The notes under the pieces: model-generated
What the model saw: the letters and a program-made list of their open reading frames with translations, nothing else
Told to the model about the DNA's origin: nothing
Databases searched by the model: none
Assembly: GCF_039388985.1 (NCBI RefSeq)
Contig: NZ_CP135021.1
Coordinates: 124,001 to 188,000 of the forward strand
DNA length: 64,000 bases
Direction: 5' to 3'
Source: Buchnera aphidicola (Aphis aurantii)
GTDB lineage: Bacteria; Pseudomonadota; Gammaproteobacteria; Enterobacterales; Enterobacteriaceae
Made by a program: the position numbers and the translations under genes
In this document: one piece after another, positions 1-64,000 of the stretch
Layout of the letters: each line of letters starts with the position of its first letter
Numbering within the stretch: position 1 is the stretch's first letter

Positions 1-1
1 T

Positions 2-592
2 ATGCAATCTAATGGTATTAAATTTGGGAAAACAGAATGTGGTACTATTTGGTTGGATCCTAAAAAAACTACTCCTTATAAATTTTATCAATTTTGGAAG
101 AATATAGACGATTCTAATGTTTATAATTTTTTAAAGTTATTTACTTTTTTAGATTGCAATGAAATTAATAAAAGAGAATTAAATAAATACAAAAATCAAC
201 AAATAATGAAGGATAAATCTTATTTGGCAAAATATATGACTCGTTTAGTTCATGGTGAAGAAAATTTATTAGCTGCAGAAAGAATTACTCAGATTCTTTT
301 TTTAGAAAACGCGAAAAATATAAAAAAATCTGATTTACAACAATTAAAACAAGATGGAATACATTGTATTGAAGTAGATCAAATTAGAGATTTACAAGAA
401 GCATTAGTATTATGTTCGTTATCTACATCTCGAACGCAAGCAAAAAACATGATAATTTCTAATTCTATATCCATTAATACTAATAAAATTACTAACAAAA
501 ATCATATTTTTCATGATAAGGATAAACTATTTAATCAATTTACTTTAATTTCTAGAGGCAAGAAAAATCATTGCCTGATATTTTGGAAATAA
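2..592 (+). CDS. tyrS: Tyrosine--tRNA ligase, C-terminal part (5' end outside window)
   Basis: The enzyme attaches tyrosine to tRNA-Tyr in the cytoplasm. Only the last 196 codons are in the window; the reading frame is open to base 1, so the ATG at base 2 is an internal methionine and the Rossmann catalytic domain lies upstream. The visible part starts just before the class I signature loop, seen as K-F-G-K-T at visible residues 7-11, the TyrRS form of KMSKS. The following W-L-D-P-K-K-T and Y-K-F-Y-Q-F-W blocks match E. coli TyrRS closely. Roughly the last 65 residues form the S4-like tRNA-binding domain, ending G-K-K-N-H-C-L-I-F-W-K. The gene ends convergently with sufA, 57 bp away. Identification is certain; nothing can be said about its start or promoter. 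Confidence 0.97.
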   Translation: MQSNGIKFGKTECGTIWLDPKKTTPYKFYQFWKNIDDSNVYNFLKLFTFLDCNEINKRELNKYKNQQIMKDKSYLAKYMTRLVHGEENLLAAERITQILFLENAKNIKKSDLQQLKQDGIHCIEVDQIRDLQEALVLCSLSTSRTQAKNMIISNSISINTNKITNKNHIFHDKDKLFNQFTLISRGKKNHCLIFWK

Positions 593-649
593 GTTTTGAT
601 AAATATAAAATAAGTTTTTATGAGTTATAGTTAATAGCAATTAAATCAA

Positions 650-1030
650 TTATATTGAAAAGCTTTCACCACAACCACAAAATTTTTCTAATTTAGGATT
701 ATAAAATTTAAATACTTTATTAATATTATTTTGTACAAAATCAATTGTAATTCCTTCTAAAAATGGTATATCTTTTTTAGAAATTTGTATTAAAATATTT
801 TTATAAAAAAAAACTATGTTATCTTTTTTTTCTGATATTTCTTTATTAATTAATTCCATAACATATCTAAAACCTGCACATCCAGATTTTTTTACGATTA
901 ATTTGATTCCTTTATTTTCCGCATTAGTATTAATCAAAAATAATATTTGTTTTATAGCATTGGGAGTAATTGTAATTTCCTTCCATTGAGATTGATTAAA
1001 TAAATATGTATTTTTTTGTTGTTTTTTCAT
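650..1030 (-). CDS. sufA: A-type iron-sulfur carrier protein SufA
   Basis: A small scaffold or carrier that receives Fe-S clusters and passes them to apoproteins. The three family cysteines are present: C51 in G-C-A-G-F and C118/C120 in the C-terminal C-G-C-G-E-S-F. The N-terminal W-K-x-I-T-I-T-P and the F-K-F-x-N-P-K block fit SufA better than IscA or ErpA. I chose the ATG at 1030 (126 aa; E. coli SufA 122 aa) because an AAAGAGA ribosome-binding site lies just before it; the frame is open 18 codons further upstream but without such a site. It stands alone here, without the other suf genes. The many Fe-S proteins of the nuo operon and IspH would be its likely clients (inference). IscA/ErpA remain less likely alternatives. 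Confidence 0.9.
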   Translation of the reverse strand: MKKQQKNTYLFNQSQWKEITITPNAIKQILFLINTNAENKGIKLIVKKSGCAGFRYVMELINKEISEKKDNIVFFYKNILIQISKKDIPFLEGITIDFVQNNINKVFKFYNPKLEKFCGCGESFSI

Positions 1031-1250
1031 TTTTTTCTCTTTAAACGATTTTAATATAAATAGATTCTTGTACATTAAATACATTCTTTAAATAATAGTT
1101 TAAGTTATATTTATGTCTTGATTTATTTTAAGGGTATTATTTTTTAGATAATTTTAAAAAAAATAATGTTATAATTATAATAAAATTTTTTAATTATTTT
1201 CTACTCATTATCATTATCTATAATATAAAAATATTGAGGTGAAAAATTAT

Positions 1251-2339
1251 ATGCAAAATCCAAAAGAAAAAATGGATTTATCGCAGTTTATTTTATCATT
1301 AATATTTATTATTGCTATAAGTATTACAAGTTTTTTAATAATAAAGCCATTTATATTAGGATTTTTATGGGCTAGTACAATTGTTATTGCTACTTGGCCT
1401 CTTATGTTAAAAATACAAAAATTTTTAGGAGTTGGGCGATTAATTGCTTTGATTAGTATGGTTGTAATTTTATTATTGTTATTTATTATTCCCATAGTAC
1501 TTTTAGTAAATAGTTTAATTTCAACAAGTATTCCTCTTATTCAATGGTTTAGTTCTAATACTCTAGAATTTCCAGAATTAATTTGGCTTCAAGATATACC
1601 AATCATTGGGAAAAAAATTTTTATTAGTTACAAAGAATTATTGGATAGTGATGGAGCTGAATTGATTAAAGAAGTTAGACCATATATGGGTCGTACAACT
1701 GAGTTTTTTATAATTCAAGCTAAAAATTTTGGATTATTTGTTATGCACTTAACATTAATGTTAATATTTAGTATTTTACTTTATTGGAACGGCGAAAAAA
1801 TTAGTAATATCATCCGTCAATTTGCATCTCGTATTAGCTCGAAAAATGGAGATGCTATTATTTTTCTTACAGTAAGTTCTATTCGATCTATTGCATTAGG
1901 AGTGGTAGTTGCAGCTTTAATTCAAGCTTTTTTATCTGGACTAGGTTTGTTAGTTTCAGGTGTTCCATATTGGACATTGTTGATGATTTTAATTGTTTTT
2001 TCTTGTTTAATACAATTAGGTCCATTACCAATTTTAATACCGTCTGTTATATGGCTTTATTGGAATAATGATACTACATGGGGTACATTGTTATTAATTT
2101 GGAGTTGTTTTGTATTTGTATTAGATAATATACTTCGACCTTTTTTTATACGAATTGGTTCTGATTTACCTACTTTTTTAATTTTGTCAGGAGTAATAGG
2201 TGGTTTATTATCGTTTGGGATGATCGGGTTATTTATTGGACCAGTAATTTTAGTAATTTTATATAGATTGATAATATCTTGGATATATGGTGTGTCTATT
2301 AATACAACTACTATAAATATTAAATATAAAGTTAATTAA
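1251..2339 (+). CDS. ydiK: YdiK-like inner-membrane protein (AI-2E transporter family)
   Basis: A polytopic membrane protein of the AI-2E/PerM-like family; its substrate in E. coli YdiK is not firmly known, so no transport function is assigned. The 362-aa product has a hydrophobic pair near residues 10-80, a soluble stretch around 85-145 and a C-terminal set of membrane segments from about 150 on, including the family-typical L-G-P-L-P-I-L-I-P and G-M-I-G-L-F-I-G-P blocks. E. coli YdiK matches over its whole length. The start at ATG 1251 is preferred because GAGGTGA at 1236-1242 is a very strong ribosome-binding site with 8-nt spacing; a GTG at 1239 in frame overlaps that site. It lies alone between sufA (divergent) and a 363-bp gene-free spacer. 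Confidence 0.9.
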   Translation: MQNPKEKMDLSQFILSLIFIIAISITSFLIIKPFILGFLWASTIVIATWPLMLKIQKFLGVGRLIALISMVVILLLLFIIPIVLLVNSLISTSIPLIQWFSSNTLEFPELIWLQDIPIIGKKIFISYKELLDSDGAELIKEVRPYMGRTTEFFIIQAKNFGLFVMHLTLMLIFSILLYWNGEKISNIIRQFASRISSKNGDAIIFLTVSSIRSIALGVVVAALIQAFLSGLGLLVSGVPYWTLLMILIVFSCLIQLGPLPILIPSVIWLYWNNDTTWGTLLLIWSCFVFVLDNILRPFFIRIGSDLPTFLILSGVIGGLLSFGMIGLFIGPVILVILYRLIISWIYGVSINTTTINIKYKVN

Positions 2340-2487
2340 TATTAAAAATAGTATTTAACTATTTAAATTTTTTAATCTAGTTTATTAAACTAAAATAGGA
2401 TCAGTACTTTTAAAAATAAGATAAAAAATATGATATTATAAAAAATAATTTAACTATGTTAAACATTTACTAATGCAGAATATGAAT

Positions 2488-2511
2488 AATCTTGTATAAT
2501 TATATAAGATT
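2488..2511 (+). repeat. Inverted repeat, 24 bp, possible hairpin
   Basis: AATCTT at 2488-2493 pairs with AAGATT at 2506-2511, and the interior adds further A-T pairs. It is followed by a weakly T-rich tract. It lies about 150 bp after the ydiK stop and might act as a weak terminator or a 3' end stabiliser; A+T richness makes chance hairpins common, so confidence is low. Confidence 0.35.
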
Positions 2512-2572
2512 GTGTCTTTATTTTATTTCTTGGTTTAAGTTTTTATTATATTTAAGTATATTTTAAGTATAT

Positions 2573-2602
2573 TATTACTTTTTATAAGGTAATACTTTTT
2601 TT
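2573..2602 (+). terminator. Candidate intrinsic terminator upstream of aroH
   Basis: TATTAC (2573-2578) pairs with GTAATA (2589-2594) and is followed by a run of seven T at 2596-2602. The stem is short and A-T rich. It sits about 230 bp after ydiK and 100 bp before aroH, so it would end either ydiK read-through or an unrecognised short transcript. Confidence 0.45.
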
Positions 2603-2702
2603 GATATATTGTTTAAGACAAGTTTATGATTTATTAGTTTATCGTGATTTTATCACATCTTGATCTTTGTTTTAGGATAAAAAAATTCATTTAGAGAATA
2701 AA

Positions 2703-3749
2703 ATGAAAAAAACAGATGAACTACGTACGATACGAATTGATCCATTAATAACTCCTTCTGAATTAGCAAAAAAATATGCTATTACTTCAGAAATCATGGA
2801 TAATGTGATTACAACAAGACAAAATATTGCTCATATTATGACTGGTCAAGATTTACGTTTACTTGTGGTAATCGGTCCATGTTCTGTTCATGATCCTGCA
2901 GCTGCAGTTGAATATGCTCACCGACTATATGAATTACGCACAAAATATCAAGATCGTCTTGAGATTATAATGCGTACATATTTTGAAAAGCCAAGAACAG
3001 TCGTGGGTTGGAAAGGATTAATTTCAGATCCAGATTTAGATGGTAGTTTTAGAGTAAATCATGGGCTTTCTGTAGCTCGTAAATTATTATTAGATATTAA
3101 TACATTAGGCATGCCTGCTGCAACAGAGTTTTTAGATATAGTCGTAGGTCAATTTATTGCGGATTTAATTAGTTGGGGTGCCATTGGTGCTAGGACTACT
3201 GAAAGTCAAATTCACAGAGAAATGGCTTCTGCACTTTCATGTCCAGTGGGTTTTAAGAATGGTACAGATGGTAATATACGTATTGCAATTGATGCTATTA
3301 GAGCAGCTCAAGCGCGTCATTTGTTTTTTGCTCCCAATAAAGATGGTCAAATGACTATTAATCATACCAGTGGAAATCCATACGGACATATCATCATGAG
3401 AGGTGGAAAAACTCCTAATTATCATTCTAAAGACATTGAATTAGCAATAAAAGATTTACGTGAATTTAATTTAACAGAACATTTAATGATTGATTTTAGT
3501 CATGGGAATTGTTTGAAAGAACATCTTCGTCAAAAAAATGTTGCTTTATCTGTTTCTCGTCAAATTTCTTCAGGATCAAAAAATATATTTGGGGTTATGA
3601 TTGAAAGTTTCTTAGAAGAGGGATTTCAAAAAGTATCAAAAAATCAACCATTAATATATGGAAAGTCAATTACTGATGCATGTTTAAATTGGAAAGATAG
3701 TGTTTTAGTTATAAAACAATTAGCAGATGCGGTAGATGTTCGTTTTTAA
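2703..3749 (+). CDS. aroH: 3-deoxy-D-arabino-heptulosonate 7-phosphate synthase (AroH type)
   Basis: Catalyses phosphoenolpyruvate plus erythrose 4-phosphate to DAHP, the first step of the shikimate pathway, which supplies aromatic amino acids that the aphid host cannot make. The 348-aa length equals E. coli AroH, and the N-terminal K-T-D-E-L-R-T fits the AroH paralogue. Active-site and metal residues of the type I family are all in place: C60 in G-P-C-S, K96 and R98 in E-K-P-R-T, K185 in F-K-N-G-T-D-G, R233, H267 in D-F-S-H-G-N-C, E301 and D325. The start has an AGAGA motif just upstream. It is a single-gene unit closed by a strong terminator. E. coli aroH is repressed by TrpR; I see no clear operator here, and feedback sensitivity cannot be read from the sequence. 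Confidence 0.97.
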   Translation: MKKTDELRTIRIDPLITPSELAKKYAITSEIMDNVITTRQNIAHIMTGQDLRLLVVIGPCSVHDPAAAVEYAHRLYELRTKYQDRLEIIMRTYFEKPRTVVGWKGLISDPDLDGSFRVNHGLSVARKLLLDINTLGMPAATEFLDIVVGQFIADLISWGAIGARTTESQIHREMASALSCPVGFKNGTDGNIRIAIDAIRAAQARHLFFAPNKDGQMTINHTSGNPYGHIIMRGGKTPNYHSKDIELAIKDLREFNLTEHLMIDFSHGNCLKEHLRQKNVALSVSRQISSGSKNIFGVMIESFLEEGFQKVSKNQPLIYGKSITDACLNWKDSVLVIKQLADAVDVRF

Positions 3750-3754
3750 CTTAT

Positions 3755-3786
3755 ATGCTAGTCAAGATGTTGACTAGCATGTTTTT
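3755..3786 (+). terminator. Strong intrinsic terminator after aroH
   Basis: A perfect 11-bp stem (3755-3765 with 3770-3780) closes a GATG tetraloop and is followed by GTTTTT. It begins six bases after the aroH stop codon, making it one of the clearest terminators in the window and separating aroH from the thrS operon. Confidence 0.9.
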
Positions 3787-3866
3787 ATTCGTTCAATAAA
3801 TTCAATTTTATAAAATTAAAATTTTTATAAAATATTAAAATATTTATTATTAAAAGGTATATCGGA

Positions 3867-5795
3867 ATGCCTATAATAAAATTTTGTGATGGGAGTAAAG
3901 AAATTTATGAACATTCTATTTCATTAAAAGAAATCTTAAAACATAAAAATCTTAACATAGATCAGTCTCTTATCGCTATTTCTATAAATGGTGTTTTTGC
4001 TAATTTAAATACTTTAATTACAAAAGATGCTTCAATATCATTGATTACTAAAAAAGATGTGTATGCTTTAAGTATCATGAGATATTCATGTATACAACTT
4101 TTAAGCTATTCAATTAAGACAATGTGGCCATTATGTCGAATCGTAGAAAGTCAGATTATAAACGATGGTTTTTATTGTGATATAGATTCAACAGAAAGCA
4201 TTCTTAAAAAAGATCTTGTATTAATAGAAAACAAAATGAAAGATCTTGTAAACAAAAAATATGATATTTTAAATAAAAAAATTTCTTTTAGTAACGCTTT
4301 AAAAGAGTTTGAAAAAAATGAGGAAATATATAAAGTTGATTTTATAAAAAATAATTTTTTAAAAAATGATATAATTTCATTATATTATCATGAAAATTAT
4401 GTAGACTTAGATATTGGCATGCAGGTTTTTAACATAAAATTTTGTAAATATTTTAAATTACAAAAAATTGGAGGCGTTTATTGGAAAGGTAATAGTAAAA
4501 ATAAAATATTACAACGTATTTATGGTACTGCATGGTTAAGTCAAGAAGGATTAAATAAATTTTTAACTTATATTAAAGAAGTAGAAAAAAGAGATCATAG
4601 AAAAATTAATAAATATTTAAAATTATATCATATGCAAGATGAATCTCCAGGTATGATTTTTTGGCATAACAACGGTTGGATTATTTTTAATGAATTAGAA
4701 AGTTTTGTTCGTAAAAAATTAAAAGAATATAAATATAAGGAAGTCAAAACGCCTTTATTAATAGATAAATCAATATGGGGGAAAAGTGGTCATTGGGACA
4801 ATTATAAAGATTCTATTTTTACTACGTTATCAGAGAATAGAGAATATTGTATTAAACCTATGAATTGTCCTGGGCATGTTCAAATTTTTAATATTGGCTT
4901 AAAATCTTATCGAGATTTACCTATTCGTATGGCGGAATTCGGAAGTTGTCATAGAAATGAGTCTTCAGGATCTTTGCATGGTTTAATGAGAGTTCGTAAT
5001 TTTACGCAAGATGATGCTCATATATTTTGTACTAAAGAACAAATACATTCTGAAATAAATAATTGCATTAAAATGATATATGATTTATATAGCACATTTA
5101 ATTTTAAGAAGATTATAGTTAAATTTTCTACTCGACCTAAAAAACGAATTGGTGATGATATAATTTGGGATAGAGCAGAAAAAGATTTATCTGATGTGTT
5201 AGTAGAAAATAATTTAGAATTTGATTATCAACTAGGGGAAGGTGCTTTTTATGGGCCTAAAATTGAGTTTATTCTACAAGATTCTTTAGATCGAAATTGG
5301 CAATGCGGAACAATTCAATTAGATTTTTACTTACCAATGCGTTTGAATGCGTTTTATATTAATGAATATAATGAAAAAAGTATTCCTATAATAATTCATC
5401 GAGCTATATTAGGTTCAATTGAGCGTTTTATTGGAATATTAATAGAAGAATGTTCTGGAAAACTTCCAACTTGGTTGTCTCCTGTGCAAGTCGTAGTAAT
5501 TAGCGTTAAGAATGTTTTTTCTATTTATGTAACTAAAATAGTTGAAAAATTAAATGCCTTTAAAATTCGTGCTGAATCAGATTTAAGAAATGAAAAAATA
5601 GGTCTTAAAATTCGAGAACATAGTTTACGTCAAATTCCGTATATATTAATATGTGGGGAAAAAGAAATTCAAACTAATACAGTTTCTGTTAGAAATAGAA
5701 ATGGAAATAATTTTGGAATGGTGGATATTGATTTATTTATTAAAAAACTGCAAAAAGAGATATTTACTCGTAGTTTTTTTCAAATGGAGGAATAA
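3867..5795 (+). CDS. thrS: Threonine--tRNA ligase with a degenerate editing site
   Basis: Class II synthetase charging tRNA-Thr. Its 642-aa length is identical to E. coli ThrRS. Domains in order: TGS (1-62), editing/SAD (about 63-225), catalytic core (about 240-535) and anticodon-binding domain (about 540-642). The catalytic zinc ligands are kept: C in P-M-N-C-P-G-H, H in L-H-G-L-M-R-V-R and H in I-I-H-R-A-I-L-G-S. In contrast, the editing centre is destroyed: residues 73, 77, 182 and 186, which are H, H, C and H in E. coli, are Y, Q, D and Q here. Aminoacylation should work, but post-transfer clearing of Ser-tRNA-Thr by this site should not. It opens the thrS-infC-rpmI-rplT series; infC starts four bases after its stop. 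Confidence 0.97.
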   Translation: MPIIKFCDGSKEIYEHSISLKEILKHKNLNIDQSLIAISINGVFANLNTLITKDASISLITKKDVYALSIMRYSCIQLLSYSIKTMWPLCRIVESQIINDGFYCDIDSTESILKKDLVLIENKMKDLVNKKYDILNKKISFSNALKEFEKNEEIYKVDFIKNNFLKNDIISLYYHENYVDLDIGMQVFNIKFCKYFKLQKIGGVYWKGNSKNKILQRIYGTAWLSQEGLNKFLTYIKEVEKRDHRKINKYLKLYHMQDESPGMIFWHNNGWIIFNELESFVRKKLKEYKYKEVKTPLLIDKSIWGKSGHWDNYKDSIFTTLSENREYCIKPMNCPGHVQIFNIGLKSYRDLPIRMAEFGSCHRNESSGSLHGLMRVRNFTQDDAHIFCTKEQIHSEINNCIKMIYDLYSTFNFKKIIVKFSTRPKKRIGDDIIWDRAEKDLSDVLVENNLEFDYQLGEGAFYGPKIEFILQDSLDRNWQCGTIQLDFYLPMRLNAFYINEYNEKSIPIIIHRAILGSIERFIGILIEECSGKLPTWLSPVQVVVISVKNVFSIYVTKIVEKLNAFKIRAESDLRNEKIGLKIREHSLRQIPYILICGEKEIQTNTVSVRNRNGNNFGMVDIDLFIKKLQKEIFTRSFFQMEE

Positions 5796-5798
5796 GGT

Positions 5799-6338
5799 AT
5801 TAAAGTCGGAAAAAGAGCTCAATTAACCAAGCCAAATCGTATTAATAAGGAAATTCGTGCAATTAAAGTTCGTCTTACAGGGTTTGAAGGCGACCAAATG
5901 GGTATAGTTAGTTTACGTGAGGCTTTAGAAAAATCTGAAGAACTAGGTTTAGATTTGGTAGAAATTAGTCCTAATGCAGAACCTCCCGTTTGTCGTATTA
6001 TGGATTATGGGAAATTTCTTTATGAAAAAAGTAAATCTTCTAAAGAACAGAAAAAAAAACAAAAAATTGTTCAAGTAAAAGAAATTAAATTTCGACCTGG
6101 AACCGATGAGGGAGATTATCAAGTTAAATTGCGTAATTTAATTCGTTTTTTAGAAGATGGTGATAAAGTTAAAATTACTTTGCGATTTAGAGGTCGAGAA
6201 ATGGCTCATCAAAAAATAGGTGTAAATGTTTTAAATAGAGTAAAAAACGATTTAATTGAATTAGCAACTATTGAGTCATTTCCATCTAAGATTGAAGGTC
6301 GTCAAATGATAATGGTGTTAGCGCCAAAGAAAAAATAG
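5799..6338 (+). CDS. infC: Translation initiation factor IF-3, AUU start codon
   Basis: IF-3 binds the 30S subunit, prevents premature 50S joining and proofreads the start codon. Homology to E. coli IF-3 begins well before the first ATG (5898): residues [15 protein letters not shown] are encoded from 5799, where the codon is ATT. The rare AUU start is the same as in E. coli infC, where it allows IF-3 to repress its own translation. GGAGG at 5786-5790, inside the end of thrS, and AAGG at 5794-5797 supply ribosome-binding sequence. The product is 179 aa (E. coli 180). The block [14 protein letters not shown] and the C-terminal [14 protein letters not shown] are typical of the family. Confidence 0.95.
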
Positions 6339-6402
6339 TAATTTTTGACTAAATATATTTAAAGATAAATATAGTTTTTTTATCATTCAAAAGAAACATT
6401 AT

Positions 6403-6600
6403 ATGCCAAAAATTAAAACTTTAAAAAGTGCAGCTAAACGTTTTAAAAAAACTGCATCTGGTAAATTTAAACGTAAACAAGCAAATTTACGTCATATTTT
6501 AACAAAAAAAACAACAAGCAAAAAACGTCATCTTCGTCCTAAAATCTTAGTATCGAAAGGAGACATAAACAAAGTAAAATTATTTTTACCTTATATATAA
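6403..6600 (+). CDS. rpmI: 50S ribosomal protein L35
   Basis: A 65-aa basic protein of the large ribosomal subunit, the same length as in E. coli, beginning M-P-K-I-K-T and carrying the family's K-R-H-L-R-P segment. It lies 64 bp after infC and 39 bp before rplT in the conserved infC-rpmI-rplT order. In E. coli, L20 represses translation of rpmI and rplT through a structure that includes this upstream spacer; whether that control is kept cannot be told from the shortened, A+T-rich spacer here. Confidence 0.97.
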
Positions 6601-6639
6601 ATTTATTTTACTAAATTGTATGAACAGGAGAGCATATCA

Positions 6640-6996
6640 ATGGCTCGTGTAAAACGCGGTGTGACTGCTCATGCTCGTCATAAAAAAGTTTTGAAACAGG
6701 CAAAAGGCTATTATGGAGCTCGATCTCGAATTTATAGAGTAGCATGTCAAGCAGTAGTAAAAGCTGGTCAATATGCTTATCGTGATAGGCGTCAAAGAAA
6801 AAGACAATTTCGTCAACTTTGGATTACCAGGATCAATGCTGCTGTACGCCAAAGCAAAATTTCTTATAGCAAATTTATATATGGATTAAAAAAAGCTTCT
6901 ATTAATATTGATCGTAAAATATTATCTGATATTGCAATATTTGATAAACATTCTTTTAACATTTTAGTTAAAAAATCAAAAGAAGCTTTACTTTAA
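6640..6996 (+). CDS. rplT: 50S ribosomal protein L20
   Basis: An early-assembly protein of the large subunit that binds 23S rRNA. The product starts M-A-R-V-K-R-G-V at 6640 (118 aa, as in E. coli) with CAGGAG nine bases upstream; a TTG at 6616 in the same frame would add eight unrelated residues and is rejected as a start. The long basic N-terminal helix ([15 protein letters not shown]) and the [11 protein letters not shown] block are intact. It is the last gene before a strong hairpin and the pheS leader region. Confidence 0.98.
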
Positions 6997-7003
6997 TATC
7001 ATA

Positions 7004-7042
7004 ATTTAAATAAGGGGAAATTCATCTCCCCTCTATTTAAAT
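7004..7042 (+). terminator. Long hairpin after rplT
   Basis: A 15-bp stem with a single bulged base (7004-7018 with 7027-7042), including a G+C core AGGGGA/TCCCCT, closes an eight-base loop. It begins eight bases after the rplT stop. There is no clean T run after it, so it may stabilise the 3' end of the thrS-rplT transcript or act as a partial terminator. Its G+C core is unusual in this genome. Confidence 0.65.
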
Positions 7043-7132
7043 AATAAATAAATTTTTAATTATAAATAATTTTTATAAAATATATATAATCAGTATATTA
7101 ATATTCTTATAGATAATATTTTTTAATAAAAC

Positions 7133-7156
7133 AAGCTTCCTTTATGGAAGCTTTTT
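7133..7156 (+). terminator. pheS leader terminator (attenuator relic)
   Basis: AAGCTTCC (7133-7140), loop TTTAT, GGAAGCTT (7146-7153), then T's to 7156, ending 51 bp before the pheS start. Its place and sequence resemble the attenuator terminator of the E. coli pheST leader, which is controlled by the Phe-rich peptide PheM. No ATG-started or Phe-rich leader frame is visible between rplT and this hairpin, so it may now act as a fixed partial terminator. Confidence 0.8.
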
Positions 7157-7207
7157 GATATCTTAATAGTAGTATATAAACTTATATAAAAATAAAAAGA
7201 GTTAATA

Positions 7208-8197
7208 ATGTTAATATTAGAAAAATTATGGAATATTATTAAAAATGAAATCAACAATTCTAATAATATAGAAATATTAGATTCAATTAAAATTAAATAT
7301 TTAGGAAAAAATGGAATTTTTAATCATTATATAAAAAACTTAAAAAGTTTTTCTTTTGAAGAAAAAAAAAAATACAATATTATTATCAATATTATTAAAA
7401 AAAAAACAATATCTAAAATTAATGTAAAAAAAATTGAAATAAATAAAAATATTTTAACACAGCGTATTGATAAAGAAAAAATTGATATATCTTTACCTGG
7501 TCGTCAAATTCAAAAAGGTTCTATTCATCCTATACATCATAGTATTAATTGTATACAAAATTTTTTTTACAAATTAGGTTTTCAATCACTTAATGGATTA
7601 GAAATAGAGGATGAATATCATAATTTTGATGCGTTAAATATACCTAAAAATCATCCTGCACGTGATACTCATGATACTTTTTGGTTAGATAAAAATCGAT
7701 TATTAAGAACTCAAACATCTACTATGCAAATTCGAATTATGAAATCAAAAAAACCTCCAATGAGATTTATTTTTCCAGGAAAAGTATATCGTAATGATTA
7801 TGATGCTACACATACGCCTATGTTTCATCAAGTAGAAGGTTTAATAGTTGAAAAAAATATTAATTTTTCACATTTAAAATGGATTATATATAATTTTATA
7901 TATCATTTTTTTAATAAAAAAGTTCTACTTAGATTTCGACCATCTTATTTTCCTTTTACCACACCTTCAGCTGAAGTTGATATGATGACTGATTCTACAA
8001 AATGGTTAGAAATTTTAGGTTGTGGGATGGTTCATCCATTAGTTTTAAAAAATGTTAATATCGATTCTAAGATTTATTCTGCTTGTGCATTTGGATTAGG
8101 AGTAGAACGAATTACTATGTTACGTTATGGTATTTCTGATCTTCGATCTTTTTTTGAAAATGATGTAAGGTTTATAAAACAATTTAAATATATTTAG
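7208..8197 (+). CDS. pheS: Phenylalanine--tRNA ligase alpha subunit
   Basis: Catalytic subunit of the alpha2-beta2 synthetase that charges tRNA-Phe. The 329-aa product (E. coli 327) has an N-terminal coiled-coil region rich in lysine and isoleucine (about 1-95) and the class II core, with motif 2 around F-P-G-K-V-Y-R-N-D-Y and motif 3 around A-F-G-L-G-V-E-R-I-T-M-L-R-Y-G. The N-terminal half is much more A+T-driven than the catalytic core and includes an 11-adenine run at 7362-7372 that is in frame but slippage-prone. pheT follows nine bases after the stop, so the two subunits are co-expressed. The gene lies behind the leader hairpin at 7133-7156. Confidence 0.97.
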   Translation: MLILEKLWNIIKNEINNSNNIEILDSIKIKYLGKNGIFNHYIKNLKSFSFEEKKKYNIIINIIKKKTISKINVKKIEINKNILTQRIDKEKIDISLPGRQIQKGSIHPIHHSINCIQNFFYKLGFQSLNGLEIEDEYHNFDALNIPKNHPARDTHDTFWLDKNRLLRTQTSTMQIRIMKSKKPPMRFIFPGKVYRNDYDATHTPMFHQVEGLIVEKNINFSHLKWIIYNFIYHFFNKKVLLRFRPSYFPFTTPSAEVDMMTDSTKWLEILGCGMVHPLVLKNVNIDSKIYSACAFGLGVERITMLRYGISDLRSFFENDVRFIKQFKYI

Positions 8198-8206
8198 TGA
8201 GGTAAA

Positions 8207-10621
8207 ATGAAATTTAGTGAAAAATGGATTCGAGAATGGGTTAATCCCGAAGTAAGTAGTATTGTTTTAAGTGATCAAATTGTTAACTCTGGTATAGAAA
8301 TTGAGTCTATTGAACAAGTAGTTCCTGTATTTAATGGTGTAGTAGTAGGGAAAATAATTTCTTGTACGACACATCCTGTCTTAAAAAATTTAAAAATAGT
8401 GCAAGTAGATGTAGGAAAAAAAAAGTTATTAAACATTGTATGTAAAGCTTTAAATTGTCGAAACCAAATAAAAGTAGCAGTAGCTACTGTTGGTAGTATA
8501 TTACCTAATAATATCAAAATTAATGTAAAAAAAATTTATAACGAAACATCTGAAGGAATGCTATGTTCTTTTTTTGAGCTAGGTTTGTTTAGTTCAAATA
8601 GTAATGAAATTATTGAGGTTCCAGAAAATATTCCAATAGGAACAAATATTAATGATTATTTATTATTAGAAGATAATATTATAAAAACAAATGTCACCCC
8701 TAATCGACCAGATGGATTAAGTATCATAGGTATAGCTCGGAACATTTCAGTTGTAAATAATATGGATATAACTTTATTAAAAGAAAAAGTTAATTCTATT
8801 ACTATTAATAAAAAATTTCCAATCTATAGTAATTTAGAAAAAAAAGATATTAATTTTTTTGGAAGAGTAATTGAGAATATTAATATTAATGTTCCAACTC
8901 CATTTTGGATGAAAAAAAAGTTATTTATGTCTGAAATGTTATCAGAAAATATAATCACAAATATTATAAATTATATTTTAATTGAAATTGGGCAGCCTTT
9001 AAATATATTAAATTCTGATTTAATAGATACTTTTATTCAGATTAACAAAACTCATACTAAATTAGTTTTAAATACACAAAAAGATATAAAAATTATTTTA
9101 GATGAAAACATATTAGGATTTTTTGATAAATCAAAAATATTATTTCTTCCTGGAAATATAAATTCTTATATTTTAGAAACAGATCATAATACTAAAAATA
9201 TATTTTTAACATCATATTCAGTAGATCGAGAATTTATTTTAAATATTTCGAAAATTGTCGGTTTTAATAGAATACTCAATTACCATAGTTATGGTATTGA
9301 TTTTTCTCTTCAAAAGTATGCTTTAGAGTATGCAACGAAATTAATTCTTCAAATATGTGGCGGAAATGCCGGTTTGATTACTTGTTACACAGATAATGAT
9401 TATCTTAAAAATACAAATAAAATTAAATTATACTATAAAAATATTAATAAAATAGTTGGTTTTTTTATTGATTCTGAGATTTTTTTAAATATTTTATTAC
9501 GTCTTGAATATAAAATAGAATCGAAAAAAGGTTATTGGAATGTTATCCCGCCTTCTTGGAGATTTGATATATTAATAGAAGAGGATGTAATAGGTGATAT
9601 ACTTCGAATATATAACTATAATAAAATTCCCTTAATTCCATTAAAAGAAAATTTCAATCGTGACGTTGATAAAAATACAAATGATCTAAAAAAAAATGAT
9701 ATATCTAATAAATTATCAAACTTACTTGTACATAGAGGTTATTATGAAATAATTACTTATCCATTTATTGACCCAGTATTACAAGAAAATATTTTATCAA
9801 AAAATGGAAAAGAATTATTTATTTCTAATCCTATTTCTAAAGATTTTTCTTGTATGCGAATATCGTTATGGCCTGGTCTTATTCAAACTCTTTTATATAA
9901 TATTAATCGGAAACAAGATAGTTTACGTTTTTTCGAGCAAGGTTTATGTTTTTTGATGGATGATAAGAAAAATCTTGGAGTAGATCAAAAAATGTTATTA
10001 GGAGGCGTGATTAGTGGTTTTCATAATAAAGAAAATTGGTTTTCTAAAAGAAGAAAAGTAGATTTTTATGATATAAAAGGTGATATAGAATCCATATTAG
10101 AATTAATATGTGATATAACTCATGATGTAAAAATAAAAAATAAAAAAGTACGTGGATTACATCCCAATCAAAGTGCAAAAATTTTTTTAAATGATAATTT
10201 TGTTGGTAACTTTGGTAAAGTCCATCCAATTTTAGAAGAAAAATTTGATTTAAATAGTAATACGTTTTTATTTGAATTATTAATTGATAAAATTTTTGAT
10301 TTAACAGTTTATAGGGATTATAAAATAAAAGAATATTCTAAATTTCCTAGTAGTCGTCGAGATATTTCTATATTAATATCAGAGAGTACTTCGTACGAAG
10401 ATATTATTAAAGTATGTAAAAATTGTTTAATAGATAAAAAAGTAGATATTAATTTATTTGATCTTTATTCATGTGAAAAATTTTTCAATAAAAAAAGTTT
10501 AGGAATAAGTTTTACTTTTCAAGATGATAAAAAAACTTTAAAAGAAAATGAAATTAATCTTATGCTCGATCATTGCATAAAAACGTTAACAAATAAATTT
10601 CAAATTATTTTAAGGAAATAA
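8207..10621 (+). CDS. pheT: Phenylalanine--tRNA ligase beta subunit with degenerate editing domain
   Basis: Partner of PheS; it binds tRNA and in most bacteria removes mischarged tyrosine. The 804-aa product (E. coli 795) has the N-terminal tRNA-binding EMAP-like fold (about 40-150), B1/B5 and catalytic-like domains, and a C-terminal anticodon-binding ferredoxin-like domain (about 710-804) with F-P-S-S-R-R-D-I-S. The B3/B4 editing region (about 210-370) is highly eroded: E. coli G-Q-P-M-H becomes G-Q-P-L-N (N266), the glutamate in L-L-E-C is threonine (T335), the G-G-I-F-G-G loop is gone and the H-T-D-A-S segment is not recognisable. Proofreading is therefore probably lost, while tRNA binding and subunit pairing are kept. 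GAGGTAAA precedes the ATG. ihfA follows after four bases. Confidence 0.97.
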
Positions 10622-10625
10622 ATTT

Positions 10626-10928
10626 ATGGTATTAACAAAAGCTGAAATTTCAGAAAATTTATTTGAAAAATTAAAATTAACTAAACGTGATTCAAAAGCA
10701 TTTGTAGAATTTTTTTTTGAAGAAATAAGAAAATCTTTAGAACAGGGAGAGAATGTTAAATTATCTGGATTTGGAAATTTTCAATTAAAAAATAAAAAAG
10801 AACGTCCAGGTAGAAACCCAAAAACAGGTAAAAAAGTAATTATTTCGAAAAGACGAGTAGTTACTTTTAAAGCTGGTCAAAAATTAAAAAATCGTGTTGA
10901 ACATTGTTTTGTAAAATCAAAATATTAA
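10626..10928 (+). CDS. ihfA: Integration host factor alpha subunit (nucleoid DNA-bending protein)
   Basis: A 100-aa HU/IHF-family protein. The beta-arm region contains G-R-N-P-K-T-G-K followed by the [15 protein letters not shown] core, and the N-terminal L-T-K-A-E-I-S is the typical IHF-alpha opening (E. coli 99 aa). The start has AAGGAA upstream, within the end of pheT. In E. coli it also follows pheT. No ihfB is in this window; if IHF-beta is absent from the genome it would have to act as a homodimer or with HU. In a genome with few regulators it most likely serves nucleoid structure (inference). Confidence 0.95.
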
Positions 10929-10959
10929 TATTTAATTTAATTTTTTAAAGAAATAAAAT

Positions 10960-13171
<2,212 letters not shown>

Positions 13172-13211
13172 GTTTATATTTATTAACATATAATTTAGAG
13201 GATGTTATAAA

Positions 13212-13553
13212 ATGAGTATTTTGATTGAACATGCCAATGCTTCTACAAACCAACCAATAGAAGGAAGTTCTTATTCTTTAATTATTATGCTGGTAATTTT
13301 TTTAATAATTTTTTATTTTATGCTTTTTCGTCCTCAACAAAAAAAAGAAAAAGAACGAAAAAACCTAATGAAATTAATTTCTGTAGGTGATGAAGTAATG
13401 ACAACTAGTGGTTTCTTAGGACGTGTAAAACATATCACAGAAAATGGATATATTTTATTAGAACTAAATGATAAAAATGAAATCTTTATAAAAAAAGATT
13501 TTATAGTTTCATTACTTCCTAAAAATACTTTAGAATCTTTAAAAAATAAATAA
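13212..13553 (+). CDS. yajC: YajC, Sec translocase accessory membrane protein
   Basis: A small inner-membrane protein that in E. coli joins SecD and SecF in the SecDFyajC complex. The 113-aa product has one hydrophobic segment (about residues 22-42) followed by the family motif F-R-P-Q-Q-K-K-E-K-E-R and the V-G-D-E-V-M-T-T-S-G block. GAGG lies before the ATG. In E. coli secD and secF come next; here the next gene is the convergent glyS, so yajC is an orphan at this locus. It might act with SecYEG alone or be drifting. Confidence 0.93.
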   Translation: MSILIEHANASTNQPIEGSSYSLIIMLVIFLIIFYFMLFRPQQKKEKERKNLMKLISVGDEVMTTSGFLGRVKHITENGYILLELNDKNEIFIKKDFIVSLLPKNTLESLKNK

Positions 13554-13597
13554 TAAAAATTTTTAATTAATTTTGAATTATGTTTACTTAAATTTTT

Positions 13598-15667
13598 TTA
13601 GTATAAATAAGAAAAATTTGCTACTTTAAAAAAATTTTCTTTTACTTTTTTTAATAAAATTAATCTATTATTTTTAATTTCAGGATCAAAATGATCTATT
13701 TGAACTTGATTAAAAAAGTTATTTATAGGATATTCAAAATTTTTTAATCTTAATAAAATTAATTTATATTTCTTTTCTATAAATAATTTTTTTGTATCAT
13801 TATTAAAATTTTTTATTTCTTTAAATAATTTTTTTTCTTCTTCAGTTTTTATAAGATTAATATTAATTTGATTAATATTTATATGTTTTTTATGTATTTC
13901 TAATATTTTATCTATTCTTTTTATTGTTAAAAAAATTGATTTTGATTGTTCTTGTTTTTGAAAATATGATATTGCTTTAACTCTTTTGTCTATATCTAGA
14001 ATATCTTTGAATTGAAGAGAAAATATAGATTGAACTACTTTAGTATCATATCCTTGTTTTTCATAAAAAAATAATAATCTGAATTTAAAGAATTCTATAA
14101 TTTTATTAGATATTGATGTAGTATCTAATTCATGTTTATTATAAATTTTAATACTATTAAAAATTAACAATTTTAAATCTAAAGATATTTTATTATTAAT
14201 AATAATATGTATTATTCCTATTGCAGCTCTTCTTAAACCAAATGGATCTTTATTTGATAAAGGTATTTGATTACTTAAAAACATACCGCATAAAGTATCT
14301 ATTTTATCTGAAATTGATAATATAGACCCATTAATAGTAGATGGCAGTTTATCTCCGGAAAAGGATGGTAGATATTGTTCTTTAATAGATATAGAAACTT
14401 CATATTTTTCTTTGTTTTGATTAGCATAATACATTCCTATTATACCTTGTAGTTCTGGAAATTCACACACCATATCTGTAAGCAAATCACATTTTGATAA
14501 CATTGCTGATTTTTTTAAATCAACTTTATTATTGTTATCCGATAATAAATTTACAAGTGCTGCTAACCGAAGAGTTTTATCATACAATGTGCCTAAATTA
14601 TTGTGAAATGAGACTTTTTTTAATAATGGAAGATAATCTAACAATTTTGTTTTATTATCTTTTTTTAAGAAAAAAATTACATCAGTTAGTCTGGCTTTCA
14701 TGATGTTTTCAGTATCTAATATAATTCGATTATTATTGTCTGGACGAATATTAGTTACAAAAATAAAATATGGTAAAAGTTTTTTTTTGTGATATATCGG
14801 AAAACATTTTTGTTTTTTTTCTATAATATAAATAAGAATTTCATCTGGTATAGAGTCAATATATTTGTCTTCAAAAGTAGCTAATAAACATTGAGGTGAT
14901 TCTACCATGGAATTGATTTCTTCTAAAAGATTGAAGTTTATTATGACTTGTCCATTTACCTTTTGAGCAACTTTGTGTATTTCTGCTTTAATTTTTTCTT
15001 TACGCTGTATATAATCAGCAATAATAAAACTACGTTGAAATAAAATAAATGGATATTCTTTAGGATGACTTAGATGTATTTTTTGTTCTTTATAAGATAT
15101 ATGATTATGAAGTATATTTGTAGAATTAATATGAAAAATTTTATTATTAATTATTTTTTTGTCTAGCATCATGAAAATATTTCGAATAGGACGAAAAAAT
15201 TTAGTGTTGTTTACTTCCCACCGCATTAAATTTTTTTTAATATTAATTTTTTTTAATGATGTTTCTACTATTTTAGGAAGTAATTTTTCGATATTTTTTT
15301 GTTTTTGTTCTATATAGTATACTATCCATTCACCTTTTTCATTTGTTAATTTGCTTGCTTTATTTATTTCAATACCAATGTTTTTAGCCCAAGAATATGC
15401 GATTTTTGTTGGAGTTCCATCTGGATTGAAAGAATTTTTAAAAGAAGGTCCTTTTTTTAAAATTTTTTTTATTTGTTCAGAGGTATCAATATCTATAACT
15501 TTTAGCGCTAATCTTCGAGAAGTAGAAAAATGATCAATTTTCTTATATTTAATGTTGTATAAATTCAGTTCAGAAATAAAGTTCTCATAAAACAAAACAA
15601 TTAATTGATATAATATTTTTGAAGGTAGTTCTTCTGTTCCTATTTCAACTAAAAATATTTTTTTCAT
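13598..15667 (-). CDS. glyS: Glycine--tRNA ligase beta subunit
   Basis: Beta subunit of the bacterial-type alpha2-beta2 glycyl-tRNA synthetase; it carries tRNA recognition including the C-terminal anticodon-binding region. The product is 689 aa, as in E. coli, beginning F-L-V-E-I-G-T-E-E-L-P. The conserved D-P-F-G-L-R-R-A-A segment and the S-G-D-K-L-P-S-T block are present. The start has AAGAGA upstream. It follows glyQ by 14 bp on the same strand, giving a two-gene unit. Lysine and isoleucine have replaced many E. coli residues, as expected of A+T drift. Confidence 0.97.
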   Translation of the reverse strand: MKKIFLVEIGTEELPSKILYQLIVLFYENFISELNLYNIKYKKIDHFSTSRRLALKVIDIDTSEQIKKILKKGPSFKNSFNPDGTPTKIAYSWAKNIGIEINKASKLTNEKGEWIVYYIEQKQKNIEKLLPKIVETSLKKINIKKNLMRWEVNNTKFFRPIRNIFMMLDKKIINNKIFHINSTNILHNHISYKEQKIHLSHPKEYPFILFQRSFIIADYIQRKEKIKAEIHKVAQKVNGQVIINFNLLEEINSMVESPQCLLATFEDKYIDSIPDEILIYIIEKKQKCFPIYHKKKLLPYFIFVTNIRPDNNNRIILDTENIMKARLTDVIFFLKKDNKTKLLDYLPLLKKVSFHNNLGTLYDKTLRLAALVNLLSDNNNKVDLKKSAMLSKCDLLTDMVCEFPELQGIIGMYYANQNKEKYEVSISIKEQYLPSFSGDKLPSTINGSILSISDKIDTLCGMFLSNQIPLSNKDPFGLRRAAIGIIHIIINNKISLDLKLLIFNSIKIYNKHELDTTSISNKIIEFFKFRLLFFYEKQGYDTKVVQSIFSLQFKDILDIDKRVKAISYFQKQEQSKSIFLTIKRIDKILEIHKKHININQININLIKTEEEKKLFKEIKNFNNDTKKLFIEKKYKLILLRLKNFEYPINNFFNQVQIDHFDPEIKNNRLILLKKVKENFFKVANFSYLY

Positions 15668-15681
15668 TATTTTCTCTTTTA

Positions 15682-16578
15682 TTAATATGATTTATATTTT
15701 AATTTTAAATGTGAGTTTAAATATTCTTTTGCAGTTTTTTTAGTTAAGCTTCTAATTTTTAAAATATAATTTTGACGTTCGCTGGAAGATATTGCTTTTC
15801 TAGAATCTAATAAATTAAATATATGGTTTGCTTGTAATATTTTTTCATAAGCTACTAATAATAATGGTGGTTTTAAGTTGATTAAATTATTTGCTTCAAA
15901 CATATAATTTTCAAAATACTGAAATAATAAATCAATATTTGCATATTCAAAATTATACTTTGATTGCTCTATTTCATTTTCCTTAAAAATATCACCATAG
16001 GTGATAGTTTGAAATTTATTTGAACTCCAAATTAAGTTATACACATTTGATTGATTTTGCATATGCATTGCAATTCTTTCTAAACCATATGTAATTTCTA
16101 TAGTAATAGGATTACATTCTATTCCACCCATTTGTTGAAAGTAAGTAAATTGAGTAATTTCCATTCCGTTCAACCAAACTTCCCATCCAATACCCCATGC
16201 GCCTAAAGTAGGATTTTCCCAATTATCTTCGACAAATCGTATATCATTATTTTTTTCATCTATTTTAAGTAAATTTAATGATTCTAGATACATATTTTGA
16301 ATATTTTTTACTGGAGGTTTAAGAATTACTTGAAATTGATAGTAATTTTGTAAACGATTTGGATTTTTTGCATATCTTCCATCGGTTGGTCGTCTACAAC
16401 ATTGCACATAAGCTGCTTTAATAGGGTTTGAACCAAGCGCTCTTAAAAATGTTATATTATGAAAAGTACCTGCTCCCATAGGTAAATCTAATGGTTGAAA
16501 AATAATACATTCCTGTTCTGTCCAATATTTTTGTAAAATTTGAATTAAGTTATAAAAAGTATTGTAATGATTTTTCAT
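15682..16578 (-). CDS. glyQ: Glycine--tRNA ligase alpha subunit
   Basis: Catalytic class II subunit of glycyl-tRNA synthetase. The 298-aa product (E. coli 303) is highly conserved: [29 protein letters not shown] and [26 protein letters not shown] precedes the ATG. It leads the glyQ-glyS pair; its promoter must lie within the 622-bp spacer to its right. Confidence 0.98.
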
Positions 16579-17200
16579 ATTATTCCTTGAAAAAAATAAT
16601 TTTTTTATCTTTTGTTGTATTGTAGAAAACGATATAGAATTTAATTTATTCGTTTTTAAGAAGAAATTTAAATACGATTCAAATTAATACAAAAGTTAAA
16701 TGGATATAAAATATTTTATTACTGCATAAAGTTGGAAATCTTTTTCAAAAATACAACAGTATACAAATGCATTAATCATTAATGGACCAATAAAAAATTA
16801 TTCATATTTTAAATTTAAATTTTAAAATTATAGTTTTATGACAATTCTAATCATATATCAAAATAAATAATAATGAAATTTTTATAGATGGAAGTTATAA
16901 AAATTTTTAAGAAATTCAATTTATAGAAAATAGCATAATTACATGATATAATAATTGTGTATAATTTAATATTAATTAACTTATATTAGATATTTTTTGA
17001 CTATTATTTATGAAGATTGTTATTTTATCTTTAATAAATTCATTAAAAATTAATAATATTTGTTACAGTTTTTAAAAAAAATTAAAAAATATATTCAATT
17101 TATTTAATTGATTAAAGTATTTTTTATCAGTATGATATGGTTTTTAATTTTAAATATTTCAATCAATTTTTAATTTTTTTAAAATTTAATGGATATTATA
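16579..17200. other. 622-bp gene-free spacer between divergent glyQ and nfo
   Basis: The longest non-coding stretch in the window. I see no open frame of useful length, no tRNA-like fold and no recognisable protein remnant. It is extremely A+T rich, contains short palindromes (for example 16770-16784) and several TATAAT-like hexamers (for example 16960-16965), and must carry the glyQ and nfo promoters. Its length suggests the eroded remains of one or more lost genes. Confidence 0.6.
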
Positions 17201-18040
17201 ATGAGATATATTGGCGCGCATGTGAGTTCTTCAGGTGGTTTAGATCAAGCCGTTTTTCGAGCATCTCAATTAGATGCTACAGCTTTTTCATTTTTTACTA
17301 AAAATCAGCTACAATGGTATGCGCCTTCTCAAAGTAAATTAAATATAGATAATTTTAAGAAAGCTTGCGTTAAATATAATTTTTCTTTGGAAAAAATTTT
17401 GCCTCATAGCAGTTATTTAATTAATTTAGGTCATCCTATTAATGATGCATTAAAAAAATCTAGAATAGCATTTATTGATGAAATAAATCGTTGTGATGAA
17501 CTAGGTTTACATTTTTTGAATTTTCATCCAGGAAGCCATTTAAATCAAATTTCAGAAATAAACTGTTTATCAAAAATTTCTGAATCAATTAATATAGCTT
17601 TGGAAAAAACTAAAAATGTAATCGCTGTAATAGAAAATACTGCAGGACAAGGTACTAATGTTGGATATTGTTTTGAGCATTTATACGAAATTATCAATAA
17701 AATAGATAACAAATCTAGAGTTGGAGTTTGCCTTGATACTTGTCATTTATTTACAGCAGGATATGATTTAAGAACGAAAGAAAATTGTAAAAATACATTT
17801 GATAAATTTTTTGATTTAATCGAATTTAAATATTTAAAAGGATTTCATTTGAATGATTCTAAAAGAGAATTTAATAGTCGTATTGATCGACATGAAAGTT
17901 TAGGTTTAGGCCAAATGGGAACATTAGTTTTTGAATGGATTGTTAAAAATCAATCTTTTTCTCATATACCTATGATACTAGAAACTAGTAATTCTAAAAT
18001 ATGGAAAAAAGAAATTTCCTGGTTAAGATCAATTCAATAA
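17201..18040 (+). CDS. nfo: Endonuclease IV (AP endonuclease)
   Basis: Cuts DNA 5' to abasic sites and removes blocked 3' ends, in base excision repair. The 279-aa TIM-barrel product starts M-R-Y-I-G-A-H-V-S like E. coli Nfo (285 aa). Zinc-site motifs are present: [21 protein letters not shown] and H-L-N-D-S-K, then D-R-H-E-S-L-G. The ATG at 17201 is chosen by homology and because GGA lies eight bases before it; an in-frame ATG at 17189 would add four unrelated residues. It is followed 31 bp later by rplY. Confidence 0.97.
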
Positions 18041-18071
18041 TCATTTTATTATTAAAAGAGAAACGTATATT

Positions 18072-18356
18072 ATGTTAATTATTAACGCAAAAATAAGAGA
18101 AAAAAGAGGAAAAAGTTTTAGTAGAAAATTGCGTATTGAAAATAAATTTCCTGCTATTCTGTATGGTTTAAATAAAAAACCTATTTCTCTAATATTAGAT
18201 CATAATTCTGTATTTAATTTACAAAAAAAAATAGATTTTTATAAAAACACATTGCTACTTTTCATTGAAAATAAAGAGTATAAAGTTAAAGTACAATCTG
18301 TTCAAAGACATGCATTTAAACTAAAGTTACTACATATCGACTTTTTATATATGTAG
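18072..18356 (+). CDS. rplY: 50S ribosomal protein L25
   Basis: Short-form L25, which binds 5S rRNA. The 94-aa product equals the E. coli length; its G-K-x-x-S-R-K-L-R and F-P-A-I-L-Y-G segments are typical, and the C-terminal H-I-D-F-L matches the family end. Its neighbours nfo and yabI are not its E. coli neighbours, so the position reflects rearrangement. Confidence 0.95.
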
Positions 18357-18413
18357 TTAAAATTTAATTAGCAATAAATTTATTAAAAACTTTTAAAAAA
18401 ATTGTTTATTTTT

Positions 18414-19172
18414 TTAAAATAATATAGTTGACAAAACTTTTTTAAAAATCATCATTGTAGGATGAAATTGTATTAATATGAGACCAATAATTCCAGATAA
18501 TAAAAATATTAATGCTATAAATCCTATATTTTTTTGAAAAATATTCATGTTATTTTTATTTATATTTTTTGTTTTCCACCATTTTGATGTTAGCCATATC
18601 CCAATCCAAATAAAAATGGCAATAAATAACAAAAACCATTTAAAATAATTATTACTAGAATCTGTAGGTATATTAATGGTGATACCTGCAATAATTCCTG
18701 GGAAAAAATATATTGGAGGCCATAATATACATCCTATCAAACTAGGTAAAATAAATTTTTTTAATGGTAATTTTAACATCCCAGAAACCATAGGTACTAG
18801 TGGTCTTGTAGGTCCGATAAAACGACCAATTAATATTGTTAACATGCTATGTTTATTTAATAAGACCTTTGTTTTTTCTAGTATTTTATTGTGTTTTTTT
18901 AGAAAGGAAAGATTATGTAACCAATTTTTAAAATATAGCCCAATATAATATGACAACCAATCTCCTAGTAAACATCCAATGATACCTGATATCCAAGAAG
19001 GATAAAAAGATAATTTTCCGTTACCTATAAATGTACCTAATGTTGCCATGAATACTATCCCAGGAAGTAATAGTCCAATTAAAGCAAGAGATTCTAAAAA
19101 AGAAACTATACCTACTATGAATAGTGAATATATTAAAGAATGTGTTATTAAAGATGTTAACCAATATTCCAT
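18414..19172 (-). CDS. yabI: DedA-family inner-membrane protein YabI
   Basis: DedA proteins are membrane proteins recently linked to undecaprenyl-phosphate or phospholipid flipping and membrane homeostasis. The 252-aa product (E. coli YabI 254) has the signature I-G-R-F-I-G-P-T-R-P-L-V-P-M-V-S-G-M-L and an N-terminal re-entrant hydrophobic block E-S-L-A-L-I-G-L-L-L-P-G. Several membrane segments occupy about residues 10-45, 50-75, 130-165, 180-200 and 220-245. In E. coli yabI lies on the same side of surA at greater distance, so it marks the edge of a collinear block. It ends convergently with rplY, 57 bp away. Confidence 0.93.
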   Translation of the reverse strand: MEYWLTSLITHSLIYSLFIVGIVSFLESLALIGLLLPGIVFMATLGTFIGNGKLSFYPSWISGIIGCLLGDWLSYYIGLYFKNWLHNLSFLKKHNKILEKTKVLLNKHSMLTILIGRFIGPTRPLVPMVSGMLKLPLKKFILPSLIGCILWPPIYFFPGIIAGITINIPTDSSNNYFKWFLLFIAIFIWIGIWLTSKWWKTKNINKNNMNIFQKNIGFIALIFLLSGIIGLILIQFHPTMMIFKKVLSTILF

Positions 19173-19338
19173 AAATATCCATTTTTAATTTAATTTGTTT
19201 GAACGAATTTTTAATAAATTTTAAAATATTTTGATGAATTCTTAATTTATACTTTTTTTATAAAAATCTCAAGAAAATATTTTAAAAACCGTGATTAAAT
19301 TAAAAAATTTTATAAATTTAAAAAAATAAAATTTTGTA

Positions 19339-19355
19339 TTAGAATACCATTCTAA
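19339..19355. repeat. Inverted repeat upstream of surA
   Basis: TTAGAAT at 19339-19345 is repeated inverted as ATTCTAA at 19349-19355 with a three-base spacer. A TATAAT hexamer follows at 19368-19373 and the surA start is at 19404. The repeat would overlap the -35 area of a promoter using that hexamer, so it could be an operator or merely a chance A+T palindrome. Confidence 0.3.
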
Positions 19356-19403
19356 TCTAAAAATCGTTATAATGAAGAATTTAAAAATCAAAGAAGAATA
19401 AAA

Positions 19404-20699
19404 ATGAAAGTATTTTTTATTTTAATGTTGTATGTATTTTTAAGTTATTTTTCTAGTTGTTTTGGCAAAATCATTGAAGTTGATAAGATTGTTGCTGTTG
19501 TAAATAATCAGGTTATATTAGCTAGCGATTTGAATCAAGTTCTTTTTTATTTAAAACAAGAAAAAAATTCTGTGACTGTTCCTTTAAAGAGAAATTTTTT
19601 AAAAAATAAAATATTAGAAAAATTAATTATCGATACTTTAATTATAGAAGAAGCAAATAAGTTTAATATTACAGTTTCTGATGATCAAGTTGATATGATA
19701 CTTAAAAATATTGCATTTAAACAAAATATGACTTTAGATCAATTTAAAAAAAATATTATATTAAATAATACTAATAATTTTTTTAGTTATGAAGACTATA
19801 TACAAAATATTAAAAAATCATTAAAAATTAAAATGTTTCAAGATTATGTTTTAAATAATAATGTGCATATTTCTGAAAAAGAAATATACTTTTTATTAAA
19901 CCAGAAAATACAAAAACAAAATGAATTAAAAAAATTTGATTTGAAGTTCATTCTTTTGCCTTTCTCAGAAAAAGAAAATAATCAAACTATTAGAAATAAA
20001 AAAATGTTAATTGACAATACTTTAAAGTTAATTAAAATTAATGCTAATTTTGATTATTTTTATGAGCATTTTAAAATAAATAAAAATATTTTTTTAACAA
20101 AAAATATATCATCAATCTCCTTAAAAAATTTAAAAAAAATATTTTCTAATAAATTAGATTATGCCAAAAAAAATCAAATTTTAGGACCTATTTTAGGAAA
20201 AAAAGGTTTTTATATCATAAAAGTAACTGATATTAAAGATAACAGTATAAAAAAAGTAATAACTGAATTTCATATTGAACATTGTTTTATACAACCTTCA
20301 ATTATGTTAACTGATTTACAAGCAAAAAAAGATATTTTTGAAATATATAATGATATAAAGCAACGACGCTATAGTTTTGAATATGCTGTTGAAAATTTTT
20401 CTCATGATGTTTATTCCTCTCATAAAAAAGGTGATTTAGGTTGGATTTCAAATAAAGCGTTTGATGGCGCTTTTAAAAATATTTTAATAAATTTAAATCC
20501 AAATGAAATTAGCAAACCAGTGAAATCAAAATTTGGATGGCATATAATTAAATTATTAAAAAAACGTAAAATGTATGAAAAATGGAAAATAGAAAAAGAA
20601 AAAATTTATCAAATTTTATTGAAAAATAAATTAGAAAAAGAAAAAATTAATTGGATTGAAAAACTTAAAAAATCATCTTATATAAATATATATGAATAG
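19404..20699 (+). CDS. surA: Periplasmic chaperone SurA (peptidyl-prolyl isomerase family)
   Basis: Escorts outer-membrane proteins across the periplasm. The 431-aa product (E. coli 428) has a signal peptide (hydrophobic residues about 3-21, K-V-F-F-I-L-M-L-Y-V-F-L), an N-terminal chaperone domain starting V-D-K-I-V-A-V-V-N-N-Q-V-I, and two parvulin regions. The first parvulin region (about 175-285) has lost its recognisable G-G-x-x-G-W core. The second (about 290-395) keeps H-I-E-H-C, K-K-G-D-L-G-W-I and F-G-W-H-I-I-K-L-L. Its retention implies that some porins are still assembled. It opens surA-rsmA-apaH; pdxA and apaG, present in E. coli between these genes, are missing. Confidence 0.94.
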   Translation: MKVFFILMLYVFLSYFSSCFGKIIEVDKIVAVVNNQVILASDLNQVLFYLKQEKNSVTVPLKRNFLKNKILEKLIIDTLIIEEANKFNITVSDDQVDMILKNIAFKQNMTLDQFKKNIILNNTNNFFSYEDYIQNIKKSLKIKMFQDYVLNNNVHISEKEIYFLLNQKIQKQNELKKFDLKFILLPFSEKENNQTIRNKKMLIDNTLKLIKINANFDYFYEHFKINKNIFLTKNISSISLKNLKKIFSNKLDYAKKNQILGPILGKKGFYIIKVTDIKDNSIKKVITEFHIEHCFIQPSIMLTDLQAKKDIFEIYNDIKQRRYSFEYAVENFSHDVYSSHKKGDLGWISNKAFDGAFKNILINLNPNEISKPVKSKFGWHIIKLLKKRKMYEKWKIEKEKIYQILLKNKLEKEKINWIEKLKKSSYINIYE

Positions 20700-20755
20700 A
20701 TTTTTAAAAATATTAAATCATTAATAAAATATAAATAAAATTAACTAAAATTTAA

Positions 20756-21568
20756 ATGAAAAAACATATTCCTCTGAAAAAATTTAGTCAAAATTTTCTT
20801 ATAGATTCTAATATAATCAAAAAAATAGTGCAATCTATTAAACCAGATTCAAGTCAAGTACTAGTTGAAATTGGACCTGGATTAGCTGCATTAACTAATC
20901 CTGTTTGCAATTTAGTAGATGAATTAAATATTATCGAAATTGATAAAAATTTATTAGAAAAGTTAAAAAAGCATTCATTTTATTCAAAATTAGTAGTATT
21001 TTGTCAAGATGCTTTAACATTTAATTATTTAACGTTATTTAATAAAAAAAATAAATTAATTCGAATTTTTGGCAATTTACCTTATAATATTTCTACGTCT
21101 TTGATATTGTATTTATTTCAGAAAATTAATATTATTCAAGATATGAATTTTATGTTACAAAAAGAAGTTGCTGAACGTTTAGTTGCTCTTCCAGGTACTA
21201 AATTGTATGGTCGTTTAAGTATTATTTCTCAATATTATTGTAATATAAAAATATTATTGCATAATATTTCTCCAAAATGTTTTAGACCAGTTCCAAAAGT
21301 AGATTCAACATTTCTTCGATTAACACCTTATACTGATAATTCTCCTTATTTTACTCATAATGTACAAGTTCTTAGTTATATTACAAATTTAGCTTTTCAA
21401 AAAAGAAGAAAAACATTGCGTAACAGTTTAGGAAAAATATTTTCTGAGCAATCTTTAACAAAATTAAATATTAATCCAAGGTTAAGACCAGAAAATGTTT
21501 CTATATTACAATATTGTCAACTATCTAATTATATAGTGGAAAATTATCAAAAATATACTTTATATTAA
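20756..21568 (+). CDS. rsmA: 16S rRNA dimethyladenosine transferase (KsgA)
   Basis: Dimethylates two adjacent adenines near the 3' end of 16S rRNA and acts as a late checkpoint in 30S assembly. The 270-aa product (E. coli 273) begins with the F-S-Q-N-F-L block, followed by the SAM-binding V-E-I-G-P-G-L-A-A-L-T and the catalytic motif G-N-L-P-Y-N-I-S-T. The C-terminal F-Q-K-R-R-K-T-L-R-N-S-L binds rRNA. It lies 56 bp after surA and 30 bp before apaH, in the E. coli order minus pdxA and apaG. Confidence 0.97.
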   Translation: MKKHIPLKKFSQNFLIDSNIIKKIVQSIKPDSSQVLVEIGPGLAALTNPVCNLVDELNIIEIDKNLLEKLKKHSFYSKLVVFCQDALTFNYLTLFNKKNKLIRIFGNLPYNISTSLILYLFQKINIIQDMNFMLQKEVAERLVALPGTKLYGRLSIISQYYCNIKILLHNISPKCFRPVPKVDSTFLRLTPYTDNSPYFTHNVQVLSYITNLAFQKRRKTLRNSLGKIFSEQSLTKLNINPRLRPENVSILQYCQLSNYIVENYQKYTLY

Positions 21569-21598
21569 ATATATATTTTATACTTTAAGTGGAAAAAG

Positions 21599-22411
21599 AT
21601 GAGCATTTATTTTATTAGTGATATTCACGGTTGTTACAAAGAATTCAAATTACTTTTAAAAAAAACAAACTTTAATTTTAAAACGGATTATTTATGGATT
21701 GCAGGAGATTTAGTTTCTAGAGGTGCCAATTCATTAAAAGTAATAAGATATTTATATTCTATCAAAGATCGAATAAAGATAGTACTAGGGAACCATGATT
21801 TAAGTTTGATTGCAGTTTATTGTGGCGCCCAAGTAAATAAAAAAGAGAATTATTTTGATGATTTTTTAGCTGCTAAAGATTGTCACCAATTAATTAATTG
21901 GTTACGTTCTCAATCTCTTTTTCAAATTGATGAACAACAAAGAATTATTATGGTGCATGCAGGAATTAGTTCTAAATGGAATCTTAAAACAATAAAACAA
22001 TGTTCTTTAGAAATTCAAAAAGCTTTATTAAGTCATCATTACTCTTCATTTTTAAAATCTGTTTTGAATAATAAATTAAATTATTGGGATTCTAATTTTA
22101 ATAAAATCGATCGATTGAGATATAGTATTAATATTTTCACAAAAATAAGATATTGTTATCCTGACGGTAGGTTAAATCTTACATGTAAAAAATCTCCAAG
22201 CGCTGTTAAATACCCATTACTACCATGGTTTACTTTAGAAAATAAATTGATAAATAAATATTCTGTTATTTTTGGACACTGGTCTTCTTTAAAAGAAGCA
22301 AACGTACCTTCTAAATTTTTTCCATTAGATAAAGGTTGTTGTTGGGGCGGTGAGTTATGTATGTTGCGTTGGGAAGATAAAAAATATTTTTATCAATCTT
22401 ATATGGGATAA
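21599..22411 (+). CDS. apaH: Bis(5'-nucleosyl)-tetraphosphatase, symmetrical (ApaH)
   Basis: Splits Ap4A into two ADP, and in E. coli also removes Np4 caps from RNA. The 270-aa calcineurin-like phosphoesterase (E. coli 280) keeps all metal-site motifs: D-I-H-G-C-Y near the start, G-D-L-V-S-R-G, G-N-H-D, and V-H-A-G-I. The C-terminal G-H-W and L-D-K-G-C-C-W-G-G-E-L blocks are also present. About ten residues at the extreme C-terminus of the E. coli protein are missing. It ends 18 bp from the convergent folA. Confidence 0.96.
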   Translation: MSIYFISDIHGCYKEFKLLLKKTNFNFKTDYLWIAGDLVSRGANSLKVIRYLYSIKDRIKIVLGNHDLSLIAVYCGAQVNKKENYFDDFLAAKDCHQLINWLRSQSLFQIDEQQRIIMVHAGISSKWNLKTIKQCSLEIQKALLSHHYSSFLKSVLNNKLNYWDSNFNKIDRLRYSINIFTKIRYCYPDGRLNLTCKKSPSAVKYPLLPWFTLENKLINKYSVIFGHWSSLKEANVPSKFFPLDKGCCWGGELCMLRWEDKKYFYQSYMG

Positions 22412-22429
22412 AAAACATATATAATTTAT

Positions 22430-22927
22430 TTATCTTGTTAATACCTCAAAACAAAACTCGTATGAGTGTTGTTTGTCTTTTAATATTTTTTTTTTAAATG
22501 TTGTTTTCCAATGTTTAAATAATTTATATTGTGGAAAATAAGAATCTCCAGTAATATTGCAATTTACATGTGTTAAATATAACTTATTAGCATAAAACAA
22601 CATTTGTGTATATATTTCTCCTCCTCCAATTACCATGATTTCGTTATTTTGGTCGTATTTTGAATGTATTGAAGATATAATAGCATCATTAATTGATTTT
22701 GCCCATATTATATTTTTTTGAATAATTTTTTTTCGACTAATAACTATATTAGTTCGAAAAGGTAAAGCATGGGTAATGGACTCTAAAGTTAAACGTCCCA
22801 TAATAATAGTTTTGTGGATTGTATTTTTTTTAAACCATTTCAAATCTTTTGGAAGATTCCATGGAATTGTATTTTTTTTTCCGATAACAAGATTGTTAGA
22901 AATAGCTGCAATTAGACTAATTTTCAT
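22430..22927 (-). CDS. folA: Dihydrofolate reductase
   Basis: Reduces dihydrofolate to tetrahydrofolate with NADPH, needed for thymidylate and formyl-methionine. The 165-aa product (E. coli 159) begins I-S-L-I-A-A-I-S-N-N-L-V-I-G-K and carries P-W-N-L-P-K-D-L-K-W-F with the substrate-binding aspartate, then I-I-M-G-R and the I-G-G-G-E-I-Y nucleotide loop. It lies downstream of carAB on the same strand, as in E. coli once the kef and cai genes are removed. A hairpin at 22946-22971 separates it from carB, so it may have its own promoter. Confidence 0.97.
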   Translation of the reverse strand: MKISLIAAISNNLVIGKKNTIPWNLPKDLKWFKKNTIHKTIIMGRLTLESITHALPFRTNIVISRKKIIQKNIIWAKSINDAIISSIHSKYDQNNEIMVIGGGEIYTQMLFYANKLYLTHVNCNITGDSYFPQYKLFKHWKTTFKKKILKDKQHSYEFCFEVLTR

Positions 22928-22945
22928 AAAAATTATTTAAGAATT

Positions 22946-22971
22946 ATAAATATGTTTTACAACATATTTAT
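22946..22971 (-). terminator. A-T hairpin between carB and folA
   Basis: A perfect 11-bp stem (22946-22956 with 22961-22971) around a four-base loop, 37 bases after the carB stop and 19 bases before the folA start. Downstream on the minus strand is A/T-rich sequence including a short T run. It could end carAB transcripts or stabilise them. Confidence 0.5.
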
Positions 22972-23007
22972 AAAATGAATGTATTTATAAAAAATAAATT
23001 TTTAATA

Positions 23008-26000
23008 TTATAAATTTATTTTTGTATGTATTTCTTGTAATGAAATAATATTTTTTGTTGGGTTTTCATTTAATGCCATAACTGTAGCAAATGCACCGTT
23101 AATAGTTGTGTCATAGTGAACTTTATATTGTAAGGCACTTCTAAAAATAAGTTTAGCATCTTGTATACTTTGGTGGCAAGATGTAGTATTTATAATATAT
23201 GCATATTCTCCATTTTTCAAGCGATCTTGTATATGAGGTCTTCCCTCATGTACTTTATTAACTAATCTAGAAATAATTCCAGATTCTTTTAAAGTTGTAG
23301 ATGTACCTTGAGTAGCATCGATTTGAAAGCCAAATTTTTGTAATTTTATAGCTAGATTTACAATTCTTTTTTTATCATTATTTCTCACAGAAATTAATAC
23401 ACGACCTGATTTTTTCATATTTATTTGAGCACCTAGCATAGCTTTGGAAAAAGCTTCAGAAAAATTTTTTCCAATTCCCATTACTTCCCCTGTGGATCGC
23501 ATTTCAGGCCCTAGTATAGGATCTGCACCTTGAAATTTATCAAAAGGTAGAACTGCTTCTTTGACTGAAAAAAAAGACGGAATAATTTCTTTCGTAAAAC
23601 CTTGTTCATCTAATTTTTTACCATACATAACACGCACAGAAATTTTTGCAAGAGCTAATCCTATTGCTTTTGATACAAATGGAACTGTGCGAGATGCTCT
23701 TGGATTTACCTCAATAATATATATTATATTGTTTTTAATTGCGAATTGTACATTCATTAATCCTCTTACAGACAATGCTAATGCTAATTGTATTACTTGT
23801 TTTCTAATTTTATCTTGGATGTTGTTAGTTAAGGTATATGCTGGAAGGGAGCATGCTGAATCTCCAGAATGAACCCCAGCTTGTTCAATATGCTCCATTA
23901 TACCTCCAATTAAAACTGTTTTTCCATCACAGATTGCATCTACATCTACTTCTATTGCATAATTTAAATATTGGTCTAATAAGATTGGAGTAGTATTATT
24001 CTTTTTAAGCACAGTTTTAAAATAACTATCCAACTCAGATGGTTCATAAACAATTTCCATTGCTCTACCACCTAAAACATAAGATGGTCTAACCATAATA
24101 GGATAACCTATGTTGAGTGCTTGTTGATGAGCTTCTTTTAAATTTATAACAGTAGCATTTAAAGGTTGTTTTAAATTTAATTTTGTTACAATTTTTTGAA
24201 AACGATTACGATCTTCTGCTTTATCAATAGAGTCTGGTTGTGTACCAAGAATCGGTATATTTTCTTTTTCAAATTCTCTTGCTAATTTTAATGGAGTTTG
24301 TCCTCCATATTGAATAATTACTCCTTTAGGCTTTTCAATTCGAACTATTTCTAAAACGTTTTCTAATGTAATTGGTTCAAAGTAAAGTCGATCAGAGATA
24401 TCATAATCTGTAGATACTGTTTCAGGATTACAATTTATCATAATCGCTTCAAATCCATCCTCTCTTAATGCTTGTGCGGCATGTACACAGCAGTAATCAA
24501 ATTCTATTCCTTGTCCTATTCTGTTAGGACCACCTCCTATTATAATGATTTTTTTATTATTTTTTGTTGGATTAGATTCACATTCATCTTCCCAAGTAGA
24601 ATACATATATGCTGTTTCAGTTGAAAATTCAGCTGAACATGTATCAATTCTTTTATAAACGGGATGTAGATTTAACTTTTCTCGTAGGCTTCGTATATCA
24701 TTTTCTGTTTTTTGAGTTAATATTGCTATACGTAAATCTGAAAAACCTTTTCTTTTAATAAAATATAAAAATTTATAATTTAACCCAATAAATCCATTTT
24801 TTTTAATTTTTTCTTCTAAAAAAATTATTTCTTGAATTTGCACGAGAAACCAAGGGTCAATGGATGTTAATTCAAATACTTCGTCTATAGACATACCTAA
24901 TCTGAATGCATCACCAATATACCAAATTCGATCTGCCCCAGCTTCTTTTAATTCATGTCTAATTTTAACAAAAGATTGAGGATCTGAAATAGATATTTTG
25001 GAATCAAAACCACATACTCCAATTTCTAATCCACGAATTGCCTTTTGTATAGATTCTTGAAATGTTCTTCCTATCGCCATGACTTCTCCAACAGATTTCA
25101 TTTGAGTAGTCAGTCTATCATTACACCCTAGAAATTTTTCGAAATTAAATCTTGGAATCTTGGTAACTATATAATCAATTGATGGTTCAAAAGATGCTGT
25201 TGTATTTGTTCCTGTAATGTCATTAGCAAGTTCGTCTAATGTATATCCTACTGCTAATTTAGCAGCTATTTTTGCAATCGGAAATCCTGTAGCTTTAGAG
25301 GCTAAAGCAGAAGATCGAGATACTCTGGGATTCATTTCAATAACTATCATTCGACCATTGTTCGGATTAATTGCAAATTGTACATTAGACCCTCCGGTTT
25401 CTACTCCAATTTCTTCTAGAATTAACATAGATGCGTTTCGCATTATCTGGTATTCTTTATCGGTTAAAGTTTGTGCTGGAGCAACAGTGATTGAATCTCC
25501 TGTATGAATACCCATAGGGTCTAAATTTTCAATGGAACATACAATAATACAATTATTATTTTTATCTCGTACAACTTCCATTTCATACTCTTTCCAACCG
25601 ATTAATGATTCATCAATTAGTAGTTCAGTAGTAGGAGATAATTTTAATCCTATTTCACAAATTTCTTCAAATTCTTCTTGATTATAAGCAATTCCACCAC
25701 CATTTCCTCCCATAGTAAAGGAAGGTCGGATGATACATGGAAAACCTACATTTTCTAATACTGATAATGCTTCTTTTATAGTATGTGCAATGCCACATTT
25801 TGCAGTATTTAAATTAAGTTTTTTCATTGATAATTCAAATAATTTTCTATCTTCTGCTTTCTTAATTGCATCAATGGTAGCGCCTATAATTTTAACATTA
25901 AATTTATTTAGTATTCCTCGTTGGTGGAGTTCGAGTGCGCAATTAAGTGCAGTTTGACCACCCATTGTTGGTAACAATGCATCTGGTCGTTCTTTTATTA

Positions 26001-26232
26001 TAATTTTTTTTACTATTTTCCAGTGGATTGGTTCAATATACGTAGCATCTGCCATACATGGATCGGTCATGATAGTAGCAGGATTTGAATTAACAAGAAT
26101 GATTTTATAACCTTCTTCGTGCAGTGCTTTGCATGCTTGTGCACCTGAATAATCAAATTCACATGCTTGCCCTATAACGATAGGACCTGATCCAAGAATT
26201 AAAATAGATTTTATATCAGTAGATTTAGGCAT
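23008..26232 (-). CDS. carB: Carbamoyl-phosphate synthase large subunit
   Basis: Makes carbamoyl phosphate from bicarbonate, ATP and ammonia delivered by CarA, feeding arginine and pyrimidine synthesis. The 1074-aa product (E. coli 1073) contains the duplicated ATP-grasp halves (about 1-400 and 550-935), an oligomerisation region between them, and a C-terminal regulatory MGS-like domain (about 940-1074). In that domain the residues that bind UMP and ornithine in E. coli appear kept (S and K in I-S-V-R-N-N-D-K, T's in A-T-Q-G-T, K in [12 protein letters not shown]), so allosteric control may persist. It follows carA by 13 bp. It is among the best conserved proteins in the window, in line with arginine supply to the host. 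Confidence 0.98.
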
Positions 26233-26245
26233 TTTTTTTTCCTAA

Positions 26246-27385
26246 TTAGTTACTGAATTTTGCTTGATTAAGTAATTTGATAAAATGATTAAATAAATGA
26301 GAAGCATCATGTGGGCCAGGACTGGCTTCTGGATGTCCTTGAAAGCTAAAAGCTAATTTATCTTTTAAATGCAATCCTTGAACTGTTCCATCGAAAAGAG
26401 AGGTATGTGTGATAGAAATGTTGTTTGGCATATATTTTTCATCAACAGTAAAACTATGATTTTGTGATGTAATAATGACGCGATTTGTTTTTAATTCTTT
26501 AACTGGATGATTTCCCCCATGATGTCCAAATTTCATTTTGATAATATTTGCCCCGCTAGCTAATGCAAGAAGCTGATGCCCTAAACATATACCGAAGATT
26601 GGAATATTAATTTTCAAAAAATCTTGAATAGATTTAATAGCATAATGACATGGTCTTGGGTCTCCTGGACCATTGGATAAAAAAATTCCATCAGGATTTA
26701 AATTCAATACTGTTTTTGAGTTTGTTGTCGCTGGAACTACCGTTAAATAACATCCTCGATCTACTAACATTCTTAAAATATTTCGTTTAACACCAAAATC
26801 ATATACGACAATATGAAATAAAAATTTTTTTTTAAAGTGTGTTTTTTTTTTATTAACAATGCAACTCTTTTGGTTCCAATTATAAATAATTTTAGTAGTT
26901 ACTTCTTTAGCCAAGTCTAATCCTTGCAAGCTTAAACAATTTCTTGATTTTTTTTGTGCTATAGCATAGTTTTCTTTTTTATCTTCTATAATACATCCAT
27001 TTTGAGAGCCTTGTGTTCGCAAAATGCGTGTTAATTTTCTTGTATCAATATCGGATATTGCAACAATATTATTTTCTTTTAAATAAGAAGCAAAGTTTTT
27101 TTCACTTCGATAATTACTAGATATTGGGGATATATCTCGAATAATTAAACCTCTTATATGAATTTGAGGTGATTCTGCATCATATTGATTTATACCAACA
27201 TTTCCAACATGAGGATGTGTCAATGTTACAATTTGATGCGAGTAAGAAGGATCAGTGATTATTTCTTGGTATCCAGTGATTGATGTATTAAAAACAACTT
27301 CTCCTACAGTTGCTCCTTGAGCTCCAATAGAACGTCCATGAAATCTAGTGCCATCTTCTAAAACTAATACTGCTGATTGGCCCAA
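26246..27385 (-). CDS. carA: Carbamoyl-phosphate synthase small (glutaminase) subunit, UUG start
   Basis: Hydrolyses glutamine and channels ammonia to CarB. The 379-aa product has an N-terminal CarA-specific domain and a C-terminal class I amidotransferase with nucleophile C in [10 protein letters not shown] and the H and E of [12 protein letters not shown] place the start at a TTG at 27385: GGAGG lies five bases upstream, and the product then begins [11 protein letters not shown], aligning with E. coli CarA, whose own start I recall as UUG. A TTG four codons earlier (27397) lacks any ribosome-binding site. The promoter must lie in the 193 bp up to dapB; no clear operator was recognised. Confidence 0.95.
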
Positions 27386-27578
27386 AGCATCCTCCAAAAA
27401 ATTTTTAATATTGATTAAATTTTAAATAATAAGTTAAATATTTTTAATTTTATTTTAACTAAAATTAATATTTTTGTCTATTATCGTAATAAATATTTTA
27501 TGTGTCTTTAATGTTAAAAAAAATAATCTTTCTAAAAATATAAAGTTTATATTTTTCGATTTTTCTTCAGTAAAAATA

Positions 27579-28397
27579 TTAAACTATATGGTTTAAAAAA
27601 TCTTTCATATTAAATAAGCCTTGATTTTTTGTAATAATCCAAAGAGCTGATTGAATCGCGCCTTTAGCAAAAGATTCTCTATTAAAGGCTGTATGAGTGA
27701 TATTAATTTCTTCTTCGGAATTTGTAAAAATAACTGAATGTTTTCCAATAATATTTCCTGATCGTATACTAGAAAATCCAATTTTTTTAGCTTCTCTAAT
27801 TGTATTTAATCCTTGTTTATAAAACAACGAATTTTCATTTAAATTCCATTTCATTACTTTTGATATATTTTCCCCAATAGTTATTGCTGTTCCTGATGGA
27901 ATATCATTTTTTTTTCTATGATGAAACTCAATAATATCAATATCAGTATTATTTCCTAAAATTTGAGTAGTTTTTTTTACTAATTGATAAAGCAAATTTA
28001 TTCCTATGCTGAAATTTGATGCTATTAATATAGCAATATTTTTTGAATATGATTTAATTGTTTCAATTTCTGAATTTAAGAAGCCAGTTGTACCAATAAT
28101 CATATTTTTTTGAAATTTATTACAATATTTCAAATATTTTAATGTTGATTGAGGATTTGTAAAATCAATTAAAACATCAAAATTGTCTTTTGTAATACTT
28201 AGATCATCTTTAATACGAATTCCTATTCTTCCTATTCCAATTTCTTCACCAATATCATTATTAATTGATGGATGATTTTTTTTAACTATAGCTAAAGATA
28301 AACAAGTATGTTTGTTTTTTTGTATTTCTTGAACTAACATTTTTCCCATTCGACCTAAAGGTCCAGTTATAGCAATACGAGTTATTTTTTTATTCAT
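27579..28397 (-). CDS. dapB: 4-hydroxy-tetrahydrodipicolinate reductase
   Basis: NAD(P)H-dependent step of lysine and diaminopimelate synthesis, serving both the host's lysine need and peptidoglycan. The 272-aa product (E. coli 273) has the Rossmann motif I-T-G-P-L-G-R-M-G-K, the catalytic pair and lysine in E-F-H-H-R-K-K, then I-P-S-G-T-A-I, and the C-terminal R-E-S-F-A-K-G-A segment. It starts seven bases after the ispH stop on the same strand; E. coli has rihC between them. The downstream carA has its own 193-bp leader. Confidence 0.97.
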   Translation of the reverse strand: MNKKITRIAITGPLGRMGKMLVQEIQKNKHTCLSLAIVKKNHPSINNDIGEEIGIGRIGIRIKDDLSITKDNFDVLIDFTNPQSTLKYLKYCNKFQKNMIIGTTGFLNSEIETIKSYSKNIAILIASNFSIGINLLYQLVKKTTQILGNNTDIDIIEFHHRKKNDIPSGTAITIGENISKVMKWNLNENSLFYKQGLNTIREAKKIGFSSIRSGNIIGKHSVIFTNSEEEINITHTAFNRESFAKGAIQSALWIITKNQGLFNMKDFLNHIV

Positions 28398-28404
28398 AAG
28401 TTTT

Positions 28405-29349
28405 TTAATATGATGGAAGTTTTAAATGTTTAGGTATATTAAAATTTATTTTTTCTTCAATTCCTAAAATTTCTTTTGGGGGATTAGCACCCATTTTTTG
28501 CAAATATTTAGTTACTTGATGTACTAAAAATTCTGGTGCGGATGCGCCTGCTGTAATACCAATATATTTTTTATTTTTTATCCATTCTGTTTTGATATCC
28601 ATAAATGATTCAATTTGTTTAGTAAATATTCCGATTTCTTTGCCTAATTCAGCAAGGCGATTAGAATTGGAAGAATTTCTAGATCCAATGACAAATAGTA
28701 TATCAGTTATTTTAGATAATTTAATAATTGCATTTTGTCGATTAGTTGTTGCATAACATATATCTTCTTTTTTAGGCCCAGAAATGTACGGAAACTTTTT
28801 TTTCAAAGCCTCAATAATAGATTTCGTATGTTTGACAGATAACGTTGTTTGAGTAAAAAAACTTAGTTTTTTGTTGTTTTTTTTAATTTGTAATTGATTT
28901 ATATCTTTTATTGATTCAATAAGGTGTATTTTCCCATTTGTATTGTCATATTGACCTATTGTACCAATTACCTCAGGATGTCCTTTATGTCCTATCAGAA
29001 TAGTTTCTATATTTTTTTTGCTTGCTTGTAAAACTTCTTTATGTACTTTTGAAACTAATGGGCAAGTTGCATTTAAAATAATTAGTTGTTTTTTGATTGC
29101 TTGTTCTTTAGTTTTCTTTGAGACTCCATGAGCAGAAAAAACTACTATTGAGTTATTTGGAATATCTAAAATTTTTTCAACAAAAACGACTCCTTTGTTA
29201 CGTAATTGATTTATAACGTATTGATTGTGTACTAATTCATGTTTAACGTAAATAGTTTTTTTGTAAATTTTAAGAGCATTTTCAACTATTAAAATAGCTC
29301 TTTTAACACCTGCACAAAAACCTCTTGGATTAGCTAATAAAATATCCAC
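28405..29349 (-). CDS. ispH: 4-hydroxy-3-methylbut-2-enyl diphosphate reductase, GUG start
   Basis: Last step of the MEP pathway: a [4Fe-4S] enzyme making IPP and DMAPP. The 314-aa product (E. coli 316) keeps the three cluster cysteines in G-F-C-A-G-V, N-A-T-C-P-L-V and D-I-C-Y-A-T-T-N-R-Q, and the active-site histidines in V-H-N, S-A-H-G-V-S and G-H-K-G-H-P-E. The start codon is GTG at 29349 with GGAGA upstream, giving D-I-L-L-A-N-P-R-G-F-C exactly as in E. coli. fkpB, between lspA and ispH in E. coli, is missing. IspE, an earlier step, is also in this window at 56461. Confidence 0.97.
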   Translation of the reverse strand: MDILLANPRGFCAGVKRAILIVENALKIYKKTIYVKHELVHNQYVINQLRNKGVVFVEKILDIPNNSIVVFSAHGVSKKTKEQAIKKQLIILNATCPLVSKVHKEVLQASKKNIETILIGHKGHPEVIGTIGQYDNTNGKIHLIESIKDINQLQIKKNNKKLSFFTQTTLSVKHTKSIIEALKKKFPYISGPKKEDICYATTNRQNAIIKLSKITDILFVIGSRNSSNSNRLAELGKEIGIFTKQIESFMDIKTEWIKNKKYIGITAGASAPEFLVHQVTKYLQKMGANPPKEILGIEEKINFNIPKHLKLPSY

Positions 29350-29420
29350 TTACTAAATTCTCCAAAATAATATTTTATATACTTAATATATTTTATTATT
29401 ATGAATTTGAAAAAATAAAT

Positions 29421-29912
29421 TTATTTTTTTTTAAAAATATTATATTTATTTTGTATATATATAAGTGTTCCTATCATAATACTACAATCAGACATGTTAA
29501 ATGTTGCAAAATGCCAGGTATTAATATGTATATCAATAAAATCTATAACAAATCCATAATAAATACGATCTATTAAGTTGCCTATAGCTCCAGAAATAAT
29601 AAAGCATAAAGCTAATTTTTCCATTTTTTGTTTTGCTTTTAATATTTCTTTAAATATTAATAATATAATAACGATATTAAGCATGGATAAAAAAATTCTA
29701 TTCCAAATTGTTTGATACGATAGAAGACTAAATGCTACTCCATAATTATGTACATGAAATAAATTTAATATTGATAAAATTTGTTTGGTTTTATATAGAT
29801 CTAAATTATTAAAAATCCAATATTTAGAAAAAATATCTATTATCAAAACCACGATTATAATTAAAAAATATTTTTTATATTTTGTTTTATATAAAAGTTC
29901 GTTTTTCACCAT
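29421..29912 (-). CDS. lspA: Lipoprotein signal peptidase (signal peptidase II)
   Basis: Membrane aspartyl protease that removes the signal peptide of lipoproteins. Four hydrophobic segments are visible and the catalytic aspartates lie in G-N-L-I-D-R and F-N-M-S-D-C. The ATG at 29912 gives 163 aa (E. coli 164) and aligns the first membrane segment with E. coli; AAAGGA lies directly before it and a GTG at 29909 is an almost equal alternative with better spacing. The frame is open 15 codons further upstream, but that stretch is inside ileS and does not match the family. The gene overlaps the 3' end of ileS by 26 bases, consistent with translational coupling. Confidence 0.93.
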
Positions 29913-32703
29913 TTCCTTTAGTATTAGAAATACAGCGTGTGCAAATTTCATAATCATTCTTATAAATCATAGGAATATTATAGTGCCAACAGCGTGGACA
30001 CTTGTTGTCTTTACTTTTTTCTAATGAAATTTTAAATTTAGAAAATAATAAACATTTTTTTATATTTTTTGGTGCTTTTTCGTAATCTTTAATTAAAACA
30101 TGAGATGTTAAAAACATAAATTTTAGTTCGCTTCCCAAAGCACTTAATATTTTTTTTACTTCAGGTGTGACATATAATATAAGAGAAGCCTCTAATGAAT
30201 TATTTATGCTTTTATTTTTAATCTCTTCTTCTATAAATTTATTTATTTCATTTTTAATTTCTATTAATTGATTCCAAAATGTATGATTAAATATACTATC
30301 TTGATTTAATTCAAATAATTCATCAAACCATTCTTCTGTGAATATATAATTTGAATGATTACCTGGTAAATAGTTCCAGATTTCATGAGCGGTAAATGAT
30401 AATATAGGTGCTATCCATCTAACTAAAGCGTGAAGTATATAATATATTGCTGTTTGACAACTTCTTCGTTCTAAACTATTTTTTTTTAAAGTATATTGTC
30501 TATCTTTAATTATATCAAGATAAAAAGATCCCATTTCAATAGAGCAAAAATGCATTAATCGTTGTATTACTCCATGAAAATTATATTTATTATAAAATTG
30601 AATAATTTCTTTTTGTACTTTCTTAGATAAAGAAACAGCCCACTGATCTAAATAAATCATTTTGTCTTGAGGGACGATATTGTTACTTGGATTAAAATCA
30701 TTGATATTTGCTAACATAAAGCGCGCGGTATTTCTTATTCTTCGATAAATATCAGAAGTCCGTTTTAAAATTTCATTAGATATGGAAATATCGTTAGAAT
30801 AATTTGAGGAAGCCACCCAAAGTCTTAAAACATCCGCTCCTAATGTATTAATAATATCGTTAGGACTTATAGTATTTCCTATGGATTTAGACATTTTCTG
30901 CCCCTTTCCGTCCACTACGAATCCATGTGTCAACACTTCTGAATAAGGTGTTTTTTGATTTACCAACATTGATATCATCAATGATGACATAAACCAACCT
31001 CGATGTTGATCGGATCCCTCTAAAAACATATCTGCTTGATTTTTTTTATTTTTTTTATTTTTATATTCTATTGATGTATGAGTATTTCCTGATTCAAACC
31101 ATACATCTAATATATCAAAAATTTGTTCATATAGATTATGTTCTTCACCTAATATTTCTTTTATATCAATATTCCACCATGCTTGAATGCCTTCCAAATT
31201 GACTTTTTTTATTATGTTTTTCATTATTAAGTGGTTTTTAGGATGAATCTCGCCTGTTTTTTTGTGTATAAAAATAGACATTGGTACGCCCCATTTTCTT
31301 TGCCTAGAAATACACCAATCAGGTCTTTTTTTAATCATGTCTTCTATTCTAGATTTTCCCCATTTAGGTATCCATAAGACTTGATTAATTGCTTTAATGG
31401 CATTATGTCGAAAATTATTTTTATTAAAATTAATAAACCATTGTGGAGTAGCTCGAAATATAATAGGAGTTTTATGTCTCCAGCAATGTGGGTAGCTATG
31501 ATTTAAAGGTTCTCGATGTAATAAACAATTATGGTCAATTAATAATTTTATAATTATTTCATTTGCTTTTAAAATATTAATGCCATCTAAATTCGGATGT
31601 ATATTTTTTTTGAAGTCACCTTTATGATTAATTAAGTTTTTTGTGTTTATGTTATATTTTTGACAAATATTATAATCATCTTGCCCATGGTCTGGCGATG
31701 TATGAACCGCTCCTGTGCCTGTTTCTAAGGTTACATGTTTTCCTAATATTACAGGTATTGAGACATTTTTTAAAAATGGATGCAAAAATTTTATACCTTC
31801 GAGATGATTACCCTGGATAGACGTTAAATATTTCCAACTTTTTATTTTTAAATTATTCATAGTCTTTCTTACAAGTTCTTTAGCTAAAATTAAATAATAT
31901 GCTTCAGTTTCTATCAAATCATATTTAAAATTTGGATGAACTGTAATAGCTTGACTAGATGGAAGTGTCCATGGAGTAGTTGTCCATATGGGTAAATATA
32001 TTTCTTTGCTATCTAATCTATGGGTATTAAATATTTTTTTTAAACGTGTATCATTATTTTTCATAGCAACAAAAATTGTATCTGATACTTTATCAAAGTA
32101 TTCAATTTCTGCATCAGATAAGGATGATTCACATTTTAAACACCAATATGTAGGCTTAAAATCTCTATATAAATATTTATTTTTAATAATTTGAGAAAGT
32201 GTTTTTATTATATTTGCTTCATTTTTATAATCCATTGTCAGATGAGAATTTTCCCAATCTCCGATTACTCCTAATCTAATAAAATCTTTTTTTTGTTTTT
32301 TAACTTGATTTTCTGCATATTTTCTACATTTTTCTTGAAATATTGAAGTTTTTATGATTTTTTTATAAACACCTATTTTTTCCTCGACCTTTTGCTCAAT
32401 AGGTAATCCATGGCAATCCCATGAAGGTATATATGGCGCATCAAAACCAGATAGATTTTTTGATTTTATTATTATATCTTTTAAAATTTTATTTACCGCA
32501 TGTCCAATATGAATATTTCCATTTGCATATGGAGGCCCATCATGAAGAAAAAAAATTTTTTTGTTTTCTTTATTTTTTCTAATTATTTGGTAAATATTTT
32601 TTTCATACCAATTTTTTAAAATTTCTGGTTCTTTGTGGATTAAATTGGCTTTCATAGGAAATTTTGTTTGAGGTAAATTTAAAGTTTTTTTATAATCATG
32701 CAT
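29887..32703 (-). CDS. ileS: Isoleucine--tRNA ligase, editing domain intact
   Basis: Class I synthetase of 938 aa, the same as E. coli. The ATP-site HIGH motif is H-I-G-H in G-N-I-H-I-G-H-A and the KMSKS loop is present in G-Q-K-M-S-K-S-I-G. The CP1 editing domain keeps T-T-T-P-W-T-L-P and [16 protein letters not shown], so valine proofreading should work. The C-terminal zinc motif C-P-R-C-W-H-Y ... C-T-R-C is also kept. It follows ribF by 20 bp and overlaps lspA, the order seen in E. coli. It contrasts with ThrRS and PheRS in this window, whose editing sites are lost. Confidence 0.98.
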
Positions 32704-32723
32704 AATTTTATCTTATTTTTAAA

Positions 32724-33659
32724 TTAACAATTAAAAATGTGAAAGTATTTTTTGACAATTGTTATATCTTTAGAAATCTGTTCTTTTAATTTTTGTATTG
32801 ATTCAAAAAAATATTCATTTCTTATTTTTTTATAAAATAACACTTCTATTTTTTTATGATATAAATTAATATTTGTATCAAATAAATGCACTTCAAGAAT
32901 TTTATTTTTTAGCATATTAGTATAACTGGGTTTTACTCCTATATTACATATTCCAAAATATGTGTGTTTATAGTTCACCTTAACTGCGTATACTCCGTTA
33001 TTGATTGGGATATTACTGTGTAACTTTATATTTGCTGTGGGATAGCCTAATGTTCTTCCTATGTGATCTCCATGAACAACTCTGCCAATAATACTAAATG
33101 GTCTTCCTAGTAATAATTTAGCTAGTTTCATGTTGTGTTCTGATAAATATCTTCTAATATTAGTACTACTTGCTCTAATATTGTTTATATATAAAGATTG
33201 AACTTCAATAACATTAAATTTATATTTTTTGCTATTTTTTTTTAAGAGTGAAATATTTCCATCTCTTTGAGAACCAAACTTAAAATCTGTTCCAATTATA
33301 ATGAATTTGACATTTAGTTTTTTGACTAATATTTGCGTAATGAATTGTTCTGCACTGAGATTAGCAAAAATAATGTTAAATTTAATGCATAAAACAATAT
33401 CGATTTTATATAATTGAATATATTTTATTTTTTCACGAAATGTAGTAATTCTTTTAGGAGGGTTGTGATTTTTAAAAAATTCTAATGGTTGTGGTTCAAA
33501 TAAAATTACTATTGTAGATAAATTTGTTTTTTTACCCATGTTGTATACTTCAAAAAGTAATTTTCTATGTCCTAAGTGTACTCCATCAAAATTTCCAATA
33601 CTTATAACTGAATTAAAATTTATTTGTTTTAAGTTATGAATGCCTCTGATAATCCTCAT
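32724..33659 (-). CDS. ribF: Bifunctional riboflavin kinase / FAD synthetase
   Basis: Makes FMN and FAD, needed by complex I (NuoF) and other flavoenzymes. The 311-aa product (E. coli 313) has an N-terminal adenylyltransferase domain with G-N-F-D-G-V-H-L-G-H (about 22-31) and S-S-T-N-I-R-R, and a C-terminal kinase domain (about 185-305) with G-R-T-L-G-Y-P-T-A-N and G-V-Y-A-V. It leads ribF-ileS-lspA on the minus strand and is divergent from rpsT, from which it is separated by 178 bp that must hold both promoters. Confidence 0.97.
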   Translation of the reverse strand: MRIIRGIHNLKQINFNSVISIGNFDGVHLGHRKLLFEVYNMGKKTNLSTIVILFEPQPLEFFKNHNPPKRITTFREKIKYIQLYKIDIVLCIKFNIIFANLSAEQFITQILVKKLNVKFIIIGTDFKFGSQRDGNISLLKKNSKKYKFNVIEVQSLYINNIRASSTNIRRYLSEHNMKLAKLLLGRPFSIIGRVVHGDHIGRTLGYPTANIKLHSNIPINNGVYAVKVNYKHTYFGICNIGVKPSYTNMLKNKILEVHLFDTNINLYHKKIEVLFYKKIRNEYFFESIQKLKEQISKDITIVKKYFHIFNC

Positions 33660-33784
33660 TATTATATTAACCTAATCAAATAAAATAATATATCATAACA
33701 TTTATATTTTATAACAACTGTTTTAATAAGTTATATATGATAATATAATTTTTTATATTTGTTGTTATTAATTTTTATTATTTC

Positions 33785-33812
33785 TTGTATCATATTTTAT
33801 ATATAGTATAAT
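33785..33812 (+). promoter_or_regulatory. Candidate sigma-70 promoter for rpsT
   Basis: TTGTAT at 33785-33790 and a perfect TATAAT at 33807-33812, spaced by 16 bp, lie 26 bp before the rpsT start. In an A+T-rich genome such matches are common, so position and spacing are the main support. Confidence 0.5.
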
Positions 33813-33837
33813 ATTTAAATATTTTAAGGAGTTAAAA

Positions 33838-34107
33838 TTGGCGAATATAAAATCATCCAAAAAAGATGCTTTAGCATCTGAACAACGTCGAAAAAATAAT
33901 ACAAGTCAACGTTCTAAAGTTCGTACTTTTATAAAAAAAGTTCGATTAGCGATTATTTCAGGCAATAAAAATCAAGCTGAACATGCCTTTAAAAATATGC
34001 AATCTATTATTGATAAATATGCTACTAAAGGTTTAATTCATAGAAATAAATCGTCTAGACATAAATCTGTTTTATCATTACAAATTAAAAAATTACATTC
34101 AAATTAA
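33838..34107 (+). CDS. rpsT: 30S ribosomal protein S20, UUG start
   Basis: Primary-binding small-subunit protein of 89 aa (E. coli 87), with N-terminal [10 protein letters not shown] and the R-N-K-S-S-R-H-K-S segment near the C-terminus. The only start codon that fits homology is TTG at 33838, with AAGGAG upstream. E. coli rpsT also starts with UUG, where it is part of S20 autoregulation, so the feature is conserved across the split. It stands alone between ribF and the convergent dnaJ. Confidence 0.97.
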
Positions 34108-34116
34108 ATGTTTTAT

Positions 34117-34152
34117 AGTATTGCCTCTAAATTTAAATTAAGAAGCAATACT
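34117..34152. terminator. Hairpin between convergent rpsT and dnaJ
   Basis: AGTATTGC (34117-34124) pairs with GCAATACT (34145-34152), with three further pairs inside. T-rich sequence follows on the plus strand. It fills most of the 57-bp gap and probably ends rpsT transcription, perhaps that of dnaKJ too. Confidence 0.7.
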
Positions 34153-34164
34153 TTATAATATTTT

Positions 34165-35304
34165 TTATTTTGTTAGATCATCAAAAAATCTTTTTACTCC
34201 ATCAAAAAATCTTTTTGAACGAGGAGTATTTTTTTCACCTCTAAAACCGTTAAAACTTTGCCCCAATTCATTTAAAAGATATTTTTGTTGTTCATTAAGA
34301 TTCACTGGCGTTTCCACTACTACTCGACATAATAAATCGCCTTGTTTTCTATTTTGAACTGATTTTACACCTCTTAATCGAATACGAAAGAGTTTTCCTG
34401 ACTGTGTTTCAGATGGTATTTTTAACTTTACCCGACCATCTAATGTGGGAACTTCAATTTCCCCCCCTAATGCAGCCATAGTAAAATTTATTGGAACTTC
34501 GCAATAAAGATCATTTTCTTCGCGTTCAAAGATAGGATGTTTATTTACTGTAATTTGGACATAAAGATCTCCTGATTGCGAACCATTTATTCCAGCTTCT
34601 CCTTCATTATTTAATCGAATTCGATCGTTAGTATCTACGCCAGGTGGAATTTTTACTGATAATGTTTTATGGGTTTTCATTCTACCTTGACCTTGGCATG
34701 TACGACACGGGTCTTTGATTATAGTTCCTTTTTCATGGCATGTGGGGCAAGATTGTTGTACTGTAAAGAAACCTTTTCTGATATGTATCTGACCTCTACC
34801 TTGACAAGTTGAACAATTACTAGGTTTGGTGCCTAATTTAGCTCCTGTTCCATAACATATCTGACATTTTTTAAATGTTGGAACGCGTATTTCTTTTATT
34901 GTTCCTTTTACTGCTTCTTCTAGAGAAATATGCATGTTATAACACAAATCAGCTCCTTTTTGTGCTCTTTGGCGTCTATTACCCCCAAAAATATCACCAA
35001 AAACATCTCCAAAAATATCACCAAAATCTGCAGATCCACTAAAAGTACTATAAGAATTATTTTGATTATGATTACCATTTTCAAAAGCTGCATGACCATA
35101 TTGATCATATGCATTTCTTTTTTCTTCATTAATCAAGATTTCATAAGCTTCTTTTATTTCTTTAAATGTATTTTCGGCATTTTTATTACCCTGATTTCTA
35201 TCAGGATGATATTTCATTGCTAACCGTTTATAAGCTTTTTTAATTTCACGATCTTCAGCTGATTTTGAGAGGCCTAAAATTTGATAGTAATCTTTTTTTC
35301 CCAT
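34165..35304 (-). CDS. dnaJ: Chaperone protein DnaJ (Hsp40)
   Basis: Co-chaperone that delivers unfolded proteins to DnaK and stimulates its ATPase. The 379-aa product (E. coli 376) has the J domain with H-P-D at about 33-35, a Gly/Phe/Asn-rich linker (about 75-110), and four zinc repeats C-Q-I-C, C-S-T-C, C-P-T-C and C-R-T-C; the third repeat reads C-H-E-K-G, slightly off the usual C-x-G-x-G. The C-terminal substrate-binding region follows. It lies 99 bp after dnaK, behind a strong G+C-rich hairpin that may set the DnaK:DnaJ ratio. Confidence 0.98.
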
Positions 35305-35336
35305 TATTGCTCCTTTCTAACTTTCAAAATAATTAA

Positions 35337-35363
35337 ACGGGCGTAGATTTTTTCTACGCCCGT
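35337..35363 (-). terminator. Perfect 11-bp G+C-rich hairpin between dnaK and dnaJ
   Basis: ACGGGCGTAGA at 35337-35347 is exactly complementary to 35353-35363, with a five-base loop. In the minus-strand mRNA it is followed by TTTAATTATTTTG, a moderate U-rich tail. It lies 40 bases after the dnaK stop and 32 bases before the dnaJ start. It could act as a partial terminator or as a block to 3' exonuclease decay, either of which would leave more dnaK than dnaJ message. Confidence 0.8.
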
Positions 35364-35403
35364 GTTAATTTGACATTGTTATAATTATTTTTAAATTTAA
35401 TAA

Positions 35404-37320
35404 TTATTTCTTAGGATCCTTTATTTCTTCAAATTCTGCATCTATAACATTTTCATTTTTTTTTGATGTATCAGATTTAGTGTCATTTTTTAAATTTTCT
35501 TCTGATGTTTTTTGATGAATATCTGTTAGTTTAGATGAAATTTTTAAAAGATTTTGTATATTTTTTTCAATTTCAGATTTATTTTCTTCTTTTAAAGATT
35601 GTTCTAAATCATTTAAAGCTGATTTTATTTCTTCTTGATTTTGAATGTCAATTTTTGTTTTATTTTCAACTAACTGTTTTTTTACACTATGAATTAATTG
35701 ATCACCTTGATTTCGTATTTGAATTAATTCTTCAAATTTACGATCTGCTTCAGAATTTGCTTCTGCATCATTAATCATTTTTTTAATTTCTTCTTCATTA
35801 AGCCCAGAAGAAGCTTTAATAGTAATTTTTTGTTCTTTACCAGTTTTTTTATCTTTCGCTGAAACATGTAAAATTCCATCAGAATCAATATCAAATGTTA
35901 CTTCAATTTGAGCTGTTCCTCTAGGTGCTGGTTCTATTCCGTCCAGATTAAATTGTCCTAAAGACTTATTATCTAAAGCTCTTTTTCTTTCACCTTGTAA
36001 GACATGTATGGTAACTGCTGATTGATTATCTTCTGCTGTTGAAAATACTTGACTATGTTTAGTAGGAATTGTAGTATTTTTATTAATTAGTGTCGTCATT
36101 ACACTACCCATAGTTTCAATTCCTAATGATAGCGGAGTTACATCAAGTAGTAAAACATCTTTTACATCACCTGAAAGTACTCCACCTTGAACTGCTGCTC
36201 CAACTGCAACTGCTTCATCTGGATTCACATCTTTTCTAGGTTCTTTTCCAAAAAAATCTGCAACTTTAGACTGGACCATAGGCATTCTTGTCTGTCCACC
36301 TACTAAGATCACATCATTGATATTTGAAATTGATAATCCAGCATCTTTTAACGCCACTTTCAGCGGTTCAATTGATCTTAGTACTAGATCTTCTACTAAA
36401 GATTCCAGTTTTGAACGGGTAACTTTAATATTTAAATGTTTTGGACCATTAGCATCTGCTGTGATATATGGTAAATTTACGTCTGTTTGTTGTGCTGATG
36501 ATAATTCAATTTTTGCTTTTTCTGCAGATTCTTTTAATCGTTGCATAGCTAATGAATCATTTCGAAGATCAATTCCTTGTTCTTTTTTAAATTCATTCAC
36601 TAAATAATTTATTAATCTACTATCAAAATCTTCTCCACCAAGATGGGTATCACCATTAGTAGCAAGTACTTCAAATGTTTTTTCTTTATCTACATCATCT
36701 ATTTCAATAATTGATATATCAAAAGTTCCTCCGCCTAAATCATAAACAGCTATAGTTCGATTTCCTTGGCCTTTATCTAAACCGTATGCAAGTGCTGCAG
36801 CTGTAGGTTCATTAATGATTCTTTTAACCTCTAAACCAGCGATTCTACCTGCATCTTTAGTTGCTTGTCTTTGTGCGTCGTTGAAGTAAGCAGGAACTGT
36901 GATGACAGCTTCTGTTATAGATTCTCCTAAATAATCTTCTGCAGTTTTTTTCATTTTTTTTAAAACTTCTGCAGATATTTGAGGGGGTGCCATTTTTTTT
37001 TCTTTTGCATCAATCCATGCATCTCCATTTTCGGAGTTAATAATTTTGTATGGCATAATTTTTATATCACGCTGAACTTCTTCATCTTTAAATTTTCTAC
37101 CAATTAGACGTTTTATAGCAAATAAAGTATTTTTTGGATTTGTAATAGCTTGGCGTTTAGCAGGTTGTCCTACTAAAACTTCTCCTTCTTGAGTATATGC
37201 AATAATTGAAGGCGTAGTACGATCTCCTTCTGCATTTTCTAAAACACGTGGTTTATTGCCATCCATAATGGCAACACAAGAGTTGGTTGTTCCCAAGTCG
37301 ATACCAATAATTTTACCCAT
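35404..37320 (-). CDS. dnaK: Chaperone protein DnaK (Hsp70)
   Basis: ATP-driven chaperone, probably abundant and important for buffering destabilised symbiont proteins (inference). The 638-aa length equals E. coli DnaK. The ATPase domain (about 1-385) begins [10 protein letters not shown] and has the Y-D-L-G-G-G-T-F-D phosphate motif; the substrate domain (about 395-505) and lid follow, ending [14 protein letters not shown], close to the typical C-terminal EEV-type end. AGGAG lies before the ATG. A sigma-32-type promoter lies about 115 bp upstream. Confidence 0.99.
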
Positions 37321-37664
37321 TGTATTTCTCCTATTTTGATAAATTGGGTTTCAACCCTTATGTAGCCATTTTTTTGGCTTTAATTAGCGACATAGGATTG
37401 TATTTGATATTTATCTACAGTGTTGTGATTATTAGATGGGGTCTTTTTTTTGGTCATCAAGGTCTAAGTTTAAAAAAAAATGAATTTTTTAAATAAGTTT
37501 AAATAGAATATATCATGTTCAAATAGCATATATAATGAAACATAATTTATTATTTTTTGTTTTTCATGTATATTATTTTTTATTCTTTAACTGAAAAATT
37601 AAAATTATATAAACACTTATTATGTTTTTACTGTTTTTAGTTTTTAATATTTCGAGGTTATTTT
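37321..37664. other. 344-bp divergent promoter region between dnaK and nuoA
   Basis: Contains the dnaK sigma-32 promoter (37433-37461) and two short hairpins in the dnaK leader: GGGT/ACCC at 37346-37357 and AGCCA/TGGCT at 37364-37379. The right half (about 37,480-37,660) is A+T-rich leader for nuoA; several TATAAT-like hexamers occur but none stands out. No gene is seen in it. Confidence 0.65.
37433..37461 (-). promoter_or_regulatory. Sigma-32 (heat-shock) promoter of dnaKJ
   Basis: On the minus strand, CTTGATGAC (37461-37453) and CCCCATCTA (37441-37433) are separated by 11 bases. Both boxes and the spacing match E. coli dnaK P1 (CTTGATGAC, 11 bases, CCCCATTTA as I recall it). The -10 box lies about 115 bp before the start codon. 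This is strong sequence evidence that RpoH-driven expression of dnaKJ is kept. Confidence 0.88.
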
Positions 37665-38051
37665 ATGCATGATGTAGTAAATATACTTGATCTTGGAGAA
37701 TATTTATCATTTTTTTGTTTTATTTTTTTTTCTCTAATTTTTTGTTTTTTTATGTTATTTTCAAGCTCAATTTTAGGGGGAAAATCGACTTCAAGGTATA
37801 AACATACTCCATTTGAATCAGGTATTGCCCCAGTGGGAGATACTTCTTTAAATTTTTCAGTTAAATTTTATTTAGTCGCGATGTTTTTTGTTATATTTGA
37901 CGTTGAAACTCTGTATCTATATGCATGGTCTGTTAGTATAGTGGAAACAGGATGGGCGGGATTTTTTGAAGCTTTCATATTTATTTTATTTCTTTTATTG
38001 TCATTGTTTTATTTAGTTCGTATTAAAGCGTTGAATTGGTCGAATAAATAA
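37665..38051 (+). CDS. nuoA: NADH-quinone oxidoreductase subunit A
   Basis: Membrane subunit of complex I next to the quinone site. The 128-aa product (E. coli 147) has three membrane segments (about 12-35, 65-90, 97-118) and the conserved F-E-S-G-I-x-P-V-G and [11 protein letters not shown] block with the acidic pair. The extra E. coli C-terminal tail after the I-K-A-L-N-W end is missing. CGAGG precedes the ATG. It is first of the 13-gene nuo operon, which runs unbroken to 52573. Confidence 0.97.
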
Positions 38052-38086
38052 AATATTCAAATTTATTATATTTAGGATATAATTTG

Positions 38087-38773
38087 ATGAAATATAAAAT
38101 GAATTATACTTTAACTCAAGCAGAAAAAAAACACTCTAATAAAAAATATCCAAAAGAAGTAACTAGTGTTGTTATGGACCCGGTAGAAAACTATTTAAAA
38201 AAAAATATATTTACGGGAAAACTTAAGCAATTACTTCATAAATTAGTAAATTGGGGCCGTAAAAACTCTCTTTGGCCCTATAATTTTGGATTATCTTGTT
38301 GTTATGTCGAAATGGTAACTGCTTTTACATCTGTTCATGATGTGGCTCGTTTTGGATCTGAAGTTTTAAGAGCTTCTCCAAGGCAAGCTGATGTTATGGT
38401 TATTGCTGGAACACCATTTATTAAAATGGCTCCTATTATCCAAAGATTATATGACCAAATGTTGGAACCAAAATGGGTGATTTCTATGGGTGCATGTGCT
38501 AATTCTGGTGGAATGTATGATATTTATTCTGTTGTTCAAGGGGTAGATAAGTTTTTACCAGTAGATATTTATATTCCTGGTTGTCCGCCTAGGCCAGAAG
38601 CATACATTCATGCTTTAAAGCTACTTCAAAATTCTATTAGTCATGAGAGAAGACCATTATCTTGGGTCATAGGAGAACAAGGAATTTATCGGAAAAAAAT
38701 GTTATCGGAAAAAATTAAAAAAAGAAAAAACAGAATTTCAATTGTTAATCTTCCAACAGTAGAAAAAATTTAA
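38087..38773 (+). CDS. nuoB: NADH-quinone oxidoreductase subunit B
   Basis: Carries Fe-S cluster N2, the last electron carrier before quinone. Cluster cysteines are kept in [17 protein letters not shown] and P-G-C-P-P-R-P-E. The G-W/[11 protein letters not shown] core matches E. coli NuoB (220 aa). Two starts are possible: ATG 38087, which has AGGAT eight bases upstream (228 aa), and ATG 38099, which begins M-N-Y-T-L-T like E. coli. I give the first, on ribosome-site grounds. A TTG directly before it is not needed. Confidence 0.95.
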
Positions 38774-38846
38774 TTTTTATAATAATATTTTTATTTAAAG
38801 TAGTAAAAATTTTAAACAATATTCAAGTTTCCAAATTAGTGATTAA

Positions 38847-40661
38847 ATGAGAGATCTAATGACAGATGTAATTTCAAATAAAAGTAGTAATATTAATTTA
38901 AATACTGAAAAAGATAATTTAAATGATTTAATTTTTAATGAATTGTTTGATGTCTTTGGTAAAGATTTTTGCGTTATTCAAAAATCTAAGATAGGTTTTC
39001 CAATAATCTGGATAAATAAAACCTTTTTATTACAAATTATAAAATTTTTATTTAATTCATCTTATTCTTACAATATGCTTTTTGATTTACATGGTGTTGA
39101 TGAACGTTTTAGATTACATCGAGAACATTTACCTCAAGCTGATTTTTCAGTATTTTATCATTTAATTTCTATTAAAAATAATATTGATTTTATGATTAAA
39201 GTTCCTTTGCTGCAAAATGATTTAACTTTATCAACATCTATTAGTTTATTTCCTAATGCTAATTGGTACGAACGAGAAACATGGGAAATGTTTGGCATTA
39301 CTTTTGAAAATCATCCTAACTTAACAAGGATTATTATGCCTAATACATGGAAAGGATATCCGTTAAGAAAAGATTTTCCGGCTAGAGCGACTGAATGTAA
39401 ATCTTTTTTCTTAAATGAAGAAAGAGAAGATCTAGAAATGAAAGGTTTAGTATTTAACCCTGAGTTATGGGGGATGAAAAGAAAAAATGATAATGTAGAT
39501 TTTATGTTTTTAAATTTAGGTCCTAACCATCCTTCTGCTCACGGTGCTTTTAGAATTGTTTTACAGTTAGATGGTGAAAATATTGTTGATTGTGTTCCTG
39601 ATATTGGTTATCACCATCGAGGAGCAGAAAAAATGGCGGAGCGTCAATCATGGCATAGTTATATTCCTTATACGGATCGAATTGAATATTTAGGTGGTTG
39701 CGTTAATGAAATGCCTTATGTTTTAGCAATAGAAAAGTTGGCTAGTATTGTTGTTCCAGAAAAAGTAGAAGTCATTCGTGTGATGCTCTCAGAATTATTT
39801 CGAATTAATAGTCATTTATTATATATTTCTACTTTTATTCAAGATGTAGGATGCATGACACCTGTTTTTTTAGCTTTTACTGATCGTCAAAAAATTTATG
39901 ATTTAATTGAAGCGATAACTGGCGCAAGAATGCATCCTGCTTGGTTTCGTATTGGTGGTGTAGCTCACGATCTACCTCAGGGATGGGATACTTTGTTGAA
40001 AGCTTTTCTTACATGGATGCCAAAACGATTAAAGCATTATATAGATATAGCTTTAAAAAATACTATTTTAATTAATCGATCAAAAGGAATTGCTAAATAC
40101 TCTCGAAAAGAAGCTTTAGAATGGGGGGTAACAGGGGCAGGTTTACGTGCTACAGGTTTAGATTTTGATGTAAGAAAGTGGAGACCTTATTCTGGATATC
40201 AAAATTATACTTTTGACATACCTATTGGAGATGGTATAAGTGACTGTTATTCTAGAGTGATGATCAAAGTGGAAGAAGTATATCAAAGTCTTTCAATTTT
40301 AAAACAGTGTTTAAATAACATGCCAGAAGGTCCTTTTAAAGCGGATCATCCACTAACTACTCCTCCACCTAAAGAAAGTGTTTTAAGAGATATTGATAGT
40401 ATGATTACTCACTTTTTACAAGTTTCATGGGGACCAGTTATGCCGGTAAATGAAAGTTTTCAAATGATTGAAGCAACCAAAGGTATTAATAGTTATTATT
40501 TAATTAGCGATGGTGGTACTATGAGCTATAGAACAAGAATACGAACACCTAGTTTTCCGCATTTACAGCAAATACCTTCTGTAATTCGTGGGAGTTTAAT
40601 ATCAGATTTAATTGTATATCTAGGTAGTATCGATTTTGTTATGTCAGATGTGGACAGATAA
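38847..40661 (+). CDS. nuoCD: NADH-quinone oxidoreductase fused subunit C/D
   Basis: A single 604-aa chain joining NuoC (about 1-190) and NuoD (about 210-604), as in E. coli and other enterics. NuoC supports the peripheral arm; NuoD forms the quinone cavity. The D part begins [15 protein letters not shown], which contains the quinone-site histidine, and ends [10 protein letters not shown] as in E. coli. The fusion is an enteric-type trait. An in-frame ATG four codons in (38859, M-T-D-V-I) aligns with the E. coli internal methionine and is an alternative start. The nuoE start is two bases after the stop. Confidence 0.97.
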
Positions 40662-40669
40662 TTATGCAT

Positions 40670-40678
40670 AAAAAAAAA
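40670..40678 (+). repeat. A9 homopolymer at the start of nuoE, probable frameshift site
   Basis: Nine adenines follow the codons ATG CAT at 40664-40669. In the current sequence the ATG frame meets TAA at 40685-40687. With ten adenines (or seven) the ATG would join the nuoE frame and encode a natural N-terminus ([12 protein letters not shown]). Confidence 0.75.
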
Positions 40679-40710
40679 GACAATTAAAAGAAATTTCTAC
40701 AAAATTTACA

Positions 40711-41172
40711 TTGAGTTCCTTCGAAATTAATGAAATAGAAAATCAAAAAAAATATTATGAAAATTACAGAGCAATTTCAATAGAAGCTTTAAAAATTGTC
40801 CAAAAGCAACGTGGATGGGTCTCTGATCAAGCTATTGTTGAAATTTCTAAAATACTTCATATTAATCCAAGCGATATAGAGAGTGTTGCCACTTTTTATA
40901 GTCAAATTTATCGCCAACCTGTAGGTCGTAATATCATTCGTTATTGCGATAGCGTAGTTTGTTATATTACAGGTTATAAAAAAATTAAAAAAACCTTAGA
41001 AAAATCTTTATCAATTAAAACAGGCGCTACTACTTTAGATAAACTATTCACATTATTACCAATTTGCTGCTTAGGAAATTGTGATAATAGTCCTACAATA
41101 ATGATCAATGAAGATCTACATTCTAACTTAACTCCAGAACTTATACCTGATTTACTGGAATCATATAAATGA
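40711..41172 (+). CDS. nuoE: NADH-quinone oxidoreductase subunit E, start disrupted by an A-tract frameshift
   Basis: Carries the [2Fe-2S] cluster N1a, with four cysteines in Y-C-D-S-V-V-C and C-C-L-G-N-C-D. The clean frame begins with a TTG at 40711 that lacks a ribosome-binding site and gives 153 aa (E. coli 166). Family similarity continues upstream of it (residues E-I-S-T-K-F-T-L) back to an ATG at 40664, but that ATG is out of frame because of the A9 run at 40670-40678; one extra A would restore M-H-K-K-K-R-Q-L. The true start is therefore probably 40664, reached either by transcriptional slippage or because the sequence is one base short. The rest of the protein is well conserved. nuoF overlaps its stop. 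Confidence 0.9.
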
Positions 41173-42506
41173 ATAATAAAATTATACGATTGGAAGAAAC
41201 TCATCCATTAACATGGAGGATTCGAGATGATAAAAAAACTGTTTGGATGGAAGAATATTGTAATAAGAATGGTTATGTTGCTTTTAAGAAAGCTATAAGT
41301 CATAAAACCCCAAAAGAGATTATTAATTTAGTCAAAGAATCAGGTTTGAAAGGAAGAGGTGGTGCTGGTTTTTTAACAGGATTAAAATGGAGTTTAATGC
41401 CCGACAAGCTAATTAATAAAAAAGAATACCGTTATTTGTTATGTAATGCAGATGAAATGGAACCAGGGACTTATAAAGATAGATTTTTAATAGAGCAAAT
41501 GCCTCATCAGCTGATTGAAGGAATATTATTGTCTGCTTTTGCAGTACAAGCTAATCGTGGTTATATTTTTTTACGAGGCGAATATATTAAAGGAGAATAT
41601 ATTTTAAATAAAGCTATACGAGAAGCAAATAATTTTGGTTATATTGGTTCAAATATTTTAAACAGCGGATTTCATTTTGACTTGTTTTTACATACTGGAG
41701 CCGGTCGTTATATTTGCGGGGAAGAAACAGCATTAATTAATTCATTAGAGGGTCGAAGAGCTAATCCTAGATTTAAACCGCCATTTCCTGCTACTTTTGG
41801 GTTATGGGGAAAGCCTACTTGTGTTAATAATGTTGAAACTTTATCAAATATTCCGTCTATTATATTAAATGGTACTGATTGGTATAAAAGATTATCTCAG
41901 AGTTCTGATACTGGTACTAAGTTAATGGGTTTTTCAGGGAAAGTGAATAACCCGGGTTTATGGGAGCTACCATTTGGTATCACTGCGCGTGAAATTTTAG
42001 AAGATTATGCGCTTGGTATGAAGTCAGGTTTATCTTTAAAAGCATGGCAACCAGGAGGGGCTGGTACAGATTTTCTAACTCCAGAACATTTAGATTTATC
42101 TATGAATTTTGATACTCTTTTAAAAGCTGGAAGTCGTTTAGGAACGGCTCTTTCCATGGCAATAGATAATCAAACAAATATGGTTTCACTTGTCTATAAT
42201 ATAGAAAAATTTTTTGCTCGGGAATCATGTGGTTTATGTACGCCTTGTAGAGAAGGATTACCTTGGATCGTAAAAATATTACATAGTTTAAAAAATAAAA
42301 AAGGACAAAATAATGATATCAGAGATTTAGAAAATTTATGCATTTCTTTAGGTCCAGGAAAAACATTTTGTGCTCACGCACCGGGAGCAATTGAGCCGTT
42401 ACAAAGTGCTATGAAATATTTTCGATCAGAATTTGAAAATGGAATAAATATAGAAACAAAAGATTTAAATGAAAATATTATTGGGATTCAATCTAATAAG
42501 TTTTAA
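41169..42506 (+). CDS. nuoF: NADH-quinone oxidoreductase subunit F (NADH/FMN-binding)
   Basis: The entry point for electrons: binds NADH, FMN and cluster N3. The 445-aa length equals E. coli NuoF. The FMN/NADH glycine-rich loops are in [10 protein letters not shown] and [13 protein letters not shown]; the [4Fe-4S] ligands are [11 protein letters not shown] and the later C in T-F-C-A-H-A-P-G. The ATG at 41169 overlaps the nuoE stop by four bases, typical of translational coupling. Confidence 0.98.
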
Positions 42507-42560
42507 TTTAAACGTTTAATTTAAAATATAAATTTATTTTTAAAAGCTTTGGAATTTTCT

Positions 42561-45287
42561 ATGATGTTTAAAATTTATATAAATAAAAAAAAATATTATG
42601 TAAGAAAGTCTAACAACTTATTACAGGCATGTCTATCAGTTGGATTAGATCTTCCTTATTTCTGTTGGCATCCTGAATTAGGAAGTGTTGGAACTTGTCG
42701 GCAATGTGCTGTAACAAAGCATAGTTCTTCTTCAGATTTAAAAGGGCGGTTAATTATCTCTTGCATGACCCCTGTAATAGATGGAGATATTATTTCGACT
42801 CATGATAATATATCAGAAAAGTTTAGAACAAGTATAGTTGAATTGCTTTTAACAAATCATCCTCATGATTGTCCTGTCTGCGAAGAAGGTGGTAATTGTC
42901 ATTTACAAGATATGACAGTTATGAATAAACATCATATACGAAATTATCGATTTTCGAAAAGAACTCATAAAAATCAATATTTAGGTTCTTTTATTAAACA
43001 CGAAATGAATCGTTGTATTGGATGTTATCGTTGTGTTCGATATTATAAAGATTATGCGGATGGTAGTGATTTAAATGTTTATGGTGCTAATAATAATATT
43101 TATTTTGGTCGTATAGAAGATGGAGTTTTGGAAAATGAACATTCAGGTAATTTAATTGAAGTATGTCCTACTGGAGTTTTTACTGATAAGACCCATTCAA
43201 AGCAGTATAATCGAAAATGGGATATGCAATATGCTCCTAGTATATGTCAAAGCTGTAGTATTGGTTGTAATATCAGTATAGGTGAAAGATATGGTGAAGT
43301 ACGTCGTATAGAAAATAGATATCATGAAAATATTAACCATTATTTTCTTTGTGATTTAGGACGATTTGGGTATTCACATCATTCTTTAAAAAATCGACCT
43401 AAAAATCCTTCTAATATGATTAATGGGCAGCCAAATATATTAAGTTTTAATGAAGCAATCAAAGAAGGAGTAGATTTTTTAAAGAAACATAAAAATATCA
43501 TTGGCGTTGGTTCTACTCGAAGTAGTATAGAGAATAATTTTGCATTACAAGAATTAGTTGGAGAAAAAAATTTTTCTCATGGAATGTGTATTAAAGAATA
43601 TTCTTGTTTAAAGTTAATTTTAAGTGTTTTGAAAAATAATAATTTATATATACCATCTTTAAAAGAGATTGAAAGTTATGATGTTATATTGGTTCTTGGT
43701 GAAGATCTAACACAAACTTCTCCTCGTGCTTCACTAGCAGTTCGACAAGCTATTAAAAATAAAGCTAAAGATATAGCTGAGATAAATGGTATACCTAGAT
43801 GGAACGCCGCTGTTATATCTAATATTTCAGAAAATTATAAAAATTCTTTATATATCACTCATACACATGAAACTAAATTAGATGATATTGCTGATTGGTG
43901 TTATTTTGGATCAGTTGATAATCAATCAAAATTTGGTTCTGCTATTGCAAGTAATTTAGATACTTCACTGCCAATAATTAAAGATTTAAGTCCTTTATTA
44001 CTGAAAAAAGCTTCTTTTATATCAAAAAAATTATTGAATGCAAAAAAAGCACTCATTATTTCTGGTACAAGCTCATTTAATAAATCTCTTATAAAAACTG
44101 CTATTAATATAGCGATATCTATTAAGAAAAAAGAAAAAAATCATGTTGCTCTGTCTTTCTTCACAACATCTTCAAATACTTTAGGGTTGGGATTGATTGG
44201 TGGTATATCTATAGAAGAAGTATTAGATCGATTACAAAAGAAAGAAGCAGATGCTGTAATATTTATGGAGTATGATGTATCTCGATATTTATCTAAGTAT
44301 GATTATGAAATTTTTTTTAAGAATAAAAAAAATATTTGTACTATAGATCACCAATATACTAAAACTTATAAAAATTCTAAACTTAATTTACCTTGTGTCA
44401 ATTTTCCGGAAAGCTCTGGTACAATAATTAACTTTGAAGGAAGAGCGCAACGTTTTTTTCAAGTTTATGATCCCATGTTTTTTAATAAAAAAAATTGTTT
44501 GTATGAAAGTTGGAAATGGTTGCATTTCATTCAATGTAAATTTTTGAATAAAAATATATCTTGGTTTAATATAGATGATGTAATTGATTCATATAGTAAT
44601 AAGTATTCTATTTTGAAAAAAATTAAAATATCTTTACCTAGCGTGGATTTCAGAATAAATAATCAAAAAATTGCTCGATCTCCAAATCGTTATAGTGGTC
44701 GGACAGCTTTAAAATCTCATATTAATATTCATGAGTCTTCTCAACCAAAAGATACCAATAGTATGTTTTCTTTTTCTATGGAAGGTTTTAATCAACCTAA
44801 TAAATCTTTTTCATATATTCCTTTTGCTTGGTTTCCTGGTTGGAATTCTCCTCAAGCATGGAATAAATTTCAAGTAGAAGTGGGAAAAGAATTAATCTCT
44901 GGAGATTCAGGTATTCATTTGTTTAAAAATAATAAAAAAGTTGAAGATATTTATTTTCATATTAAAAATCATATTAATAAAAAATATTGGCATGTAATTC
45001 CATATTACCATATTTTTGGAAATGAAGAATTAACACAGTATTCGTCTATTATTCAAGAAAATATAATTACACCATATGTTTTAATAAGTGAAATAGATGC
45101 TGTAGAATTAAATTTAAGAAAAAATTCTCAAATAGAGTTTAATTGTTTAAACAAAAATTTTCGATTAAATATAAAATTATCTAAAAATTTATGTAGGAAA
45201 CAAATTGGATTACCTATAGGAAGAAGAGGTTTTCCTATTGCTTTGGTTGGGAAAGAAATTACATTTATAAGAGAATTTATCAAATGA
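42561..45287 (+). CDS. nuoG: NADH-quinone oxidoreductase subunit G
   Basis: The large Fe-S subunit of the peripheral arm. The 908-aa product equals E. coli. It has an N-terminal [2Fe-2S] domain (C's in [19 protein letters not shown]), the H/C-ligated N5 site ([12 protein letters not shown]), N4 (C-I-G-C-Y-R-C ... C-P-T-G) and the extra enteric-type cluster N7 (C-Q-S-C-S-I-G-C ... C-D-L-G-R), followed by a molybdopterin-enzyme-like domain without cofactor. I place the start at ATG 42561 with GGA seven bases before it; a TTG at 42549 would add four residues. It overlaps nuoH by four bases. Confidence 0.97.
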
Positions 45288-46252
45288 AATATTTTGGAAT
45301 AGATCTATTAGAAATTTTTTTAGGATTTTTAAAAATAATATCATTTGTTATGTTAGTTGTGTTTTTTTCAGCAATGCTGAGTATTTTTGAGCGTCGACTG
45401 TTAGCATTTTTTCAAAATAGACATGGTCCTAATAGAGTTGGTTATTTTGGTAGTTTACAATTATGTGCAGACATGATTAAAATTTTATTTAAAGAAGATT
45501 GGGTGCCAAAATTTAGCAAAAAATTTATTTTTGTTTTGTCTCCAATTTTATCCTTTATTGCTTTACTATCTGTAATTCCAATTATCCCATTTATCCATAA
45601 AAATCCAATCATTAACTTAAATATAGGAATCTTATTTTTTTTAATGATGGCAGGTTTATCTGTGTATTCAATATTATTTGCCGGATGGTCTAGTAATAAT
45701 AAATATGCTTTATTAGGTGCTATTAGAGCTTCTGCTCAAACTTTAAGTTATGAAGTTTTTTTAGGTTTGTCTATAATGGGTGTGGTTGCTCAATCAGGTT
45801 CGTTTGGCATAGTTGATATTGTAAATCATCAAGAAAAAATTTGGAATGTTATACCTCAGTTTTTTGGATTTTTATCTTTTTTAATAGCTGGATTAGCTGT
45901 TTGTCATAGACATCCTTTCGATCAACCTGAATCTGAACAAGAATTAGCTGATGGTTATCATATTGAATATTCTGGTATGAAGTTTGGACTGTTTTTCATT
46001 GGAGAATATATTTCAATTGTTACAGTTTCATCATTAATAACAGCAATGTTTTTTGGAGGTTCCCTTGGTTTTGGAAAGCCTAGTTTTTTTTGGTTTTTTT
46101 TAAAAATGATGTTTTTTATTGTTTTCTTTATTTTAATTAGAGCATCTCTTCCAAGACCTAGATATGATCAAATATTGTCTTTCGGATGGAAAATATGTTT
46201 ACCTATGACATTGTTAAATTTACTTGTAACGGCTTTTTTTATATTGATATAA
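45284..46252 (+). CDS. nuoH: NADH-quinone oxidoreductase subunit H
   Basis: Membrane subunit linking the quinone cavity to the proton channels. The 322-aa product (E. coli 325) has about eight membrane segments and the conserved loops [26 protein letters not shown] and [20 protein letters not shown]. These acid-rich loops form part of the quinone chamber. The start overlaps nuoG by four bases (ATGA). Confidence 0.98.
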
Positions 46253-46276
46253 AATTTAATAAAAGAGATGTTATTT

Positions 46277-46819
46277 ATGAACTTTAAAAAAATCATTGTT
46301 GGATTGTTTACTCAGATAAGAAGTATTTGGATAATTTTTATAAATATATTTTATAAATCTGAAACAAAATTGTATCCAGAGGAAAAAGTTTATTTACCTC
46401 CTAGATATCGTGGTCGTATAATATTAACAAAAAATGTAAGTGGCGAAGAGCGCTGCGTTGCATGTAATTTATGTGCAGCAGTGTGTCCAGTCGATTGTAT
46501 TTCTTTGCAAAAATCTGAAAAAAAAGATGGTCGTTGGTATCCTAAATTTTTTAGAATTAATTTTTCTCGTTGTATTTTTTGTGGTTTATGCGAAGAAGCT
46601 TGTCCTACTGCAGCGATTCAGTTAACTTCAGATTTTGAATTGTCAGATTTTGAAAGGCATAATTTGGTTTATGAGAAAGAAGATTTATTAATTTCTGGAC
46701 CTGGAAAATATCCTACTTATGATTTTTATCATTTTTCTGGTGTTCTTATTAGTGGCAAAAAAACAGGCGAATTAAATATAGAATCATCACCTGTTAATAT
46801 TAAAACTTTACTACCATAA
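46277..46819 (+). CDS. nuoI: NADH-quinone oxidoreductase subunit I
   Basis: Holds clusters N6a and N6b in two ferredoxin-type motifs, [12 protein letters not shown] and [13 protein letters not shown] choose ATG 46277 because the product then has 180 aa, exactly as E. coli, and AGAG lies nine bases upstream; an in-frame ATG at 46268 overlaps that site. Residues around [15 protein letters not shown] match the family. Confidence 0.97.
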
Positions 46820-46836
46820 AAAAAGGAAATTATTAA

Positions 46837-47343
46837 ATGAATTTCGTTTTTTATATATTTTCTTGTATAGCTATTATTTCGACTTTTTTAATAATTACTC
46901 AAAAAAATGCAATTTATTCTTTACTATATTTAATTATTTCTATTTTATCAATATCTGGTGTTTTTTTTTCAATTGGCGCTTTTTTTGCTGGTGCTCTAGA
47001 GGTCATTATATATGCAGGAGCAATTATAGTTTTATTTGTTTTTGTTATTATGACTTTAAATTTGGGGGATAAAGACGATAGAAAAGAAAAAAAATATTTG
47101 CGCCCTATATTCTGGGTTATGCCAAGTGTTTTAACATTAATTTTGTTTTTATCAATGACATATGTTATTTTTTTTATGAAAGAAAAAAATATCGATTTTT
47201 TCATAATAAACACTAAAATTATAGGTATGAGTTTATTTGGTCCTTATTTATTGTTAGTCGAGCTTGCCTCTTTTCTTTTATTATCTGCTTTAGTTGTAGT
47301 TTTTCATATTGGTAGCGAAAAAAAGTTAAATCAAAAAAAATAA
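46837..47343 (+). CDS. nuoJ: NADH-quinone oxidoreductase subunit J
   Basis: Small membrane subunit between the quinone module and the antiporter-like subunits. The 168-aa product (E. coli 184) has five hydrophobic segments and the typical G-A-L-E-V-I-I-Y-A-G-A-I-V-L-F-V-F-V-I-M block (I-I-V-L here), with the pi-helix region. AAAGGAA precedes the ATG. The C-terminal tail is shorter than in E. coli. Confidence 0.96.
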   Translation: MNFVFYIFSCIAIISTFLIITQKNAIYSLLYLIISILSISGVFFSIGAFFAGALEVIIYAGAIIVLFVFVIMTLNLGDKDDRKEKKYLRPIFWVMPSVLTLILFLSMTYVIFFMKEKNIDFFIINTKIIGMSLFGPYLLLVELASFLLLSALVVVFHIGSEKKLNQKK

Positions 47344-47377
47344 TCATAATTTCTTAATTTTATAAGGAGAACGATTG

Positions 47378-47680
47378 ATGATTTCTTTGTTTCATGGTTT
47401 ATTTTTGTCATTAATATTATTTATATTAGGTTTAACATCTCTTATAGTACGTCGAAATGTTTTATTTATATTAATTAGTTTAGAAATAATGATGAATGCC
47501 GCTGCGTTAGCATTAGTTATAGTTAGCACATATTGGAAACAACCAGATTGTTATATCATGTATATACTTGCTATTACTTTAGCTGCAGCTGAAGCTAGTA
47601 TAGCATTAGCTTTATTATTACAATTATATAGAAGTAAGAAAACATTAAACGTGAATGTATTAAGTGAGATGAGTGGATGA
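47378..47680 (+). CDS. nuoK: NADH-quinone oxidoreductase subunit K
   Basis: Three-helix membrane subunit with two conserved membrane glutamates: one in [10 protein letters not shown] and one in [10 protein letters not shown]. The product is 100 aa, as in E. coli, starting at ATG 47378 behind AAGGAGA; a TTG directly before the ATG is ignored. Its stop overlaps the ATG of nuoL by four bases. Confidence 0.98.
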
Positions 47681-49518
47681 ATATTATTTTTTTGATAATT
47701 TTGTTTCCATTGATTGGTTTTTTTATTTTATCTTTTTCAAAAGGAACATTTTTTAAAGAAAACATATCTCGTATAAGTGTATTTTCAATATTTTTTTCTT
47801 TTCTTATTACCTCTTTTTACGGCATCATGTTTATTAATCATACTTGTCAAGTTTGGACTCAAAAATTATGGTGTTGGATAGCTATTGATACATTGAGAAT
47901 AGATTGTAATTTAATTTTAGATGGATTAGCTCTTAGTATGTTAGTAGTAATTACAGGAATTGGTTTATTAATACATATTTTTTCTATTTGGTATATGAAA
48001 AACAAAGAGGGGTACTCGCGCTTTTTTGCGTATACTAATTTATTTATAGCAAGCATGTCCTTATTAGTATTAGCAGATAATTTTATATTTATGTATATCG
48101 GATGGGAAGGTGTAAGTATTTGTTCTTATTTATTGATTGGTTTTTATTATAATAAAATTCATAATAATCGATCTTCTTTAAAAGCTTTTGTTGTAACACG
48201 TATTTCAGATATATTTTTAATAATTGCAATTTTTTTAATATATCAAACATATGGAACATTGAATTTTCAAAAAATTCATTATTTATCACATTTTTTTTCT
48301 ATCAATAGTTTAAATATAAATTTTATTGCATTTTTTTTATTAATTGGCGTCCTTGGTAAATCAGCGCAATTTCCACTTCAAACTTGGTTGTCAGATGCTA
48401 TGGTTGGTCCTACTCCTGTTTCAGCGTTAATTCATGCTGCAACTATGGTAACAGTAGGTGTTTATTTGATAGCTAGAACACATTTTTTATTTTTATTAGC
48501 TCCCAATATACTATACTTAATCAGTTTGATTGGTATTTTAACAATATTAATTTCTAGTTTTTCAGCATTAGTTCAGAAAGATATCAAACGTATTCTTGCA
48601 TATTCGACTATGAGTCAAATAGGATATATGTTTTTATCATTGGGTATTCAAGCATGGTCCGCTGCTATTACACATTTAATTACACATGCTATTTTTAAAG
48701 CGTTATTATTTTTATCTGCTGGCTCTTTAATAATTTCTTGCAAAAATGAAAAAAATATATTTAAAATGTCTAAAATTAATATAAAATGTCCTATTTTATA
48801 TATTAGCTTTATTTGTGGTGGGGCATCTTTAATTTCATTTCCGTTAGTAACAGCAGGTTTTTATAGTAAAGGTAATATTTTATTTAGCGTTTTAAATAGT
48901 GGGCATATTTGTTTACTTTTACTTGGTTTATTTGGATCATTATTAACATCTATTTATACATTTAGAATGATTTTTGTTGTGTTTCGTAAGTTCAGTTTTT
49001 CTAATTGTTTATATGAAAAAGCAATAACACATAATTTGCCATTATTAATTTTACTAGTTTTTTCTAGTATATTTGGTATTTATATTATACCTTCATTGTC
49101 TTTTGTCTTTCCTACATTTAAATATTCTATCAATGAAAAATTTTTGTTTGAATTTATATCTAGTTTAATATCTTTATTTGGAGTGTGGATTGCATATTAT
49201 TTATGGATTAAAAATACAGATTTTATTAATAAAATATTGAAATTAAAAATTTTTCAATTTATATATAACTTTTTATTAAATGGATGGTATTTTGATTCAC
49301 TATATAATTTATTTTTTGTGCATCCATATTTATTTATTTCTAATATTTTATTTTCTGATCCATTTAATAAAATTAATGTTTTTTTTGTTAATACCATTCA
49401 AAAGATTAATATTACTTTATTAAGAACTGTTAATGGACATGTAAAATGGTATATAGCATCAATGGTATTAGGTGTTAATTTGATTTTTATGTTCATTTTA
49501 TTTTTGTGTAAAATATAA
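47677..49518 (+). CDS. nuoL: NADH-quinone oxidoreductase subunit L
   Basis: The distal antiporter-like proton channel subunit with the long lateral helix. The 613-aa length equals E. coli. Conserved features include [15 protein letters not shown] with its channel glutamate, [24 protein letters not shown], and [14 protein letters not shown]. About fourteen membrane segments plus the C-terminal amphipathic helix can be traced. Confidence 0.98.
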
Positions 49519-49579
49519 TTTATTAATATTTACAAGTTGTAATTAAATAGTTTTTATAAATCATAGGAATATATATCTG

Positions 49580-51100
49580 ATGTTGCTTTCTTTATTAGTT
49601 ATCATTCCATTTTTTAGTGGTATTTTTTCTTTTTTATCTGTTAAATTAAAGAAATGTATTCCTCGTTATATTTCAATAATAGGTATATTTTTAACATTAT
49701 TAGTTACTATTAAAATATGGTTTTCTGGAAATTTTTGTATATCTCAAGTCAATCATTATCCTCATTGGAATTATCAATGTATATTACATTGGATGCCTAG
49801 ATTTGGAATTGATTTTCATTTAGCTATTGATAGTTTTTCCATTATCATGCTGTTTTTAACTTTCTTTTTAGGTATTATTTCTATTTTATGTGCATGGAAT
49901 GAAATCAAAGAAAATGAAGGATTTTTTTATTTTAATTTGATGCTAGTGTTAACTGGGGTGATAGGGGTTTTTATTGCTGTTGATTTGTTTTTGTTTTTCT
50001 TTTTTTGGGAAATTATATTAGTTCCTATGTATTTTTTAATTGCACTATGGGGAAACAACAAACACAATAAAACTAGTGCTATACATGCTGCTAATAAATT
50101 TTTTATATATTCTCAAATATCCGGTTTGATAATGTTAATATCAATTTTATTATTAGTTTTTAGTTATTACCAAAATACTCATATTTTAACATTTAATTAT
50201 GATTTATTACTTTTTAATATCCTTGACCCAAGGACAGAATATATTATTATGTTAGGTTTTTTTGTTTCTTTTCTTATAAAAATGCCTATTATTCCGTTTC
50301 ATGGATGGTTATCAGATTTCCATGCTCAATCCTCGTATTGTGGGTCGATAGATATTATTGGTGCTTTATTTAAAATTGCTCCTTATGCGCTTTTTCGGTA
50401 TAATATGACACTTTTTCCAAATGTAATACAACAAATTTCTCCAATTGCAATGTTTTTAGGTTTATTTAGTATTTTTTATGGCGCTTTATTAGCTTTTTCC
50501 CAAACAAATATTAAACGTTTAATTGCTTATGCTTCTATTTCTCATATGGGATTAATTTTAATTGCTATTTATAGCGATAATAAAGTTGCTTTTCATGGAT
50601 TAGTAATTCAAATAATATCTAATAGTTTATCTACTGCTGCTTTATGCATTTTATCAGGTCAAATTTATAAGTACTTTAAAACGCAAAATATTCTTAAAAT
50701 GGGAGGTTTGTGGTCCAATATTTATTGGATTCCTGCTTTTTCTTTATTTTTTGCTTTGGCAAATGCAGGAGTTCCTGGGACAGGAAATTTTATTGGTGAA
50801 TTTTTAATTTTATTTGGAATATTTCAAACATACCCGATTGTTTCGATTATAGCAACAATTAGTATTATTTTTTCTTCTATTTATTCTTTGTATATGATTC
50901 AGAGAATTTATTATGGTCCTTCTAGAAGAGATAATGTAATATTATCTCCAAATATTAAAGAATTTTTAATATCAATAATATTAATTTTTTCATTAGTTTT
51001 CTTAGGTTTAATGCCTCAAAAAATATTAAATTTTTCACAAGATACTATATCTTCTATATATCATTTTAAAAAAAAATTTGTTAATTCTATTTCAAAATAA
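49580..51100 (+). CDS. nuoM: NADH-quinone oxidoreductase subunit M
   Basis: Second antiporter-like proton channel. The 506-aa product (E. coli 509) keeps the channel glutamate in F-F-F-W-E-I-I-L-V-P-M-Y-F-L and the lysine in L-I-K-M-P-I-I-P-F-H-G-W-L-S-D. The segment after it, H-A-Q-S-S-Y-C-G-S, departs from the usual H-x-Q-A-P-T-A-G-S. About fourteen membrane segments. It follows nuoL by 61 bp, the longest gap late in the operon. Confidence 0.97.
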   Translation: MLLSLLVIIPFFSGIFSFLSVKLKKCIPRYISIIGIFLTLLVTIKIWFSGNFCISQVNHYPHWNYQCILHWMPRFGIDFHLAIDSFSIIMLFLTFFLGIISILCAWNEIKENEGFFYFNLMLVLTGVIGVFIAVDLFLFFFFWEIILVPMYFLIALWGNNKHNKTSAIHAANKFFIYSQISGLIMLISILLLVFSYYQNTHILTFNYDLLLFNILDPRTEYIIMLGFFVSFLIKMPIIPFHGWLSDFHAQSSYCGSIDIIGALFKIAPYALFRYNMTLFPNVIQQISPIAMFLGLFSIFYGALLAFSQTNIKRLIAYASISHMGLILIAIYSDNKVAFHGLVIQIISNSLSTAALCILSGQIYKYFKTQNILKMGGLWSNIYWIPAFSLFFALANAGVPGTGNFIGEFLILFGIFQTYPIVSIIATISIIFSSIYSLYMIQRIYYGPSRRDNVILSPNIKEFLISIILIFSLVFLGLMPQKILNFSQDTISSIYHFKKKFVNSISK

Positions 51101-51115
51101 AGGTCATAATAAATA

Positions 51116-52573
51116 ATGATAACAAATTTACGAGAATTAACCGCTTTGTCACCTTTTTTAATTTTAATAGCAAGTGTAGTGATAGTTATCTTATCTATTT
51201 CTCATAATCGTAATCATTTTTTGATTGCTATGTTAAGTACATTTGCTTTAATTGCAACATTTTTTTCGTTATATTTGCTAATTTCAATTGTTCCGATAAA
51301 TATTGCTAATTTGTTTTACGTTACTAAATATTCTATATTATATATTAGTATTATTTTAATTTCTGGTATTTCTTCTTGTGTTTTTTCATACGAATGGTTG
51401 TCAAGATATGAATTTAATAAAGAAGAATTTTATTTGCTTCTTTTATTATCAACGATAGGTGCAATGTGTTTGACTATTTCTAGTCATATGTCATCAATAT
51501 TTATTAGTATTGAATTAATGTCGTTACCAATGTTTGGTTTAATTGCTTATTCAAATTATGTAGATTATACTTTAGAAGCATCTTTTAAATATCTTATTTT
51601 ATCTGCTATATCTTCTGTATTTTTATTACTTGGTATTGCTTGGATATACGCTATTTCTGGAAACCTTAGTGTTGCATATATAAATCATATTTTTTTATTT
51701 GTTTCTAATAATGAAAAATTAGTTTTACTATTTGGTATGATTATGGTATTAGTTTCTTTTTTGTTTAAATTATCATTAGTTCCATTTCATTTATGGACAT
51801 CTGATATTTATCAGGGAACACCATCTTCAATTCTATCATTTTTTTCTGTTTCTGGAAAGGTAGCTCTTTTTAGTGTGTTATTGCATATATTTTCGTATAA
51901 TTCTCTTATTAGTAACCAAGCATTATATTTAATTTTATCATTAATCAGTATTTTTTCGATATTATTTGGAAATTTCATGGCTATTTTCCAAAATAACATT
52001 AAAAGATTTTTCGGATATTCATCAATATCACAATTAGGTTATTTATTATCAATATTGATTATGTTAAAAAATAATTATGCTTTTTCTTTAGAAACAGTAG
52101 TAATTTATCTTTTGAATTATTTATTTATTAATATAGCATATTTCGGTGTGATTCAATTGCTTTCGAATTCTTCTAATGATATAGATTCAATTAGTTTTTA
52201 TAAAGGTTTGTTTTGGTCTAAACCTATTTTAAGTGGAGTGTTGACGATTGTTCTTCTTTCTTTAGCTGGACTTCCAATAACTTTAGGTTTTATTGGAAAA
52301 TTTTATATTTTATCTATGATAATACAAAATAATTTGTGGTTAATGAGTGTGAGTTTTATATTTGGAACTATATTAGGTTTATATGGGTATTTTAGATTAA
52401 TTATTAATTTATATTTAAAACCAGCAAAACAATCATTGAATTATAAAAAATTTGCATCAAATATTTATAGTAATATTTTTTCTGAAATTTTAATATTACT
52501 TTCTGGGTTTATGTTGTTAGTTTTTGGATTATTTCCAAATCCGCTAATATATTTAATAAATTTTACTAAGTAG
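51116..52573 (+). CDS. nuoN: NADH-quinone oxidoreductase subunit N
   Basis: Third antiporter-like proton channel and last gene of the nuo operon. The 485-aa length equals E. coli NuoN. The channel glutamate lies in I-S-I-E-L-M-S-L-P-M-F and the central lysine in F-L-F-K-L-S-L-V-P-F-H-L-W-T-S-D-I-Y-Q-G; a second lysine region is S-G-K-V-A-L-F. It starts 15 bp after nuoM and is followed by a hairpin with a T run. Confidence 0.97.
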   Translation: MITNLRELTALSPFLILIASVVIVILSISHNRNHFLIAMLSTFALIATFFSLYLLISIVPINIANLFYVTKYSILYISIILISGISSCVFSYEWLSRYEFNKEEFYLLLLLSTIGAMCLTISSHMSSIFISIELMSLPMFGLIAYSNYVDYTLEASFKYLILSAISSVFLLLGIAWIYAISGNLSVAYINHIFLFVSNNEKLVLLFGMIMVLVSFLFKLSLVPFHLWTSDIYQGTPSSILSFFSVSGKVALFSVLLHIFSYNSLISNQALYLILSLISIFSILFGNFMAIFQNNIKRFFGYSSISQLGYLLSILIMLKNNYAFSLETVVIYLLNYLFINIAYFGVIQLLSNSSNDIDSISFYKGLFWSKPILSGVLTIVLLSLAGLPITLGFIGKFYILSMIIQNNLWLMSVSFIFGTILGLYGYFRLIINLYLKPAKQSLNYKKFASNIYSNIFSEILILLSGFMLLVFGLFPNPLIYLINFTK

Positions 52574-52616
52574 TTTATCGTTCGTTACTAATTAGAAAAC
52601 AATTTTATGTTATCTG

Positions 52617-52643
52617 ATTAATTTAAAAAATTAATAATTTTTT
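52617..52643 (+). terminator. Intrinsic terminator after the nuo operon
   Basis: An all-A/T 8-bp stem (52617-52624 with 52628-52635) is followed by AA and six T (52638-52643). It begins 43 bases after the nuoN stop. The lack of G-C pairs makes it weak, but its place at the operon end supports it. Confidence 0.6.
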
Positions 52644-52731
52644 AATAGTCTTAAAATAATCTTTATTAAATAAGAAAAAATTTAATCTATATCTTAACTA
52701 TTACTATTATTTTGAGGTTTTTAAAATTATA

Positions 52732-53616
52732 ATGAAATTTATTATTGAAAAACATAATTTTAAAAATAAAATAAAACCATTTTTTTATTTTTATCGTTGG
52801 TTTTTTATTTATTTTTTTGTTTTTTTATTATTTATTTCTATATTTTGGTGTATTTTATACAAAATTAGCGGAATTCATATTGCTAATAAAAACGTTATTT
52901 GTTTTTTAACTAGTTATTTATTAGAAATTATATTATCAGTAGATAATATTTTTGTTTGGTTTTTAATTTTTAAATCACTTGAAATACCAAATGTTTATCA
53001 AAAAAAAGTTTTATTTTATGGGCTTATTGGAGCTTTAATATTACGTTTTTTATTGTCTTTTTTTGGTTATTTTGTATTTTTAAAATGGCATTGGATATTA
53101 TATTTTTTTGGGGTATTGTTTATATTTATTAGTTTAAAAATATTTTTTTGCTCTAGTAATCCAAAAAACGAAGAAAAAAATATAGGTTTATCTTGGATTT
53201 ATAAAACATTTAGAATAACTAATAATAGTTCTTGTAAAAATTTTTTTTTAAAAATAAACAATAAAATATTTTGCACTCCTTTGTTCATATCGTTAGTTCT
53301 TATAGAATTAAGTGATCTTATTTTTTCAGCAGATAGTATTCCTGCTGTTTTTTCTATTACTCATGATTTATTCATTATTTTATCATCTAACATTTTTTCA
53401 GTGTTAGGTTTAAGATCTATGTATTTTTTTATATCACCAATAATAAATAAATTTCCTATGATAGAATATGCTCTGTCAATTATTTTAATGTTTATAGGAT
53501 TTAAAATATTATTTGAAAAATTTATAATAATTTCAAATTTTTTTACTTTTAGTATTATATTAATTATTTTAGTCGCTACATTTATTATAAATGTTTTTTT
53601 TATTAAAAAAAAATAG
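52732..53616 (+). CDS. alx: TerC/Alx-family inner-membrane protein, short N-terminus
   Basis: TerC-family proteins are membrane proteins; E. coli Alx (YgjT) has been linked to manganese export and alkaline pH. The 294-aa product keeps the two acidic hallmark motifs, E-I-I-L-S-V-D-N-I-F-V-W and I-E-L-S-D-L-I-F-S-A-D-S-I-P-A-V, plus G-L-R-S-M-Y-F. E. coli Alx has 321 aa; here the first membrane segment of the E. coli protein is absent and the chain starts with a basic stretch (K-H-N-F-K-N-K-I-K) before what would be the second. Nothing upstream extends the frame. The paralogue assignment (Alx rather than another TerC protein) rests on overall similarity and is moderately sure. Confidence 0.8.
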   Translation: MKFIIEKHNFKNKIKPFFYFYRWFFIYFFVFLLFISIFWCILYKISGIHIANKNVICFLTSYLLEIILSVDNIFVWFLIFKSLEIPNVYQKKVLFYGLIGALILRFLLSFFGYFVFLKWHWILYFFGVLFIFISLKIFFCSSNPKNEEKNIGLSWIYKTFRITNNSSCKNFFLKINNKIFCTPLFISLVLIELSDLIFSADSIPAVFSITHDLFIILSSNIFSVLGLRSMYFFISPIINKFPMIEYALSIILMFIGFKILFEKFIIISNFFTFSIILIILVATFIINVFFIKKK

Positions 53617-53691
53617 TATTGCAATAGTGATTTTTACTTGATATTTTATAACATTTTGATAATTATATAAATTTTTAAATGAGCTAAAGAT

Positions 53692-54939
53692 ATGTATAAA
53701 AAAAATTTTTCTTTTTCTATGTGGATTAAATATTTAGAGCGATTTAAAAAAAAAAATAAAACAAATTTAACAGAAATTAAAAATATTGCAAAAAAATTAA
53801 ATTTATTAAATTTTAAGTCTTTTTTTTTTACTATAGGAGGGACAAACGGAAAAGGAACAACATGTGCTATGTTAGAAAGATTATTATTAGATTCTGGTTA
53901 CCAAGTTGGTTTATATACTTCTCCGCATCTTTTTGATTTCGTAGAGCGCGTAAAAATTAATGGAATATATTTAACTGAAATGCAATATGTTTCTGCTTTT
54001 CTTAATATAGATTCTATAACATTGAATTATTCTTTAAGTTATTTTGAATTTGTTACTCTTTCAGCTTTGTTTTTGTTTAAACAATATTCACTGGATGTCA
54101 TAATATTAGAAGTTGGTTTAGGGGGAAGGTTAGATGCGACAAATATTATAGATTCAGATGTGTCTATAATTACAAATATCGGTATTGATCATACTTCAAT
54201 TTTGGGCTCAAATAGATTGAGTATAGCTCGTGAAAAAGCAGGTATTTTTAGAGAAAATAAAATAGCTGTTATTGGCGATAAAGATATTCCAAATTCTATA
54301 TATGAAATAGCAAATAAAACTAAAACAATATTAAAAATAATTAATAAAGATTGGAGTTGGAAAAAAGATAGTTATACTTGGAGTTTCATACATTCTGCAA
54401 TAAAGTTATATAATCTACCGATACCTAAAATACCATTATCAAACGCCGCCATTGCTTTATCAGCATTATTTTATTCTAACCTTAAAATTAATACAAAAAT
54501 TTTAAAAAGTTCAATATCCAAAGTGAAATTAGATGGTAGATTTCAAATTCTTTCTTATTTTCCTTATATTATTCTTGATGTTGCTCATAATTCTCATGCT
54601 TCTTTATATCTTTCTAAAAAAATTAATGAAATAGATATACAAGGAAATATATATTCAATATTTGGTGTATTGAAAGATAAAGATATTTCATCAATTATTG
54701 CGCCATTAAAAGAAAAAGTCGATTATTGGTATAGCGCGATTTTACCTACAGATCGTAGTGCGAGTATACATCAGTTAGAAAATCATTTACCTATTCAGAA
54801 TACGTTTTTTTTTAATAATGTTGATGATGCTTGGAATCATTTAAGAAAAATACTTACTAAAAATGATATGGTATTAGTTTTTGGTTCTTTTATGACTGTT
54901 TCAGAATTTATTTCGATAAAAAATAAAGAAATTGAATAA
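53692..54939 (+). CDS. folC: Bifunctional folylpolyglutamate / dihydrofolate synthase
   Basis: Adds glutamates to folates, and in bacteria also makes dihydrofolate. The 415-aa Mur-ligase-like product (E. coli 422) has the P-loop T-I-G-G-T-N-G-K-G-T-T-C and then Y-T-S-P-H-L-F-D-F-V-E-R, E-V-G-L-G-G-R-L-D-A-T-N, and I-G-I-D-H-T. A run of ten T at 53820-53829 lies just before the P-loop and is in frame. cvpA follows with only 34 bp, as in E. coli minus accD/dedD genes. Confidence 0.96.
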   Translation: MYKKNFSFSMWIKYLERFKKKNKTNLTEIKNIAKKLNLLNFKSFFFTIGGTNGKGTTCAMLERLLLDSGYQVGLYTSPHLFDFVERVKINGIYLTEMQYVSAFLNIDSITLNYSLSYFEFVTLSALFLFKQYSLDVIILEVGLGGRLDATNIIDSDVSIITNIGIDHTSILGSNRLSIAREKAGIFRENKIAVIGDKDIPNSIYEIANKTKTILKIINKDWSWKKDSYTWSFIHSAIKLYNLPIPKIPLSNAAIALSALFYSNLKINTKILKSSISKVKLDGRFQILSYFPYIILDVAHNSHASLYLSKKINEIDIQGNIYSIFGVLKDKDISSIIAPLKEKVDYWYSAILPTDRSASIHQLENHLPIQNTFFFNNVDDAWNHLRKILTKNDMVLVFGSFMTVSEFISIKNKEIE

Positions 54940-54973
54940 CATAATAGAAAAAATATTATTTTTTAGGAAAAAT

Positions 54974-55435
54974 ATGATTTTAATAGATTCTTGTATTTTT
55001 ATTATTATTCTCTTTTCTACTGTATTAGGAATGTTTAAAGGTTTTTTCAAGGAATTAATATCAACTATATTTTGGTTTTTTTTTATTTATTTTTTTATTC
55101 ATTATAAATATTTTAGTTTTTTTTATTCTGATATTTTTTTACAAAATAAAAATTATTTAATAATTTTAATCATTATTATTTTTTTTTTCATAATTAAAAT
55201 TTTATTAAATTTTATTTTTAATAAAATTATTAAACAATTTAAATTATTATATATTAATATTATTTTTGGAGGTGTTTTTGGTTTTGCTCGTGGAATAATA
55301 TTAGTATTTTTTATTTTATTTGCAATTAGTAAATATAATAATAGTATTTGTTTAGATTTATTAGAAAAATCTTTTTTCATTCATTTATTTTTTAATATTT
55401 TTAATAATAATTTTAAATATTTTTCTGAAGACTAA
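54974..55435 (+). CDS. cvpA: CvpA family membrane protein
   Basis: A four-segment inner-membrane protein; E. coli CvpA is needed for colicin V production and affects membrane stress, but its molecular role is unsettled. The product from ATG 54974 has 153 aa (E. coli 162) and opens with I-D-S-C-I-F-I-I-I-L-F-S, then G-M-F-K-G-F-F-K-E, and later F-G-G-V-F-G-F-A-R-G, the family signature. AGGAAAAAT precedes this ATG; upstream in-frame codons from 54932 overlap folC and do not match. It has lost its E. coli partner purF. Residues are almost all I, F, K, N and L, showing strong A+T drift. Confidence 0.88.
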   Translation: MILIDSCIFIIILFSTVLGMFKGFFKELISTIFWFFFIYFFIHYKYFSFFYSDIFLQNKNYLIILIIIIFFFIIKILLNFIFNKIIKQFKLLYINIIFGGVFGFARGIILVFFILFAISKYNNSICLDLLEKSFFIHLFFNIFNNNFKYFSED

Positions 55436-55467
55436 GCACATTACTTTTCAAGTTATAGTGTGCTTAG
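55432..55467. terminator. Hairpin between convergent cvpA and prs
   Basis: CTAAGCACA (55432-55440), which includes the cvpA stop codon, pairs with TGTGCTTAG (55459-55467). The 9-bp stem with its G-C pairs lies between two convergent genes and probably serves both strands, although neither side has a good T run. Confidence 0.65.
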
Positions 55468-55477
55468 GATTGATTTG

Positions 55478-56425
55478 TTAATGTTCAAACATTGCAGAAA
55501 TAGATTCTTCATTGCTGATTCGTCTTATAGCTTCCGCTAGCATTCCAGCTAATGTAAGAGTACGTACGTTTGGTAGTAATCTGATGTTTTCTGGCAATGG
55601 GATTGTATCGCATACAACAACTTCATCAATAACGGAATTTTTTAAATTTTCTGATGCTTTGCCTGAAAAAATAGGATGTGTAGCATATGCAAAAACTCTT
55701 TTAGCCCCTCTTTCTTTTAGTGCTTCAGCAGCTTTACAAAGAGTCCCTCCAGTATCTATCATATCGTCTACTAAAATACAATCTCGATTTGCGACATCTC
55801 CAATAATGTTCATTACTTGAGAAATATTAGGATGAGGTCTTCTTTTATCTATAATTGCCATATCAGTATCATAAAGAAGTTTTGCGATTGCCCTCGCTCT
55901 CACAACTCCACCAATATCGGGTGATACAACAATAGGGTTTTTTAGCTCTCTTTGTAACATATCTTCTAAAAGAATTAAACTACCGAATACATTATCTACA
56001 GGTACATCAAAAAAACCTTGAATTTGTTCGGCATGCAGATCTACTGTTAATACACGATCTACTCCAATACTAGATAAAAAATCAGCGACAACTTTGGCTG
56101 TAATTGGAACTCGTGCAGATCTTACACGTCGGTCTTGACGTGAATACCCAAAATATGGAATCACTGCAGTGATTCTACCAGCCGAAGCTCTTCTAAAAGC
56201 ATCTATCATTACAACGAGCTCCATAATATTATCATTAGTCGGAAAACAAGTAGATTGAATTATAAATACATCACTTCCTCTAACGTTTTCATTAATTTGA
56301 ACACTAATTTCACCGTCGCTAAATCGACCTACGGATGCGTTTCCTAAATTTATATAAAGTCGATGGGCAATAAATTTTGCTAGTTTTGGAATAGAATTTC
56401 CAGCAAATAATTTCATATCTGACAT
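55478..56425 (-). CDS. prs: Ribose-phosphate pyrophosphokinase (PRPP synthetase)
   Basis: Makes PRPP for histidine, tryptophan, nucleotide and NAD synthesis. The 315-aa product equals E. coli Prs and is one of the most conserved proteins here: [18 protein letters not shown] with the ATP-site residues, [11 protein letters not shown], and the PRPP loop [11 protein letters not shown]. It follows ispE by 35 bp on the minus strand, as in E. coli (lolB upstream of ispE is missing). Confidence 0.99.
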
Positions 56426-56460
56426 AAAAAACCTTGTTTTTTATTTTTTAATATTGATTT

Positions 56461-57339
56461 TTAATTGAAAATATGATTATTTTTTTCATAAAAAATATGA
56501 TGTAACGGAGAAGTATTAACACTTTTCGCAATAAATCCTTGCATATTCTTGGGAAGTAAAGAAAATATTTTTTGAGCGGATAGTTTATCATTAAATTCAG
56601 CAAAAACACAGGATCCTGTTCCTGTCATTCTAGTAGGTGCATAAGGAGATAAGATAGAAAGCAATTTTTTTATTTTTTTAAATTTATTACTAACTATATT
56701 TTCGAAGTCATTTTTAAATGGAGATTTTAATAAGAATTGTATTGATTTTTTTTGATTTGAACTATTAAGGAGAAAGCTAGAAAATATGTTTTTTGTTAAA
56801 ATGTGAATTTCAGGATACACTACTAGGTACCATTTTTCTTTTCTTTGAATGGGATGTAATATTTCCCCTATTCCCTCAACAATAGATGTTTTACCTATAA
56901 CAAACGCTGGAATGTCTGATCCTATTTCAAGACCAAATTCAGCCAATTCTTGTAATGTAAATTTTGTTTTCCATAATTTATTTAATACAATTAATACTGT
57001 AGCAGCATTAGATGATCCTCCTCCTAACCCACTTCCTATAGGTATTTTTTTATTTAAAAATATTTTCGCCCCAAGAGTAATACAATTTGTTTTTTTATAA
57101 TTTAATGCTTTCGATTTTAATAAATTTGCTGCTTTAATAATAATATTTTCTGAATTTAAAAAAAGTTTTTTTTCAAAAAATAATTCAATGTTTCCAGTGT
57201 TATTTGGGATGATTTTTAATGTATCACCGTAATTAAGAAATTGAAATAAACTTTGTATATAATGGTATCCATCTGAACGAATACCTGTAACATATAAAAA
57301 TAAATTAATTTTTGCAGGGGAAGGCCATGTATATATCAT
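56461..57339 (-). CDS. ispE: 4-diphosphocytidyl-2-C-methyl-D-erythritol kinase
   Basis: ATP-dependent kinase of the MEP isoprenoid pathway, earlier than IspH (28405) in the same route. The 292-aa GHMP kinase (E. coli 283) starts W-P-S-P-A-K-I-N-L-F-L-Y and has the glycine-rich phosphate loop P-I-G-S-G-L-G-G-G-S-S-N-A-A, then G-S-D-I-P-A-F with the catalytic aspartate, and R-M-T-G-T-G-S-C-V-F. It leads ispE-prs. The 188-bp gap to prfA marks where E. coli has hemA; no hemA trace is visible. Confidence 0.97.
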   Translation of the reverse strand: MIYTWPSPAKINLFLYVTGIRSDGYHYIQSLFQFLNYGDTLKIIPNNTGNIELFFEKKLFLNSENIIIKAANLLKSKALNYKKTNCITLGAKIFLNKKIPIGSGLGGGSSNAATVLIVLNKLWKTKFTLQELAEFGLEIGSDIPAFVIGKTSIVEGIGEILHPIQRKEKWYLVVYPEIHILTKNIFSSFLLNSSNQKKSIQFLLKSPFKNDFENIVSNKFKKIKKLLSILSPYAPTRMTGTGSCVFAEFNDKLSAQKIFSLLPKNMQGFIAKSVNTSPLHHIFYEKNNHIFN

Positions 57340-57527
57340 TTTTTTGTTTATTTTTAAAAAATTGTTTTTATGTTAATATTTATTAAAATTATACTGAAAA
57401 TTATTAAAAATGATATAATCATTTTAATTGAAAGATTTTAATTTTTTATTTTTTAGAAAATATTATTTTAGAAAAACATCTTCATATTGTTTGAATTATT
57501 TTGTTAAATTATTAAAAGGTAATATTA

Positions 57528-58610
57528 ATGAATTCCTCTATTATTGATAAATTAAAATCTTTGAAATACCGGCATCAAGAAATTGAAGTGTTACTTGCTC
57601 AAAAAGATATTATATCAAATCAAAATAAGTTAAGAAATTTATCCAAAGAATATTTGAAAATTTCTGAAATTGTTAAATATTTTATTGAATGGGAAAAAAT
57701 AAAAAAAGATATAAAAAATATTTTTTCTTTGTTTAATGATGTGGAAATATATAACATAGCTAAAGAAGAGTATTTTATACTTAAAAAACAAAAAAAAAAA
57801 ATAGAAAAAAAAATTAAAATATTGTTATTACCGGAAGATCCGAATGATCAGCATAGTTGCTTAATTGAAATTCGAGCGGCTACAGGAGGGGATGAATCGT
57901 CTCTTTTTGCAGGTCAATTGTTTAGAATGTATGTAAAATATGCTGAAAGTTATATGTGGAAAACAGAAATAATGAGTTCTAGTGAAAATGAAAAAGGAGG
58001 GTTTAAAGAAATAATAATGAAAATTACTGGGAAAGGCGCTTCTGGTCGATTAAAATTTGAATCAGGAGGACATCGTGTTCAACGAGTTCCAGAAACCGAA
58101 TCACAAGGTAGAATTCACACTTCTACTTGTACCGTGGCTATGATGCCAGTTCTTCCTAAAACAGAAAAAGAAGAAATCAACTTATCTGATTTAAAAATTG
58201 ATACATTTCGATCTTCTGGCGCTGGTGGTCAACATGTTAATACTACCGATTCTGCAATTAGAATTACCCATTTACCTACAGGTAATGTAGTAGAATGTCA
58301 AGATGAACGATCACAACATAAAAACAAAGCAAAAGCTTTATCTATTTTATCTGCTCGTTTATATACTCAAAAATTATTAAAAAATCAGCAAGATAACTCT
58401 TCTATGAGACGAACTCTTTTAGGCAGTGGTGGAAGATCTGATAGAAATCGAACATATAATTTCCCTCAAAATAGAATTACAGATCATAGAATTAATTTAA
58501 CTATATATAAATTAGATGAAGTATTAGAAGGAAAATTAGATTTTCTCATTAAACCAATTATTCAAGAATATCAAGCAGATATGCTCTCTTCTTTATCTAA
58601 GTTAAAATAA
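57528..58610 (+). CDS. prfA: Peptide chain release factor 1
   Basis: Recognises UAA and UAG and triggers peptide release. The 360-aa length equals E. coli RF1. The GGQ loop lies in [14 protein letters not shown] and the region [12 protein letters not shown] holds the P-x-T-type recognition segment (C-T-V-A follows). The N-terminal helical domain is drifted and contains a 12-adenine run (57790-57801) and a 9-adenine run (57805-57813), both in frame. The ATG has AAGG upstream. prmC, whose product methylates the GGQ glutamine, overlaps its stop by one base. Confidence 0.98.
57790..57801 (+). repeat. A12 homopolymer within prfA
   Basis: Twelve consecutive adenines inside Q-K-K-K-I of RF1, followed three bases later by nine more (57805-57813). 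The frame is intact in this sequence. Runs of this length are known slippage sites for RNA polymerase in Buchnera, so a share of prfA mRNAs is probably frameshifted. Confidence 0.8.
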
Positions 58611-59437
58611 TGAAAATATATGAATGGTTGGAGAAAACAATTAAAATTTTTTCTCATTTTGATAGTCCTAAATATGAAGCTGAAATATTATTAAGTCATG
58701 TATTAAAGTGTTCAAGATCTTGGATGATTGCTTTTGATCAAGTAGAAATAAATAAATTAAATCAAAAAACACTAAAAGATCTTGTTGATCGAAGATCGAA
58801 AGGTGAACCTATGGCTTATGTATTAGGTAAAAAAGACTTTTGGTCTTTATCATTGCATGTATCTCAAGACACCTTGATTCCGAGACCTGATACAGAAATT
58901 TTAGTTGAAAAAGTACTATCTCAAGTTAATAAAAATCATAAATATATTCTTGATTTAGGAACGGGATGTGGAGCAATAGGATTAGCACTTGCCAGTGTTT
59001 GTTCAAATTTTCATATTACGGCTGTTGACAATTCAGATAAAGCTATTAAAATAGCTAAAGCAAATGCAATAGAATTAAATTTAAATAATATTATCTTTTA
59101 TTATAGTGATTGGTTTTCACATATAAATAGAAAATTTCATATTATAGTAAGTAACCCTCCATATATTAGCTTAAAAGAAATGCAATTTTTTAAAAAAAAT
59201 CTTATTTTTGAACCAATTAATGCATTAGTATCAAAAAATAACGGATTAAAAGATATTGAACTCATTATAAAAGAAGCAAAAAATTATTTATTTTATAAAG
59301 GATGGCTTTTTATTGAACATGGGTGGAAACAAAAATCGTCAGTTCAGTTTTTATTTGAAAAATATAATTTTTTTAATATAAAATCTTATAAAGATTATGG
59401 AGGTAATGATCGTGTAACTATTGGTCAAAAAAAATAA
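58610..59437 (+). CDS. prmC: Release factor glutamine methyltransferase (HemK)
   Basis: Methylates the glutamine of the GGQ motif in RF1 and RF2. The 275-aa product (E. coli 277) has the N-terminal helical substrate-binding domain (about 1-85), the SAM motif D-L-G-T-G-C-G-A-I-G-L-A-L and the catalytic N-P-P-Y followed by I-S-L-K-E-M-Q. Its ATG shares one base with the prfA stop, so the two are translationally coupled, as in E. coli. Confidence 0.97.
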   Translation: MKIYEWLEKTIKIFSHFDSPKYEAEILLSHVLKCSRSWMIAFDQVEINKLNQKTLKDLVDRRSKGEPMAYVLGKKDFWSLSLHVSQDTLIPRPDTEILVEKVLSQVNKNHKYILDLGTGCGAIGLALASVCSNFHITAVDNSDKAIKIAKANAIELNLNNIIFYYSDWFSHINRKFHIIVSNPPYISLKEMQFFKKNLIFEPINALVSKNNGLKDIELIIKEAKNYLFYKGWLFIEHGWKQKSSVQFLFEKYNFFNIKSYKDYGGNDRVTIGQKK

Positions 59438-59554
59438 TATTTTTTCAATGTTTTAACTTAAAAATAAAAGTTTTATATTTTGTGAAATATAATTCAACAT
59501 TATTTTAAAAATAAACTTTAATTTCTTAATTACTTAAAAGTTAATATAATAACT

Positions 59555-60364
59555 ATGAAATCTTTTTCAAAAAATAATTTATCTCAATTGTCGATTTTTG
59601 ATGCTATTATATCGATATCTCAGTTCATTCGAGAAGATTTTCCTATAGATTCTGTAGTCTTGGATATTTGTAATAAAATCAAAGAAGCAAAATATTATAT
59701 TTCGTCTGAAATTGAATCAAGTCAAAAATTAAAAAAATTAATAAATTTATTTTATAAAAACTGGAATTTCGGCGGAGCAAGTGGGGTTTATAAACTTTCA
59801 GATGTATTATGGATTGATAATGTTTTAAAAACTAGACAAGGTACTGCAGTGTCTTTGGGTATTCTTTTTTTACATATTGCAAAAGAATTAAAATTACCAT
59901 TATATCCTGTAGCATTTCCTACACAATTAATATTAAGATCTGATTGGTCAGATAAAAAAAAGTGGTTAATTAATCCGTTTAACGGGGATATATTAGATAA
60001 TCATACGTTAGAAGTTTGGTTAAAAGGAAATATTAGTCCTACAGCAGAATTATATGAAAATGATTTATACCAAGCTGAACCTATTACTGTAATTCGAAAG
60101 ATGTTAAATACTTTAAAATCTTCTTTAATGGAGGAAAAAAATATGGAATTGGCCTTAAATGTAAATAATGTTCTTTTACAAATTAATCCTAATGATCCAT
60201 ACGAAATTCGTGATAGAGGTTTGATTTATGCACATTTAGACTGTAATCATGTTGCTTTAACAGATTTACTTTATTTTGTTGAAAATTGCCCAGAAGATCC
60301 TATTAGTGAAATAATTAAAGTTCAAATTCATTCAATTGAACAAAAAAAAATAATATTACATTAA
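59555..60364 (+). CDS. sirB1: SirB1/YchA family protein of unknown function
   Basis: A transglutaminase-like/TPR-type protein conserved in enterics after prmC; no biochemical role is established. The 269-aa product equals E. coli SirB1 and is well conserved, with G-V-Y-x-L-S-D-x-L-W, K-x-R-Q-G-T-A-V-S-L-G, F-P-T-Q-L-I-L-R, and the C-terminal TPR-like D-P-Y-E-I-R-D-R-G-L-I-Y-A-H-L-D-C and C-P-E-D-P-I-S-E. Retention in such a reduced genome suggests a real function. kdsA, next in E. coli, is missing, as expected without LPS. It ends six bases from convergent nadE. Confidence 0.9.
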   Translation: MKSFSKNNLSQLSIFDAIISISQFIREDFPIDSVVLDICNKIKEAKYYISSEIESSQKLKKLINLFYKNWNFGGASGVYKLSDVLWIDNVLKTRQGTAVSLGILFLHIAKELKLPLYPVAFPTQLILRSDWSDKKKWLINPFNGDILDNHTLEVWLKGNISPTAELYENDLYQAEPITVIRKMLNTLKSSLMEEKNMELALNVNNVLLQINPNDPYEIRDRGLIYAHLDCNHVALTDLLYFVENCPEDPISEIIKVQIHSIEQKKIILH

Positions 60365-60370
60365 CAAATA

Positions 60371-61177
60371 TTATCCAAGATTAATTATATCTCTTTTATG
60401 TTTTGAATTGAAAAAAAGTTTTTCAATGATATTTTTATCTGATTTTTTGATTTTTTTTCCTTCTAAATAGGAATCAATTATATTATATTTAACACCTAAA
60501 ACATGCTCATCTGGTTGTTGTGGATGATTATCTTCAAGATCTGCTGTTGGTTTTTTTAAGTATAGATTTTTAGGGCAATGGAGTTCTTTTAATAATAATC
60601 GACCTTGTCGCTTGTTTAATTGAGCGATTAAATTTATATCTATTCCATGATCCCCATATTTAGTAAAAAATCCTGTTGCAATTTCTGCTGCGTTTCCCGT
60701 TCCGATTACTACACCATTCATCATTGCGGCAACACTATATTGAACTTTCATTCTTTCTCTTGCTTTTTCATTTCCTTTTACATAATCTGAAATGTTAATG
60801 CCTGCCATGTTTAATGATGATTCGCTACTTAAGACAGATTGTTTAATATTAATAGTTAAAACTTTGTCTGGATTTATGAATTGAATAGCTTCTTTACAAT
60901 CTTTTTCATCTTTCTGAATTCCGTACGGAAGCCTTAATGCAATAAATTGATAAAATTTATTTTTTTGTTGTTTTCGTAATTGATCGACTGTTATTTGGCA
61001 TAATTTTCCTGTTAATGTTGAGTCTTGACCTCCACTAATCGCTACAATTAAAGATTTTAAATGTATATTTTTAAGTAAGTATTTTTTTAAATTCATAATA
61101 CGATTTGCAATTTCTATTGTTGGTATAATTTTTGGTTTTGTATTTAATAATTTAATAATTTTTTTTTGTAATATCAT
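60371..61177 (-). CDS. nadE: NH3-dependent NAD+ synthetase
   Basis: Final step of NAD synthesis, amidating nicotinate adenine dinucleotide with ammonia. The 268-aa product (E. coli 275) has the ATP pyrophosphatase P-loop S-G-G-Q-D-S-T-L and the [10 protein letters not shown] and [13 protein letters not shown] blocks. The E. coli G-T-D-H-A-A-E segment reads G-T-G-N-A-A-E, and about nine C-terminal residues after K-H-K-R are missing. It is a single-gene unit converging on sirB1 and diverging from ackA. Confidence 0.95.
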
Positions 61178-61328
61178 ATTTTATTTGACTTTCAATTAAT
61201 AAAAATATTTATTTTGTTTAGATGATCTTTTTTTACTAAGTTAATTATTATATATTAAATATATATAACTTTTTAAAATATTTAAACAATTATTTTTTTA
61301 AATTTTAATATAACATCGGTAAAAAATA

Positions 61329-62528
61329 TTGAATAATTTAATTTTTGTATTAAATTGTGGTAGCTCTTCTATAAAGTTTTCTATATTAAATCCAAAAAAT
61401 AGAAAAAAATATTTATCTGGTGTAGTAGAGTGTTTATTTTTGAAGCAAACATTTATTACATGGAAATATTTAGGAATAAAACACACAAAAAATATAGGTG
61501 CTTATATATCTCATCAAGATGCGTTAATATTTATTTTTAATGAAGTTTTATCAAAAAAACAAGATTTATATAAAAATATTGTTGGTATAGGTCATAGAGT
61601 TGTTCATGGTGGAAAGAAAATAAATACATCCGTTTTAATCAATGATGAAATTATCAGTTTTATTGAACAAGCTATTCCATTTGCCCCATTACATAATCCT
61701 GCAAATTTAATAGGGATTAAAATGGTGATAGAAAAATTCCCTATTTTATCAAAAAAAAACGTTGCAGTTTTTGATACTTCTTTTTATCAAAAAATGCCAA
61801 AGACTTCGTTTTTATATGCTATTCCTTATATTTTTTACAAAAAACATCACATTCGACGTTATGGTGCTCATGGTATTAGTCATGATTATGTTTCGCATGA
61901 AGCATCGATTATGTTAAACCAAGATTTTAATTCATTAAATGTTATCACATGTCATTTAGGAAATGGATCTTCTGTTTCTGCAATTAGAAATGGAGTTTGT
62001 GTAGACACTTCCATGGGATTAACGCCTTTAGAAGGTTTGGTTATGGGAACTCGAAGTGGTGATATAGATCCTTCAGTTATTTTTTTTATGCATCAAAAAA
62101 TTGGAATAAGTATTGATAAAATTAATGAAATATTAACCAAAGAATCTGGCTTGCTAGGATTAAGTGGTATTACCAGTGATTTTCGTTATCTTGAAAAAAA
62201 TTATTTTATTGATAAAAGAGTCAAATTATCTGTAGATATTTTTTGCCATCGATTATCTAAATATATTGCTTCTTATATGTGTTTGATGGAAAATCGTTTG
62301 GATGGAGTAATATTTACTGGTGGAATTGGTGAAAATGTCTCATTAATTAGAAAGTTAACGTTATCTAAATTATATTTAATGGGTATTAAACTTGATATAG
62401 AACAAAACATTTTAATCATACATGGAAAGAGCGGGTTAATAACTTTGAATAATTCTATTCCAGTTTTAGTGATTCCAACTAATGAAGAGCTATTAATAGC
62501 AAAAGAAACGATTAAAATAGTGAGTTAA
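61329..62528 (+). CDS. ackA: Acetate kinase, UUG start
   Basis: Interconverts acetyl phosphate and acetate with ATP, with Pta giving ATP from acetyl-CoA. The 399-aa ASKHA-fold product (E. coli 400) has V-L-N-C-G-S-S-S-I-K-F, G-H-R-V-V-H-G-G, the active-site H-G-I-S-H and C-H-L-G-N-G-S-S-V, T-R-S-G-D-I-D-P, and F-T-G-G-I-G-E-N. The only start that matches the family is TTG at 61329, with a weak GGT upstream; no ATG is available nearby. pta follows 48 bp later. Confidence 0.96.
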   Translation: MNNLIFVLNCGSSSIKFSILNPKNRKKYLSGVVECLFLKQTFITWKYLGIKHTKNIGAYISHQDALIFIFNEVLSKKQDLYKNIVGIGHRVVHGGKKINTSVLINDEIISFIEQAIPFAPLHNPANLIGIKMVIEKFPILSKKNVAVFDTSFYQKMPKTSFLYAIPYIFYKKHHIRRYGAHGISHDYVSHEASIMLNQDFNSLNVITCHLGNGSSVSAIRNGVCVDTSMGLTPLEGLVMGTRSGDIDPSVIFFMHQKIGISIDKINEILTKESGLLGLSGITSDFRYLEKNYFIDKRVKLSVDIFCHRLSKYIASYMCLMENRLDGVIFTGGIGENVSLIRKLTLSKLYLMGIKLDIEQNILIIHGKSGLITLNNSIPVLVIPTNEELLIAKETIKIVS

Positions 62529-62576
62529 ATCTTACTATTTTATACATTTTTTATATTTTAAAATAATAAGAATATT

Positions 62577-64000
62577 ATGTCACGTATTATAATGTTAGTC
62601 CCTTTAAATGAAAATATTAATTTAACAACAATTACTTCAAGTTTAATATACTTGATTAGTAAAAGAAAAAAAAATATTTTTGGTAAATCTTGTTTTTATT
62701 TTTCTCTTATATCTAATTTAATGGATAAAACCAGATTGGTTATGAAAAAATATTTTTTTAAAAATATAATTTCTTTGGAAAATATAGATTTTTCAAAACA
62801 ATATTTTAATTCTAAAAAATATCATATGCTTGTAAATCAAGTTATTGAACAATGTTATCATCAAAAAGATTCTGATGGATTAATTTTAATTCAAGGAATT
62901 AATAAGAATCAGCATGTATATGCTGATCAAATAAATTATGAAGTTTCTCAAAATATTAATGCTGAAGTAATATTTATCGAATATTTAAAAGCATGGTCTG
63001 TAGAAAATATTAATGAAAAAGAACATCAAATAAAAATATTTTTAAAATTTTATAAATATAAAAATATTGCAGGATTTATTTTTGATAATTTGAATTCTCC
63101 TTTTATACAAAAAAAATATAATTTTATAGAAAAATTAAATATATTATATAGTTATAAAAAAAATAAAAATATTTTAAAAATTGAAAAAGATATTTTTTTA
63201 AAAAGTATGTGTTTTCCCGTATTAACTTGTATTCCTTGGAATAAGAATTTATTCAGACCGTCTGTAATAGAAATTTGCAATTTTTTAAATGCAAATATTA
63301 TTGATGTAAAAAATATAAAAAATTTTATTATTAAAAAAATAATAATATTTAATCAAAATAATAACAATATAAAAAATTGCAATTATTCTTTATTTTTAGT
63401 TTGTTTTAGTTATTTAGAAGTGTTTTTTTACGAGTTTTTTATTAAATCTAAGAAAAATAAAATTATAGGTATTATTTTAACAGGTATATCTAAATTTACA
63501 AAAAATATTTTATATTTTATTAAATGTTTAAAGAATAAAAATATTCCTATTTTATATATCAATACAGATATCATAACAACGTTGTCTAAATTACAAAAAT
63601 TTAATTGTGATATTAATTATTATAACAAAACATATTTAAACAAAATATTCAAATATATTTCTAGTCATTTTCAAGATATTAATTTCAATACTTTTATAAA
63701 TAAAACAATTAATAACAAAAAATATTCACCTAAAAAGTTTTGTTTTTATTTAAAAATATTATCTAAAAAAAATATAAAACGAATTATATTGCCGGAAGCC
63801 TATGAGCCTCGTATATTAAAGGCTGCTGAAATATCTAATGATTTAGGAATTGCAGAATGTATATTATTAGGTAATGAAAAAAAAATTTTTCAAATAGCTA
63901 GTGATAAAGGAATTAATCTAAGTAAAAATATTAAAATAATAGAACCTAATCTTATACGAGAAAATTATATTTCAAGATTGATAGAATTACGTAAACACAA
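62577..64000 (+). CDS. pta: Phosphate acetyltransferase, 5' part (3' end outside window)
   Basis: Converts acetyl-CoA and phosphate to acetyl phosphate. The frame starts M-S-R-I-I-M-L-V-P at 62577, like E. coli Pta, and runs open to the window end (474 codons visible of about 710). The N-terminal BioD-like regulatory domain (about 1-360) is strongly drifted: the E. coli S-V-F-K-P-I-A-Q segment reads S-C-F-Y-F-S-L-I and the P-loop-like start P-T-G-T-x-V-G is P-L-N-E-N-I-N. The DRTGG-like middle region is also eroded. From about residue 400 (R-I-I-L-P-E-A-Y-E-P-R) conservation is much better, marking the catalytic acetyltransferase domain, which continues outside. Confidence 0.95.
   Translation, partial: MSRIIMLVPLNENINLTTITSSLIYLISKRKKNIFGKSCFYFSLISNLMDKTRLVMKKYFFKNIISLENIDFSKQYFNSKKYHMLVNQVIEQCYHQKDSDGLILIQGINKNQHVYADQINYEVSQNINAEVIFIEYLKAWSVENINEKEHQIKIFLKFYKYKNIAGFIFDNLNSPFIQKKYNFIEKLNILYSYKKNKNILKIEKDIFLKSMCFPVLTCIPWNKNLFRPSVIEICNFLNANIIDVKNIKNFIIKKIIIFNQNNNNIKNCNYSLFLVCFSYLEVFFYEFFIKSKKNKIIGIILTGISKFTKNILYFIKCLKNKNIPILYINTDIITTLSKLQKFNCDINYYNKTYLNKIFKYISSHFQDINFNTFINKTINNKKYSPKKFCFYLKILSKKNIKRIILPEAYEPRILKAAEISNDLGIAECILLGNEKKIFQIASDKGINLSKNIKIIEPNLIRENYISRLIELRKH

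Follow-up and report, generated by a model that had tools for sequence, protein, structure and literature searches.

Replacement of the proofreading residues in a retained editing domain of Buchnera threonyl-tRNA synthetase

Introduction

Does the threonyl-tRNA synthetase (ThrRS) of Buchnera aphidicola still remove serine wrongly attached to tRNA(Thr) and, if it does not, why has the enzyme kept the domain that should do so? The question was raised by the thrS gene of the window (the whole stretch of DNA that was analysed, 64 kb long). The source genome, of 639 kb, is in three contigs; one of these, 7.7 kb long, carries leuABCD and repA and matches 44 plasmid records, every one from Buchnera aphidicola, with ∼86% identity to the best of them, Buchnera plasmids from Aphis aphids. 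The answer that we favour, with a probability of about 85%, is that proofreading is dead on a domain that has been retained, and that the loss is tolerated as a mild error.

Loss of editing by synthetases of host-restricted bacteria is established (Li and others 2011 and Melnikov and others 2018, as cited in PMC7373986 and PMC10057733); the original prediction made for this locus had referred to such reports correctly. Our search of the literature by title and abstract found nothing on editing by Buchnera ThrRS; the work of Melnikov and others (2018) is known to us through the papers citing it.

The thrS gene and its editing pocket

The gene, its parts and the codons of the editing site are listed below.

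3867..5795, + strand: thrS, threonyl-tRNA synthetase, 642 aa; TIGR00418 equivalog match of 655 bits (cut-off 384)
3867..4052, + strand: N1 domain, residues 1-62; predicted fold of residues 1-241 matches 1qf6 and 1tje
4053..4538, + strand: N2 editing domain, residues 63-224; PF07973 at residues 170-219; pLDDT 87; TM 0.89 to 1qf6
4083..4085, + strand: codon 73, Tyr (His in E. coli), from translation and alignment
4095..4097, + strand: codon 77, Gln (His in E. coli), from translation and alignment
4410..4412, + strand: codon 182, Asp (Cys in E. coli), from translation and alignment
4422..4424, + strand: codon 186, Gln (His in E. coli), from translation and alignment
4593..5792, + strand: catalytic and anticodon-binding part, residues 243-642; C334, H385 and H511 intact

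The limits given for N1 (1-62) and N2 (63-224) are those that we take to apply to this enzyme. The gene order thrS-infC-rpmI-rplT-pheS-pheT is the same in E. coli (the other genes of the window were named by resemblance), and the thrS frame (translation 3867-5792) has no in-frame stop. The product has the class II core, the Cys-His-His zinc ligands and the anticodon-binding domain of a bacterial ThrRS, with matches to PF00587 and PF03129, as well as N1 and N2 with the editing fold (PF07973 over cut-off; predicted fold). What it lacks is the signature of an editing-competent enzyme, H73, H77, C182 and H186.

The original prediction had read these four positions as Tyr, Gln, Asp and Gln, had held the substitutions to be real since the chain aligns without gaps, and had found the zinc ligands of the aminoacylation site intact. 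All three statements were confirmed by translation and by gapless alignment with E. coli MG1655 ThrRS (57% identity over 642 residues) and with PDB 1qf6 (642 residues to 642), C334, H385 and H511 being all present. Among the other pocket positions, G95 and Y104 are also changed, while K156 and D180 are kept.

All four residues of the quartet are called critical for editing by E. coli ThrRS in PMC4041444, where the editing kcat is reported to be down >500-fold in C182A and C182S, 7000-fold lower in H73A and 70-fold lower in H186A; the same source proposes a thiolate mechanism for Cys182 and reports that this residue becomes oxidised. According to PMC7302879, Gly95 and His73 hold the substrate and Cys182 touches the 2′-OH. 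Because mutation of the same residues in E. coli cuts the editing kcat 70- to 7000-fold, the editing chemistry of the window enzyme is predicted to be dead, as had been proposed from its sequence, and by this analogy a loss of Ser-tRNA(Thr) editing activity in Buchnera ThrRS is very likely. The likeness to C182A, H73A and H186A lies in the residues changed and in the strong reduction of editing in the E. coli mutants; these, however, are engineered single changes, whereas the window enzyme has all four residues changed and Asp rather than Ala at position 182.

Such an enzyme would charge tRNA(Thr) normally with threonine and, at a low rate, with serine; the rate of serine charging would be set by the zinc-based first sieve, and the serine would not be removed.

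The editing site across the genus Buchnera

Alignment of ThrRS from many Buchnera strains had been named as a way to check the prediction. We observed that none of the 36 genomes of the genus retains C182 or H186. Residue 186 is Gln in all 36 genomes, residue 182 is Asp in 35 and Asn in one, and residue 77 is Gln in 34 and His in two; residue 73 is the variable member of the quartet (Y in 26 genomes, C in 3, R in 3, H in 2, S in 1 and N in 1). All four residues are replaced in 32 of the 36 genomes, the window genome among them. As for the rest of the pocket, K156 is present in 35 genomes, D180 and G184 in all 36, Gly95 in just four and Tyr104 in none.

The quartet YQCQ (residues 73, 77, 182 and 186 in this order) was seen in the symbiont of Pemphigus (L126) and in G125, which group together in a tree built by FastTree on the catalytic and anticodon-binding part of ThrRS. 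This suggests, from the sequences, that the losses of His preceded the loss of Cys182 in Buchnera. In the same tree the genus clade has a support of 0.999 and the deeper branches have mixed support (0.82, 0.62, 0.32, 0.95 and 0.21); as lineages with long branches may attract each other, the number of independent losses was not derived from it.

In the thrS gene of L126 (Buchnera of Pemphigus obesinymphae), which has the YQCQ quartet, two stops lie in frame within the N1 region (501-700). The gene may have an internal start, or it may be breaking down from the N-terminus.

The editing site in other genomes of the family

The loss in the window enzyme had been described as unusually complete. 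The survey of the family gave another picture: the case is one of many, and it is less complete than the deletions found in some relatives. The family search produced a ThrRS match in 149 of 149 genomes. Outside the genus, the editing sites were read in 84 of 147 family genomes, the remaining 63 being each >1.6 Mb. The 28 large genomes (3.7-5.5 Mb) with loci from the family search all have HHCH, and so do 33 of the 35 larger genomes read (>1.6 Mb). The other 49 family genomes, of ≤1.6 Mb, comprise 12 with HHCH, 7 changed at residue 73 alone and 30 that have lost at least one of H77, C182 and H186 or the domain itself. The whole N-terminal part is absent in 11 of these 30, Candidatus Lightella being one of them, and eight other full-length enzymes from reduced genomes have all four residues replaced.

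In the 56 further genomes of the family, the frequency of editing-site loss follows genome size: loss was scored in 26 of 30 genomes of ≤700 kb, in 4 of 19 genomes of 0.8-1.6 Mb and in 2 of 7 above this size. The last two are G063, which is poor evidence (49% complete, with stops), and G074 (HQCH); G150, with stops within the domain, was scored as changed.

In the 11 truncated cases the ThrRS match starts at residues 213-244, and a search of the 1-2 kb upstream (E-value 0.1) revealed no N-terminal remains. For three of them (G056, G122 and G166) the alignment of the family search ran upstream, through stops, to residues 183-201; these stretches are perhaps decayed remains, which would speak against a clean deletion. 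Enzymes without a working N-terminal editing part are known from yeast mitochondria and some archaea (PMC6918089 and PMC7373986), and the 11 truncated relatives are comparable to them; the window enzyme, unlike these, keeps the domain.

A change of residue 73 alone was seen in seven reduced genomes (e.g. L103), with the quartets YHCH (three), RHCH (two), NHCH (one) and QHCH (one). This pattern suggests that loss of the quartet often begins at His73.

Search for a substitute or a compensating change

The original prediction would have been undone by a free-standing trans-editing factor elsewhere in the genome; none was found in the three families searched, PF07973, PF02580 and PF04073. PF07973 gave exactly two matches per genome in all 36 genomes of the genus, in frames with the sizes of AlaRS and ThrRS (the ThrRS frame of G008 is split). 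The D-aminoacyl-tRNA deacylase family PF02580 had matches in none of the 36 genomes, and PF04073 matched once in each genome, in a frame of ∼570-600 codons, the size of ProRS, with no free-standing protein. Lys279 of ProRS, presumably an important residue of this enzyme, is retained in the source genome. In the archaeal case a free-standing editing protein exists, of a family outside those searched in Buchnera. PF08915, which we take to be the archaeal-type editing domain, is likewise outside the three.

We considered a compensating change in the aminoacylation site and compared 390 columns (residues 243-632) with editing loss (38 sequences with loss, 24 with the site kept). Many of the columns associate with editing loss, which is to be expected because the lineages concerned also evolve faster. 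At the 13 positions that we chose as zinc, substrate and ATP ligands, 12 are invariant in the genus; the exception, W434, is Gly in one of the 36 genomes. Two other residues, which we assume to be near the active site, differ between the genus and the 28 large genomes: codon 488 (5328-5330), an invariant Ser in the large genomes, is Tyr throughout the 36 genomes of the genus (rank 13th of 390 by association), and codon 307 (4785-4787), an invariant Thr in the large genomes, is Ser in 35 of 36 (rank 48th); neither of the two ranks is outstanding.

Turning to metabolism, every one of the 36 genomes of the genus has a threonine synthase match over cut-off. PF02826, a dehydrogenase domain found in SerA, was over cut-off in none of the 36, with weaker matches below cut-off in 24. 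Metabolic support for a reliance on low serine is weak.

Editing sites of the other synthetases

The AlaRS of the source genome has H564, H568, C666 and H670 intact. For AlaRS and PheRS the readings cover 30 of the 36 genomes of the genus (those with loci), and the AlaRS quartet is HHCH in all 30. Among the 30 relatives with altered ThrRS, AlaRS has HHCH in 27 and HYCH in one, and is unreadable in two (G041, split over contigs, and G111, with a short frame).

The beta chain of PheRS is encoded downstream of thrS in the same gene run.

8207..10621, + strand: pheT, PheRS beta chain; editing residues changed as H265N, G318N, E334T, T354R and A356L (E. coli numbering)

We take H265, G318, E334, T354 and A356 to be the editing residues of PheRS. 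Among the 30 genomes read, H265N is found in all and G318N in 29; T354 is still Thr in two and A356 still Ala in one, the alignment being weaker around 334-356. The B3/4 domain of the beta chain is retained. In IleRS, LeuRS and ValRS of the source genome (one genome read), most of the residues that we assumed to be key for editing are kept with their surroundings; in LeuRS, T252 and D345 are kept, while D342 and R344 are both changed to Asn.

In E. coli, ThrRS C182A leaves growth unchanged in rich medium or at 42°C, while AlaRS C666A impairs it (PMC6918089); heavier Ser-for-Thr mistranslation, forced by a chimeric tRNA, slows E. coli (same source). That LeuRS, ThrRS and PheRS lose proofreading, as their errors are better borne, and AlaRS does not, has been argued already in PMC6918089. 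Most simply, a reduced cell would be able to bear Ser-for-Thr and Tyr-for-Phe errors at a low level but not Ser-for-Ala; since heavy forced mistranslation harms E. coli, the mildness of Ser-for-Thr depends on its level. Two related domains, both serine-removing in E. coli, thus have opposite fates in one genome, with the AlaRS site kept and the ThrRS site lost. The contrast amounts to a natural ranking of the translation errors that a minimal cell can and cannot bear, in line with E. coli genetics and with the argument made in PMC6918089.

With its editing residues replaced, its aminoacylation residues intact and a genome of 639 kb, the window ThrRS fits the editing-defective class of synthetases from host-restricted bacteria, and Buchnera ThrRS is a well-bounded new case of this established loss. 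Three factors would make the loss tolerable: serine for threonine is a mild error when it occurs at such a low level, threonine is made by the cell itself, and a small population confined to its host is under weak selection. The case resembles LeuRS, PheRS and ThrRS of Mycoplasma, as described in PMC7373986 and PMC10057733, in the small host-restricted genome, in that editing residues are replaced (or the domain is missing) with the aminoacylation residues retained, and in having ThrRS and PheRS among the losses. It differs from Mycoplasma and similar cases in that the replacements are near-uniform throughout the genus and the relative constraint on the dead domain has been maintained, and also in that the source Buchnera loses editing by PheRS but not by LeuRS.

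Retention of the editing domain

In the reading that we prefer, the body of the domain is retained for structure or for binding of the acceptor arm, and sister lineages freed from that need would have deleted it; we propose that the domain stays because it still serves one of these roles. Some enzymes can do without the domain, as the deletions in the 11 relatives show, and this counts against the explanation. Alternatively, a dead site may sit on a domain that has no role left, a relic in decay and heading for deletion. This differs from the preferred reading solely in why the domain persists; it gains from the same eleven losses in related reduced genomes and from the two stops in the N1 region of the thrS gene of the Pemphigus symbiont.

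The measures of constraint argue against a relic. The ratio of N2 to catalytic divergence (mean pairwise) has a value of 2.25 among the 28 large genomes and of 2.49 among 35 genomes of the genus; the distances are uncorrected, so that fast domains are understated and some additional relaxation of N2 could go unseen. Because the two values are close, N2 is not clearly more relaxed than the rest of ThrRS. The corresponding ratios, large genomes versus genus, are 2.79 versus 2.40 for N1 and 1.67 versus 2.12 for the anticodon domain. Median values of domain dN over whole-gene dS (simple counting, 595 pairs) are 0.41 for N2, 0.35 for N1, 0.15 for the catalytic domain and 0.33 for the anticodon domain. 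G008, with its split gene, was excluded from both sets of values. Positions invariant in the genus number 33 of 162 in N2 and 151 of 292 in the catalytic domain, and the editing domain is open in 35 of 35 unsplit genes of the genus.

The fold, too, is confidently predicted. An AlphaFold2 model from a seven-sequence alignment (pLDDT 87) has ThrRS structures as its best PDB matches, with TM 0.89 to 1qf6 and, by target length, TM 0.90 to the editing-domain structure 1tje; the earlier statement that the domain fold is kept is thus borne out at the level of prediction. With both lines of evidence at hand, we regard a relic without a role as unlikely.

A fold like that of the ThrRS N-terminal part is also found, by structure match, in a protein of the mammalian mitoribosomal large subunit, which we take to be mL39. 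mL39 has an N1+N2-like fold that is, as far as known, used without editing; unlike the window case, it is a separate protein and not a part of a synthetase.

The replacements themselves could be read in another way. The site may have been re-tooled, with Asp182 taking the place of the Cys182 thiolate as a base and Gln77 and Gln186 holding the pocket, to give a slower, oxidation-proof hydrolase; the oxidation of the proposed thiolate Cys182 in E. coli (PMC4041444) counts in its favour. The uniformity of the pocket points in this direction: D182 (35 of 36 genomes), Q186 (36), Q77 (34), K156 (35), D180 and G184 (both 36). It also stands out relative to other changed sites, as 105 positions of N2 are invariant in the 28 large genomes, 43 of these have a different majority residue in the genus, and positions 77, 182 and 186 are three of the eight among the 43 that are near-uniform (≥34 of 36); for three of the four quartet sites to fall among 8 of 43 has a nominal P of 0.016 in a test chosen post hoc. 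Such uniformity exceeds what a site free of selection would be expected to show and counts against the preferred reading, as the pocket could still do something. Against re-tooling, the substrate-holding G95 (PMC7302879) is Gly in only 4 of 36 genomes, residue 73 varies, one genome has Asn at 182, nearby lineages in the tree have C, T, S, Y, Q, V, F or a gap at this position, and the E. coli changes at 182 and 73 cost editing >500- and 7000-fold in kcat (PMC4041444). We therefore consider a re-tooled site very unlikely. Just as little probability goes to the more specific proposal of a thiol-free hydrolase selected genus-wide, in which the carboxylate of Asp182, beside the kept Asp180 and Lys156, would serve an oxidant-proof proofreading or another activity on mischarged tRNA(Thr).

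Under the preferred reading of a dead site on a retained domain, we take the uniformity of the pocket to mean that the structure of the emptied pocket, or contact with the acceptor arm, is being maintained. With a uniform Asp/Gln pocket on a still-constrained domain, the purpose of a dead proofreading domain becomes directly testable.

The N-terminal part could also have been kept for feedback by the enzyme on translation of the thrS mRNA, a control that requires this part in E. coli (PMC7373986). The leader is AT-rich, though, and 30 leaders from the genus, compared by eye, share no element except the ribosome-binding site, which makes this explanation highly improbable.

Lastly, an assembly or translation error imitating the substitutions, in favour of which we found nothing, can be dismissed, as residues 182 and 186 are changed in 36 of 36 genomes and the window gene has neither gaps nor stops.

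Some further observations concern single loci. Near a contig end of G008 (contig 1, 3600-5800; L038), thrS and pheT are both split into several frames with stops, owing either to assembly error or to real breakage. ARAGORN found zero tRNA genes in the whole 64 kb window. Between the upstream gene and thrS, at 3753-3790, a strong hairpin is followed by a run of T's, resembling an intrinsic terminator; by eye, a hairpin with T's before thrS is seen in many, not all, of the 30 leaders of the genus.
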